Below, piece after piece: positions 1-45,345 of a stretch of DNA of 45,345 bases. The position numbers and the translations under genes are program-made. Position 1 is the first letter of the stretch. Every line of letters starts with the position of its first letter. The notes beneath the pieces are model-generated. The model had not been told where the DNA came from, searched no databases, and was given only the letters and a program-made list of their open reading frames with translations. The DNA lies in NCBI GenBank assembly GCA_946405625.1, contig CAMJHQ010000029.1, forward strand, positions 1 through 45,345, read 5' to 3'. This DNA is from an uncultured Lachnospiraceae bacterium. Lineage in GTDB: Bacteria; Bacillota; Clostridia; Lachnospirales; Lachnospiraceae.

Positions 1-47
1 CCGGAACAGCATGCCGTTCCTTCGGAACGGATGTGCTGTTTGACCGG
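1..47 (-). other. Long two-step hairpin downstream of the LysR gene
   Basis: Inner stem CCGTTCC (14-20) and GGAACGG (24-30) close a TTC loop. An outer stem AACAGCA (5-11) pairs with TGCTGTT (34-40). It lies 41 bp past the stop of the minus-strand LysR gene and may be its terminator, but the window begins before any T-tract could be seen, so this is not proven. Confidence 0.5.
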
Positions 48-87
48 AATATACACAAAAGATGTAACTAAGTTGTATCCAAATCGG

Positions 88-939
88 TCAAAAATCAATT
101 AGTTTTGAAATTAATTCTTTTTTTGAATCTTTATATATAATATAACTGTTTATTATCGGAGTTTCAAAATCGATCAGCGGAATTTCTCTTAATTTTTTCT
201 CTTTGATATATGTATCAGCCATATCCCTCGGAAGAAATGTATAATTATCCTTTCCGATCAGATATGGGACTATTTTCATACAATCATCAATTTCCAGCTC
301 AAACTGATGAAACCTTGGGAACAGCTTTCTGATATACTGTCCTACATCCTGTAGCGCAAAGTTGCACATCAGATAGCTTTCTTCAATAAGCTGGTCGCGC
401 GTTATTCCTTTTCTGTATTTCTTGTTATTAATATCAGTAACCAGAACAAGTTTATCCTGCTTATATAATTCGCAGTGATATGATGACTTCTTAAGAGGAA
501 TATATACAAATACCGCATCCAGCATATCTTCCTGAAGCATTTCAAGTAAATGATTCGAATATCCGATAGTAATCTTAAGTGAATTCTCCGGATATTTATC
601 GCGGTATATCTTAATCTGCGGCGCCAGATGGCCTTCATATATAGAATCTGCACTCCCGATCCTTATATGATTAGCAAACCTGTGTTCAGCTGACATTTCT
701 GCCAGAGTGTTTTCCGTAAGATCAAGAACCTTCTCAGCATATATCTTAAACCTTTCACCATCGGTCGTAAGCTGAACACTTCTGTTTGTCCTGCTGAAAA
801 GGCTTAGTTTCAATTCTTTTTCAAGCTCATTTATTCTGTTTGTAACTGTCGACTGAGCAACAAAAAGCTGGTTTGCTGTCTTTGTATAACTCTTTGTCTC
901 TGCAAGCGTGATAAACGTTTTAAGCGTCTGTATATCCAT
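88..939 (-). CDS. LysR-family transcriptional regulator
   Basis: The protein has 283 residues, slightly short for LysR regulators (about 290-300). The N-terminal winged helix-turn-helix is clear (residues 1-60, with AQSTVTNRINELEKEL as recognition region and FSRTNRSVQLTTDG as wing). It is followed by a linker helix and a periplasmic-binding-like effector domain. The ATG at 939 follows a GGGAGA Shine-Dalgarno sequence. The gene is divergent from the Re-citrate synthase-like gene at 1093, separated by 153 bp. LysR proteins commonly control the divergent neighbour and themselves, so control of 1093-2457 is the natural inference. The effector is unknown. Confidence 0.92.
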   Translation of the reverse strand: MDIQTLKTFITLAETKSYTKTANQLFVAQSTVTNRINELEKELKLSLFSRTNRSVQLTTDGERFKIYAEKVLDLTENTLAEMSAEHRFANHIRIGSADSIYEGHLAPQIKIYRDKYPENSLKITIGYSNHLLEMLQEDMLDAVFVYIPLKKSSYHCELYKQDKLVLVTDINNKKYRKGITRDQLIEESYLMCNFALQDVGQYIRKLFPRFHQFELEIDDCMKIVPYLIGKDNYTFLPRDMADTYIKEKKLREIPLIDFETPIINSYIIYKDSKKELISKLIDF

Positions 940-991
940 ATCATTCTCCCATTTATCGAAAAATCAAATTATTATTATCATTTTTATTTAC

Positions 992-1020
992 TTTACACAT
1001 AATACAATATCTGATAAAAC
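992..1020 (+). promoter_or_regulatory. Candidate promoter for the citrate/isopropylmalate synthase-like gene
   Basis: TTTACA (992-997), 17 bp, TAAAAC (1015-1020) lies in the divergent LysR intergenic region. The -10 is weak, as expected for an activator-dependent promoter. AAGGAG at 1082-1087 is the ribosome binding site. Confidence 0.4.
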
Positions 1021-1092
1021 TTGTACATATATTTTGTAAATTAAATCAAAACTAATATCCGAGCAAAGAAATATAATCGAAAAGGAGAAATC

Positions 1093-2457
1093 ATGAAAGA
1101 TATCATACTCAGCAGTAAAACCTATAAACTGGAGCAGGATCCATACATATATCAGCTTCAGGATGTAAAAGACCCTGAGCTTTTCAGAGAAATGTTTCCA
1201 TATACTGAAACTCCGAAAATTGCATTTAACTATAGACGGGTTCCTGAAAATATGCCTGAGGATATCTTTATCACCGATACCACCTTCCGTGATGGTCAGC
1301 AGTCAAGAGCTCCTTATACCACCGACCAGATGGTTCATATATACGAACTTCTCCATAAACTCGGTGGACCGAACGGTATGATCCGCCAGACAGAATTCTT
1401 TGTCTATTCTGAAAAAGACAGAAAAGCACTTGAAAAATGCATGGAACTCGGCTATCAATTTCCGGAGATCACAACATGGATAAGAGCATCAAAAAAAGAC
1501 TTTGAGCTTGTCAAGTCTATTGGAATTAAGGAAACAGGAATTCTTGTAAGCTGTTCCGATTATCACATTTTTCATAAAATGGGTCTGACACGTCAGCAGG
1601 CTCTTGATAAATATCTTGGTATTGTTTCCGAATGTATAGAAGCCGGACTTCGTCCGAGATGTCACTTTGAAGATATAACGCGTGCCGATTTCTATGGTTT
1701 TGTTGTACCTTTTGCAAACAGTTTGATGAAACTGTCTAAGGAATCGGGAATTCCTGTAAAAATAAGAGCATGTGACACTATGGGATACGGTGTTCCATAT
1801 CCCGGAGCAGCACTGCCTCGAAGCGTATCAGGAATCATTTACGGACTTCAGCATTATGCCGATGTTCCATCTGAAATGATCGAATGGCATGGCCATAATG
1901 ATTTTTATAAAGGAGTTGTAAATGCAACAACTGCCTGGATGTACGGTGCTTCATCAGTCAACTGCTCTCTTCTCGGAATCGGAGAAAGAACCGGAAATGT
2001 ACCGCTTGAAGCAATGGTTTTTGAATATGCCTCACTCCGCGGAACACTTAACGGTATGAACACTCAGGTAATAACAGAAATTGCCGAATACCTTCAGAAT
2101 GAGACTAATTATGACATTCCGCCTATGACACCTTTTGTAGGAAGTAACTTCAACCTTACAAGGGCCGGAATACATGCCGATGGAATGATGAAGGATCCTG
2201 AAATATATAATATTTTCGATACAGGCGCTATTCTCAACCGTCCGCCAAGAGTTTCAATCACAAACACATCCGGCGTTGCGGGAATCGCATTCTGGGTAAA
2301 TGAATACAGAAAAGCTCACGGCGAACCGGAGCTTTCCAAATCAGATCCACTTATCCATCAGATTTACGGATGGGTTATGGCTCAATATGATGAAGGTCGT
2401 GTGACCATGATAACCGATAAAGAGCTTATCGATAAATATAACGAGCTTGCAGATTAA
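1093..2457 (+). CDS. Re-citrate synthase / 2-isopropylmalate synthase-like (HMGL/DRE-TIM family)
   Basis: The protein has 454 residues. The HMGL-type TIM barrel shows DTTFRDGQQ (residues 62-70; metal-binding Asp and catalytic Arg) and the HGHNDF metal motif near residue 267, followed by GIGERTGNVPLE. There is no LeuA regulatory domain of the usual length. The family condenses acetyl-CoA with a 2-oxo acid. The length and the QSRAPYT and HFEDITRADFYGFVVP blocks fit the clostridial Re-citrate synthase branch, which makes citrate from oxaloacetate, better than leucine-pathway LeuA. No other leu gene is adjacent, which supports citrate/glutamate synthesis. The stop codon is shared with the convergent gene (TTAA, 2454-2457). 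Homocitrate or isopropylmalate synthase remains possible. Confidence 0.75.
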   Translation: MKDIILSSKTYKLEQDPYIYQLQDVKDPELFREMFPYTETPKIAFNYRRVPENMPEDIFITDTTFRDGQQSRAPYTTDQMVHIYELLHKLGGPNGMIRQTEFFVYSEKDRKALEKCMELGYQFPEITTWIRASKKDFELVKSIGIKETGILVSCSDYHIFHKMGLTRQQALDKYLGIVSECIEAGLRPRCHFEDITRADFYGFVVPFANSLMKLSKESGIPVKIRACDTMGYGVPYPGAALPRSVSGIIYGLQHYADVPSEMIEWHGHNDFYKGVVNATTAWMYGASSVNCSLLGIGERTGNVPLEAMVFEYASLRGTLNGMNTQVITEIAEYLQNETNYDIPPMTPFVGSNFNLTRAGIHADGMMKDPEIYNIFDTGAILNRPPRVSITNTSGVAGIAFWVNEYRKAHGEPELSKSDPLIHQIYGWVMAQYDEGRVTMITDKELIDKYNELAD

Positions 2458-3233
2458 ATGTATTTTTCAATCAGGCTCTGCTCTACTACTTTTTTACCAA
2501 GGAGCGTTATAGCCTGTTTCGGGCAGTTGTTGACACATCGATAGCACATAGTGCAGCGATTGTCAGCTACTGCACGTCTGTCTGTGATCGTTATTGTATC
2601 TGTTATTTTAATATTATTCATCGGGCAGATTTTTGCACAAAGCCCACAGCCTATGCATTTCTCTTGATCTATCTTAAGATTCGATGAGTAATTCTCGGTT
2701 TTATGTCCAAAGTAAAGCCTCTGTCCGAATAAACCGGCCATATGATAGAGCGGACCGATGCCTTCTCTTACATGTTCTCCGGCCTTAAGCATATTGACAG
2801 TTTCTGTAATCTTCTTTCTCGAATTTCTTACTATCTCTTTATTTTTCTCAAGCGGCCTTTTTAATGCCTTTTCATCTCCTATTGAATCAGGCATTCTCAG
2901 ATGCAATCCTCCTATTATCTCTGCTCCAAACTTTTGAAGCAGTCGTCCGAGGATACCGGCACCATCTCCACTGAACAGACCCATTGTTGCAATAATAAAA
3001 ATACATTTATCTTTCCATATATCCTTATTATCAATCACAAAATCTTTGACAATCTTCGGAATTGAACTGAACTGTACAGGATAAGCAAAAACAATAAAGT
3101 TTTCATTTCTGATCATTTCTGTAACATTCTTATCTTCAATGGAATAAACCTTTGAATCCTTATCATATTCCTTACAGAAGCATTCTACTGCATATCTTGA
3201 ATTTCCGGTTCCGCTAAAATATATTCCTATCAT
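2454..3233 (-). CDS. EFR1-family ferrodoxin (flavodoxin-like fold plus two 4Fe-4S clusters)
   Basis: The protein has 259 residues. The N-terminus IGIYFSGTGNSRYAVE is the flavodoxin-type phosphate-binding loop, and residues 1-170 form a flavodoxin-like domain. The C-terminus carries two 4Fe-4S ferredoxin motifs, CIGCGLCAKICP and CTMCYRCVNNCP. EFR1 proteins are cytosolic electron carriers of anaerobes with no assigned partner. It overlaps the convergent gene by 4 bp at the stops. Two 36-bp repeats carrying a perfect palindrome sit just upstream and probably control it. Confidence 0.85.
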   Translation of the reverse strand: MIGIYFSGTGNSRYAVECFCKEYDKDSKVYSIEDKNVTEMIRNENFIVFAYPVQFSSIPKIVKDFVIDNKDIWKDKCIFIIATMGLFSGDGAGILGRLLQKFGAEIIGGLHLRMPDSIGDEKALKRPLEKNKEIVRNSRKKITETVNMLKAGEHVREGIGPLYHMAGLFGQRLYFGHKTENYSSNLKIDQEKCIGCGLCAKICPMNNIKITDTITITDRRAVADNRCTMCYRCVNNCPKQAITLLGKKVVEQSLIEKYI

Positions 3234-3247
3234 TTATTCATCCTCAT

Positions 3248-3324
3248 CAATCATCTTTATTTATGTGACAAACACATTGTATACAATCATCTATATTTAA
3301 GTGACAAACACATTGTATACAATC
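3248..3324. repeat. Two tandem 36-bp repeats with a 12-bp palindrome
   Basis: Copies at 3248-3283 and 3284-3319 differ at two positions, and a partial third copy (CAATC) follows. Each copy runs into ATTGTATACAAT (3276-3287 and 3312-3323), a perfect 12-bp palindrome preceded by GTGACAAACAC. The array lies 15 bp upstream of the ferrodoxin start, which suggests a duplicated operator. Confidence 0.85.
3278..3307 (-). promoter_or_regulatory. Candidate promoter for the EFR1 gene overlapping its operator
   Basis: On the minus strand TTGTCA (3302-3307), 18 bp, TATACA (3278-3283). The -10 lies inside the first ATTGTATACAAT palindrome, so a bound repressor would block it. Confidence 0.45.
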
Positions 3325-3350
3325 CCTGAGAATAAATCTTTAATATATAA

Positions 3351-4028
3351 TTAAATACTGATTAGAATATCAATAATATCCTGCGGTTTTTCAGCGAAAC
3401 AGTAAGCTCCCTTCTCTATCAGATAATCCTTATCTCTGAATCCCCATAAAACTGAAATGCATGGAAGCCCCGAATTCTCAGCTGTCATAAAATCAACTTC
3501 AGAATCTCCTATATATACTGATTCTTCCTTACTACTTCCGAGTTCTTTAAGAGCCAGATTTACCATATCGGGTGCCGGTTTTCTGTTGATCCCCGGCTGT
3601 TCTCCTATTGCTATATCGACAGAATCACCGAAAAATCTCTGATGAAGCTCCTTAACTGCGGAATCAATCTTATTTGAAACGATAGCTGTTTTATATCCCC
3701 TTAGCTTTAATTCCCTCATCACATCTAATATTCCGTCATATGGTCCGGTCTTATCCAGACAATGTGCATCATAATGCTCTTTGAATACAGGCAGCATTTC
3801 ATCAATAATATCCTCAGATGTTCCTTCCGGCAGTGATAATCTAAGTGCCTCACCAACTCCGTTTCCAAAGAACAATCTATATTCTTCTAATTTATGCTCC
3901 GGCATCCCGAACTTACTGAGGACATAATTCATCGAAACAGTAAGATCCTCAAGTGTATTAAGTACTGTTCCGTCCATATCAAAAACTATAGTTGTTATCG
4001 CTGAGCTTCTCTTCAGTAATTCGTTCAT
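3351..4028 (-). CDS. HAD-superfamily phosphatase, phosphoglycolate-phosphatase type
   Basis: The protein has 225 residues, the usual size for Gph/PpaX-like enzymes. Motif I is VFDMDGTVLNT (nucleophile and acid-base Asp), motif II is IVSNK, motif III is the Lys of NRKPAPDM, and motif IV is YIGDSEVDFMTA. A helical cap lies between motifs I and II, typical of subfamily IA. It hydrolyses small phosphate monoesters; phosphoglycolate, pyrophosphate or a nucleotide are all possible. The ATG at 4028 begins MNELLKRSS. It is separated from the EFR1 gene by the 36-bp repeats and so is probably transcribed independently. Confidence 0.85.
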   Translation of the reverse strand: MNELLKRSSAITTIVFDMDGTVLNTLEDLTVSMNYVLSKFGMPEHKLEEYRLFFGNGVGEALRLSLPEGTSEDIIDEMLPVFKEHYDAHCLDKTGPYDGILDVMRELKLRGYKTAIVSNKIDSAVKELHQRFFGDSVDIAIGEQPGINRKPAPDMVNLALKELGSSKEESVYIGDSEVDFMTAENSGLPCISVLWGFRDKDYLIEKGAYCFAEKPQDIIDILISI

Positions 4029-4204
4029 GTTATTCCCTCAAAAAATTATTAATAAACATAATCATTTATAAGCTTAATATTATTATATATTTATCAGATT
4101 AAATATCACCGAAATAATATATCACATAATACTGTTAATTCCCAAGTGCTAAATTTCCAAAAGCTAAATACGCACACACCAAATTTGCACGCAATAAAAT
4201 CATG

Positions 4205-4225
4205 ACCACCAGCTTAGCTGGTGGT
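4205..4225. repeat. Right-end subterminal hairpin of the IS200 element
   Basis: A perfect 9-bp stem ACCACCAGC / GCTGGTGGT has a TTA loop. It lies 103 bp past the tnpA stop, as expected for the transposase-recognised hairpin at the right end. Confidence 0.75.
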
Positions 4226-4327
4226 TTGCTCTGCGGCTATAAGCCGCTGTTCCCAGCTTGCCTCTAAAGAGGCTCTGAAAATCCGCCTTCCGCACTGCGG
4301 TCACAGGCCGGCTCTAAAGAGCCTTAT

Positions 4328-4798
4328 TTATTTGCCTTTTTGTACCGGCTCACCCGTAAACGGGTCTACGTACTCTTTCAACGACATTTGATCGTATTCT
4401 AAATCTTCTTGTAGTTGATTTCGTATGTACTCTTCGATTTTCTTTGCATTTTTTCCTACTGTGTCTACGTAATACCCTCTACACCAGAAATGTCGATTTC
4501 CATACTTGTACTTCAAATTCGCATGTCGTTCAAAAATCATCAGCGAACTTTTTCCTTTTAAATACCCCATCACTTCAGATACACTATACTTCGGTGGTAT
4601 TCTAACCAACATATGTATATGATCTGGACATGCTTCTGCTTCTATTATTTCTATACCCTTTCTTTTGCACAATTCACTCAGAATATAACCCACATCAGCT
4701 CTTATTTGCTGATATATGATTTTTCTTCTAAACTTTGGTGCAAAAACTATATGGTACTTACATTCCCACATGGTATGTGCTAAACTGTTTTTGTCCAT
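4328..4798 (-). CDS. tnpA: IS200/IS605-family transposase TnpA (Y1 HUH)
   Basis: The protein has 156 residues, full length for TnpA. It contains the HUH metal motif in CPDHIHMLVRIP (near residue 60) and the catalytic Tyr-x3-Gln arrangement in EEYIRNQ (near residue 133). The family moves single-stranded DNA by a peel-and-paste route with hairpin ends. The ATG at 4798 has a strong upstream GGAGG (ATACCTCC on the plus strand). No frameshift is seen, so the element may still be active. No IscB or TnpB guide nuclease is present. Confidence 0.95.
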   Translation of the reverse strand: MDKNSLAHTMWECKYHIVFAPKFRRKIIYQQIRADVGYILSELCKRKGIEIIEAEACPDHIHMLVRIPPKYSVSEVMGYLKGKSSLMIFERHANLKYKYGNRHFWCRGYYVDTVGKNAKKIEEYIRNQLQEDLEYDQMSLKEYVDPFTGEPVQKGK

Positions 4799-4896
4799 AT
4801 GGATACCTCCTTTGCAATTATCAGTGCGGTTGGCGAACCTGCACTCATTATAGCACTGGAGGTTTTTTTACTTGAAGCTAAAGCTGTCTGGGAACA

Positions 4897-4913
4897 CACC
4901 TGCATAGCAGGTG
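4897..4913. repeat. Left-end subterminal hairpin of the IS200 element
   Basis: A perfect 7-bp stem CACCTGC / GCAGGTG has an ATA loop, 99 bp upstream of the tnpA start. Its GGTGG arm resembles that of the right-end hairpin. Confidence 0.7.
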
Positions 4914-4940
4914 GTTTATTTTTATGCTAATACAAGAAAA

Positions 4941-4972
4941 AAGACGGAATTGCAATAACTGCAATCCCGCTT
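4941..4972 (-). terminator. Intrinsic terminator of the DUF4342 gene
   Basis: On the minus strand GGGATTGCA (4960-4968) pairs with TGCAATTCC (4946-4954), with one G-U pair, and is followed by GTCTTTTTTCTT. An extra perfect 8-bp hairpin (GATTTACA/TGTAAATC, 4978-4995) lies between the stop and the terminator. Confidence 0.75.
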
Positions 4973-5027
4973 CTTTTGATTTACAAATGTAAATCTATAA
5001 ATATTGTAACCTTTGGGGGAGGTTCTG

Positions 5028-5582
5028 TTATAATCTGTCGTACTCTGCTTTCACATTTCCGGCAGCTGCTCCAACATGAGCCATAGCTCTGTTGGCTGCT
5101 TCAAAGTTTGATTCACCCTTAAATGAGTAATCATAACCAAACATCATTGATACAAATACTGCGACAATTGCAAATCCAACTGAAATGCTGCAGATAAGAA
5201 TTACTGCAAGAAGAGGAATGCTGGCGAACTCCTGTCCTTCCTTGCTGATAGTGATCTTGTTATGTGTAAGGAATCTCATAGTCTTTCTAACAAAATCGCC
5301 AAAAGCACTTCTTGTCTTTGAGCAATATTCCTCTGCATGTGCACGTCTAAGGATTCTCTCTGCTTCCTTCTTTGCAGCAGCTGCTCTGATTTCTTCTTCG
5401 GAAATCGGAGCAAATCTCGGATCTGTATAATCTTTCTTAACTGATGAAACTTTTCCAAGCTTCTCAAGATATACCATAGCATCAACCATCTCACCATCAC
5501 ATGCACGAAGAGCATTTCTTGCATCCTCAAATGATACGCCTGTAATTTCAACTAATTTTTCAACCTTTGCGAATTCTTCCAT
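5028..5582 (-). CDS. UBA-like plus DUF4342 membrane protein
   Basis: The protein has 184 residues. Residues 1-45 (EFAKVEKLVEITGVSFEDARNALRACDGEMVDAMVYLEKLG) form a UBA/TS-N-like three-helix domain, as in elongation factor Ts. The C-terminal part matches DUF4342: a basic FGDFVRKTMRFLTHNKITI stretch followed by one long hydrophobic segment (about residues 120-148). The function is unknown; the family is common in Clostridia. The start at 5582 follows GGAGG. Its promoter carries four 11-bp direct repeats (5669-5712), so it is probably under a two-component system, possibly the one encoded next door. Confidence 0.8.
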   Translation of the reverse strand: MEEFAKVEKLVEITGVSFEDARNALRACDGEMVDAMVYLEKLGKVSSVKKDYTDPRFAPISEEEIRAAAAKKEAERILRRAHAEEYCSKTRSAFGDFVRKTMRFLTHNKITISKEGQEFASIPLLAVILICSISVGFAIVAVFVSMMFGYDYSFKGESNFEAANRAMAHVGAAAGNVKAEYDRL

Positions 5583-5655
5583 GATTTAATCCTCCGTTTC
5601 AAAAATATGATTTAGGTAATGCCCTTTGTCGTGGGCTTATTTGCTTTTGATGGGT

Positions 5656-5712
5656 ATAATATACCCCAGGTAGATTAAATGGTCTTTTAATGAAGATTAA
5701 AGTTAGATTAAA
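5656..5712 (-). promoter_or_regulatory. Promoter of the DUF4342 gene with four 11-bp direct repeats
   Basis: On the minus strand four consecutive 11-mers occupy 5702-5712, 5691-5701, 5680-5690 and 5669-5679. Three start TTTAATCT and one is the variant TTAAAAGA. They are followed 7 bp later by TATTAT (5656-5661), inside a GGGTATA/TATACCC palindrome (5652-5666). An 11-bp phase over the -35 region is typical of OmpR/PhoB-family binding sites. Apart from this and the terminator hairpin at 5781-5828, I see nothing in the 311-bp gap 5583-5893. Confidence 0.55.
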
Positions 5713-5780
5713 AAATTAATTAATTTTACGTAATAGAGTAAATATCAAATATGTTCTATAAAACTTTTTATGAAAAAAAA

Positions 5781-5828
5781 TCATGAAAGTTCAAACATTA
5801 TATATACTAATGTTCCGAACTTTCATGA
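5781..5828 (-). terminator. Intrinsic terminator of the CPBP-RR-HK operon
   Basis: A 12-bp perfect outer stem TCATGAAAGTTC (5781-5792) / GAACTTTCATGA (5817-5828) has an inner stem AACATTA/TAATGTT. On the minus strand it is followed by a run of eight T residues. It lies 66 bp past the histidine kinase stop. Confidence 0.85.
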
Positions 5829-5893
5829 TTAATTACCATTTCCATATATAATTCTCTTTATACTCACGAGAATTAAGTAAATCATATCACAAT

Positions 5894-7003
5894 TTAAATT
5901 GTAATAACAAAAGCCTTAAATCCCGGAATAAGACTATCATTATATTCGAGTGTTCCGTTATGCCTCTCTACTATTTTCTTCGCTACAGCAAGACCAAGTC
6001 CGCTTCCACTCTTACTTCTGGACTCATCGCCCGTCTTAAAAGGATCAAAGAGTGACTCTTTTAAATCAGGATCAATAAGCGGGCCGTTATCGGCAATAAT
6101 GATTTCAACCGATTTTCGAATCGGATTGGAATTCACATCCGACGAATCCTTATCTTTAAAAGACAATCTGACACTTACGGCTGTACCATCCGGATTATGA
6201 TTTATCGCATTTCCCAAAAGATTATAGATTACCCTTTTAATCTGTCTCTCGTCATATTCAAGAATAACAGGTTCATCCGGGATATCCACATCAAGTGACA
6301 TATTCTTCTCTTCAAATCGTATATAGCTGTCCGAAACAGCAAGTCTCAGACATTCTGCCAGATCATACTCCTTAAATTCGAGTTTATATTCAGTACTTCC
6401 GAGTTTTGCATATTCCAGCATCTGCTCAAGAAGAGAATTTGCATTCTGTGTCTGCTCCGTTATAGTTAATATATACTCATTTTTTTTATCTTCGGGAACA
6501 TTTCCATCAGCAAGAAGCTTTGCATATCCGAGGATCATGGTCATAGGAGTTTTAAGATCATGTGCGATTTCGGCATATAATTTCCTGTTTTTTTCAGCCA
6601 TTTCCTCCTGATATTCCCGAGCCTCTCGAAGGCCTTTAACCATAGAATTAAACCCCTCCTCCATTTTTCCAAACTCAAAACCATCCGTTGCCTCTATTTC
6701 GGTATCAAGATTTCCTTCCTGAACACGACTCATTCCTTCAGAAAGCTTCTTTATAGGTGAATTGATCCGACGTTTAAGAATTATGTAAACTAAAACAACC
6801 AATAAACCAGATATTACCCATACCATAGTTTTAATCCATGAATTATCTGTCAAAGCAGTCGGTGGAACATCCTCCCCGTTCAGTGCACTTAAAAATCCAT
6901 GAACAAAATCAACGAATAATTCGAACAGCCTCCCGGTCAATATGACTCCGGCAAACAAAACCATCAGAAATGTAAATAAGCCCATCTGTTTCTTTTTCTT
7001 CAT
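5894..7003 (-). CDS. Sensor histidine kinase (HAMP, HisKA, HATPase)
   Basis: The protein has 369 residues. TM1 lies at about 9-30 and TM2 at about 57-78 around a very short outer loop of roughly 30 residues, so the kinase probably senses within the membrane or through a partner. Then come HAMP (about 78-132), HisKA with the phospho-acceptor His in IAHDLKTPMTMILGYAKLL, N-box NLLGNAINHNPDG, G1 IIADNGPLID and G2 GSGLGLAVAKK. The start at 7003 follows GGAGG. It is the third gene of an operon after the CPBP protein and the response regulator. The short-loop design recalls intramembrane-sensing kinases for cell-envelope antibiotics. Confidence 0.93.
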   Translation of the reverse strand: MKKKKQMGLFTFLMVLFAGVILTGRLFELFVDFVHGFLSALNGEDVPPTALTDNSWIKTMVWVISGLLVVLVYIILKRRINSPIKKLSEGMSRVQEGNLDTEIEATDGFEFGKMEEGFNSMVKGLREAREYQEEMAEKNRKLYAEIAHDLKTPMTMILGYAKLLADGNVPEDKKNEYILTITEQTQNANSLLEQMLEYAKLGSTEYKLEFKEYDLAECLRLAVSDSYIRFEEKNMSLDVDIPDEPVILEYDERQIKRVIYNLLGNAINHNPDGTAVSVRLSFKDKDSSDVNSNPIRKSVEIIIADNGPLIDPDLKESLFDPFKTGDESRSKSGSGLGLAVAKKIVERHNGTLEYNDSLIPGFKAFVITI

Positions 7004-7031
7004 TTCAAATCCTCCGCAGGGTTATCTATAA

Positions 7032-7709
7032 TTATGCCTCCATCCTATAACCAAGACCCCTTATCGTTCGGATATAGTCATGAGCTTCATCATTAATCTT
7101 ACCTCTCAGCTTACTGATTGCTACCATGATGCTGTTATCGTCCACGAATTTGTCCTGATCCCAGACTGCTTCATATATCTGATTCTTGGTAAGCACTCTG
7201 CCCTGATTATTCATGAAATATAATATCATTCTATACTCAAGTGCCGTTAATTCAACATTTTCACCTGACTTTGTCAACTTCTTTGAAGCCACATCAAGAA
7301 CAAGATCACCTACAGTAAGTGCTTTTTCTTCCTCAGTCTTATCGTATCCGTAGCATCTTCTCAAGGCAGAAGTAACACGTGCAGCAGCTTCCATAGGATC
7401 GAAAGGCTTAACCAGATAATCATCTGCACCTACATTTAAACCTTTAATTTTATCCAGAACATCCCCTCTTGCTGTCAGAAACATTATAGGAACCTTAGTA
7501 GTCTCTCGCAGCTTTTCAACCAGCGCGTAGCCATCCATTTCAGGCATCATAATATCCGTGATAACCATATCTGTCGGATTATTTCTAAAAGCCTCCAGAG
7601 CCTCTATACCATTTGAGGCACAGCTTACCTGCATGCCCTGCATTTCCAGGCAGACCTTCAGGAGTTCAACTATTTTAGGTTCATCATCAACAACAAGTAT
7701 CTTGTACAT
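7032..7709 (-). CDS. OmpR/PhoB-family response regulator
   Basis: The protein has 225 residues. The receiver domain has acidic pocket VVDDE, phospho-acceptor Asp in MVITDIMMPEMDG (about residue 52), switch Thr in MFLTARGD and Lys in YLVKPFDP. The C-terminal winged helix ends DYIRTIRGLGYRMEA. The start at 7709 overlaps the 3' end of the CPBP gene by 23 bp, so translation is coupled. The partner kinase starts 28 bp downstream. Phased direct repeats at 9424-9442 in front of the operon are the likely autoregulatory site. Confidence 0.95.
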   Translation of the reverse strand: MYKILVVDDEPKIVELLKVCLEMQGMQVSCASNGIEALEAFRNNPTDMVITDIMMPEMDGYALVEKLRETTKVPIMFLTARGDVLDKIKGLNVGADDYLVKPFDPMEAAARVTSALRRCYGYDKTEEEKALTVGDLVLDVASKKLTKSGENVELTALEYRMILYFMNNQGRVLTKNQIYEAVWDQDKFVDDNSIMVAISKLRGKINDEAHDYIRTIRGLGYRMEA

Positions 7710-9366
7710 GTTTGGTTCCTTTCTTCTTTACTACTATCGCAGCTATAATACATATCACTGCTGCAGCTGCAATAACAGCGAAATTATTAATCACATAACC
7801 GTTTTTCTCAGTGTAAATTGCAATTCCCGAATTTACGAGTGCATTTTCAATAGTCGAATAAGCATTACACATCATATGACAGAAAATATTATACCATATG
7901 TTTCCGGTCATCTCATATATGATTGAGAATACAACTCCCGCAACAAATGTCTCTATAAATCCCTGGATGTTGTATACGTGAAGCGCTGCGAAAAACAGTG
8001 AACCAACTATTATGGCAAAGGTTTTACCGGTTTTACGACGAAGCAGATTATATACTCCATATCTGAACATAAGCTCTTCAAATATAGGACCGACCAGTAT
8101 TATCATTATATATTCCATGAAACCCGGATTTCCGACATCATTTGACTCTACCGGTAATACTCTGTTAAGGCAGATACCGAGAGTTGATTCTAATAATATT
8201 TTTAAAATACATATTGATACAATTGCCGTGATAATTATTCTGTAATTTATCTTCCATTTACCTGAAATATTCTTATTTCCGATTTTTTTCTTAGCTACAA
8301 ATAATGTTACTATTACCGCAGTGATCAGCGTTCCGATTTCTCCGGCGTAACCTGTTACCTGATTCTCTGTAAATGAAGGATTAATAATATTCAGGATACT
8401 GCTGCTTATAACAAAAGCGGCCATCAATATTCCAAATACAGCTGCGATCACACCTGTGCAGTACAGAATTTTTCCAACAATACCGTTACTCTTCTTGATC
8501 TTGTCTGTGTTCTTCTCATTTTCAAGCACATGTGAATCATCATTGTTCTTATTAATAATATCGTTTATCTTCTTAGATCTGAGTATGATCAATGCATTGA
8601 TAAGAAAAATAGAATGCTTAAGTATCGATTTAACCGGTGTAAATCTGCCTTCAACTGCATACATATCTGCAAGTGAATGACCGTTGAATAATCCAATCTC
8701 CATGATGATTATAAAATCAAACAATCCATGAAGTATAGAAACAACATGTATATTTCTATGTCTTGCATAAATTGCGCAATAAAGTGAACCTGTCAGGATA
8801 TTACAGAACACCTGTAATATAGTTTCATTAACTGCCTGTCCGTAAAAAATATTTGTTATATGAACTGCGCCAAAAAGAACTGCACCTATAATTACCGAAA
8901 ACCATATTCCCTTCTTTGTGTTTCCATGTTTTCTGAGAAGAATTTCTGTAACCGTACCCCTGAACAGTATTTCTTCAGAATATCCTATTGCCAAGGTGAA
9001 AAGTAAAAAATAGATAATCTCTCCGGGTCTTTTAAAACTTCTTCCTTCACCGACAAGCTCTATCGCAACTATTATACCAAGTACTATAAATCCAAGTAAT
9101 GTTCCGCCTGATATTAACCCTTTAAAGAACGATTTCTTCGATGATTTCGAAGGCTTAAGTACATCTATCGTTTTGAATATAAAAGCTATAAATAATATAG
9201 GCAATAACTTAAAAATAACCTCTTGGGCGAAATAAGATTTATTGGAAATTCCGAATGTAATTCCAAAAAAATTAAATACATAATGAATTGCACTATTAAT
9301 CAGTTCAAATAATGCTATAGTTGCCAAAACCTTTATTACAGTATGTTTATTAAAAAATCCGCGCAT
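7687..9366 (-). CDS. Membrane protein with two CPBP (CAAX protease/bacteriocin-processing) domains
   Basis: The protein has 559 residues and many membrane segments. Two complete CPBP intramembrane-protease cores are present. Domain 1 (about 30-265) has EEILFRG, FGAVHITNI and HGLFDF. Domain 2 (about 300-535) has FEELMFRYG, FAALHVYNI and CHMMCNAY. CPBP enzymes usually carry one core of about 200-300 residues, so this is a duplication or fusion. A hydrophilic Asn/Lys/Asp-rich linker lies between them. It is first in an operon with a two-component system, suggesting a peptide-processing or bacteriocin-immunity/envelope-stress role, as inferred for Abi/CPBP proteins. The start at 9366 has AAAGGAGG upstream. 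Confidence 0.88.
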   Translation of the reverse strand: MRGFFNKHTVIKVLATIALFELINSAIHYVFNFFGITFGISNKSYFAQEVIFKLLPILFIAFIFKTIDVLKPSKSSKKSFFKGLISGGTLLGFIVLGIIVAIELVGEGRSFKRPGEIIYFLLFTLAIGYSEEILFRGTVTEILLRKHGNTKKGIWFSVIIGAVLFGAVHITNIFYGQAVNETILQVFCNILTGSLYCAIYARHRNIHVVSILHGLFDFIIIMEIGLFNGHSLADMYAVEGRFTPVKSILKHSIFLINALIILRSKKINDIINKNNDDSHVLENEKNTDKIKKSNGIVGKILYCTGVIAAVFGILMAAFVISSSILNIINPSFTENQVTGYAGEIGTLITAVIVTLFVAKKKIGNKNISGKWKINYRIIITAIVSICILKILLESTLGICLNRVLPVESNDVGNPGFMEYIMIILVGPIFEELMFRYGVYNLLRRKTGKTFAIIVGSLFFAALHVYNIQGFIETFVAGVVFSIIYEMTGNIWYNIFCHMMCNAYSTIENALVNSGIAIYTEKNGYVINNFAVIAAAAVICIIAAIVVKKKGTKHVQDTCC

Positions 9367-9392
9367 ATCACGTACCTCCTTTTGAGGTAATG

Positions 9393-9442
9393 ATAATACG
9401 CGAACTTTTCCTGATTTTATTATTAACCTTAACGTAACCTTA
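9393..9442 (-). promoter_or_regulatory. Response-regulator-dependent promoter of the CPBP-RR-HK operon
   Basis: On the minus strand two copies of TAAGGTTA (9435-9442 and 9424-9431) are exactly 11 bp apart, immediately upstream of a poor -35 (ATAAAA, 9416-9421). A TATTAT -10 (9393-9398) follows 17 bp later. This is the layout of a promoter activated by an OmpR-family regulator, most simply the regulator encoded in the same operon. Confidence 0.65.
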
Positions 9443-9467
9443 AATTTTTAAGAAATCGAATCATCTC

Positions 9468-12400
9468 TTAACTCAAATGCTTCCTGCATTCACGGATACC
9501 GCAGATCTTTTCGTTTTCATATCCTGAATTTTCTTTTCCGTATTCATAGATTTCAATAGCTTTCTCATAATCACCGTCAAGCTCTGCATAAAGTGCAAGT
9601 CGGTCAGTCTTATCCACACAGAAGAAATATGAGCAATGTGAGCATTTCTTACATCCGTCAATCATATCAAGACATTCAAAAGCTTTTTCTTTCTCACCCA
9701 TCGCAAGGTAAATTCCGGAAAGCCTGCTGAGATAAAGCGGTCGATATCTCTTAAAATTAATATAATTATCAATCGAACCATGTGATTTCTCGATACACTC
9801 CAGAGCTTTTCGTCCTGCTTCAGCTGCCTTTTCGGCATTTCCCATAAACATGTATACTCTTCCGAGCAGATCATAAGCCTGACAGATATTATCATAATAT
9901 TTAATATCCGAATTATATTTTTTTCTTACATCCATACTTACATATTTTTCGTAGTAACGAGCTGCAATTTCCGGATTTCGATCGGTAAAAATATGATAAT
10001 GACCGACTGACCAGATTGCATCCAAAAAATCGTCCTGAATATCATCCGGTAGATCATTTATATCTCTGAAGAGATTTATTCTATCAATAAATGCCATATT
10101 TTCGGCTTCAATCTTATACATCTCATCTACTCTGTCTGCAATAGAATATGATGTTGCTATATCATACATATAGTCGATCAGATTCAAAAACTTCTCATCC
10201 GGAATATTCGGATATCTGTCAGCTATCTTACATACACTGAATTCTATATCATAATCACATTTTTCACCGGTGATCTCTTCTATTTTCTGTCTTATAGAAT
10301 TAACTCTGGCTTCAATCGCACCCTTGTAATCTGCTGATCTGTCATATAAGTCAGCCAATCTGTTATAGAATCGGAGTCCATGCTTATCAAATCTCTCCAT
10401 ATAGTTCTTATATTCCGCAACAGCCTCATCGAATCTGTTCTGTTTCTCGAAAAGATTTGCAAGATTGGTAAATGCAGCAAATCCATTCTTTCCCTTATAT
10501 ACATCAATTGCTTTTCTGAAATCCGCCTCAGCCTCTTCATATCTTTCGGTACGCATATATATAAGACCTCTGGCATTTATAACATACGGATCATCCGGAA
10601 AATCCTCTACAGCCTTATTCAGAAATTCCATAGCCTTATCATATTCCATGCCATCGATCAGAATAAGCGCATACTGTACAGCAGATCTTGCATCATAACG
10701 AAGATTGATAAGACTTTCTGCAACCGCAATAGCCTTCTCACTATATTCAGCTTCCTCGAGTTCCCTGAATCTGTAATCATTATAATAATCGGATAGTTCA
10801 TAATGAAGATTAACATTTCTCGGTGACTTCTTAAAACCGGACTCAAAGTAAGCTCCGGCTTTATTCGTATCTTCCTCTTTTTTATAGATCATTCCGATCT
10901 CGTAATCTACCGTGCCGTTGTTCGGGAATTTCTCAAGCATTTCCATATAAAGCGGCTTAAGATCATATCCGCTGTCATATCTTTCTCTGAAATCAACGTC
11001 CAGCCAATATGGGTTTATATTTCCATCATCGCATTTTTTTGCCTTATCAATAAGACTCAGTAATTTCTCTTTAAAATCTTCCTCGGAAATGTATTCCGGA
11101 TCCTGAGACTTCTTATCCATCATACAGTATCCGTAACTTACATAAAACTCGGATGGAAGCTCAAACATACTTGAATCTTCGTCTATACTGCCCTCAAGCA
11201 GATTAAACTTTACCAATGCCTCGTCATAGTTTTTCTTTGCACGAAGGTATTTTGCATAATTAAAATCAAGTCTGATATCCTTTACATCATTTTCCTTGAT
11301 AAACTCAAGACAAGTTTCAAAGCCTTCAAAGTCGTTATAATCAAGGTAAATGGTTTCTGCACGATAATATGAATCGGCATATTTCGGATCATTATATCTG
11401 AGATAGAAATAGTCCTCTATTACTTCTCTTGCATAATATGCCTTAAATGCCATATATTGCCTGTTGTCGTGGCAGATGGCAATATATTCATTTTCTTTCT
11501 CAATCTCTTTTGTCCAAAAATCTACGCCTTCTTCATATTCCTTACGCATTGCAAGTACGGCATCATACAGATTGGCATATTCATAATAATCACTGTCCAG
11601 ATTATACTTAAGTGCCTTAAGCACATTTTCCTTCGCATTATCTGTATCATTAATATTCAGATATAGTGCACCTAAAATATAATACGTATATGGAATTCTT
11701 AAAATATTTCTTACATCAGCGATAGAATAATCATCCAGATTATAGTCTGCATCGGGATCATATCTCTTACAAAGCTCATCCTTAAATTTGGTCATATAAG
11801 AAATGGCCTCTTCAAACTGATTTTGTCTCATAAAATAAGTTCCGATGAAATAATCATACATTAAAATCTCATCATCCACTGGATTTAAATCCTTGATGAG
11901 CTGATAACCTTCTTCCAGACGCTCATTTCTCGAATATATCCATGCAAGACTTATCTTAAGACTGTTATTCTCCGGATTCGCTTCGATCATTCCAGGCAGT
12001 TCTTCGAGCCTGTCATGCTCTATCTGCTTATTTATTAATTCATATACAGAACTGTTGCGATGATAATTCATCATATATGCGATGTAGTCATATGCAGTTT
12101 TTTTATCACCTTCAAGATAACTGCAAAGAGAAAGCACAGCATGGTTTTCATTTATATAGATAACTTTATTTGTCTTTGGAATAATCTCTTTACATTTCTT
12201 AAGCTTATCCTCAGATATAGAAATAGTCTTATCTGATATTTCCATATTTTTATGAGAATCCTGAACAAAGAATCTGAGATACATGAACATAATATGCGAA
12301 TTATAGTATTCCGCATGCTGTTCACCTGAAAGAATCCTGTCGACTGCCTTCGATACAAGCCCGAAACATTCAACATAACTCTCTTTATAGTATAAATACT

Positions 12401-13172
12401 TTATAAGTGCCAATTCTTCAAAGCAATGATAAAAATCATATTTTCTTACAAAAAGTAAATCTGCTCCGAGACGATCTATCAAAGCCGTTCTGGTTTCAGG
12501 AGGAACATTCATATTATCTATTGTTTCAAACTCAGCATAGAATTTCTGAAGCATTGAAATATATTCATCAACCTCATATTTAAACTTCCTTACTTCAGAA
12601 GGAGCCTGATCGGTTTCGATAACAAAATCATTTATATCATTGTTGCCGTTCTGTCTTCCGACAACAACCTGCTCATCCAGAATATAATTTCCATCATTAA
12701 CAGACTCCACCAGAAAATCTACATAATCCTTTGGATACTGTTCTTTAAGAGCTTCTGCATCCTGAACAATAGACATAACCTGATCTATCTTTTTCCAAAC
12801 ATAAACAGGATATTTTGAATTTTCCATGGCATAATTCAGGAAATCCGTTCTGATTGCTTCCTGCTCATCTATAGAATCAAATTCAGGTGCTGAGAAAAGT
12901 TCATTCCAGTAATTAATATCAGTTCTTTTACTGATATCTTTATAAATATCATTAATCCTCGACATTACTTCTGAAAGCTCTTCTTCCTCCTCTTCGGAAC
13001 CGGCTTCTGCAATACGGATTGCCTCATCATAAGCTTCTTTCAACGCCATGAAACCTTCCTGATCATCTTCAGGATTAGTTGACACAAGCTTTAATCTGTA
13101 AGCCTCTCTTATAGCTTCAACATCATCAGTTTTTTCAATTCCTAAAATATCCCAGATCAATTTTTCGTTCAT
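9468..13172 (-). CDS. Very large J-domain-like/TPR repeat protein
   Basis: The protein has 1234 residues from the ATG at 13172, which has AAGGTGG upstream; an in-frame ATG 48 bp earlier lacks a good site. Residues 1-55 (MNEKLIWDILGIEKTDDVEAIREAYR...FMALKEAYDEAI) have the helix pattern of a J-domain, but the HPD tripeptide is replaced by NPED. The rest is made of TPR-type helical pairs, clearest in the C-terminal half (EYDKAMEFLNKAVEDFPDD, RYEEAEADFRKAIDVY). A cysteine knuckle CKKCSHCSYFFC lies near residue 1175 and may bind zinc. It is cytosolic with no signal peptide. It probably scaffolds proteins; whether it recruits DnaK is doubtful without HPD. It is a single-gene unit with its own strong promoter. 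Confidence 0.8.
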   Translation of the reverse strand: MNEKLIWDILGIEKTDDVEAIREAYRLKLVSTNPEDDQEGFMALKEAYDEAIRIAEAGSEEEEEELSEVMSRINDIYKDISKRTDINYWNELFSAPEFDSIDEQEAIRTDFLNYAMENSKYPVYVWKKIDQVMSIVQDAEALKEQYPKDYVDFLVESVNDGNYILDEQVVVGRQNGNNDINDFVIETDQAPSEVRKFKYEVDEYISMLQKFYAEFETIDNMNVPPETRTALIDRLGADLLFVRKYDFYHCFEELALIKYLYYKESYVECFGLVSKAVDRILSGEQHAEYYNSHIMFMYLRFFVQDSHKNMEISDKTISISEDKLKKCKEIIPKTNKVIYINENHAVLSLCSYLEGDKKTAYDYIAYMMNYHRNSSVYELINKQIEHDRLEELPGMIEANPENNSLKISLAWIYSRNERLEEGYQLIKDLNPVDDEILMYDYFIGTYFMRQNQFEEAISYMTKFKDELCKRYDPDADYNLDDYSIADVRNILRIPYTYYILGALYLNINDTDNAKENVLKALKYNLDSDYYEYANLYDAVLAMRKEYEEGVDFWTKEIEKENEYIAICHDNRQYMAFKAYYAREVIEDYFYLRYNDPKYADSYYRAETIYLDYNDFEGFETCLEFIKENDVKDIRLDFNYAKYLRAKKNYDEALVKFNLLEGSIDEDSSMFELPSEFYVSYGYCMMDKKSQDPEYISEEDFKEKLLSLIDKAKKCDDGNINPYWLDVDFRERYDSGYDLKPLYMEMLEKFPNNGTVDYEIGMIYKKEEDTNKAGAYFESGFKKSPRNVNLHYELSDYYNDYRFRELEEAEYSEKAIAVAESLINLRYDARSAVQYALILIDGMEYDKAMEFLNKAVEDFPDDPYVINARGLIYMRTERYEEAEADFRKAIDVYKGKNGFAAFTNLANLFEKQNRFDEAVAEYKNYMERFDKHGLRFYNRLADLYDRSADYKGAIEARVNSIRQKIEEITGEKCDYDIEFSVCKIADRYPNIPDEKFLNLIDYMYDIATSYSIADRVDEMYKIEAENMAFIDRINLFRDINDLPDDIQDDFLDAIWSVGHYHIFTDRNPEIAARYYEKYVSMDVRKKYNSDIKYYDNICQAYDLLGRVYMFMGNAEKAAEAGRKALECIEKSHGSIDNYINFKRYRPLYLSRLSGIYLAMGEKEKAFECLDMIDGCKKCSHCSYFFCVDKTDRLALYAELDGDYEKAIEIYEYGKENSGYENEKICGIRECRKHLS

Positions 13173-13232
13173 AATCCACCTTCTATAAAATGTAATATTC
13201 CGCTCGCTTGTTATAATCACAATGATAATAAC

Positions 13233-13261
13233 ATAGTATCAAAAATAGAATTTACTGTCAA
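13233..13261 (-). promoter_or_regulatory. Sigma-A promoter of the J/TPR gene
   Basis: TTGACA (13256-13261), 17 bp, TACTAT (13233-13238) on the minus strand, 61 bp upstream of the ATG at 13172. This is an unusually good match to the consensus. Confidence 0.8.
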
Positions 13262-13311
13262 GAAAAAAATGGTCCAAAAAGCTTTCTCTTTATGATAATA
13301 GTACAGTATAT

Positions 13312-13343
13312 AAAAAAAACAGCCGGTCCATACGAACCGGCTG
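13312..13343 (-). terminator. Intrinsic terminator after cstA
   Basis: Perfect 8-bp stem CAGCCGGT (13320-13327) / ACCGGCTG (13336-13343). On the minus strand it is followed by eight T residues. Confidence 0.92.
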
Positions 13344-13363
13344 AATTAAGTAAAATATATATA

Positions 13364-15130
13364 CTATTCTTCTGCTGCTTTACCCTTACCCTGCTTTGCA
13401 AGATTTGCAAATGAGTAAACCGCAAGCACAAGCGCAAGTACTACAAGAAGTACTGCAAGTATAGCCTGAATATATACCCAGATATCCGCACCTTCTGTAC
13501 CAAAAAGCTTTACCTTACTCATAATAGTCTGAATAAGTGATGTTATTGTTACAATAAGCATGAATACCATAGGAATGTAGAACATCTTGTTGTTCTTTCC
13601 GACCTTGCCGAGCCATGTGCAGACTGCGAGAAGTCCTACAGCTGCAAGGAGCTGATTTGCAGCACCGAAAAGAGGCCAGATTTTTGCATATCCTGTCATT
13701 CCGAGACCAACGCCGAGAACAACTGTTACGATAGTTGCAAAATACGGATTGCAGAGGAACTTCTTCTTGCCTGAAACAGTCTGAACTGTTTCATCAGGAG
13801 CAAGCCAGAATTCCTGGAACATATATCTTGCAAGTCTGGTAGCTGTATCAAGTGATGTTAAACAGAATACAGAAACAGCAAGAACAAACATGCTGTAAAT
13901 GATATTTACTATTGCACTGTCTGCGCCCGCAAATGTACCGATCATCTGTGAGATACCACCGGCAAAAACAGCGGTCGGGCTTGTAAGTCCTGTTGCGGCA
14001 AGAGCTTCCTTATCTACATTAACTGTCTTCCATACAAAACCTACTGCACAAAGAGAAATAACAGCAACAACGCACTCAATAAGCATTGATCCGTATGCAA
14101 CAGGACGTGCATTTGCTTCATTATCAATCTGCTTCGAGGTTGTACCTGAAGAAACAAGTGAATGGAAACCTGAGATAGCTCCGCAGGCGATGGTTACAAA
14201 AAGTGCAGGGAAAATACTTCCCGTTGCAAAAAGACCGTTTGATCCGTCAATCGTCCATCCGGAAAATGCAGGGATATCAAGTGTACCCTGACCCATGATT
14301 GAAGCACCGATAATAGCGATAACAGCAACAGCTATCATGAAGTAAAGAAGGAACGAACTGAGATAATCTCTCGGCTGAAGCAGTATCCAAACAGGTGTAA
14401 CAGATGCAATAAGAATATAAATTCCGAGTATCCACATCCATGCATTATATGAAACTGTAATCGGATACCAGTTCATACCTATTGCTACGATTACTATAAT
14501 TCCGATAACACCTATTACTGAAGCTGGACCTATAGGAACATTCTTTCTGTAAACAAGGAAACCGAAAACGATAGCAAGCACAATGAAAAGCAGAGAGATC
14601 ATAGCTGTCTGCTGGTGTGCCGTAAGAGCAGCACCTTCCACTGCGGCACCTGCCGAAGTTGTACTTCCGAAGGTACTTGCAACGATTGAACTGAAGGCTG
14701 CAACTACAAGAAGAAGCGTAAGATATCCGAATATAATGAATATCTTCTTAGCAAGATTTCCCATAGCGTCTTCGATAACTTCACCGATGGACTGTCCCTG
14801 ATGACGAATAGATGCAAAAAGTGCTCCGTAATCATGCACACCACCGAAGAATACTCCTCCGATAAGAACCCATAAAAGAACAGGTATCCAACCGAAGATA
14901 GCTGCCTGGATCGGTCCGTTGATAGGACCGGCACCTGCTATCGATGAGAAATGATGACCCATAAGTACCGGTGTTTTTGCCGGAACATAGTCTATTCCAT
15001 CTTCCATCTCATGCGCAGGAGTCGTCTTCTTAGGATCGACGCCCCATTGCTCTGCCAGCCATTTTCCGTAGAAAACATAACCGCAAAGTAAGATCACAAT
15101 ACTGACGATAAGTATCAATGCTGCATTCAT
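13364..15130 (-). CDS. cstA: Carbon starvation protein CstA-family transporter
   Basis: The protein has 588 residues and about 16 hydrophobic segments. Conserved CstA blocks include HHFSSIAGAGPINGPI, GVHDYGALFASIRHQG and FHSLVSSGTTSKQI. CstA/BtsT proteins import pyruvate or, in older work, peptides at the cytoplasmic membrane. The start at 15130 has GAGGGGAT upstream. A small protein (15199-15726) is encoded just upstream and is probably cotranscribed. A hairpin (15153-15178) lies in the gap before the gene. The length is shorter than E. coli CstA (about 700) and typical of the short Gram-positive form. Confidence 0.93.
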   Translation of the reverse strand: MNAALILIVSIVILLCGYVFYGKWLAEQWGVDPKKTTPAHEMEDGIDYVPAKTPVLMGHHFSSIAGAGPINGPIQAAIFGWIPVLLWVLIGGVFFGGVHDYGALFASIRHQGQSIGEVIEDAMGNLAKKIFIIFGYLTLLLVVAAFSSIVASTFGSTTSAGAAVEGAALTAHQQTAMISLLFIVLAIVFGFLVYRKNVPIGPASVIGVIGIIVIVAIGMNWYPITVSYNAWMWILGIYILIASVTPVWILLQPRDYLSSFLLYFMIAVAVIAIIGASIMGQGTLDIPAFSGWTIDGSNGLFATGSIFPALFVTIACGAISGFHSLVSSGTTSKQIDNEANARPVAYGSMLIECVVAVISLCAVGFVWKTVNVDKEALAATGLTSPTAVFAGGISQMIGTFAGADSAIVNIIYSMFVLAVSVFCLTSLDTATRLARYMFQEFWLAPDETVQTVSGKKKFLCNPYFATIVTVVLGVGLGMTGYAKIWPLFGAANQLLAAVGLLAVCTWLGKVGKNNKMFYIPMVFMLIVTITSLIQTIMSKVKLFGTEGADIWVYIQAILAVLLVVLALVLAVYSFANLAKQGKGKAAEE

Positions 15131-15152
15131 GTAAATCCCCTCTTTCGTTATG

Positions 15153-15178
15153 CCGGTATACTGCAGTTTTTATACCGG
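15153..15178. other. Hairpin in the cstA leader
   Basis: CCGGTATA (15153-15160) and TATACCGG (15171-15178) form a perfect 8-bp stem with a 10-nt loop, 22 bp upstream of the cstA start. It could act as an operator or as a leader RNA structure that separates cstA expression from the upstream gene. Confidence 0.5.
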
Positions 15179-15198
15179 TGTAAATATGTTTCGGCGCA

Positions 15199-15726
15199 TC
15201 AGGCGTCGAAAATTTTTTCATAATAAGCGGCAAGATGCTTAGCCGGCTTATTAGCTGCTGCCTTTCCGGTGGAAAGGTCCATGAGAACAACATGGCCTTC
15301 TACATGACCACGTATTGTCATAAGATAATTTTTTTCATATCGAAATTTTCTTAATGCATTAATCACCTCTTCATCCGGAGATGTCTTAGATAAAAATGCT
15401 ATAGTAAGATATGAATACATATGATCCTTTTCCGGATATTTGTTGCCTTTACAGACAAGTTCCGGAGCCATATGTTCGGCCATGAGAGCTTTTACACTCT
15501 CCAGATCCTGTAAAGTCACCTTATCTTTCTCCAGAAACAGAATATGTTCATAGCCATGAATGCTCCATAAATTTGCTTTCGGACTTATAACATACTTCTC
15601 GCTTATCGTAGAAAAATATCCGTAAGCCTCAGCCTTTACTGAGCCTATCTCAAATCCCCTTGTTATATCAAAGGAATTTGAATAATCATCCAATAATCTG
15701 TCTAAAAACTTTCTGTTTTCCGCCAT
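15199..15726 (-). CDS. Small uncharacterised protein upstream of cstA
   Basis: The protein has 175 residues from the ATG at 15726; a GTG three codons earlier is possible but less likely. I do not recognise the family. It is soluble, with no signal peptide or membrane segment. Internal patterns include WSIHGYEHILFLE, SYLTIAFLSKTSPDEEVI, and an alternating hydrophobic KNYLMTIRGHVEGHVVLMDL that looks like paired beta strands. The spacing of 68 bp and same strand suggest an operon with cstA, so it may be an accessory or regulator of the transporter. Confidence 0.7.
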   Translation of the reverse strand: MAENRKFLDRLLDDYSNSFDITRGFEIGSVKAEAYGYFSTISEKYVISPKANLWSIHGYEHILFLEKDKVTLQDLESVKALMAEHMAPELVCKGNKYPEKDHMYSYLTIAFLSKTSPDEEVINALRKFRYEKNYLMTIRGHVEGHVVLMDLSTGKAAANKPAKHLAAYYEKIFDA

Positions 15727-15916
15727 TGTAATCACTCATTTCGATAGTCAAAAAAATTACATTGAACATTATAAAACTTTTAATTTTCTATATCCACAAA
15801 AAATAACAATTTCGAGTCATTTTTTTAATTTTTCAAACATCTGTTCATTTCGTCGAAAAACATAAACGATGCTTACACACCGAGAGTTAAATGAATTTTG
15901 ATAATAATATGTCTCA

Positions 15917-17041
15917 TTAATTCATCGTTATCAGCTCATACTCACGAGTTCCGATTCCGATCTTCTCGGCATGCTCCAGAGTCTCTGCCCATGAAACATT
16001 CGGATTGCTGTTATGCCATACATCACCATGATCATGAAAATCTTCGCTTGCCATATTATCACCAAGCTGACTGTTTCTGATCGGTTCAGCTTTCTGACAC
16101 AGGTCAACACATGCCTGATCAAGAGCAACAGGATCAAAAGAAGCAAGCATTCCGATATCCGGAAGTATCGGTGCATCATTTTCCCCATGACAGTCACAGT
16201 TTGGAGAAACATCTGTTATAAGACTGATGTGGAAACACGGTCTTCCGCTCACAACTGCAGCTGTATATTCAGCCATTCTTCTTCCCAGCATCTGTGGAGC
16301 ATCCCAGTTATCATTCTCGATCGCATCGAATGCACATGCACCTATACAGCGTCCGCACCCCTTACATTTTTCAGGGTCAATCCATGCCTTGTTTCCTTCG
16401 TAACTTATAGCATCTGAACCACACTCTTTAGCACATCTGCGGCAGCCCTTACATAAATCTGTTTCAACATGAGGATGTCCGCTGTTATGCTGCTGCATCT
16501 TACCTGCTCTACTGCCGCATCCCATTCCGATATTCTTTATAGTTCCTCCGAATCCTGCCTGTTCATGTCCTTTAAAATGTGTGAGCGAAACGAAAATATC
16601 AGCATCCATTATTGCATGTCCTATATATGCTTCCTTACAATATTCTCCGTTAGGTACAGGAACGGCAATATCATCGGTTCCTCTAAGTCCGTCACCGATA
16701 AGTATCTGACATCCCGTGGTAACAGTATTAAAGCCGTTAATATTGGCACAATCAAGATGCTCAAGCGCATGCTTACGGCTTCCCGGATACAGCGTATTAC
16801 AATCTGTAAGGAACGGCAGTCCGCCACCTTCTTTAATTACATCTGCAACAGCCTTTGCATAATTCGGTCTGAGAAATGCAAGGTTTCCAAGCTCTCCGAA
16901 ATGCATCTTGATTGCTACAAATTTGTTGTCCATATTAATACTTCCGATTCCCGCCATCCTTATAAGCTTCTGCAGCTTCTCCGGAAGACTTACTCCGAGC
17001 CCCGTTCTGAAATCAGTAAAATACACCTTTGATTTTTCCAT
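15917..17041 (-). CDS. DUF362 domain protein with two 4Fe-4S clusters
   Basis: The protein has 374 residues. The DUF362 fold spans most of the length, with typical VAIKMHFGELGNLAFLRPNY near the start and GGTIKNIGMGCGSRAGK. Two ferredoxin-type clusters are inserted at about 195-240 (CKGCRRCAKECGSDAI and CKGCGRCIGACAFDAI), each with four Cys. A short CDCHGEND motif follows. It is cytosolic. The biochemical role of DUF362 proteins is not settled; a redox or iron-sulphur carrier role is inferred. The start at 17041 follows AGGAGG. Confidence 0.87.
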   Translation of the reverse strand: MEKSKVYFTDFRTGLGVSLPEKLQKLIRMAGIGSINMDNKFVAIKMHFGELGNLAFLRPNYAKAVADVIKEGGGLPFLTDCNTLYPGSRKHALEHLDCANINGFNTVTTGCQILIGDGLRGTDDIAVPVPNGEYCKEAYIGHAIMDADIFVSLTHFKGHEQAGFGGTIKNIGMGCGSRAGKMQQHNSGHPHVETDLCKGCRRCAKECGSDAISYEGNKAWIDPEKCKGCGRCIGACAFDAIENDNWDAPQMLGRRMAEYTAAVVSGRPCFHISLITDVSPNCDCHGENDAPILPDIGMLASFDPVALDQACVDLCQKAEPIRNSQLGDNMASEDFHDHGDVWHNSNPNVSWAETLEHAEKIGIGTREYELITMN

Positions 17042-17109
17042 AGATACCTCCTTTTATGCCACATAAATTTATTACAACTTTAAAACAAACAACGTTCAAT
17101 TTCTTCCTT

Positions 17110-17125
17110 ATCGGAACATTCCGAT
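17110..17125 (+). other. Short palindromic hairpin between hipA and the DUF362 gene
   Basis: ATCGGAA (17110-17116) and TTCCGAT (17119-17125) are followed on the plus strand by GATTTTTT, so it looks like a terminator pointing right. No plus-strand gene precedes it, so its job is unclear. Confidence 0.35.
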
Positions 17126-17131
17126 GATTTT

Positions 17132-18406
17132 TTACAGACTGCTATATCCACAATGTTTCATTATATCTTTTTTCAGTTTCTTCGAATCCTTAAATCCCTT
17201 ATCATACAATTCTTCGGACGCTTTAGTAATCGCCGATTCAAAACTGTCTGCCACTTCATCAAAACATTTAAGAGCAATTCTTTCGGTAAGACCACATTCA
17301 CCTGCTGCCGCAGCAAATGTGCTTCTTTTGATCTGATCTATTCTCAGCTCGCCACCGATATAGAAACTCATTTCATTTGACATATTATAGACCCTGGTAC
17401 TAACTATATCATATGCAGGTGCCAGTGAAATATTCTTCAGATTCTCACCGTACAAAAGGGCCATATTCTTTATATGACAATCTGTATTACCAACCAAGAA
17501 ATTATAACATATCATCTTCCAAAGTTTTATCTGTTCCGCTATAGGATCAGTACAGTTTGATCTTATAATTTCAAATAATCTACGCAGGTAATGCTTATCC
17601 TCTCTCTCATATTTATCGAAAGAATCAATTCCCATAGCCTGAGCAAAATCTTCCTGATGCAGTCTGTTTGGAATCTGAAGGCCATTAACATAATTCTCAT
17701 TTATAAATGCTCTGTCATACCTTCTTGTAGCATATAAAATATCCGAATCATTTCCATCTCCTGTATTAACTATAAAGCTATCTACAGCTTCAATGCCGCA
17801 ATTCTTTGCTGCAAGCATACATAATTCTTCATTAAGTACAATATGGGCAAGCCTGACATGACTTTGCTTAACTATATGAGTGCTTGGAGCATTACCTTGA
17901 GGAAGAAACCACCTATCATTACTGCTGTCATAATATAGTCCCACCTTGCCGGTTGCTCCTGCAAGTGATAAATGTGTCTGCATTAATATCTGTGTCGATT
18001 TTGTTGCCCCTTCTTCAGCAAGTTTCTTCACCTGCCCCATGGTCAGTTTCTTATACTTCGAAGGTTCTTCCTGAGAGTCATCCTGAACAATCCTTATTGC
18101 ACCCAGACATTCTTTTCCGAGAACAGAAAGAATTGTTATATAATCATCTTCTGCAGTCTTTATCCAGTTAGCTACGGCTTTACGGGAAAATCCTTCCGGC
18201 AGAAGTCCTTCAAAGAAACATCTTGTCTCTTCGGAAGTATATTCCTCGGATCTGAGCGGCATAGATATAGATATCGGCCTTCCGTAATCCGAATTGATAT
18301 AATCTTCATCATATTTAAAACATGCATCACGATGATCATTTCCGATTATCTGACCAACATGCCGCTGCTCTCCCTGTATTTCAATGTAAACCTCAAGAGT
18401 CTTCAT
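17132..18406 (-). CDS. hipA: HipA-family serine/threonine kinase toxin
   Basis: The protein has 424 residues, full length. It has the HipA N-terminal subdomain 1, then LSLAGATGKVGLYY (Gly-rich loop with the Ser equivalent to the autophosphorylation site), NAPSTHIVK, and the catalytic core FLVGNTDCHIKNMALLY (Asn/Asp/His) followed by APAYDIVST (metal-binding Asp). HipA of E. coli phosphorylates glutamyl-tRNA synthetase and causes persistence; the target here is not known. It starts 2 bp after the hipB stop with GGGGAT as Shine-Dalgarno sequence, so the two are coupled. Confidence 0.93.
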   Translation of the reverse strand: MKTLEVYIEIQGEQRHVGQIIGNDHRDACFKYDEDYINSDYGRPISISMPLRSEEYTSEETRCFFEGLLPEGFSRKAVANWIKTAEDDYITILSVLGKECLGAIRIVQDDSQEEPSKYKKLTMGQVKKLAEEGATKSTQILMQTHLSLAGATGKVGLYYDSSNDRWFLPQGNAPSTHIVKQSHVRLAHIVLNEELCMLAAKNCGIEAVDSFIVNTGDGNDSDILYATRRYDRAFINENYVNGLQIPNRLHQEDFAQAMGIDSFDKYEREDKHYLRRLFEIIRSNCTDPIAEQIKLWKMICYNFLVGNTDCHIKNMALLYGENLKNISLAPAYDIVSTRVYNMSNEMSFYIGGELRIDQIKRSTFAAAAGECGLTERIALKCFDEVADSFESAITKASEELYDKGFKDSKKLKKDIMKHCGYSSL

Positions 18407-18408
18407 AT

Positions 18409-18621
18409 CTATCCCCTCTCATTTAATTCCACATCAATCCCGAGAAGATTAGCCAGAAGTATCGCTTTTCCGAGTTCTATTGTTGTTTTACCATTCTCCA
18501 GATCAGATATATAACTGGCACTGATACCACTGACTTCACATATCTGTTTTTGGGTATATCCAAGCTTCTTTCGCTTTGCCTTCACAAACTCACCGAATTC
18601 CTTAGAACTGTTTATCTTCAT
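18409..18621 (-). CDS. hipB: HipB-type helix-turn-helix antitoxin
   Basis: The protein has 70 residues from the ATG at 18621 (AGGAG 10 bp upstream); an in-frame TTG at 18630 is too near the ribosome binding site. It is an XRE/Cro HTH (KLGYTQKQICEVSGISASYISDLENGKTTIELGKAILLA). It should repress the promoter at 18768-18796 and neutralise HipA by binding. Three matching operator copies lie upstream. Confidence 0.92.
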   Translation of the reverse strand: MKINSSKEFGEFVKAKRKKLGYTQKQICEVSGISASYISDLENGKTTIELGKAILLANLLGIDVELNERG

Positions 18622-18696
18622 AGATTTCAATCTCCTAAACCATTCTCAAAACCGTTTACAACATCTGCCTATAATAATGCCATACAAATCTGGTAT

Positions 18697-18796
18697 ATAT
18701 AGCCGTACGAACATATTTGCGAATATATTGCAAAATATAGCCGTACGAACATACATCATATACACACATGATAATATAGTCGTACGGCTATGTCAA
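18697..18796 (-). promoter_or_regulatory. hipBA promoter with three operators
   Basis: On the minus strand TTGACA (18791-18796), 17 bp, TATCAT (18768-18773). The core TAGCCGTACGA occurs three times. One copy (inverted, 18780-18790, within TAGTCGTACGGCTA) fills the spacer between -35 and -10. Two identical 19-bp copies ATATAGCCGTACGAACATA lie downstream of the start point (18697-18715 and 18735-18753), 38 bp apart. The arrangement fits cooperative autorepression by HipB. Confidence 0.8.
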
Positions 18797-18829
18797 TCAA
18801 TTTATTAGTTTAAATCAATCTACGGATAC

Positions 18830-19735
18830 TCAAAACAGATCAAGTGAACTGTCCAGATAAATCTCCTCTCTGACATTCAGGCAGTACTCGGGCTTCGTCA
18901 TATAATATAGCAGAAACTCAAGTATCATTGCGCTTCCCAGACTTCGTCCTTCAATCTTAAAATGTCTGAATCCTGCCGGAATATAATAATCCCTTATATC
19001 ATTCAGTCCGATAAATCCGGGATTCTTCATTGCTTTAGAAAATTTATAGCACTCAGAAGCATCGGGTGAAACACATTTATGTTCCTCGCAGTCTTCTCCG
19101 AGACTTCTCCTGCTCACATTAATATAGCAGTTCTTCCTGTCATAACAGTCAAACCAACAGCATTCGTTACATAAAAACTCTACTTTGGCTTTCTGAACTT
19201 CTGTAAGTTTATTCAGCTTATCAAATTCCTTGTTGAGCCTGAAATCAGGAACAACAAATCGGAATTCCTCTCTGTCAAGTTCCTTTTCAAGCTCTTCGAA
19301 ATCGGTTATAACCTTCGTAGTTGAAGATACAAAATAAAAGCCCGGATAATTTCTCTTTATATGATCGATCAGGATATCTGATGCAGCTAAAATACCGTTC
19401 GGAGAGCTACCGTTCTTCTCGAACAGAGCACACAGATCATTACACTGCTTATCAGATAAATGTTCCTCTCTGATCAGCGAATTACTGAAGGTTAATCTTG
19501 CCGATATTCCATATTCATCCATCAGCCTTGCAACCTTCCGGGGATTCTCATCGCCGTAACCTATACGGCCTCCGCCCCATAAGGCATCATCCGGAGCTCC
19601 GTATATAGAACCGATCTCACAATTATCATAAAAGAAATCTCTATGCTCACGAAAAAGCGGGAGAAATATGCTATACAGATCATAGAACTCAAACAGTCCC
19701 GGCAGATGATAATATATTTTTACATCTTTATCCAT
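18830..19735 (-). CDS. Uncharacterised cysteine-cluster protein, possibly U32-peptidase-like TIM barrel
   Basis: The protein has 301 residues from the ATG at 19735 (AAGGA 5 bp upstream); a TTG 15 bp earlier is less likely. I cannot assign it firmly. A cluster FLCNECCWFDCYDRKNCY (about 190-210) plus later Cys residues could bind iron-sulphur or zinc. The preceding FRFVVPDFRLN, and IGLNDIRDYYIPAGFRHFKIEGRS near the C-terminus, resemble barrel strands of U32-type proteins. It lies 21 bp after the hybrid histidine kinase, so it is probably cotranscribed. Confidence 0.6.
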   Translation of the reverse strand: MDKDVKIYYHLPGLFEFYDLYSIFLPLFREHRDFFYDNCEIGSIYGAPDDALWGGGRIGYGDENPRKVARLMDEYGISARLTFSNSLIREEHLSDKQCNDLCALFEKNGSSPNGILAASDILIDHIKRNYPGFYFVSSTTKVITDFEELEKELDREEFRFVVPDFRLNKEFDKLNKLTEVQKAKVEFLCNECCWFDCYDRKNCYINVSRRSLGEDCEEHKCVSPDASECYKFSKAMKNPGFIGLNDIRDYYIPAGFRHFKIEGRSLGSAMILEFLLYYMTKPEYCLNVREEIYLDSSLDLF

Positions 19736-19756
19736 AATATCCTTCAACAATTCTGT

Positions 19757-22513
19757 TTAGTTTTTAAGCTTACTGCAGACGTCCTCATATTCCCTAAAGA
19801 ATTCTTCAGCATCACTCTTTATAAAATCAATATCGTTATCCTTAGCTGCAAACTCATGCTTCTTTGCACGTTCACTAAGACTCATCAATCCTATGGTAGC
19901 CATAGAGCTTTTTACGGAATGAACATCTATCTGATATGCCTTGATGTCGCCGGACTCAAGACTTGCTTTCATTCTTCTGAGCTTATCTTCACTTTCAGAA
20001 GCAATATCAGAAACTATTTCCTCAAGCAGCTCCTCTTCTCCTGCACAGTAACCAAGTGCGGTATCATAATCAAGTCCATCTATGGCGAGTAGCTTTTTCT
20101 TAATCGGTGATACATCGTCGGATTTTTCTTCAGACTTATCTACAGTAACTGCAAGTATCTTTTCCTTCGGAAGCATCGACTTCACCATCTGCTCAAGCAT
20201 GCTTGAATCAAGAGGCTTAGTAAGATAATCATCAAAGCCCTCATCTATATAAAGCTGCCTGCTTCCTGCAACTGCATTTGCCGTAAGAACAACAACCTTT
20301 GTATCATTATTTAAAGACTTCTCATCTTTCCTAATGATATGAAGTGTCTCGATTCCGTCAGGCTGAGGCATCATATGATCAAGCAGTATAAGATCGTACT
20401 TCTTCTCACGACACATTTCGATAGCTTTATTACCCGATGTACATAAATCAGGCACGATACCCGTTCTCTTAAGGAATAGCTTAACTATAGTAAGATTAGA
20501 GCGATTATCATCCACCGCAAGGATCTTTGCATCAGGCGCTGTAAAATCGCAGGTATCCTGAATAGTCTGTGCTGATGACCTGTTTTCCATAAAATCATCC
20601 TTCAGAGTCTCCTTGCTCAGATAACTGACGGGCAGCTTGACCCAGAAATCGGAACCTACACCATATTCACTTTCAACACCGACATCGCCCTGCATAGAGT
20701 CAACAATACTCTTTACTATAGCAAGCCCGAGTCCTGTTCCCTCTATATTTGCATTTGCTTTTATATCAGCCCTTGAAAATGCTTCAAAGAGATTTTTACG
20801 TTCTTCCTCGCGAATTCCCTTACCGGTATCAATAACATTTATCCTAAGCTCATACTGTCCTTCATCAAGATAGCTTCCTCCGAGCTTCAATGTAACTGTG
20901 CCCTTATCGGTATATTTTACTGCATTATTTATAAGATTAATGAGAATCTGTCTGATCCTGAATTCATCACTGATCACTTCATTCGGTATATCTCCGTCCA
21001 AAACAGTATTCAGCTCTAACGATTTCTCATCCGCTCTTTCCTTTACAATTGAAATAACATCATACAGCATATCCGACATAAGGAATCTGGAATTATGTAT
21101 CTCCATTTTACCGGCTTCAATCTTAGAGAAATCCAGAACATCATTTACAAGCATGAGGAGCATCTTTCCCGAAGTTTTTATATTTCTGGAATATTCATCA
21201 ACAACCTCGTCCTTATTCTCTCTGAGGATCATTTCATTCATACCGAGGATTGCATTGATCGGAGTCCTGATCTCATGAGACATACTTGCGAGGAATTTTG
21301 TTTTTGCCTCAGAAAGGTCTATAGCCTGCTGCTTATCTATATTGATCTGTCTAAGGTCATATACCTGTTGAATAACGATGAATATAAGCAGGAATCCAAG
21401 TCCGATAACCATGAAAAGAGATTCTGTTAATGTTGTAAAAAGAAGTAACGTGAGCTGACATATGCAGCACATCAAAAAACAGAGAAAACCTATAAATGTG
21501 TATTTATAACTTCTGATATTTCCCTTTATCGCATCAACTATCAAAATACTGATTGCGAATACAGCAAGGGATGAAAACAGTATATTTACAACATTTCTCA
21601 TATTATAAAACTGATATATCCCTGTAAAATGCAGTGTCGGCCATACAATCGCATTAAGTGCCGAAGCAAGCATAAGTATGGACATACCTTTCTTATATCG
21701 TCCCTGCTGAATTGAATTAAGATATATACAGAGTGCGAATGGAAGTGTCAGACAGAACATATAGTTCACAACTCCGTTTACGTGATACACGCCATAAACC
21801 AAAGGGAACATATATGAATCAGTCATGATCCAACAAGCTATAACAATTATTCCGAGTGCACCATACATCATATTTATCTTCATCTTATAGCATATTCTGA
21901 GTACTATACTAACGATGAACACAACTATAGAAAAGATAAGAACTATTGTCGAAAGTACAAATGATGCACCATACCTTTTCATAAGATGGCTGTATCCGCC
22001 CAGACGTGCACTGATAAATGTCTCCGGAACGACCTGTCTTTCATATAATCCGGCAGGTCTTTCAAATCTTACTTCAGCACCTGCATCAGAATCATAAAGC
22101 GGAACCATCATATAAAACTTTTTAATTGAACCGCCCGGTGTATTTACATCCCGCGCTTCTACAAAATCCATCCTCAGCTCATCATTTATATAAACCGCTA
22201 TATCCTTACGTGTTATAAAGAAAAGATATTCATTATCCTTTATATCAGAAGGAAGTGTCGACGTTACGGAATATTTGTTCCTATCCGTCTTATCCGTCAT
22301 ATAGCTGCGTCCGGTGACGAAACTATTTCCTTCCGTGTCAGTAACAGTCCAGCCTTCGATGAAACGTACAGGATCCTTGCTTACGACTTCCCCTTTATTT
22401 ACCACCCCATAATAAATAAAAACAAAGGCATTGAAGATAAGCAAACAAAACAGTAATACCTTTACTGTTAAAACGCTTATATCCAAAAACCTTTGCGTTT
22501 TATTATTATTCAT
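19757..22513 (-). CDS. Hybrid histidine kinase with 7TM sensor, receiver and HPt domains
   Basis: The protein has 918 residues from the ATG at 22513 (GGAGGGG upstream). TM1 lies at about 14-36 and an extracellular domain at about 40-180 (beta-rich, jelly-roll-like as in 7TMR-DISM sensors). Seven membrane segments follow at about 185-395. Then come HisKA (SHEIRTPINAILGMNEMI), HATPase (NLINNAVKYTDKG, DTGKGI, GTGLGLAI), a receiver with Asp in YDLILLDHMMPQPDG, and a C-terminal HPt with His in IDVHSVKSSMATIG. The whole phosphorelay is in one chain. No separate output regulator is adjacent, so the final target is unknown. Confidence 0.9.
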   Translation of the reverse strand: MNNNKTQRFLDISVLTVKVLLFCLLIFNAFVFIYYGVVNKGEVVSKDPVRFIEGWTVTDTEGNSFVTGRSYMTDKTDRNKYSVTSTLPSDIKDNEYLFFITRKDIAVYINDELRMDFVEARDVNTPGGSIKKFYMMVPLYDSDAGAEVRFERPAGLYERQVVPETFISARLGGYSHLMKRYGASFVLSTIVLIFSIVVFIVSIVLRICYKMKINMMYGALGIIVIACWIMTDSYMFPLVYGVYHVNGVVNYMFCLTLPFALCIYLNSIQQGRYKKGMSILMLASALNAIVWPTLHFTGIYQFYNMRNVVNILFSSLAVFAISILIVDAIKGNIRSYKYTFIGFLCFLMCCICQLTLLLFTTLTESLFMVIGLGFLLIFIVIQQVYDLRQINIDKQQAIDLSEAKTKFLASMSHEIRTPINAILGMNEMILRENKDEVVDEYSRNIKTSGKMLLMLVNDVLDFSKIEAGKMEIHNSRFLMSDMLYDVISIVKERADEKSLELNTVLDGDIPNEVISDEFRIRQILINLINNAVKYTDKGTVTLKLGGSYLDEGQYELRINVIDTGKGIREEERKNLFEAFSRADIKANANIEGTGLGLAIVKSIVDSMQGDVGVESEYGVGSDFWVKLPVSYLSKETLKDDFMENRSSAQTIQDTCDFTAPDAKILAVDDNRSNLTIVKLFLKRTGIVPDLCTSGNKAIEMCREKKYDLILLDHMMPQPDGIETLHIIRKDEKSLNNDTKVVVLTANAVAGSRQLYIDEGFDDYLTKPLDSSMLEQMVKSMLPKEKILAVTVDKSEEKSDDVSPIKKKLLAIDGLDYDTALGYCAGEEELLEEIVSDIASESEDKLRRMKASLESGDIKAYQIDVHSVKSSMATIGLMSLSERAKKHEFAAKDNDIDFIKSDAEEFFREYEDVCSKLKN

Positions 22514-22573
22514 CAAAACCCCTCCGAGTACAAAACCATATACACTTTAATTTTTTGATATTATCTATATGCT

Positions 22574-22603
22574 ACTATACCATAAATGTTCTTATCCTGT
22601 CAC
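22574..22603 (-). promoter_or_regulatory. Candidate promoter of the hybrid kinase gene
   Basis: GTGACA (22598-22603), 18 bp, TATAGT (22574-22579) on the minus strand, 61 bp upstream of the ATG. Confidence 0.5.
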
Positions 22604-22760
22604 AATAAAGATTATAAAACTGTCCAAATTATAAGACTCTCCTATTGTTTTACAGATCGATCACATGATAAACTTATTATGTAATATTTATAGCATATGG
22701 GAATTACCACAGGTAATAACTTATTCCTATGGTAAATGCTGATGTTTGGGGAGGTATTTT

Positions 22761-23801
22761 ATGGAAAAAACAATAACTTTAAACGAACTAAAACCGGGGG
22801 ATATCATTCTCTTCTCTGTTCCGAAAAACTCTAAGATTTCTATACTGATCGGACTTCTTACCAGGTCCAAGGTCAGTCATACAGGAATGGTTGATTTCAA
22901 TCCGGGATATGTCCTCGAAGAGATCAAAGAAGGTGCAACCAAGTCACCTCTTCCTTCTCCCGGAAGGACACTCTATATCCGTAGACTGCAAAATGAACCG
23001 GACACTTCCGAGATTGTTAAAATTGCAATGAAATATGTTGATGAGAAGCTTCCTTATCCTATGTCAAATCTGGTACTTCTCGGACTCTATATTCTCGCAG
23101 GAGATTTTATACCCGACTCATTCGGCGGCGATATAATCAAAAGTCTTTTAAAGCTTGCAACTTATGAAATAATCAATCTCGTTAATGAGAAGACACATCC
23201 GGGAACAGATGTTCCTCCTATGGTCTGCTCACAATTTGCTGCAGCATGCTATGATGAAGCCGCACTTACATACGGACCTGAATATAAAATCCGATACAAT
23301 GATGAGGTTTCATCTGTATTCGCCCTTCTTAAGAAAATAATCGATCAGCTCAGTGAAGATGAAACAAAAGTATTCTCTCTTGAGCCTCATAAATCATTTA
23401 TTAAATCTGTAGAAGATGAGGTTGAAAAGGCTGCGGGCATTTCCGATCATAAAGAACTTGCCGAGTTTCATAGTGATAAACTTATACAGCATATCGAATC
23501 TCATAAGGACGACCAGATGCTTCTTGAAAAACCGTCTCATATTTCTGATGAAGTTATAACGGCCTTCTATAATTACGGAAAATGGTTCCTGCGTCTGTTC
23601 GACGGAAAGACCGAATATAATGATATAGAAACCGATCAGATAACTGCCGGTGAGATAAAGGAGGTTCTGGAGGAACTTCTAAGATTCCAGGAAGTTTTCG
23701 TAACTCCGGGCGATCTATTCAATCATACCGAGAATCTAATGGATATGGGAATTCTGACTTATACAGATACTGAGCTTGCCAAATATCTGGTTGAAAATTA
23801 A
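22761..23801 (+). CDS. Permuted papain-fold (YiiX/NlpC-P60-like) hydrolase with helical C-terminus
   Basis: The protein has 346 residues from the ATG at 22761, with GGGGAGG at 22749-22754; the in-frame TTG at 22746 is not the start. It has ELKPGDIILFSVP, the His of KVSHTGMVD and the Cys of MVCSQFAAACYDEA, in that order (His before Cys), as in circularly permuted NlpC/P60 or YiiX-like enzymes. Residues 200-346 are charged and helical (about half coiled) and not recognised. The substrate could be a peptide or lipid ester. No signal peptide is visible, so it is probably cytosolic. An inverted repeat ATTACC/GGTAAT (22703-22717) lies upstream. Confidence 0.75.
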   Translation: MEKTITLNELKPGDIILFSVPKNSKISILIGLLTRSKVSHTGMVDFNPGYVLEEIKEGATKSPLPSPGRTLYIRRLQNEPDTSEIVKIAMKYVDEKLPYPMSNLVLLGLYILAGDFIPDSFGGDIIKSLLKLATYEIINLVNEKTHPGTDVPPMVCSQFAAACYDEAALTYGPEYKIRYNDEVSSVFALLKKIIDQLSEDETKVFSLEPHKSFIKSVEDEVEKAAGISDHKELAEFHSDKLIQHIESHKDDQMLLEKPSHISDEVITAFYNYGKWFLRLFDGKTEYNDIETDQITAGEIKEVLEELLRFQEVFVTPGDLFNHTENLMDMGILTYTDTELAKYLVEN

Positions 23802-23832
23802 TCTATATATATCATATATCCATATAGTTAAA

Positions 23833-23856
23833 CAGCCGGCCCTTACAGGCCGGCTG
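23833..23856. terminator. Shared terminator between convergent genes
   Basis: Perfect 9-bp GC-rich stem CAGCCGGCC (23833-23841) / GGCCGGCTG (23848-23856). T-richness on either side is modest. It sits 31 bp past the hydrolase stop and 14 bp past the acyltransferase stop, so it may serve both. Confidence 0.7.
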
Positions 23857-23869
23857 AAATATTCTATAC

Positions 23870-25006
23870 TCATTTCTTCTTCGGACGTATTGCATTTCCT
23901 ACTGCCTTATCGAGTTTGCTAAGTGCAAAAGCTACCGGTATTGAAAGCCCTATAACTACCAGAACGAAAAGCGGTACATTTTCGATATAGTATACAGGTT
24001 TAATACGGTCATGTATCATATAGAATCCGAACATATGAATAAATATTCCATGAACGAGATATAACTCAAGAGTAAACTTTCCGAGGAATCCCGTAACCTT
24101 ATTTCCCACCTTCAGTTTCATACTGAGCAGGTAATAAAGCGATACAAAGGCGAACGTATATAAAACCTGGAATATGCATCCGATCAGACCGCTTCTGAAA
24201 ATATATACTCCGCTGTACGGATGATGGAATTTCTGAAGATACAGACCACCTGCATTATCTCCCAGATACCAAAGTACGACACAGAGCAATATATTGATGA
24301 TCACTCTCAGCGGATACAGTTTCTTACAGCTTTCGAAAAACTTCTTCTCATACTTTGCAACGAGAATTCCCATCAGGAACATATGAGGTGTATTGTACCA
24401 CCATGTACCATATTCAAACTTAACACAGAAGAAGATATATCCTATCGTACCCAGTAAAACAACCAGGATACCAGCCCAATCCTTCTTAAAAAGTCCGAAA
24501 CCTATATAAAACAGTATATACATCACAATTATGCAAGGCACATACCATATATACGGATGCAGTGTATTATGACCATTTACTGCAAAAGGCGGATCAATGG
24601 TAATCTTTATATGTCTCCATAATCTGAACCCTATATAAACGAGAAGTGTCAGAACTGTCGGAATCAGAATAGGTATCAGTCTCACAGGAATAAACCTCTT
24701 GAAGAAATCCGGTTTTGCCTTAGCACTCTTATAAAGTCCGAATCCCGAACAGAAGAAGAACATGGCAACCATCGGATATCCCGCTGTAACGAAAATATCC
24801 AGGCCATGCCTTATATATCGTGGATTCAGCCACGGAGCGCAGGTATCCTGTGATATATGATGAAATACTATTATCATCGCACAAAATCCCAGAAAACATT
24901 TTGTCTGATTGAAGGACATATTCTCTTCATTCCAGGTTTTTGATCTGCATACCTTAACACCGAAAAAAAGTAAAACCGCTAAAGCCAAGTACCATACGAT
25001 AATCAT
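23870..25006 (-). CDS. Acyltransferase family 3 integral membrane protein
   Basis: The protein has 378 residues from the ATG at 25006 (GAGGAG upstream, 13 bp after the tenA stop). About ten membrane segments are visible. Family features are the early FLGFCAMIIVFHHISQD (conserved His in the first transmembrane region) and MFFFCSGFGLYKS. Such proteins move acyl groups, often acetyl, onto sugars or other substrates across the membrane. It is the last gene of the TPP-riboswitch operon, an odd position for a surface-modifying enzyme. It may be carried along by read-through or have a separate role. Confidence 0.85.
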   Translation of the reverse strand: MIIVWYLALAVLLFFGVKVCRSKTWNEENMSFNQTKCFLGFCAMIIVFHHISQDTCAPWLNPRYIRHGLDIFVTAGYPMVAMFFFCSGFGLYKSAKAKPDFFKRFIPVRLIPILIPTVLTLLVYIGFRLWRHIKITIDPPFAVNGHNTLHPYIWYVPCIIVMYILFYIGFGLFKKDWAGILVVLLGTIGYIFFCVKFEYGTWWYNTPHMFLMGILVAKYEKKFFESCKKLYPLRVIINILLCVVLWYLGDNAGGLYLQKFHHPYSGVYIFRSGLIGCIFQVLYTFAFVSLYYLLSMKLKVGNKVTGFLGKFTLELYLVHGIFIHMFGFYMIHDRIKPVYYIENVPLFVLVVIGLSIPVAFALSKLDKAVGNAIRPKKK

Positions 25007-25019
25007 TTCATCCACTCCT

Positions 25020-25670
25020 CTATTCATACATATAATCCCACAGCTTATTTTCATAGGCCGCGCAGGTTTTAAATATATGACATAGTCTGTCAGCTTCAGT
25101 ATCGCTTATATCATATGTCCTTTCATCGAGAGCATTTATCCAACGATCGTTGGCTTCAACATATTCACGACTTGTATAAGCTTCAAACCAATCTTTATAT
25201 TTTGACCTGACTAATACATCAGTATATCTTTCGGTCATAAGTTTTGCAACATAAGCATAATTCCAGGAGCATTGAAGAAGTGCGGTAAGTCCCGAAATAA
25301 CACCGTGATCACGTAACTGATCGGTCATATAGCCTAAATACTCTGCAATAACATTACCTTTTTCGCATTGCTCTATATCATTATCGGTAACGTCAAGCGA
25401 CTTAAGATTCGGAAGATGCACATTATATGTTTCATAAACTGTAGCTTTAACCGCATTATCAAGAAATTCTTTCAGTTCCTGATCTTCTGCCGAATCATAC
25501 ATCATTTCAAGTAATCTGATATAGTCCTTCAGATATAAATAATCCTGAAGCATATATTTCTTAAAGGCTTCCGACTTAAGTGTTCCTTTTGCCATATCAA
25601 TAAGAAACGCCTTGTCTGCCGACTCTTTCCACAGATATTCGGTTTCTCCAAATAGTCTCTCCGAAAGCAT
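25020..25670 (-). CDS. tenA: TenA-family thiaminase II / aminopyrimidine aminohydrolase
   Basis: The protein has 216 residues, all helical as in TenA. An Asp/Tyr cluster lies in LQDYLYLKDY, the catalytic Cys in LTALLQCSWNYAYVAK (about residue 135), and the C-terminal Glu in AAYENKLWDYMY. TenA hydrolyses the amino group of degraded thiamine pyrimidine to give HMP, which ThiD then phosphorylates. It sits in a TPP-riboswitch operon with thiD, consistent with salvage. Some TenA_E-type proteins use Glu in place of this Cys; here Cys is kept. Confidence 0.88.
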   Translation of the reverse strand: MLSERLFGETEYLWKESADKAFLIDMAKGTLKSEAFKKYMLQDYLYLKDYIRLLEMMYDSAEDQELKEFLDNAVKATVYETYNVHLPNLKSLDVTDNDIEQCEKGNVIAEYLGYMTDQLRDHGVISGLTALLQCSWNYAYVAKLMTERYTDVLVRSKYKDWFEAYTSREYVEANDRWINALDERTYDISDTEADRLCHIFKTCAAYENKLWDYMYE

Positions 25671-25693
25671 AATAAGTATTCCTCTATTATCTA

Positions 25694-26404
25694 TTAATTC
25701 TTTCCGGCAATAATAGCTACATATCCGCCGCTCTTATATCCTTCGATAACTTCTTCAGGTTCCTCATTTGTATAAAGAGGATTCTTTACAAGAGTCTGAT
25801 AAAATGTAAATTCCTTAACTCCGAGATCTCTAAGAACGCCTATCTTCTCTTCCGTCGAATGCCATACTCCGGATGCGGCAAGTGCAAGCGGGTAAGGAAG
25901 TGCCGGCATAGCTCCTTCAAGATACTCATGGTCATATGTATTAAGACTCTTTCCGAGAAGATACATAAAACCGAATGCACTCTCCTTCGGAACATCCAGA
26001 AGGATCAGCTTTCCGTCCTTCTTAAGCGCCTTGAGACATTTCTCATATACCGGCTTAAGATTCTCCATATAGCTGGAGCTTCCGTTGAAATATATAATAT
26101 CATATTTCTCATCAGGAAGATTTACATCCTCTATAAGACCGTACTTGATCACATTTACTCCGCGCTTCTCAGCTATTCTTCCCATATCCTCCGAAGGTTC
26201 TATTCCTTCAATGTTTGAAGAATCGATATAGCTTTCAAAAAGGCCGCTTCCACATCCTACTGACAGCAGCTTCTTTCCGATGATATCACCCAGAACCTTC
26301 TTGAAAAGTCTGAGTTCACTGGTAAAAAGATTATCATTTACCATGAACCACTCATCATATTTATCTGCATAACCGTCAAATTTCTGTTTTTCTATATTAC
26401 TCAT
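25694..26404 (-). CDS. Class I SAM-dependent methyltransferase
   Basis: The protein has 236 residues. The Rossmann core has motif I LLSVGCGSGLFE, acidic loop IEGIEPSEDM, motif IV YDIIYFNGSSSYMEN and a Lys/Gly turn KALKKDGKLILLDVP. It is soluble. The acceptor is unknown. It lies between thiD (15 bp upstream) and tenA (23 bp downstream) in the TPP-riboswitch operon, which suggests a link to thiamine or pyrimidine metabolism that I cannot name. Confidence 0.85.
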   Translation of the reverse strand: MSNIEKQKFDGYADKYDEWFMVNDNLFTSELRLFKKVLGDIIGKKLLSVGCGSGLFESYIDSSNIEGIEPSEDMGRIAEKRGVNVIKYGLIEDVNLPDEKYDIIYFNGSSSYMENLKPVYEKCLKALKKDGKLILLDVPKESAFGFMYLLGKSLNTYDHEYLEGAMPALPYPLALAASGVWHSTEEKIGVLRDLGVKEFTFYQTLVKNPLYTNEEPEEVIEGYKSGGYVAIIAGKN

Positions 26405-26419
26405 TACTGATACTATCTC

Positions 26420-27202
26420 CTATAAAAATACATAATTATGTGCGAGTGGGCCGCTTCCCTTACCGAGGTCAAGCATTGCCGCAAGTGCACCTGAAATATA
26501 ATCCTTAGCTTCCTTTACCGCTTCTTCGAGCGATCTGCCCTTAGCGAGATTTGAAGCAATAGCACTTGAAAGTGTACATCCTGTACCGTGAGTATTAGGA
26601 TTATCAATCCTCTTACCCTTAAACCAGACCGGACCGTTTGAAGTAAATAATAAGTCATTGGCATCATTTATCTGATGTCCGCCCTTGCAGAGAACGGCAC
26701 ATCCGAATCTGTTGAAGATAAGCTCTGCCGCTTTGACCATCTCATCCTCGGTCTTGATTGTCATTCCTGACAAAACTTCCGCTTCGGGAATGTTCGGTGT
26801 GATAACTGTCGCAAGAGGAAGCAGGAACTCCTTAAGCGTTTCGATTGCATCATCGCTTATAAGTTTCGCTCCGCTTGTTGCAACCATTACAGGATCAACA
26901 ACAATATTCTTCGCATCGTATTTCTTTAATCTGTCGGCAATAACACGTATCAGTTCACTTGAAGATACCATACCAGTCTTAACGGCATCAGGAAATATAT
27001 CGCTGAATACCGCATCTAACTGTGCTTCAAGAAACTCCGGTGTCACTTCCATTATTCCTGTTACGCCGGTAGTATTCTGCGCAGTAAGAGCCGTAATAGC
27101 GCTCATTCCATAAACTCCGTTTGCAGTCATGGTCTTTAAATCTGCTTGAATACCGGCGCCTCCGCTGGAATCACTTCCGGCAATGGTTAATGCTGTGTTC
27201 AT
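26420..27202 (-). CDS. thiD: Hydroxymethylpyrimidine/phosphomethylpyrimidine kinase ThiD
   Basis: The protein has 260 residues, standard for ThiD. Ribokinase-like fold with GSDSSGGAGIQADLKT, VVDPVMVATSG, CKGGH and the anion-hole motif NTHGTGCTLSSAIA. It phosphorylates HMP twice to HMP-PP for thiamine synthesis. It is the first gene after the TPP riboswitch, and the start at 27202 follows GAAGG. The related pyridoxal kinase at 42424 has GTGD and lacks this GTGCTLSSA motif. Confidence 0.95.
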   Translation of the reverse strand: MNTALTIAGSDSSGGAGIQADLKTMTANGVYGMSAITALTAQNTTGVTGIMEVTPEFLEAQLDAVFSDIFPDAVKTGMVSSSELIRVIADRLKKYDAKNIVVDPVMVATSGAKLISDDAIETLKEFLLPLATVITPNIPEAEVLSGMTIKTEDEMVKAAELIFNRFGCAVLCKGGHQINDANDLLFTSNGPVWFKGKRIDNPNTHGTGCTLSSAIASNLAKGRSLEEAVKEAKDYISGALAAMLDLGKGSGPLAHNYVFL

Positions 27203-27329
27203 TTCATTTACCTTCTTTCTTTTATTATTCTCAGCATCTTTTATATAGCGACAGAAGGTGGTGCCCCCGATCTACCGCATAGATTTACTGAAAACCGATA
27301 TTTCCTTACAGTAAATACGATTTTCTGTA

Positions 27330-27372
27330 AATCGAAAAATAAGCAGACATACCTGTTCGGGCATATCTGCTT
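27330..27372 (-). terminator. Riboswitch terminator upstream of thiD
   Basis: On the minus strand AAGCAGATATGCC (27360-27372) and GGTATGTCTGCTT (27341-27353) pair with two G-U wobbles, followed by ATTTTTCG. It lies just after the TPP aptamer, so it is the likely expression platform: ligand-bound RNA would end transcription here. Confidence 0.85.
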
Positions 27373-27385
27373 AAAATTCTCACAT

Positions 27386-27470
27386 ATCTCCCTACGTTGG
27401 CATTATCCAAATCAGGTTATAGGTCCAGACAATACAGCCTGTTCTCAGCCGAATCATGTTCAGCTCCCTT
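27386..27470 (-). ncRNA. TPP riboswitch aptamer (THI element)
   Basis: Conserved blocks on the minus strand are GGGAGC (about 27463-27468), CTGAGA (27442-27447), ACCTGATTTGGATAATGCCA and ACGTAGGGA. The closing P1 pairs GGGAG with the CTCCC end. This is the aptamer that binds thiamine diphosphate. It covers most of the 330-bp gap 27203-27532 together with the terminator and the promoter; the remaining 27203-27329 leader holds only short inverted repeats (TTACAG/CTGTAA, 27306-27330). Confidence 0.96.
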
Positions 27471-27485
27471 TTTAATCCGCACCCA

Positions 27486-27514
27486 ATTATACAACCAATA
27501 AAATTCGAGTGCAA
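27486..27514 (-). promoter_or_regulatory. Promoter of the thiD operon
   Basis: TTGCAC (27509-27514), 17 bp, TATAAT (27486-27491) on the minus strand, 15 bp before the riboswitch. Confidence 0.85.
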
Positions 27515-27532
27515 ACAGAATTTATAATTATT

Positions 27533-29482
27533 TTACTTTTCTTTGATCAGACCGAGATTATAACATTCGATCAATTCTCCCAGATCCTCTATCTGTTTTT
27601 TAATTTCCTCACCCGAATCTGTATCGCATACTCTTAGTCTTTCCGGCATAACCTCGGTAATCTGTATTTCCGGTGAATTCTCTTCTCCCGGTACATACGG
27701 TTTATGCTCCGCTAGTGCAAGATGATGAGAATTGAATATTAACGTATATCCTGCAATTCCCGTTGTCTGATGATACGCCTTCGAAAGACCACCATCTATA
27801 ATGTACAGCTTACCATCAGCCTTCAAAGGAGTCTCTCCTTTACTCACCTGAACCGGCATGTGACCGTTTATTATATGTGCTCTTTCAGTATTCATGCCGA
27901 ATTCCCTGAATATCTTATCGCAGTACTCAGCCTTCGTAGAATACTCATAATAACTATTATTCTTCTCTATGCTGAGACTCTTATCTTCAAGGAAAATCCT
28001 CTCGAATATAGCCATTCTGTCTCTTCCGAAAAGCGGTGATACCGGGCCGTTCCACAAATACCACATAAGATCCAGGCAATCGGCCTTTCTTGCATCATCA
28101 TCTCTCAGAAAATAAGCGTCAATAACCTTCGAATTCAGATAATCCATTAAGCTTTTGCCATAGTATTCCACTCCATCAACCTTCCATGAATGAAACTCAC
28201 CGTTTTCATCCATCGGTATACAACCGTGAAACAGAAGGTTATTGTTATATATCTTATACATCGAACCGTGCGAATATAAGAATCTGATATGTTGCTGAAG
28301 TCTCTCAGAATGTTTAAATGAATATCTGAGATATTCGATAAGCTCACTCTCTACATCCGTAAGCTTATACGGGTCATTCCAGTCAATCGTAGGGAAGTTC
28401 ATATCAAGCATAGGATATTCCTTATCCCCGATCTTAACCGTCCCCTTCTCTACATCAATCTTATCCAGAAGAAGTCTGTCATCCTGCTCATATTCCGGAT
28501 GTCTCTTAATGAGCTGACCTTCAAGCTTAAACTCTATTATCGCAATTGCCTTATACATTTTGGCAACAAGATCAGGATTAACCGAATCATATTTATTATT
28601 ATCAAGTAAATGCGGTCTAAAGCATGCACAGTCATCATCAGCATATACTTCAGCTGCGAACATAGATAGCGGTCTCAGATTTATTCCATATCCATCCTCA
28701 AGCACATCAAAACTGTTATAGCTTGTAGCGATCCTAAGGACCGTAGCGATGGACGCTTCATTTCCGGCAGCTGCGGACATCCAGCTGATATCATGATTTC
28801 CCCACTGGATATCAACATCATTAAAGCCCATTATCTCATCCATAACATAATCAGCTCTCGGACCCCTGTCAAAAATATCACCGATAATGTGCAGCTTATC
28901 TATAAAGAGATTATGAATAAGATTACACATTGTTATGATAAACTCATCGCCTGCCTGAATTTCTATTATCGCATCAACAAAGCCTTTATAATATCTGGCC
29001 TTATCAATTGAGTTTTCATCTGCATTGATAAGCTCATCGATTGCATATCCGAAATCGTCGGGAAGCTTCTTTCTGACCTTTGATCTAGTATACTTCAAAC
29101 CTGCTATATGGCAGAACTTGATCAGTCTTTCAATAGTCTCCCGATACCACTTATCGCCTGATGGCGTACCCGGAAGAAGTATCTTACGTCTTTTCAGTTT
29201 TGTTAATGTTCTGTCCGGATAATATATCAGATTAGCAAAAGAAAGCTGCTCCTCATAGGACATTTCTTCACCAAATGCATCTCTTATCTTTGCGATTACG
29301 ACTCCCGATGCACCTCTTACAAGGTTTCTGAAGCTTTGATATTCGCCATGTATATCGGAAAAGAAGAATTCATTTCCCTTTGGAAGTGACAAAATAGCCT
29401 TAAGATTTATGACCTCCGCAAGCGCACTCCTCTTTGTCGGGAACCTTTTATGTAATAATTTAAGATAGTCAAGATCTCTCAT
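27533..29482 (-). CDS. fbp: Fructose-1,6-bisphosphatase class III
   Basis: The protein has 649 residues from the ATG at 29482 (GGAGG upstream; the in-frame TTG at 29485 is not needed). This is the usual length for the Firmicutes class III enzyme. Metallophosphatase motifs are FFFSDIHGEYQSF, IIGDIFDRGPRADYVMDEI, IQWGNHDISWM and NGHMPVQ. It removes the 1-phosphate of fructose-1,6-bisphosphate in gluconeogenesis, in the cytoplasm. It stands alone; a duplicated 24-bp sequence lies upstream. Confidence 0.96.
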   Translation of the reverse strand: MRDLDYLKLLHKRFPTKRSALAEVINLKAILSLPKGNEFFFSDIHGEYQSFRNLVRGASGVVIAKIRDAFGEEMSYEEQLSFANLIYYPDRTLTKLKRRKILLPGTPSGDKWYRETIERLIKFCHIAGLKYTRSKVRKKLPDDFGYAIDELINADENSIDKARYYKGFVDAIIEIQAGDEFIITMCNLIHNLFIDKLHIIGDIFDRGPRADYVMDEIMGFNDVDIQWGNHDISWMSAAAGNEASIATVLRIATSYNSFDVLEDGYGINLRPLSMFAAEVYADDDCACFRPHLLDNNKYDSVNPDLVAKMYKAIAIIEFKLEGQLIKRHPEYEQDDRLLLDKIDVEKGTVKIGDKEYPMLDMNFPTIDWNDPYKLTDVESELIEYLRYSFKHSERLQQHIRFLYSHGSMYKIYNNNLLFHGCIPMDENGEFHSWKVDGVEYYGKSLMDYLNSKVIDAYFLRDDDARKADCLDLMWYLWNGPVSPLFGRDRMAIFERIFLEDKSLSIEKNNSYYEYSTKAEYCDKIFREFGMNTERAHIINGHMPVQVSKGETPLKADGKLYIIDGGLSKAYHQTTGIAGYTLIFNSHHLALAEHKPYVPGEENSPEIQITEVMPERLRVCDTDSGEEIKKQIEDLGELIECYNLGLIKEK

Positions 29483-29561
29483 CAAGATGATCCTCCATGT
29501 ATTTCTATGTAGTATATCAATGACTATTATATACTATTTCGGAACAAATTTTCTGACCAAT

Positions 29562-29609
29562 TTTTCTGAAAGATCCTGTATACCATTTTCTGAAAGATCC
29601 TGTATACCA
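29562..29609. repeat. Perfect tandem duplication of a 24-bp unit
   Basis: TTTTCTGAAAGATCCTGTATACCA occurs at 29562-29585 and 29586-29609 without a mismatch. A partial, decayed copy (TTTTCTGACCA) precedes at 29550. It lies between the ABC permease stop and the fbp start and could be a recent slippage event or an operator pair for fbp. Confidence 0.9.
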
Positions 29610-29612
29610 TCA

Positions 29613-31244
29613 TCAATGTAATTTATTTATATCTACTCTGTTTATCCTGCTATAGAGGAACAGGCATATAATACCCATTATCAAAATAAATATAAGATTA
29701 AAAAGATGCGATAATGCCCCCGGAATAAATGCAGCACCAAATCCTATAAAAATAACAGGAAGTGATCCAAACAGTGAAAATCCGGTTGCGGCACTCTGCT
29801 TTACAACCTCTGTTTCATTTTCCCAATTAAACTTCGGAAATTTAAGATTTAGCATAAGTCCAAGCAGTACTGAAAATACTATTAAAATGCCCGGTATCAA
29901 AATCAGCCATATTCTCTCGATCGGACCTGCATTTACAGTAAAAAGAAGGATAATCTCTACCAAAGTATAAAATGGTGTTATAAAAATCAGATTGAACAAA
30001 ACCTTAGCTTTAAGAATATCCTTTATACTAAGCGGCAAAGTCTGCATTATCCACCAGTTCTTTCCTTCGATAGATACCGATGATGTTGAAACAGCCATCA
30101 TAGACAATATAAATCCGATCAAAAAAGGAATCAGATTATTCGAATGAAAATCAAACGGTATTTCTCCCGCACTTCTAATTATCTTATCAATATCCATGAA
30201 TCCGAGTGCGACTGCCAGTATTATAGCCATTACAGGTCCGACAATCGTATTGGATACATATATACCCGATGAAAAATACCTTGCTGCCTCTTTCTTGATA
30301 AGTGCAGTCATTACGGATCCTTCCTTCAGCTCATCAGGCTTATACTCTCTATGTTCCTTCGTATCAAACAGTTTACGAGATATATCAAAGAATTTCCGAC
30401 CGATAATAATTATGGTCAATATGATTACAGCCAATGAAATCAGCGCATATACAGCAAGCCTTCCAAAATCAGCATTATTAAGAGTATCCTTCATAAATCT
30501 AAATGCAGGAACTGCACTTTCAATGCCTGACATTTTTTCAGAGATAACTCTCGTCAGCTCAGCCATGATCTCTTCATTGATCTGATCTTTATTCATTAAA
30601 ATCCCTGTTGATCCGAGACCTGTTTTTGAGGAAACAATACCTCCGAAAACGAAGGAGCCTACCATAAAAACAATTACAAGTATTACCTCTGTCAGGACCT
30701 TATGACGGTTTCTCGCTATAATTGCCGCAAATACAATTCCGATCCACGAAGCAATAGCTGTCGGGAGTATCGGAAGTATGATGCATACAGGAAGTATCGA
30801 AATATAAAAAGCTGCACTGCATCCTGCATTGATTCCATAAACAATCATTGAAGGTACAAGAATTGCGATTCCGACTATCAGGTTATCAAAATATAATCTG
30901 AAAACTCTTGATGCAACTATGCTTTCACCGCTTACAGGATATGCGGAGATCATTTCCAGATCACTTTCTCTGTAAATTGCTGCCTTTGCCCTATAAATTC
31001 CAACAGCAAGATTAACCATAAAGGCAATCACCATATATAAGATCGGGATATAGACAGATGCACCGAGTTTATCGAGCATCACACTCTGTCCGACAACATA
31101 GCCGATAAGAACTATATAAAGAAAAATGAGAACGCCAAATATTAATCCCTTATTCTTCTTTACAGAAGGATCTTTAACATGACGCAGTTCATTTATTCCA
31201 AGGAAATTCAATAATTCAAGTTTTATCAGAGTACGTATTTTCAT
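29613..31244 (-). CDS. ABC-2-type transporter permease
   Basis: The protein has 543 residues and about 12 hydrophobic segments in two blocks with a central hydrophilic part. The pattern fits the large putative ABC transporter permease subunit found with stand-alone ATPases. It starts 2 bp after the ATPase stop. The substrate is unknown; export of an antimicrobial or lipid is plausible. Control is probably through the 18-bp inverted repeat upstream of the ATPase gene. Confidence 0.85.
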   Translation of the reverse strand: MKIRTLIKLELLNFLGINELRHVKDPSVKKNKGLIFGVLIFLYIVLIGYVVGQSVMLDKLGASVYIPILYMVIAFMVNLAVGIYRAKAAIYRESDLEMISAYPVSGESIVASRVFRLYFDNLIVGIAILVPSMIVYGINAGCSAAFYISILPVCIILPILPTAIASWIGIVFAAIIARNRHKVLTEVILVIVFMVGSFVFGGIVSSKTGLGSTGILMNKDQINEEIMAELTRVISEKMSGIESAVPAFRFMKDTLNNADFGRLAVYALISLAVIILTIIIIGRKFFDISRKLFDTKEHREYKPDELKEGSVMTALIKKEAARYFSSGIYVSNTIVGPVMAIILAVALGFMDIDKIIRSAGEIPFDFHSNNLIPFLIGFILSMMAVSTSSVSIEGKNWWIMQTLPLSIKDILKAKVLFNLIFITPFYTLVEIILLFTVNAGPIERIWLILIPGILIVFSVLLGLMLNLKFPKFNWENETEVVKQSAATGFSLFGSLPVIFIGFGAAFIPGALSHLFNLIFILIMGIICLFLYSRINRVDINKLH

Positions 31245-31246
31245 AA

Positions 31247-31954
31247 TTACACATTCTCCATAAACAATTCTTCAAGCGATTCTCCGCTTTTAACCACTTC
31301 AGACATCAGTCCGCTTGTGATAAGCTTACCGCTTTTTATGATAGAAACTTTATTACATAGCTTTTCAGCCACCTCAAGCACATGAGTCGAGAAGAAAATG
31401 GCACTGCCCTTCTCTGTCATTTCTTTCATAATCTCCTTAAGTATAAATGCAGCCTTAGGATCAAGACCTACAAAAGGCTCATCCATTATCAGAAGTTTCG
31501 GGTTGTGAATCAGCGCCGAAATAATAACAAGCTTCTGCTTCATTCCATGAGAATATGATGAGATCAGATCACCGAGTGAACCGGTGATCTCAAACTTATC
31601 TGCATATTCGTTAATCTTCTGTTCTCTTTCTGAAGCTGATACATTATATATATCAGCAACAAACTGAAGATACTGAATACCGGTCATAAACTCATATATA
31701 TCCGGATTATCCGGAATATAAGCAATTCTTTGCTTAACCTCCATCGGCTTCTTACGGATATCTATATCATCGATCAGTATCTCTCCCTTATCAAATTCAT
31801 GAATTCCGGTAATAGCTTTAAGTAAAGTCGTCTTACCTGCGCCGTTATGACCGATAAATGCATATATATCTCCGGCCTCAACAGTTAAGGAAATATCTGA
31901 TATTCCTTTATCTGTTCCCTTATAATGCTTATCAACATTTTTAATCACTAACAT
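31247..31954 (-). CDS. ABC transporter ATP-binding protein
   Basis: The protein has 235 residues. Walker A is GHNGAGKTTLL, Q-loop IPDNPDIYEF, signature region SSYSHGMKQKLVI (SHGMK in place of LSGGQ), Walker B LLIMDEPFVGLD, H-loop FSTHVLE. It powers the permease encoded immediately downstream. The start at 31954 has GGAGG upstream. A GC-rich palindrome and an 18-bp inverted repeat lie in the leader. Confidence 0.95.
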   Translation of the reverse strand: MLVIKNVDKHYKGTDKGISDISLTVEAGDIYAFIGHNGAGKTTLLKAITGIHEFDKGEILIDDIDIRKKPMEVKQRIAYIPDNPDIYEFMTGIQYLQFVADIYNVSASEREQKINEYADKFEITGSLGDLISSYSHGMKQKLVIISALIHNPKLLIMDEPFVGLDPKAAFILKEIMKEMTEKGSAIFFSTHVLEVAEKLCNKVSIIKSGKLITSGLMSEVVKSGESLEELFMENV

Positions 31955-31974
31955 AATAAAATCCTCCGATTCAT

Positions 31975-31995
31975 ACTACCGGGGCGCCCCGTAGT
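31975..31995. other. GC-rich palindrome in the ABC transporter leader
   Basis: GGGGCGCCCC (31981-31990) is self-complementary, and ACTAC (31975-31979) / GTAGT (31991-31995) extend it with one bulged C. It lies 20 bp upstream of the ATPase start, beside the ribosome binding site, so as RNA it could hide that site. Its all-GC core stands out in AT-rich DNA. Confidence 0.6.
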
Positions 31996-32061
31996 AAATA
32001 ATTCATAAATCACTATTTCAGTAACGTCGGTTTTTAAATCCCTTGAATAATACAAACAAAA

Positions 32062-32125
32062 TAAGTGTATTATTTGTATCACTCCTTGTAATACAAATAA
32101 TACACTTAACGATAATCCTTGTCAA
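32062..32125 (-). promoter_or_regulatory. ABC transporter promoter with an 18-bp inverted-repeat operator
   Basis: On the minus strand TTGACA (32120-32125), 17 bp, TATTAT (32097-32102). A perfect inverted repeat, TAAGTGTATTATTTGTAT (32062-32079) and its complement (32091-32108), with an 11-bp spacer, covers the -10 and start point. A repressor such as a GntR/YtrA-type protein is a reasonable guess, but no regulator gene is nearby. No convincing gene is seen in the 218-bp gap. Confidence 0.75.
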
Positions 32126-32133
32126 TATAAATT

Positions 32134-32164
32134 AAAAAAACCTGTGAATGAAATTTCACAGGTT
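32134..32164 (-). terminator. Intrinsic terminator of the TelA operon
   Basis: CCTGTGAA (32141-32148) and TTCACAGG (32155-32162) form the stem. On the minus strand it is followed by TTTTTTTAA. Confidence 0.88.
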
Positions 32165-32172
32165 TATAGTGA

Positions 32173-33231
32173 TTATTTATCCGAACCGGTCGATGCCAGA
32201 TAAAGTCTGCTCTTCATCTCTTCATCGATTCTCGCAAGTTCCTGCTCTGCCTTAAAACGTTTAAGCTTTCCTTCCTGCTGAATCTTTGAAATGTCATCCA
32301 GACTCTCGATAAGTATACGGTTAGCCTCGCCGATTGCCTTCGGATCTATGTTATTTTCATTTCTCGCCTTCTGAGTTTCTACAGAAAGCATCTTCAGATT
32401 TTGAGCATTTTTGATAAGCAGCTGATTCGACATATCCGTCAGCTTTTTATCTGCCGCAATAGCAGCCCTTGTATGCTCGGTTCCGAAAGCGATAACAATC
32501 TGATTCTTCCAAAGCGGTATAACCGTGTAAAGAGTTGTCTGAAGCTTATCAGCCATGGCAACTGCATTTGCCTGAAGCATTCTGATCTGCGGTGCCTGCT
32601 GAAGAGAAATAGACCTTGTTGTCTCAAGTTCCATAATCTTTCTTTCCAGTCTGTCGATAATATCGGGAATGATATCTGCACAGTCAGCCGGATATTTTCC
32701 TTCCTTAATCTGCTCAAGCTTATCTTTTGCCGCTGCTATCTTCAGATTAACCTGCTTGAAATACTCCTGATTCATCTTATATATCTGGTCAAGCATAGCA
32801 GTATCCTTCATCAGTCTTACCTGATGCGCCTCCAGAGAGCTTTCTATCTTATCAACATTTCGGGAAATTCTGTCATACTTATTCTGAAGGGTAAGCTCTT
32901 TCGATTTGGACTTAGACTTATTCTTCCATGGAAAGATGCTTTTTTTCTCTTCGTCATCATCCTGATCATCGTTTTCAGACAGATATTCGACAGTCTGGTC
33001 TATTGTATCACTGATCTCATCGACATTTGTTTCTCCGACACTTTTGATCATCATTTCTGAAAGCTCAGCCATTTTCTTCTGAATATCAGCACCGTATAAA
33101 GTAATACTATTTGCCTGACTTAGATCCAAGAGCTGCTTATTCGACTGTAATGATTCTTTATCTTCCTCATCCAGATAAAACTCCGGATTTTCTGTTAATT
33201 GTCTGAGTAACGTCAGATCATCCATTTCCAT
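32173..33231 (-). CDS. TelA-family toxic-anion-resistance protein
   Basis: The protein has 352 residues. It matches the TelA family, named for tellurite resistance. An acidic/basic linker (about 85-110, EKKSIFPWKNKSKSKSKE) is followed by a long helical coiled coil with NKYDRISRNVDKIESSLEAHQVRLMKDTAMLD and PLWKNQIVIAFG, the most conserved family block. It is cytosolic or membrane-associated and helical. The ATG overlaps the stop of the previous gene (TAATG), so translation is coupled. The molecular action of TelA is not established; here it is the last gene of a six-gene unit with an AAA+ ATPase. Confidence 0.88.
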   Translation of the reverse strand: MEMDDLTLLRQLTENPEFYLDEEDKESLQSNKQLLDLSQANSITLYGADIQKKMAELSEMMIKSVGETNVDEISDTIDQTVEYLSENDDQDDDEEKKSIFPWKNKSKSKSKELTLQNKYDRISRNVDKIESSLEAHQVRLMKDTAMLDQIYKMNQEYFKQVNLKIAAAKDKLEQIKEGKYPADCADIIPDIIDRLERKIMELETTRSISLQQAPQIRMLQANAVAMADKLQTTLYTVIPLWKNQIVIAFGTEHTRAAIAADKKLTDMSNQLLIKNAQNLKMLSVETQKARNENNIDPKAIGEANRILIESLDDISKIQQEGKLKRFKAEQELARIDEEMKSRLYLASTGSDK

Positions 33232-34163
33232 TAACCTCCATTCGGTATATTTATTCCCTCATCGGTATATACCGGTATTACTATCTTATCACTTAAATTT
33301 ATACACTTAAGAAATGCATCCGCATCCTCATATATATTTTCACCGCGGATATTCATCTCACTCGGAGAACCGATATATATATCGGAATCATTAAAATCCA
33401 TGATCATCCTGGTCATTTTTTCATCCATAACAACGCCGTAGCTTAAGCCCCATCCGTCTTTAAACGGCATTGACTCCTTAATCCTGCAAAGAATCCTTCT
33501 GACAAATTCCTTTCCGCACATAGGAAAATAACACAGTCTCGGCATAAGCGACTGTCCGGCTTTTTTAAGCATGATCTCACATCTGAAAACTTCGGATTCC
33601 ATACTGCAGACCTCAAATATCCTGAAATCCACCATGTAATTATTCATTTCCAAAAGCTTTACAAGATTGAGAGCTATGATACCTCTGTTTCTGATCTGTG
33701 CTTCTGTTGTTCTGGATTCAAAGGTTACCTTCATCCATATTCTGACCAGCTTCTTCTCTTCGGATTTTTCAAGTCTGTACATAGCCTTCGGTGCATCCGC
33801 CAAATATGCGGGTATATTCGGTCTGTGGCCGACAAAAGAAGTAACCGTCTTACGAACTCTGGCTTTTTTCTTATTAACTCTTTCCAATTGATCTGCCAGC
33901 CTAAGGAATTGATCATAGTCCTTGCTGTAGCCGCCTATGCAATATTTTATTGATTCTTCCAGTGGTGCACCCGCAAACTCGACACTCGATGTTTTGCTTT
34001 TCTGTTCATAGAATATCTCAGAATTAATATCCGGATCTTTACTCAGAAAAGTCTGAACCTCGCCTATGGAATTAAAATGCATTCTATATTCCTTCAGACT
34101 AGATTTTCTTTCGATTATCTCGAGATACATGCACTCTTCAGGGCTGACCCCTAAACCATACAT
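33231..34163 (-). CDS. Phage-type protein resembling DUF7192
   Basis: The protein has 310 residues and is soluble. The stretch VGHRPNIPAYLADAPKAMYR, then NRGIIALNLVKLLEMNNYMVDFRIFEV, then MLKKAGQSLMPRLCYFPMCGKEFVRRILCR matches the layout I remember for phage and plasmid proteins of the DUF7192 type, which occur near CobS-like ATPases. The function is unknown. It starts 3 bp after the AAA+ stop and its stop overlaps the telA start. That coupling suggests a fixed protein ratio in a complex. Family assignment from memory only. Confidence 0.55.
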   Translation of the reverse strand: MYGLGVSPEECMYLEIIERKSSLKEYRMHFNSIGEVQTFLSKDPDINSEIFYEQKSKTSSVEFAGAPLEESIKYCIGGYSKDYDQFLRLADQLERVNKKKARVRKTVTSFVGHRPNIPAYLADAPKAMYRLEKSEEKKLVRIWMKVTFESRTTEAQIRNRGIIALNLVKLLEMNNYMVDFRIFEVCSMESEVFRCEIMLKKAGQSLMPRLCYFPMCGKEFVRRILCRIKESMPFKDGWGLSYGVVMDEKMTRMIMDFNDSDIYIGSPSEMNIRGENIYEDADAFLKCINLSDKIVIPVYTDEGINIPNGG

Positions 34164-34166
34164 ACA

Positions 34167-36299
34167 TTAACCCCTTCTTGTACTGATCATATCGGAAAAT
34201 ACTCTGTATATTCTATCAGCTTCACCATATTCCGACACATGCTGCCTTATAAAATCTTCAATAAATGCAAGATATGTAATATCCTTTGTCTGTATAAACT
34301 CATATTCGAGTATCTGTTTCATATCGAAACTTTGATTATCATTATACTTTTTAATACGCGTCGCATCTCTCGTCGTAATAATACCCGGCGCATCTCCATA
34401 GTTCTTTCTTCCCCACTCATCAGTAGCCATTCTGAAAAGCACAACGAAATCATACCAATCCGGATAATCTGCCAGAATCTGCTTTTCAACCTCATTATCA
34501 TATCCGATATAAATAGGTGTAAATCTCTGCTGTACGGATTCTTCGATTTTCTCTCTTGAATTGTAATTGCTGTCGGCACCGTTACCGTCAGTATTTCCCG
34601 CACCGATTATCCTGAAATTAGGATGACGCTTTACATTTTCTCCGTTTGGAAAACTATAGCTTGCATCTTTAAGGTTCGAAAGGAAGGAATTAAGCTTTAC
34701 AGTAGCCCTGCTGTTTCCGTTATCCAGCTCATCGCAGAAGGCAATCTTTCCATACTTATAGCATCTGTAGAAGTTAGGGCGGCTGTATCCGCCGTTAGCT
34801 GTCTGGAAGCCGAGGATATCATACTCCTCATTTATATATCCAATATCAATAAATGCCATATCCAGAATTTTTGCAATCTGTGAAACCATATAAGTTTTAC
34901 CGCATCCTGACGGTCCGATAAGATATGGATTAGCATTTTCCATGACAGCCGTAAGAACATCATCAAACATCTTATGGAAATGCTCTCCCTCCGCGATCAT
35001 ATATGATTTCTTTTCCTTTACAGTTTCATATCTCTCGCTAAAAGGTATGGATTCATCAAGCAGTGGATTTACTCCCGGAATTTCTGTATCATCATCAGTT
35101 ACACTACCCTGAGATTCATACACCTTTGCATATGAATCATACGGACCTGAGTATGCAGGTACAGAGCTGTAACTGACTCCTGAGCCCTCCGCAGCCACTC
35201 CTGCCTTATTTGATGCCGTTGCCATCTGAACACCGGAAATCGGAGCATTAACTCTAACTTCAGCAGAGCTCTGTGTTCCAATCTCCAACTGTGTTATTCC
35301 TTCAGGCATCTCAAGCTTAACGGTATTGATTGTTTTTTCTGCAGCCTGTTTTAACTGAAGAAGTCTTTCTTCAGCTTCGGCAAATGTATCATCAAGCAGC
35401 TTCTTCTTCTCATAAAGAACTACCTTCTTCTGCTCAGCAACACAATCATCATATGCCTGCTTAAGCTTCTCATCTATAATGCTCAGCTCATATTGAGCTT
35501 TCTTAACCTCATCTTCACATAAGGTTTTTACGTCTTTTACGGAATTTCTTGATGTTGCATCAATTATTTTAACTCTTTCTTCAACAACCTTAGTCAGTTC
35601 AACAACCTTCTTATGAAGTACCTGAGCCATCTCGATCTTCCTTACAGAATCCAAAAGGACAGCTTCATTAACCTCATATATTCCTGCCATCCGACGGATC
35701 TTTTCGAGTTCCTCATCAACAGTTGTCTTTTTATCAGCGCTGCTCTGAATCTTCCAGGTTACATCTATCAGATTTGCCAGATAACATTCTTCGTCAAGAA
35801 AATAACTTCTCGCTTCAACCGCATATGGAATTACGAATGCATTTATAACTTCAATGTCATTAATCTTTACATTATTGACCCATTTCATGTAGTTGAATTT
35901 ATCGCTGAATATATCATATATTCGATCAATGAATAATCTTCTTGCTATAACACCGTCTTTATCAAACATTTCCAAGAAGATGGTAGTGAGATTCTCATAA
36001 TCAGGCGTCCTTTCCTCATAAGGAAACATTGCATCATACACCTTCTCACCATATGCCATAGTTTCAACATATTTATCCGAACGTATCGGGGAGCTTGTTA
36101 TCATTATATTAACGGCACTGGCATATAATTCAAAAGAATCAATTACCCTGTATTCCGGATGTTCCTTAAGATATAAAAAACGACTATATAAATCTTTATA
36201 TTCCGATCGAAGCAATAAGTTTTCGCGTAATATACGTTCTGTCGCATTAATTACATCATTTTCTTTGCCATCTTTACTTATTTTAGAAAAAATACCCAT
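34167..36299 (-). CDS. AAA+ ATPase of the CobS/MoxR (AAA_5) type with N-terminal coiled coil
   Basis: The protein has 710 residues. Residues 1-190 are helical and unrecognised, about 215-340 a charged coiled coil, and about 350-430 a low-complexity Ser/Ala/Gly linker. The AAA+ core has Walker A LIGPSGCGKTYM (about 465), Walker B KIAFCDELDNG (about 520), sensor 1 IIGAGNTDGNG (about 565) and an arginine-rich lid. CobS and MoxR ATPases are remodelling motors that usually pair with a VWA protein; none is found here. It starts 3 bp after the preceding stop. It is likely the motor of this operon. Confidence 0.85.
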   Translation of the reverse strand: MGIFSKISKDGKENDVINATERILRENLLLRSEYKDLYSRFLYLKEHPEYRVIDSFELYASAVNIMITSSPIRSDKYVETMAYGEKVYDAMFPYEERTPDYENLTTIFLEMFDKDGVIARRLFIDRIYDIFSDKFNYMKWVNNVKINDIEVINAFVIPYAVEARSYFLDEECYLANLIDVTWKIQSSADKKTTVDEELEKIRRMAGIYEVNEAVLLDSVRKIEMAQVLHKKVVELTKVVEERVKIIDATSRNSVKDVKTLCEDEVKKAQYELSIIDEKLKQAYDDCVAEQKKVVLYEKKKLLDDTFAEAEERLLQLKQAAEKTINTVKLEMPEGITQLEIGTQSSAEVRVNAPISGVQMATASNKAGVAAEGSGVSYSSVPAYSGPYDSYAKVYESQGSVTDDDTEIPGVNPLLDESIPFSERYETVKEKKSYMIAEGEHFHKMFDDVLTAVMENANPYLIGPSGCGKTYMVSQIAKILDMAFIDIGYINEEYDILGFQTANGGYSRPNFYRCYKYGKIAFCDELDNGNSRATVKLNSFLSNLKDASYSFPNGENVKRHPNFRIIGAGNTDGNGADSNYNSREKIEESVQQRFTPIYIGYDNEVEKQILADYPDWYDFVVLFRMATDEWGRKNYGDAPGIITTRDATRIKKYNDNQSFDMKQILEYEFIQTKDITYLAFIEDFIRQHVSEYGEADRIYRVFSDMISTRRG

Positions 36300-36302
36300 A
36301 AA

Positions 36303-37466
36303 TCACACACTCTTTCTTTCACATATAATATACTTACCTTCAAGTTCTTCTATGTATCTGCTTCCCGTCCCCGTAAGGAAAGTACTTTGAACATATTCTT
36401 TGTTATCACTGAGATTTATAAATCTGAAAGCTTCATTCTTAAGAATAAGCCCGGACTTCAGACTTTTTATCTCCGACCATCCTCTGATATCTGCATATGA
36501 TGCATCCTGCCATAGGAAAACTCCGCAAAATGTCTTTACTTCCACCTCATCGGATGAATCGGCGATGTCATAAAGAAGATATGTCAGCCCCATCGGAAGT
36601 TCATAAACGGCACATGGTTTTAATCCTTCCGGAAGTAACCATTTGGAAAGCACAGAAACATGATCCTCTATCTTTGATTCTTCTGTAAATGTATTATCAT
36701 ATGTATTTACATCATAGAATATCTGCTCGCCGTTTTTACGAATCTCGTGCATCTCGAGGAGATTATCTTTACTAAACTTAAACTGACTGCTTCCTTCTAT
36801 TTCTTCAGACTCGGATTTATATGAAACAGACAGCACATCATCAAACAAGTTCACATTTATGAGAAGATCTCCATGTTCTGTCATACAACCGTTTACTTTA
36901 ATGGAAAATGTACTTTCGTTTATCTCAAAAACCTTGAAAAAAATCGTACGATTCTCTGAACCTACATGTATCAGCAGTCTTCCTGCTCCTCGCCATCCTC
37001 TTTTAATATCAATGATATCCACATCCGTCCCCATCGTCTTATATAATCCGACGATCAGATACTCGACGAGCGGCTCAAAACGTCTGCTAAGCGTAGATGA
37101 ATTAACTAAAACCGGCATATCAAGCTTTTCCGAATCATAATATTTGCTTAAAATGGATTCATGTCTAGGAACCTTTCCGGCTTCCATAATCTGCCGGGTG
37201 GTATCATCCATAATTATCGAATCATTGTCCTCGGTAGTGTTATACACCTGGAAAATTTTATTTACAAAAGCAGTAAAACAATGATCGTTTTCTGTATAAT
37301 TTAGTTTTTCATTATCGCCATAATTGATCAGCGCCGACGTAACACCATACTTACCGCCGATACCGGACGTACCCGTCAGATCATAGATATGGACCATCTT
37401 TATATCTTTTATACCTTCAATAAACATCTCTTCCTGAGACATTTTTCTGAATACAGGCTTTATCAT
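36303..37466 (-). CDS. Uncharacterised protein of the TelA/AAA+ operon
   Basis: The protein has 387 residues. I do not recognise it. It is acidic and soluble, with no signal or membrane segment, and mostly alternating beta strands (GRLLIHVGSENRTIFFKVFEINESTFSIKVNG; GLTYLLYDIADSSDEVEVKTFCGVFLWQ). The N-terminal KYGVTSALINYGDNEKLNYT is Gly/Asn-rich. No VWA metal site (DxSxS) is seen. It starts 31 bp after the methyltransferase-like gene and ends 3 bp before the AAA+ gene, so it is presumably a partner or substrate adaptor. Confidence 0.8.
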   Translation of the reverse strand: MIKPVFRKMSQEEMFIEGIKDIKMVHIYDLTGTSGIGGKYGVTSALINYGDNEKLNYTENDHCFTAFVNKIFQVYNTTEDNDSIIMDDTTRQIMEAGKVPRHESILSKYYDSEKLDMPVLVNSSTLSRRFEPLVEYLIVGLYKTMGTDVDIIDIKRGWRGAGRLLIHVGSENRTIFFKVFEINESTFSIKVNGCMTEHGDLLINVNLFDDVLSVSYKSESEEIEGSSQFKFSKDNLLEMHEIRKNGEQIFYDVNTYDNTFTEESKIEDHVSVLSKWLLPEGLKPCAVYELPMGLTYLLYDIADSSDEVEVKTFCGVFLWQDASYADIRGWSEIKSLKSGLILKNEAFRFINLSDNKEYVQSTFLTGTGSRYIEELEGKYIICERKSV

Positions 37467-37497
37467 ATTTAATCCCCATCACATATACACTTATTTA

Positions 37498-38334
37498 TTA
37501 TTTTGAACAGACTTGAATCAGCATATCATATACGATTCCTTCCGCACGGTTGAAATACCATTTCAAATGTGTTTCGAACGGATTCATATACTCCCTGACA
37601 TATGAAATACACTGTACTGCGCCTTCTACAGGACTTTCCGGATTATATTCATTTCCGAAAATTACATTTTTTCGTGCAGCACGGCTAAGTGCACTATTGA
37701 TGATCGGAATAACCCGATCATTCATATCACATATCATCTTCTCTGCTTCAGATTCTAAATCATTAACATTCGTTATTATACCATATAGACTGTTTACGAG
37801 CGACCTTATAAAGAATAATAGTGTAGAAAACATCTGGCTATAAACTCCGGAACAGATCAGCACATCAACCGAAGCTTCAGGGATGAGTTTCAGAAGCTCT
37901 TCCTCATTTCGTATCATCTTCGATTTTAATACATCGATGCACTGAATCATCCGTGTCCTAAAATTTTCAGATGTTATTCCGCCTCCTTCTCTTCTGGCAA
38001 AATCAAGAAGGTTCTCGCAGAATTCTTCCATATCATCTTCATATATTCCTGTAAGAGATACACACTTATACTCTATCTTCTCTCGAAGATTTTCAGGAAG
38101 TTTCTCAATCGCATCATTCACAGAATCCTCATCAACATCTATGCAGATTACTTTTTCCGTTTCCGATGAAATCTCATATAGGTCAATATCATTACATCGG
38201 CCTGCACCTATTATCATCACACTTTCTGGGTTCATTTCCAGAATAATCTCTGTCAACTCTGATCTATAAGAAGCCCAATCTTTATAAGCGTTTTTCATTA
38301 TGAATTTATCTTTTATCTGCTGATACACACTCAT
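37498..38334 (-). CDS. Rossmann-fold, methyltransferase-like protein
   Basis: The protein has 278 residues from the ATG at 38334, two bases after the upstream TGA (TGATCATG); a TTG two codons earlier is possible. There is no clear Shine-Dalgarno sequence, so coupled re-initiation is likely. VMIIGAGRCNDIDLYEI looks like the Gly-rich SAM loop, VICIDVDEDSV the acidic residue after strand 2, and VDVLICSGVYSQMF the motif IV position. The later helices differ from common methyltransferases, so catalysis is not certain. Confidence 0.65.
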   Translation of the reverse strand: MSVYQQIKDKFIMKNAYKDWASYRSELTEIILEMNPESVMIIGAGRCNDIDLYEISSETEKVICIDVDEDSVNDAIEKLPENLREKIEYKCVSLTGIYEDDMEEFCENLLDFARREGGGITSENFRTRMIQCIDVLKSKMIRNEEELLKLIPEASVDVLICSGVYSQMFSTLLFFIRSLVNSLYGIITNVNDLESEAEKMICDMNDRVIPIINSALSRAARKNVIFGNEYNPESPVEGAVQCISYVREYMNPFETHLKWYFNRAEGIVYDMLIQVCSK

Positions 38335-38336
38335 GA

Positions 38337-39626
38337 TCAATTTACATTAATAACAAAAGATTTCTTCTGCTTTACTCCCTTAGAATCACACTTAATGATA
38401 GTAATCTTAAAATCACCGCTATTTGAAACACATACACAATCCTGAGCTTTGCAGGTTTCACCTATATCTATTTCTTTCGGATAATCATCTACCATGGCAG
38501 GATAATCCCTTCCTACCATTCCGTGGCTGTCAACAACCATATCTGAAAGTGTCATATAAAGTCCATAAACATACTTATCATCATAACCCAGATTCTTATA
38601 TGTATAATCAATTTTATAGACTGCTTCATAACCATTTTCATTTATATCGATACCATCTTCCACTGTCGAAACTCCGTCAATGGTAATCGACCATTCATTT
38701 TCGACCGTCCAAGTATCACCGATATGCAATACATCAGAATTTTCCCAATCTGCTTTAGGATCAGCCGGTCCAAATGCAGGTATCGGTATACCATCTGCAC
38801 ATACTTCCGGATCGATAATAAAACTTTGTTTATATAACTCACTGTTACTGTCATATAAGTAAAGTATTGAGGTAAATGTGCCATCATTATCAAGACCTAC
38901 AAAGGTACTGCAAAAACAGGTTGCCCCCACAGGTGCATACTTAGGAGATTGTTTTGAACTGAGCGGATAAGAATAACCGTCCTTTCCGGCACTATCGACA
39001 ACATTGGAGTCAAATAATACATAGAGTCCGTCATTATATTCACTTTCATAGCCCAAATTTGTATACATGTATGTTATCTCATATACGGCAGCCGGTTCTT
39101 TATCTGAAAATTCATTACGCTCCTCAGTCTTTTTCGATCCAAGTAGAGTAACAGCCCACTGACCATCAACGATCCACGTTTCACCTACAAAATACTTCGA
39201 TTTAAACTCATCTCCGGTATTAAACTGATATGACTGTGTAGTATATTCTGTTGTTGCTTCAGTCGTTGATTCTTTTGCAGTCTGAGAATTACCTGTATCC
39301 TTTTTATTAAATATAACAACAAGAATAATAGTAAGCAGAATGATTGCCGCTGCGGAGGATGCAATAATGATCATTGTTGATTTTTTTATCGGCGGCTGAA
39401 ACTGCTGATTATACTGTTGTCCGTACTGCTGTGACGGCTGGCTGCCCTGCAGCATCGGATTATATTTCTTAACATTCTTATGCAGATTCGGATCATTATA
39501 CATCATCGCCGGACCGCCTGCTCTCGGAACAAACCGATTTCTGTCAGCATTATCAATTACCCTGCCGCACATAGGGCAAGATTCGGCTGTATCTGAAATT
39601 TCCGATTCACAAATAGGACATTTCAT
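38337..39626 (-). CDS. Zinc-ribbon, single-pass membrane protein with duplicated outer domain
   Basis: The protein has 429 residues. A zinc ribbon lies at the N-terminus (C3-x2-C6, C17-x2-C20), then a Gln/Tyr/Pro-rich linker, one membrane segment (about 84-107), a Thr/Ser/Glu-rich stalk, and two repeats of about 115 residues (about 145-262 and 303-425). Each starts GxTWxVxxxWxxT and contains YxxxYxYxNLGYxxxYxxGLYxxxxxxVVDSxG, like DUF4352-type beta domains. So a cytosolic zinc domain is tied to an extracellular pair of domains, a sensor-like layout. Its leader carries 12-bp repeats. Confidence 0.8.
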   Translation of the reverse strand: MKCPICESEISDTAESCPMCGRVIDNADRNRFVPRAGGPAMMYNDPNLHKNVKKYNPMLQGSQPSQQYGQQYNQQFQPPIKKSTMIIIASSAAAIILLTIILVVIFNKKDTGNSQTAKESTTEATTEYTTQSYQFNTGDEFKSKYFVGETWIVDGQWAVTLLGSKKTEERNEFSDKEPAAVYEITYMYTNLGYESEYNDGLYVLFDSNVVDSAGKDGYSYPLSSKQSPKYAPVGATCFCSTFVGLDNDGTFTSILYLYDSNSELYKQSFIIDPEVCADGIPIPAFGPADPKADWENSDVLHIGDTWTVENEWSITIDGVSTVEDGIDINENGYEAVYKIDYTYKNLGYDDKYVYGLYMTLSDMVVDSHGMVGRDYPAMVDDYPKEIDIGETCKAQDCVCVSNSGDFKITIIKCDSKGVKQKKSFVINVN

Positions 39627-39652
39627 ATTGTTTCCCCCATGAATTCAAAGCT

Positions 39653-39724
39653 GTTTTTAACCTTCATATCAGCTTCCTAATTAGCTTTCTTATTAACCTT
39701 CTAATCAACCATCTAATAACCTTA
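39653..39724 (-). repeat. Six tandem 12-bp repeats in the leader of the zinc-ribbon gene
   Basis: Consecutive 12-mers start at 39653, 39665, 39677, 39689, 39701 and 39713 (plus strand), such as CTTATTAACCTT, CTAATCAACCAT and CTAATTAGCTTT. On the minus strand each reads roughly AAGGTTAATTAG. The period is exactly 12 bp with substitutions but no indels. They lie 27-98 bp upstream of the ATG and so may be in the mRNA leader or at the promoter. Confidence 0.85.
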
Positions 39725-39780
39725 TTTAAATCCAGAATTAAATTATATAAGCATCATTGAACCATATAATTGTCAGATAA

Positions 39781-41553
39781 TTAAATGTTATTTAATCCCT
39801 CATGTGTATTCCTATATTCGTCCAATGTTTCTTTGAGTGACGCAAGTGAATTAGAAACAAGTGACGCAATCTGATCAGCAGCACTCTGATCATTGGCATT
39901 GAGTCTGAGAAGATTATTATATCTATATCTTCCCCAATCCTCTCTCTGTGGGATAATAGCCAGGCGAAGCGGATTATCTCCCAAAGCCTTAAAGAATCCG
40001 ACCTCCATACCCTTTCCGTTTCTGAGGGATATAAAAACATTTACACCGATTGTATATTCACTGATTCTTGAAAGATAATATTCAAATGAAACATCAAATC
40101 CAAGTTCAGTATTCCATGCATACCAACCTGATACATCGGAGTATTTAACACCTTCACGCTCTTTTCTTGGCATCCAGAGCGTAAACTTTCCGATATCAGT
40201 TAACATTTCAGCTGCTTCCTTAACAAGTTCCTTATTCTTATTTCTGTAATTCCATTCCTGTCCGTTTGCATCCAGATTATCGGATATATTATTAATCGAA
40301 GTGACAACCGAACATTTAAGAATAACAGTAAAATTTTTCAGTTCATCACCTGAAAGTCCATGATCTGAATCTGTCTGGAGTGCATCGAAAAAGTGAGGGA
40401 GAAATTTCTTTATTCTCTCAATTTCCTCTGTAGTATTCTGCGACGGCGTGAGACCGTATATTTCTTTTAAAGTATCATTTACAACATGTTCGTTACGGAG
40501 AGCCTTAAAGGAATCTTCGTCTATCCTCGTAGATGTAAAATACATATACAGCTTTTCAAAGCACATCTGCGTACAGATAATAGCAAAAAGAATTCTTCGC
40601 CTTAAACCTTCTTCAATATCATTAACAGTAGATTCAGTAACAATGTCCAGAAGCTCAAATGTATTAAACAGTCTCTTCATGCTTCTCGGATTAAATCCTA
40701 CGGATGACTGGATCAGATCATAGTACAGCCCTACTTCCTTATCATCAATCGTTTCACTGATCTGCTGCATCATATCACGAACATATTTATGAATGTCGTA
40801 ATTAGCAACCGGCACCTTGAAAGGAAGCTGTATTATCTTATCGAAAAAACTGCGTCCCTTTTCTTTTGATACATCATTTCCAAACTTCTGTTTTATACCA
40901 AGTGTAACCACCTCATAGTCTACTGCTAAAACAAATACACATCTGTCGCAATCCAGAAACAGTTTGAGAACCTCCAACAATTCAATTGCTTTCGCTGGCT
41001 GTAATCTGTCCAGATCATCTACGAAGATTACAACCCTGTCTCTATGTTCTTTTTCAAGTTTTGCATTTATTGCATCAAGAAACTGATCCTTAAGGTCTAT
41101 AATGCATGAGGCCACATCAATATCGACTCCGCCATCGATCGTATGACTGATAACATTTGTAATCTCTCCGCCAAACGTATAATCAGATACATTTCTTACG
41201 GCCCTTTTTCCAAAACCGATCAAGCCGCTGATTATTTTCCTCCTAAGGCTTTTTTCACAATCAAGCCCCTTCAGGATTACATCCATCATAGAAAAAACAA
41301 GTCCGTGCCCCATATCAAATTGCGAAAACTGCCACGTATTGAACCATATAGGCCATACTGATCCCTGCAGATTTGCCATCATCATGTTCATCAGACTTGT
41401 CTTACCACTTCCCCAGTCTCCCTGTACAGATATAGTCATCGGCGTCTCACAGCTTCTGATAAAGCTGCATAATGCGTTAACATATACTTCAACATTAAAA
41501 AGATCTTCGTTAATGTTAGAGACCGGTTTATCCGGATATCCCATCGTTTTCAT
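39781..41553 (-). CDS. KAP-family P-loop NTPase
   Basis: The protein has 590 residues. Walker A is SVQGDWGSGKTSLMN (residues 43-56) and Walker B VVIFVDDLDRLQPAKAIELLEVLK (about 171-190), the hallmark of KAP NTPases. No transmembrane insert is seen between the motifs, unlike many KAP proteins, so it is likely cytosolic or peripheral. Residues 300-590 are unrecognised and have mixed strands near the C-terminus. KAP proteins in bacteria occur in plasmids and in defence or stress loci. It starts with GGGGGAT upstream. It ends 155 bp before the zinc-ribbon gene, so it may be a separate unit or cotranscribed. Confidence 0.9.
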   Translation of the reverse strand: MKTMGYPDKPVSNINEDLFNVEVYVNALCSFIRSCETPMTISVQGDWGSGKTSLMNMMMANLQGSVWPIWFNTWQFSQFDMGHGLVFSMMDVILKGLDCEKSLRRKIISGLIGFGKRAVRNVSDYTFGGEITNVISHTIDGGVDIDVASCIIDLKDQFLDAINAKLEKEHRDRVVIFVDDLDRLQPAKAIELLEVLKLFLDCDRCVFVLAVDYEVVTLGIKQKFGNDVSKEKGRSFFDKIIQLPFKVPVANYDIHKYVRDMMQQISETIDDKEVGLYYDLIQSSVGFNPRSMKRLFNTFELLDIVTESTVNDIEEGLRRRILFAIICTQMCFEKLYMYFTSTRIDEDSFKALRNEHVVNDTLKEIYGLTPSQNTTEEIERIKKFLPHFFDALQTDSDHGLSGDELKNFTVILKCSVVTSINNISDNLDANGQEWNYRNKNKELVKEAAEMLTDIGKFTLWMPRKEREGVKYSDVSGWYAWNTELGFDVSFEYYLSRISEYTIGVNVFISLRNGKGMEVGFFKALGDNPLRLAIIPQREDWGRYRYNNLLRLNANDQSAADQIASLVSNSLASLKETLDEYRNTHEGLNNI

Positions 41554-41587
41554 ATAAATCCCCCTAAAATATCATACTGCTTTAATG

Positions 41588-41660
41588 GGCTCTGAAAAAT
41601 AGCAAGCCCTAACCTCTACAGGGCACTAAAAAACAGCGAGCCCTATCTCACAGAGCTCTA
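41588..41660 (-). terminator. Tandem terminator-like repeats after the radical SAM gene
   Basis: Two 34-bp units (41592-41625 and 41626-41659) are alike in their first 20 bases. On the minus strand each forms a short GC hairpin (GAGCT...AGGGCTC; GCCCT...AGGGC) and then a T-run (GCTGTTTTTT; GCTATTTTT). GGGCT at 41587-41591 can also pair with AGCCC at 41605-41609, so competing folds exist. They lie between the radical SAM stop (41709) and the KAP start (41553). Confidence 0.65.
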
Positions 41661-41708
41661 AATTAATAAGTGCCCTGGCCCTCAACAAAACAATACTAAT
41701 ACAAATAT

Positions 41709-42368
41709 CTATTCTTCAAACGGCCTTACTCTAAGCGTTACACCAAGCTCATCGCATATTTTACGGCAGGCTGCGATTTTCTCTTCAGGCATAACCTTTT
41801 CTACAACTGTCATTACAACATTCGGAACATAACGTTTTGCAAGTACCGCAAACTTCTTAAGCGCTTCATATGAACCGATTCCAAAACGTGAACGCGTAAG
41901 TTCATAGAACTCTTCGGCATTCGGTGCATTTAAAGAAATTGAAACTGTATCGAATCTGCCACCCAGTTCCGGTGTAATGTCACGCTCATATATCAGATTT
42001 GCCAGACCTATCGTATTAACCCTCACCTTTAGTTCAGGATAAGTCTGCTTCAGAGAATCAATTACTGAACACACGTCATCAAGCCTTTCCAGCGGTTCTC
42101 CAAATCCACAGAATACAATTTCGTTTATTACACTGAGATCATACTGAGAAAACATTTTAAGAACTGTTTCGACATCAGGCTCACCTTCTTTAAGCCAGAG
42201 ATTATTCTCTTCCATCATTTTCTTAGTATGACGAAGACAGAAAACGCAGTTGCACGGACATTTATTCGTCATATTTACATATATATTCTTACCTGTCAGA
42301 TCACCGCTTTTGGATATATCAAGATATCCCTCACTTCCGACATTTCCGGTTACTGTATATAAGATCAT
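41709..42368 (-). CDS. TatD-linked radical SAM protein
   Basis: The protein has 219 residues. The radical SAM cluster motif CPCNCVFC is Cys-x3-Cys-x2-Cys, preceded by YVNMTNK. VFCGFGEPLERLDDV is the SAM-binding GGE-like turn, and VSISLNAPNAEEFYELTRS follows. The N-terminal MILYTVTGNVGSEGYLDIS and the size fit the family usually encoded beside a TatD nuclease; no TatD gene is in this window. The reaction is unknown. It lies 55 bp after the pyridoxal kinase gene. Confidence 0.88.
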   Translation of the reverse strand: MILYTVTGNVGSEGYLDISKSGDLTGKNIYVNMTNKCPCNCVFCLRHTKKMMEENNLWLKEGEPDVETVLKMFSQYDLSVINEIVFCGFGEPLERLDDVCSVIDSLKQTYPELKVRVNTIGLANLIYERDITPELGGRFDTVSISLNAPNAEEFYELTRSRFGIGSYEALKKFAVLAKRYVPNVVMTVVEKVMPEEKIAACRKICDELGVTLRVRPFEE

Positions 42369-42423
42369 TATTATTCCTCCAATTTATGACTTGATTTACT
42401 ATAGAGACAACCCACATATAAGC

Positions 42424-43251
42424 TTACTCTATCAGGTCCTTCATATACATTTCAAAACAAAGTCCCCAATGAGAAGGCACTTTGTTATCTTCACAATATT
42501 TTATACATTTAGAAGCAAATTCAGCTGCCTTTCGAACAGAATCATAAAATGTATGGCCATTCATATACATGCCTGATATTACAGAACTTATTACATCTCC
42601 CGTTCCGCTTCTATCCTCACCTATCCTGTCAACCATAACGATCTGAGGATCTTCGTCCTTGGAATATATATAATTCATTATCTGCTTTTTATGGAAAGGA
42701 ATTCCGGTTACAACAATATGCTCCGGACCTTTCTGAGAAAGCTCCTGGCACATATCATGCAGCGCATCCGTACTGAACTTTCCGTTTCCGTAATCAACAC
42801 CAAGAAGTGTACAAAGCTCCGTGAGATTTGGCGTAAGTATATTTGCATACTCAACAAGCGTTTTCATCTTTTCACACATCTCAGGTGTATAAGTCTTATA
42901 TAATTCTCCGTAATCACCCATAACAGGATCGATCAGGATTACAGATTTATCAGTTTTAAATGTCTCAATAAAATCAATAACTATATCAACCTGTTCCTTT
43001 GAACCAAGGAAACCGGTTGCAATACCATCAAATTCCATATTTATATTCTTATAGGTCTGAATATAATCTCTCATCTTTGGTGTATAATCATCAAAGAAAA
43101 ATTCCGGAAACTGAGTATGTGTAGAAAGGATTGCCGTAGGAATCGTGACAGCCTGTATCTTCATGGCTGATATGATCGGAGCCATTACAGCTATAGAACA
43201 TCTGCCAAAACCTGTTACATCATTGATCAGCGCCATCTTCTTCTGATACAT
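42424..43251 (-). CDS. Pyridoxal/pyridoxamine kinase (PdxY/PdxK family)
   Basis: The protein has 275 residues from the ATG at 43251 (MYQKKMALIND; GGAGG 10 bp upstream); the longer reading frame to 43335 has no support. Ribokinase-like fold with VTGFGRCSIAVMAPIISAM at the start, VILIDPVMGDYGELY, ILTPNLTELCTLLG and the anion-hole RSGTGDVISSVISG. It makes PLP or PMP from the unphosphorylated vitamers by using ATP. No other B6 gene is adjacent; the ribokinase-type sibling thiD is at 26420. Confidence 0.88.
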   Translation of the reverse strand: MYQKKMALINDVTGFGRCSIAVMAPIISAMKIQAVTIPTAILSTHTQFPEFFFDDYTPKMRDYIQTYKNINMEFDGIATGFLGSKEQVDIVIDFIETFKTDKSVILIDPVMGDYGELYKTYTPEMCEKMKTLVEYANILTPNLTELCTLLGVDYGNGKFSTDALHDMCQELSQKGPEHIVVTGIPFHKKQIMNYIYSKDEDPQIVMVDRIGEDRSGTGDVISSVISGMYMNGHTFYDSVRKAAEFASKCIKYCEDNKVPSHWGLCFEMYMKDLIE

Positions 43252-43410
43252 TTTTATTTTTCCTCCATTTTCCGCCTCTATATCCACAGTAAAATATATC
43301 ATATATCTTCCTGTTAGAACAGAAAAAACGAACAACTATTCTGCTTTAGAAACATATTTAATATACCTATAGAAAAATTTTATATAACTATTACACAATT
43401 GTTTGAAAAA

Positions 43411-43447
43411 TGCACAATAGCCGTGCAGGTATCTGTGCAATATGCAC
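43411..43447. promoter_or_regulatory. Cluster of four TGCAC/GTGCA half-sites
   Basis: TGCAC (43411), GTGCA (43423), GTGCA (43435) and TGCAC (43443) start 12, 12 and 8 bp apart; the last two form GTGCA-ATA-TGCAC. They lie between the divergent pyridoxal kinase and pilin-like genes, 46 bp before the pilin promoter, so a dimeric regulator site is plausible. Otherwise the 380-bp gap 43252-43631 holds a 12-bp palindrome TTTGTTAACAAA (43536-43547) and the pilin promoter. Confidence 0.5.
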
Positions 43448-43492
43448 AATCATCTTTGTGTATAAATTTTTAATATTTGAATATATTTGATA

Positions 43493-43521
43493 TTGCACTC
43501 ACTTATAATGTGAATTATAAT
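43493..43521 (+). promoter_or_regulatory. Promoter of the pilin-like gene
   Basis: TTGCAC (43493-43498), 17 bp, TATAAT (43516-43521), giving a leader of about 105 nt before the ATG at 43632. The -35 shares the TGCAC sequence of the upstream half-sites. Confidence 0.75.
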
Positions 43522-43631
43522 ATCTTTTGTTATGATTTGTTAACAAACTATTAACGTAATGAAAACATGTTGTAAACAACAAACAGCATTAAAAGTATTT
43601 ATATTTTTTTAAAATCAAGAGGGGATAAAAA

Positions 43632-44339
43632 ATGTGTAAATCAAGGAAACATGATAACAAGGGTTTTACTCTTGTTGAAATGATCATTATTGTTGCTATT
43701 ATGGCCGTACTTGCTGCTACTATAGCAATGAATGTTATTCATTACATCGAAAAAGGACGTGAATCCAAGGATCTGTATCACGCAAGTCTTATAAAGGATG
43801 CTCTTAATGCATATCCTTTCCAGAGTAATTTTCCGGGAAGCCCTGTAACGGATACTGATATTTATGGAGTTGAAAGAACTTATACAAGAGGCTGGGTATA
43901 TGTGGACAGAGATGAAATAAGATGCTCTCATCCAAGCTGTGCACTAGCACTTATAGATGCCGGTCTCGTATATGTGGATCCGGAAACGGAAGAAGCCTTT
44001 AAACAGGCAGAGGAAGATAATTCAAATGTATGGCCAACAAATTTTTCCGGTGATTATGTAGGAGTAACAACACGTGGTAATGAGGCAAAGTTCGTATGTG
44101 ATCTTCATTCCTATGCCAGAAGAAGATGGAACACTTATCAGCTTGATGTTTTTATATACGATGACGGTACACTTCATCTTGGTGCAAATGCATCAAACAT
44201 GTCTGGTAGAGCTGATGATGATAATTCAACTGCTATTGATTATGAAACAGCTGATTACTTTGCTAATTCACTCGGATTTACAAATTCTATCAGAATAGGT
44301 ATTGGTCCTGAAGATCGTGCTCTTGTAGATAATAATTAG
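43632..44339 (+). CDS. Type IV pilin-like protein (prepilin signal)
   Basis: The protein has 235 residues. A basic leader MCKSRKHDNKG ends at the prepilin peptidase site G/FTLVEM, with Glu at +5 of the mature protein and a hydrophobic helix to about residue 32. The mature part (about 200 residues) has an extended helix, then a Tyr/Asp-rich region. Such proteins form type IV or type II-like pili after cleavage by PilD. No pilin-assembly gene is next to it, so it may be an orphan minor pilin or adhesin. Promoter and terminator are both recognisable, so it is a one-gene unit. Confidence 0.85.
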   Translation: MCKSRKHDNKGFTLVEMIIIVAIMAVLAATIAMNVIHYIEKGRESKDLYHASLIKDALNAYPFQSNFPGSPVTDTDIYGVERTYTRGWVYVDRDEIRCSHPSCALALIDAGLVYVDPETEEAFKQAEEDNSNVWPTNFSGDYVGVTTRGNEAKFVCDLHSYARRRWNTYQLDVFIYDDGTLHLGANASNMSGRADDDNSTAIDYETADYFANSLGFTNSIRIGIGPEDRALVDNN

Positions 44340-44375
44340 TCTGTATATTAAATCCTACCAACGGATTTACAGAAA

Positions 44376-44408
44376 GGCAGCATCTGCTTATTGCAGACGC
44401 TGCCTTTT
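44376..44408. terminator. Bidirectional terminator between the pilin and flavin reductase genes
   Basis: GGCAGCATCTGC (44376-44387) and GCAGACGCTGCC (44393-44404) pair except for one A-C mismatch, and TTTT follows on the plus strand. On the minus strand the same hairpin is followed by TTTCTG. Confidence 0.85.
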
Positions 44409-44440
44409 CCATATATCACTCAGTCAAATTATATACTATT

Positions 44441-44920
44441 CTACTTCTCTATAATATCAGCAACCTCACCGATATACATATCATGTGATGCGTCGTTGCT
44501 ATAAAATGCCTTAACTACATCATCAGGCATATTTGTCTCATCAAGCTTCTGCTTAAAAAGCTTTCTGCATACAAGAGTCACTTCAGCTTCAGCAAAGGTC
44601 ATCGACTCTCCTGCCTCAACGGCTGTCAGTCCTTCATAATTCATTTTATCAATATCTCTTCCGGATTTAGATCCAAATACTCCGAGTACACTCTTAAACT
44701 CCTCAGGATAAAAGCTGACAGTAAAATAATCATTATCATCCATGAAATCATGAGTATATCTCGAAGTTCTGACATATGCAGTTACTACAGGCTTTCCCCA
44801 AAGAGTTCCCATTCCTCCCCAGCTGATTGTCATCGAATTAAACTTCTCTATATTTCCCGCTGTAAGAAGGGCCCATTTCTTATCAAACTGTTCAAATATA
44901 TCTGTTTTAAAATTCATCAT
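44441..44920 (-). CDS. Flavin reductase-like, FMN-binding split-barrel protein
   Basis: The protein has 159 residues. The family opening WALLTAGNIEKFNSMTISWGGMGTLWGKPVV, then VRTSRYTHDFMDD and FTVSFYPEEF fit the flavin reductase-like split-barrel fold. Met-Met at the start means either ATG (44920 or 44917) may be used; GGAGG lies 4 or 7 bp upstream. It is cytosolic and would bind FMN. The substrate is unknown. Confidence 0.85.
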   Translation of the reverse strand: MMNFKTDIFEQFDKKWALLTAGNIEKFNSMTISWGGMGTLWGKPVVTAYVRTSRYTHDFMDDNDYFTVSFYPEEFKSVLGVFGSKSGRDIDKMNYEGLTAVEAGESMTFAEAEVTLVCRKLFKQKLDETNMPDDVVKAFYSNDASHDMYIGEVADIIEK

Positions 44921-44952
44921 TCATCCTCCCTGTTTTAAGTTAAGCCTCACAC

Positions 44953-44962
44953 GACAATTGTC
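44953..44962. promoter_or_regulatory. 10-bp palindrome upstream of the flavin reductase gene
   Basis: GACAATTGTC is self-complementary and lies 33 bp upstream of the ATG, downstream of the candidate promoter. It could be an operator. Confidence 0.4.
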
Positions 44963-45006
44963 ATGATTATGAAGCACCCATTTAAATAATCAGATTAACA
45001 TTTAAT

Positions 45007-45034
45007 ACTATATCAAAATTTGCCTTCATGTTAA
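45007..45034 (-). promoter_or_regulatory. Candidate promoter of the flavin reductase gene
   Basis: TTAACA (45029-45034), 16 bp, TATAGT (45007-45012) on the minus strand. Confidence 0.5.
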
Positions 45035-45107
45035 ATCATAAAATTAAACTCTATTCATATCTATTACTTATAACGCATAAAAATAAAGTTAAAACCTGCT
45101 TATGATT

Positions 45108-45258
45108 GTGCGGGAGATGGGGATTTGCCGTCAAGAAAAAGATCCGGTGGATCTTTTTTAGGCAAATCGGGCGAAGCTATGCTGAGCCCTGACCGAAGCG
45201 ACTTCGGCTCGAAGTCGCTGAGACTTGGACCCACGTGGGTTCAAGTTCCATCCCGCAC
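45108..45258. other. Multi-hairpin element closed by tRNA-Leu acceptor sequences
   Basis: The outer stem GTGCGGG (45108-45114) / CCCGCAC (45252-45258) continues as ATGG/CCAT past a bulge. Four hairpins sit inside. H1 is GATTTGCC/GGCAAATC (45122-45168) with inner AAAAAGATCC/GGATCTTTTT. H2 is GGGC-GA-AGC/GCT-GA-GCCC (45169-45189), with tandem G-A mismatches. H3 is AGCGACTTCG/CGAAGTCGCT (45197-45219), perfect. H4 is ACTTGGACCCAC/GTGGGTTCAAGT (45223-45246). H4 and the closing stem are an inverted copy of the tRNA-Leu T-arm and acceptor end. It is too long for a normal tRNA and has no usable anticodon arm. The strand of any transcript is not known. Confidence 0.65.
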
Positions 45259-45286
45259 AAAAAAAGCAGGTTAAAAACCTGCTTTT
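45259..45286 (-). terminator. Terminator of tRNA-Leu
   Basis: AAAAGCAGGT (45262-45271) / ACCTGCTTTT (45277-45286) has a 5-nt loop. On the minus strand it is followed by further T residues. It lies right after the tRNA 3' end. Confidence 0.85.
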
Positions 45287-45289
45287 AAT

Positions 45290-45345
45290 TGTGCGGGAGA
45301 TGGGACTTGAACCCACACGACGTTTCCATCACTAGATCCTTAGTC
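45290..45345 (-). tRNA. tRNA-Leu (anticodon AAG), truncated at the window edge
   Basis: On the minus strand the 3' part is present: anticodon loop CTAAGGA (45337-45343) with 3' stem TCTAG, a long class II variable arm (TGATGGAAACGTCG), T-arm GTGGGTTCAAGTCCCAT, acceptor CCCGCAC (45291-45297) and discriminator A (45290). No CCA is encoded. The 5' half, including the D-arm, lies beyond the window. The loop position gives anticodon AAG (A34 normally edited to inosine). Confidence 0.88.

Follow-up and report, generated by a model that had tools for sequence, protein, structure and literature searches.

A conserved four-gene unit with an AAA+ motor, a DUF7192 protein and TelA in Lachnospiraceae and other gut bacteria

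Among AAA+ motors with dedicated partners, CobS pairs with CobT and NorQ with NorD. The NorQD mechanism and the more general rule that MoxR motors go with VWA proteins have been set out in two papers (PMC13036017, PMC9976466). The locus described here resembles NorQ/NorD in that an AAA_5-type motor adjoins a partner with a predicted fold that finds its best matches among NorQ/NorD entries. However, this partner has neither a conserved MIDAS nor detectable profile similarity to CoxE-type VWA domains, the motor has a long N-terminal region, and TelA and a beta-rich protein are found in place of the nitric oxide reductase. The beta-rich protein, together with a weak bpMoxR profile match (5.5e-4, below the cut-off), also recalls the bpMoxR (MoxR-vWA-beta-propeller) systems, but it has no significant propeller match, and no canonical VWA protein is present in the unit.

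Ter systems, reportedly the subject of 2012 work by Anantharaman and others, share TelA with this locus. They are reported to hold the VWA protein TerF as well, next to which TelA has been proposed to build structures beneath the membrane (PMC7824862), so the combination of TelA with a VWA protein has precedent. The unit differs in its AAA+ motor, DUF7192 protein and beta protein. The absence of TerD claimed in a first-pass annotation of this DNA extends to the whole genome of the window, which gave 0 TerD matches; on that ground we rejected a Ter system as the reading of this locus. A same-genus genome that lacks the unit carries a Ter-type locus, with seven TerD matches in 11 kb (G007:C8:24844-35814).

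TelA is also common to the XpaC-TelA operon of Listeria (lmo1966-lmo1967), where the partner is XpaC instead of a motor and a DUF7192 protein. The mutant of the Listeria TelA homologue lmo1967 is 4-fold more susceptible to nisin and 2-fold more susceptible to tellurite (as cited in PMC12791056), and telA is described as a nisin-resistance gene in PMC8865564. PMC12791056 also links a TelA homologue to survival of exposure to agents that act on the cell wall, by a mechanism given as not known.

Layout and conservation of the unit

The window, a 45,345-bp stretch of a contig from an uncultured Lachnospiraceae bacterium, contains six closely spaced minus-strand ORFs. Their positions, gaps and overlap were all confirmed in the sequence, as was a terminator-like hairpin with a T run after telA, reading from 32165 to 32138.

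38337-39626, minus strand: zinc-ribbon protein, one hydrophobic stretch (by eye); judged by homology a local neighbour
37498-38334, minus strand: methyltransferase-like protein, 2-bp gap to the zinc-ribbon gene, TGATCATG; judged by homology a local neighbour
36303-37466, minus strand: unit gene 1, beta protein, 387 aa; 31-bp gap to the methyltransferase-like gene
34167-36299, minus strand: unit gene 2, MoxR/CobS-like AAA+ ATPase, 710 aa; 3-bp gap to the beta gene
33231-34163, minus strand: unit gene 3, DUF7192 protein, 310 aa; 3-bp gap to the AAA+ gene
32173-33231, minus strand: unit gene 4, TelA, 352 aa; 1-bp overlap with the DUF7192 gene, TAATG
32138-32165, minus strand: terminator-like hairpin and T run after telA
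39781-41553, minus strand: KAP-family NTPase upstream of the six ORFs (Pfam 3.7e-36); partial QatA, PifA and PDC-S20 matches

In Pfam, TelA matches PF05816 (2.7e-66), the DUF7192 protein matches PF23822 (1.6e-11; 44.5 bits against a cut-off of 27), and the AAA+ protein matches AAA_5 (PF07728, 4.9e-9), which places it among the AAA_5/MoxR-group motors. The beta protein was assigned to no Pfam family, while the matches that suggest a methyltransferase (0.092) and a zinc ribbon (0.0014) both fall under the curated cut-offs. Elsewhere in the window, a strong sigma-70-like promoter (TTGACA-17-TATTAT, 32125-32097, minus strand) precedes an ABC transporter pair and is overlapped by an operator-like 20-bp inverted repeat (32107-32063, minus strand), and a TPR-repeat-rich protein of 1250 aa is encoded at 9468-13220 (minus strand).

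An alignment of the AAA+ protein was run against the genome_contigs collection via two conserved peptides, a search that remoter relatives would escape. It yielded 244 stretches, of which 88 were confirmed as relatives and 80 kept as loci. By title, the loci come mainly from Lachnospiraceae, Eubacterium, Ruminococcus and Oscillospiraceae; isolates among them are Eubacterium ruminantium ATCC 17233 and two strains of Ruminococcus albus. With the window added, the order beta protein, AAA+, DUF7192, TelA on a single strand is complete in 71 of 81 loci by profiles and clustering; in the remaining 10, the absent gene would fall past the contig end. The beta protein is the first gene in all 71 complete loci. 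At the other end, a short divergent TelA-like protein holds the place of TelA in 11 loci, 9 of them complete (the single one tested scores 1.2e-6 against TelA, slightly under the cut-off), and TelA is only about 200-250 aa long in many others, so the full-length protein is not needed everywhere. Three family genomes (G900, G1195 and G1012), which may overlap the 80 named loci, have AAA+, DUF7192 and TelA in order in short loci cut off within the AAA+ gene.

The four genes are tightly spaced, with median intergenic gaps of 3, -1 and 0.5 bp (starts chosen mechanically). The next gene lies on the same strand within 50 bp in 16 of 72 loci upstream and in 26 of 73 downstream, which frequently leaves space for a promoter dedicated to the unit. 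Beyond the four, no gene family appears at more than 15 of the 81 loci; this figure is a lower bound, given that many contigs are short and families are not fully annotated, and the commonest is an ABC ATPase cluster that includes the ABC gene of the window. The ordered four-gene unit is a real conserved system. The literature searched gave no description of it, and no paper on DUF7192 or on TelA with CobS and AAA; the unit reads as a variant of the MoxR-type motor-plus-adaptor theme that is apparently undescribed.

Twenty-three loci are present in all four alignments. In the 19 distant ones, median identity to the window is 39.0% for AAA+ and 39.9% for DUF7192, against 18.6% for the beta protein and 20.3% for TelA, as expected if motor and adaptor form the core. 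TelA is, however, the best conserved protein in the 4 near loci (80.7%) and the beta protein the least (67.2%), which tempers this reading where TelA is concerned.

The distribution of the unit is patchy, its AAA+ gene being found in 8 of 37 same-genus genomes including its own. PF23822 occurs in 2 of 391 class genomes (own included), and a profile built from the DUF7192 protein itself finds 4 of 397 family genomes (own included) and 1 of 398 phylum genomes (own only), so the unit is rare. TelA is found in 4 of 24 same-genus genomes, always inside the unit; in a fifth unit holder among these 24 (G020), the contig ends inside the AAA+ gene. Different genomes carry the unit at different chromosomal sites. 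Ten flank proteins from three relatives comprise TusA/rhodanese, NadA, MraW, ProC, histidine phosphatase and GDSL-like proteins, a LytTR regulator, a choline-binding surface protein, a SUKH-3 immunity-like protein and one protein without a match. The SUKH-3 gene (L033:13329-14594, 1.4e-9) lies just downstream of its unit on the opposite strand.

The motor, its DUF7192 partner and the beta protein

The N-terminal region of the AAA+ protein is long and looks coiled-coil by eye; Walker A (GPSGCGKT) lies at residues 462-469 and Walker B (FCDE) at residues 521-524. Sequence searches for solved relatives returned two generic ATPases for this protein and none for TelA. Among PHROGs families, the AAA+ protein matches phrog_249 (2.5e-34), labelled 'porphyrin biosynthesis', and the DUF7192 protein matches phrog_1909 (6e-19). 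We take the phage label to derive from CobS.

An AAA+ gene followed by a DUF7192 gene is present in five of the six phage regions fetched, from Staphylococcus phage Stab23, Lactobacillus phage 3-521 and Listeria phage P100 (all three Herelleviridae), Mycobacterium phage Silverleaf and Rhizobium phage RHph_X2_24. One or two small ORFs separate the genes in 3-521 and RHph_X2_24, and the other three pairs are direct; the sixth region, cr114_1, was left out of the pair test, since translation of its gene under table 11 runs into stops. The phage CobS-like AAA+ and DUF7192 proteins are homologous to those of the unit and have the same order, but the phage motors are shorter (253-404 aa versus 710 aa) and lack the long N-terminal region, and TelA is neither annotated in these regions nor matched among the neighbours scanned. 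The AAA+/DUF7192 pairing is common to bacteria and phages. The gene set of AAA+ motor, phage-type partner and TelA proposed at first pass is real and conserved. A scan of viral contigs with the DUF7192 alignment gave 13 stretches, none confirmed. One DUF7192 gene from a class-level genome (G348; L120:1447-2133) is nearer the phage profile (1.2e-28) and perhaps belongs to a prophage.

All 65 DUF7192 homologues match PF23822 and no other family, and neither this Pfam scan nor hhalign detected a VWA domain by sequence. In hhalign, DUF7192 against CoxE-type VWA (VWA domains only, 27 sequences) reached 0.3-0.7% probability, compared with 0.7% for the beta protein against VWA and 96.4% for VWA against VWA (positive control, two sequences). 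An earlier run on an alignment that included one wrong ORF (L126) gave 0.1-0.2%, with 0.0-0.6% for 30 column-shuffled controls and 0.1-0.4% for the other unit proteins. Because these scores lie within the control range, we dropped sequence proof of a VWA domain. The best match in a sequence search for solved relatives had an E of 0.17. The MIDAS positions are not conserved across the 65 homologues, with D in 4, S in 2 and S in 26.

The predicted DUF7192 model (mean pLDDT 87) resembles the NorD VWA domain. Its top three Foldseek matches are NorQ/NorD entries (probabilities 0.99, 0.92 and 0.84), although the best E is 1.6e-3, none reaches 0.001, and TM-scores are at most 0.34 in the listed rows. 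Judged by title, with chains unchecked, 27 of the 50 listed rows are VWA-holding entries (NorD, Ku, TRAP, complement Bb, vWF A1, Rea1/MDN1); Ras-like GTPases or F1-ATPase make up the remaining 23. Because this structural result and the independent gene pairing agree, we think that DUF7192 probably adopts a VWA-like fold. The first-pass statement that no VWA protein is present holds at the level of sequence families (the genome of the window has no match to VWA_CoxE, the only VWA family searched there), but the predicted fold makes the claim that the motor has no VWA partner doubtful.

The beta protein is modeled with a pLDDT of 91.5 as a helical N-terminal part followed by two series of antiparallel strands. 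It has no PDB match at E ≤0.001 and matches small ligand-binding beta-barrels weakly. Two viral structure matches (≤0.001) had TM-scores of 0.07-0.11 and were taken as meaningless; a resemblance to Ran-binding proteins in a sequence search of solved structures (best E 0.007) was taken as chance.

A proposed TelA-remodeling machine and its alternatives

By analogy, the unit fits the NorQD/MoxR-VWA scheme with DUF7192 as the adaptor. We hypothesize that the AAA+ protein would form a ring motor on which DUF7192, as a diverged, MIDAS-less VWA-like adaptor, may dock in the way that the NorD VWA docks on NorQ. TelA would then most likely serve as the substrate, or as an effector on the membrane side, and the beta protein could pick the substrate or sense a signal. 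Under envelope stress, the energy of ATP would be spent on building TelA assemblies at the envelope, dissolving them or moving them to new positions. To this model as a whole, in which a motor like NorQD acts through a cryptic VWA-like adaptor to remodel TelA assemblies, we give about an even chance. The strong conservation of TelA in near relatives is a poor fit to a fast-evolving client, and the short or divergent TelA forms, the negative profile comparison, the weak Foldseek scores and the non-conserved MIDAS also count against the model. A bolder and more tentative proposal, possible but in our estimate short of probable, is that AAA+ proteins with MIDAS-less VWA-like DUF7192 adaptors constitute a new class of machine common to phages and gut Bacillota, coupled in bacteria via the beta protein to TelA as the client of a dedicated motor.

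A function in anti-phage or inter-bacterial defence, in which the AAA+/DUF7192 pair would sense or disarm a phage step and TelA would alter the membrane against entry, is an unlikely alternative. It would suit the homology to the phage pair, the patchy distribution at different chromosomal sites and the role proposed for TelA, as a Ter component, in helping to block phage entry (PMC7824862). The upstream KAP NTPase with its partial defence-model matches and the SUKH-3 immunity-like gene adjoining one unit point the same way. However, in PADLOC none of the four unit proteins matches a system model strongly (best 0.0062). No known defence system was found among the ten flank proteins of the three relatives, nine of which have no PADLOC match while MraW cross-matches mad2. 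Nor was KAP found beside the unit in the same-genus regions L031-L037; among these seven, real room upstream is confined to the three of 20 kb, L031-L033. Gene context gives little help for a defence role.

We consider it improbable that the motor is a metal- or cofactor-insertion chaperone that matures an unlinked metalloprotein as NorQD and CobS/CobT do, with TelA as an accessory. NorD is the best structural match of the partner and the phage relatives are annotated as porphyrin biosynthesis, but no other gene family is frequent near the unit (15 of 81 loci at most; families not fully annotated), and the MIDAS residues that NorD requires for activity, according to PMC9976466, are not conserved in DUF7192. 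Lower still we rank a domesticated phage module, in which a pair from a phage assembly or takeover function would have joined two bacterial proteins and now serve a different pathway, cell division or cell-wall assembly for example. The phage pairs in regions with no TelA annotated or matched among the neighbours scanned are consistent with this, whereas the phage forms lack the N-terminal region of the bacterial motor.

The first-pass annotation grouped all six ORFs in one operon, of which only the four-gene order proved to be conserved across genomes. The zinc-ribbon and methyltransferase-like proteins have no match in L031-L037. Homologues of the zinc-ribbon protein (44-48% identity) lie away from the unit in two unit holders, one of them the genome of the window (G000 and G001). 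Those of the methyltransferase-like protein (52-55%; searched with 37498-38331, thus without the ATG) occur in five genus genomes that lack the unit; G017 has a remote homologue, and the unit holder G021 gave a short, weak match. Both proteins are local neighbours outside the conserved unit, and the membrane protein, once proposed as the sensor of the machine, is not a member. The short gaps in the window make co-transcription of the six genes possible in this strain, and the methyltransferase-like gene is possibly co-transcribed with the unit there, but a single conserved six-gene functional operon is contradicted by these homologues and by the absence of the extra genes beside the unit in L031-L033. 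Zinc-ribbon-like proteins also follow TelA in several distant loci (L068:14371-15978, L074:14267-15895 and L085:13639-15003), without implied homology to that of the window; the one in L074 adjoins a TPM-domain protein.

The strict genetic link between TelA and a dedicated motor opens a direct way into what TelA does. Should DUF7192 prove to be a VWA-like adaptor, the phage genes labelled 'porphyrin biosynthesis' would gain a better hypothesis and DUF7192, a domain of unknown function, a testable role.
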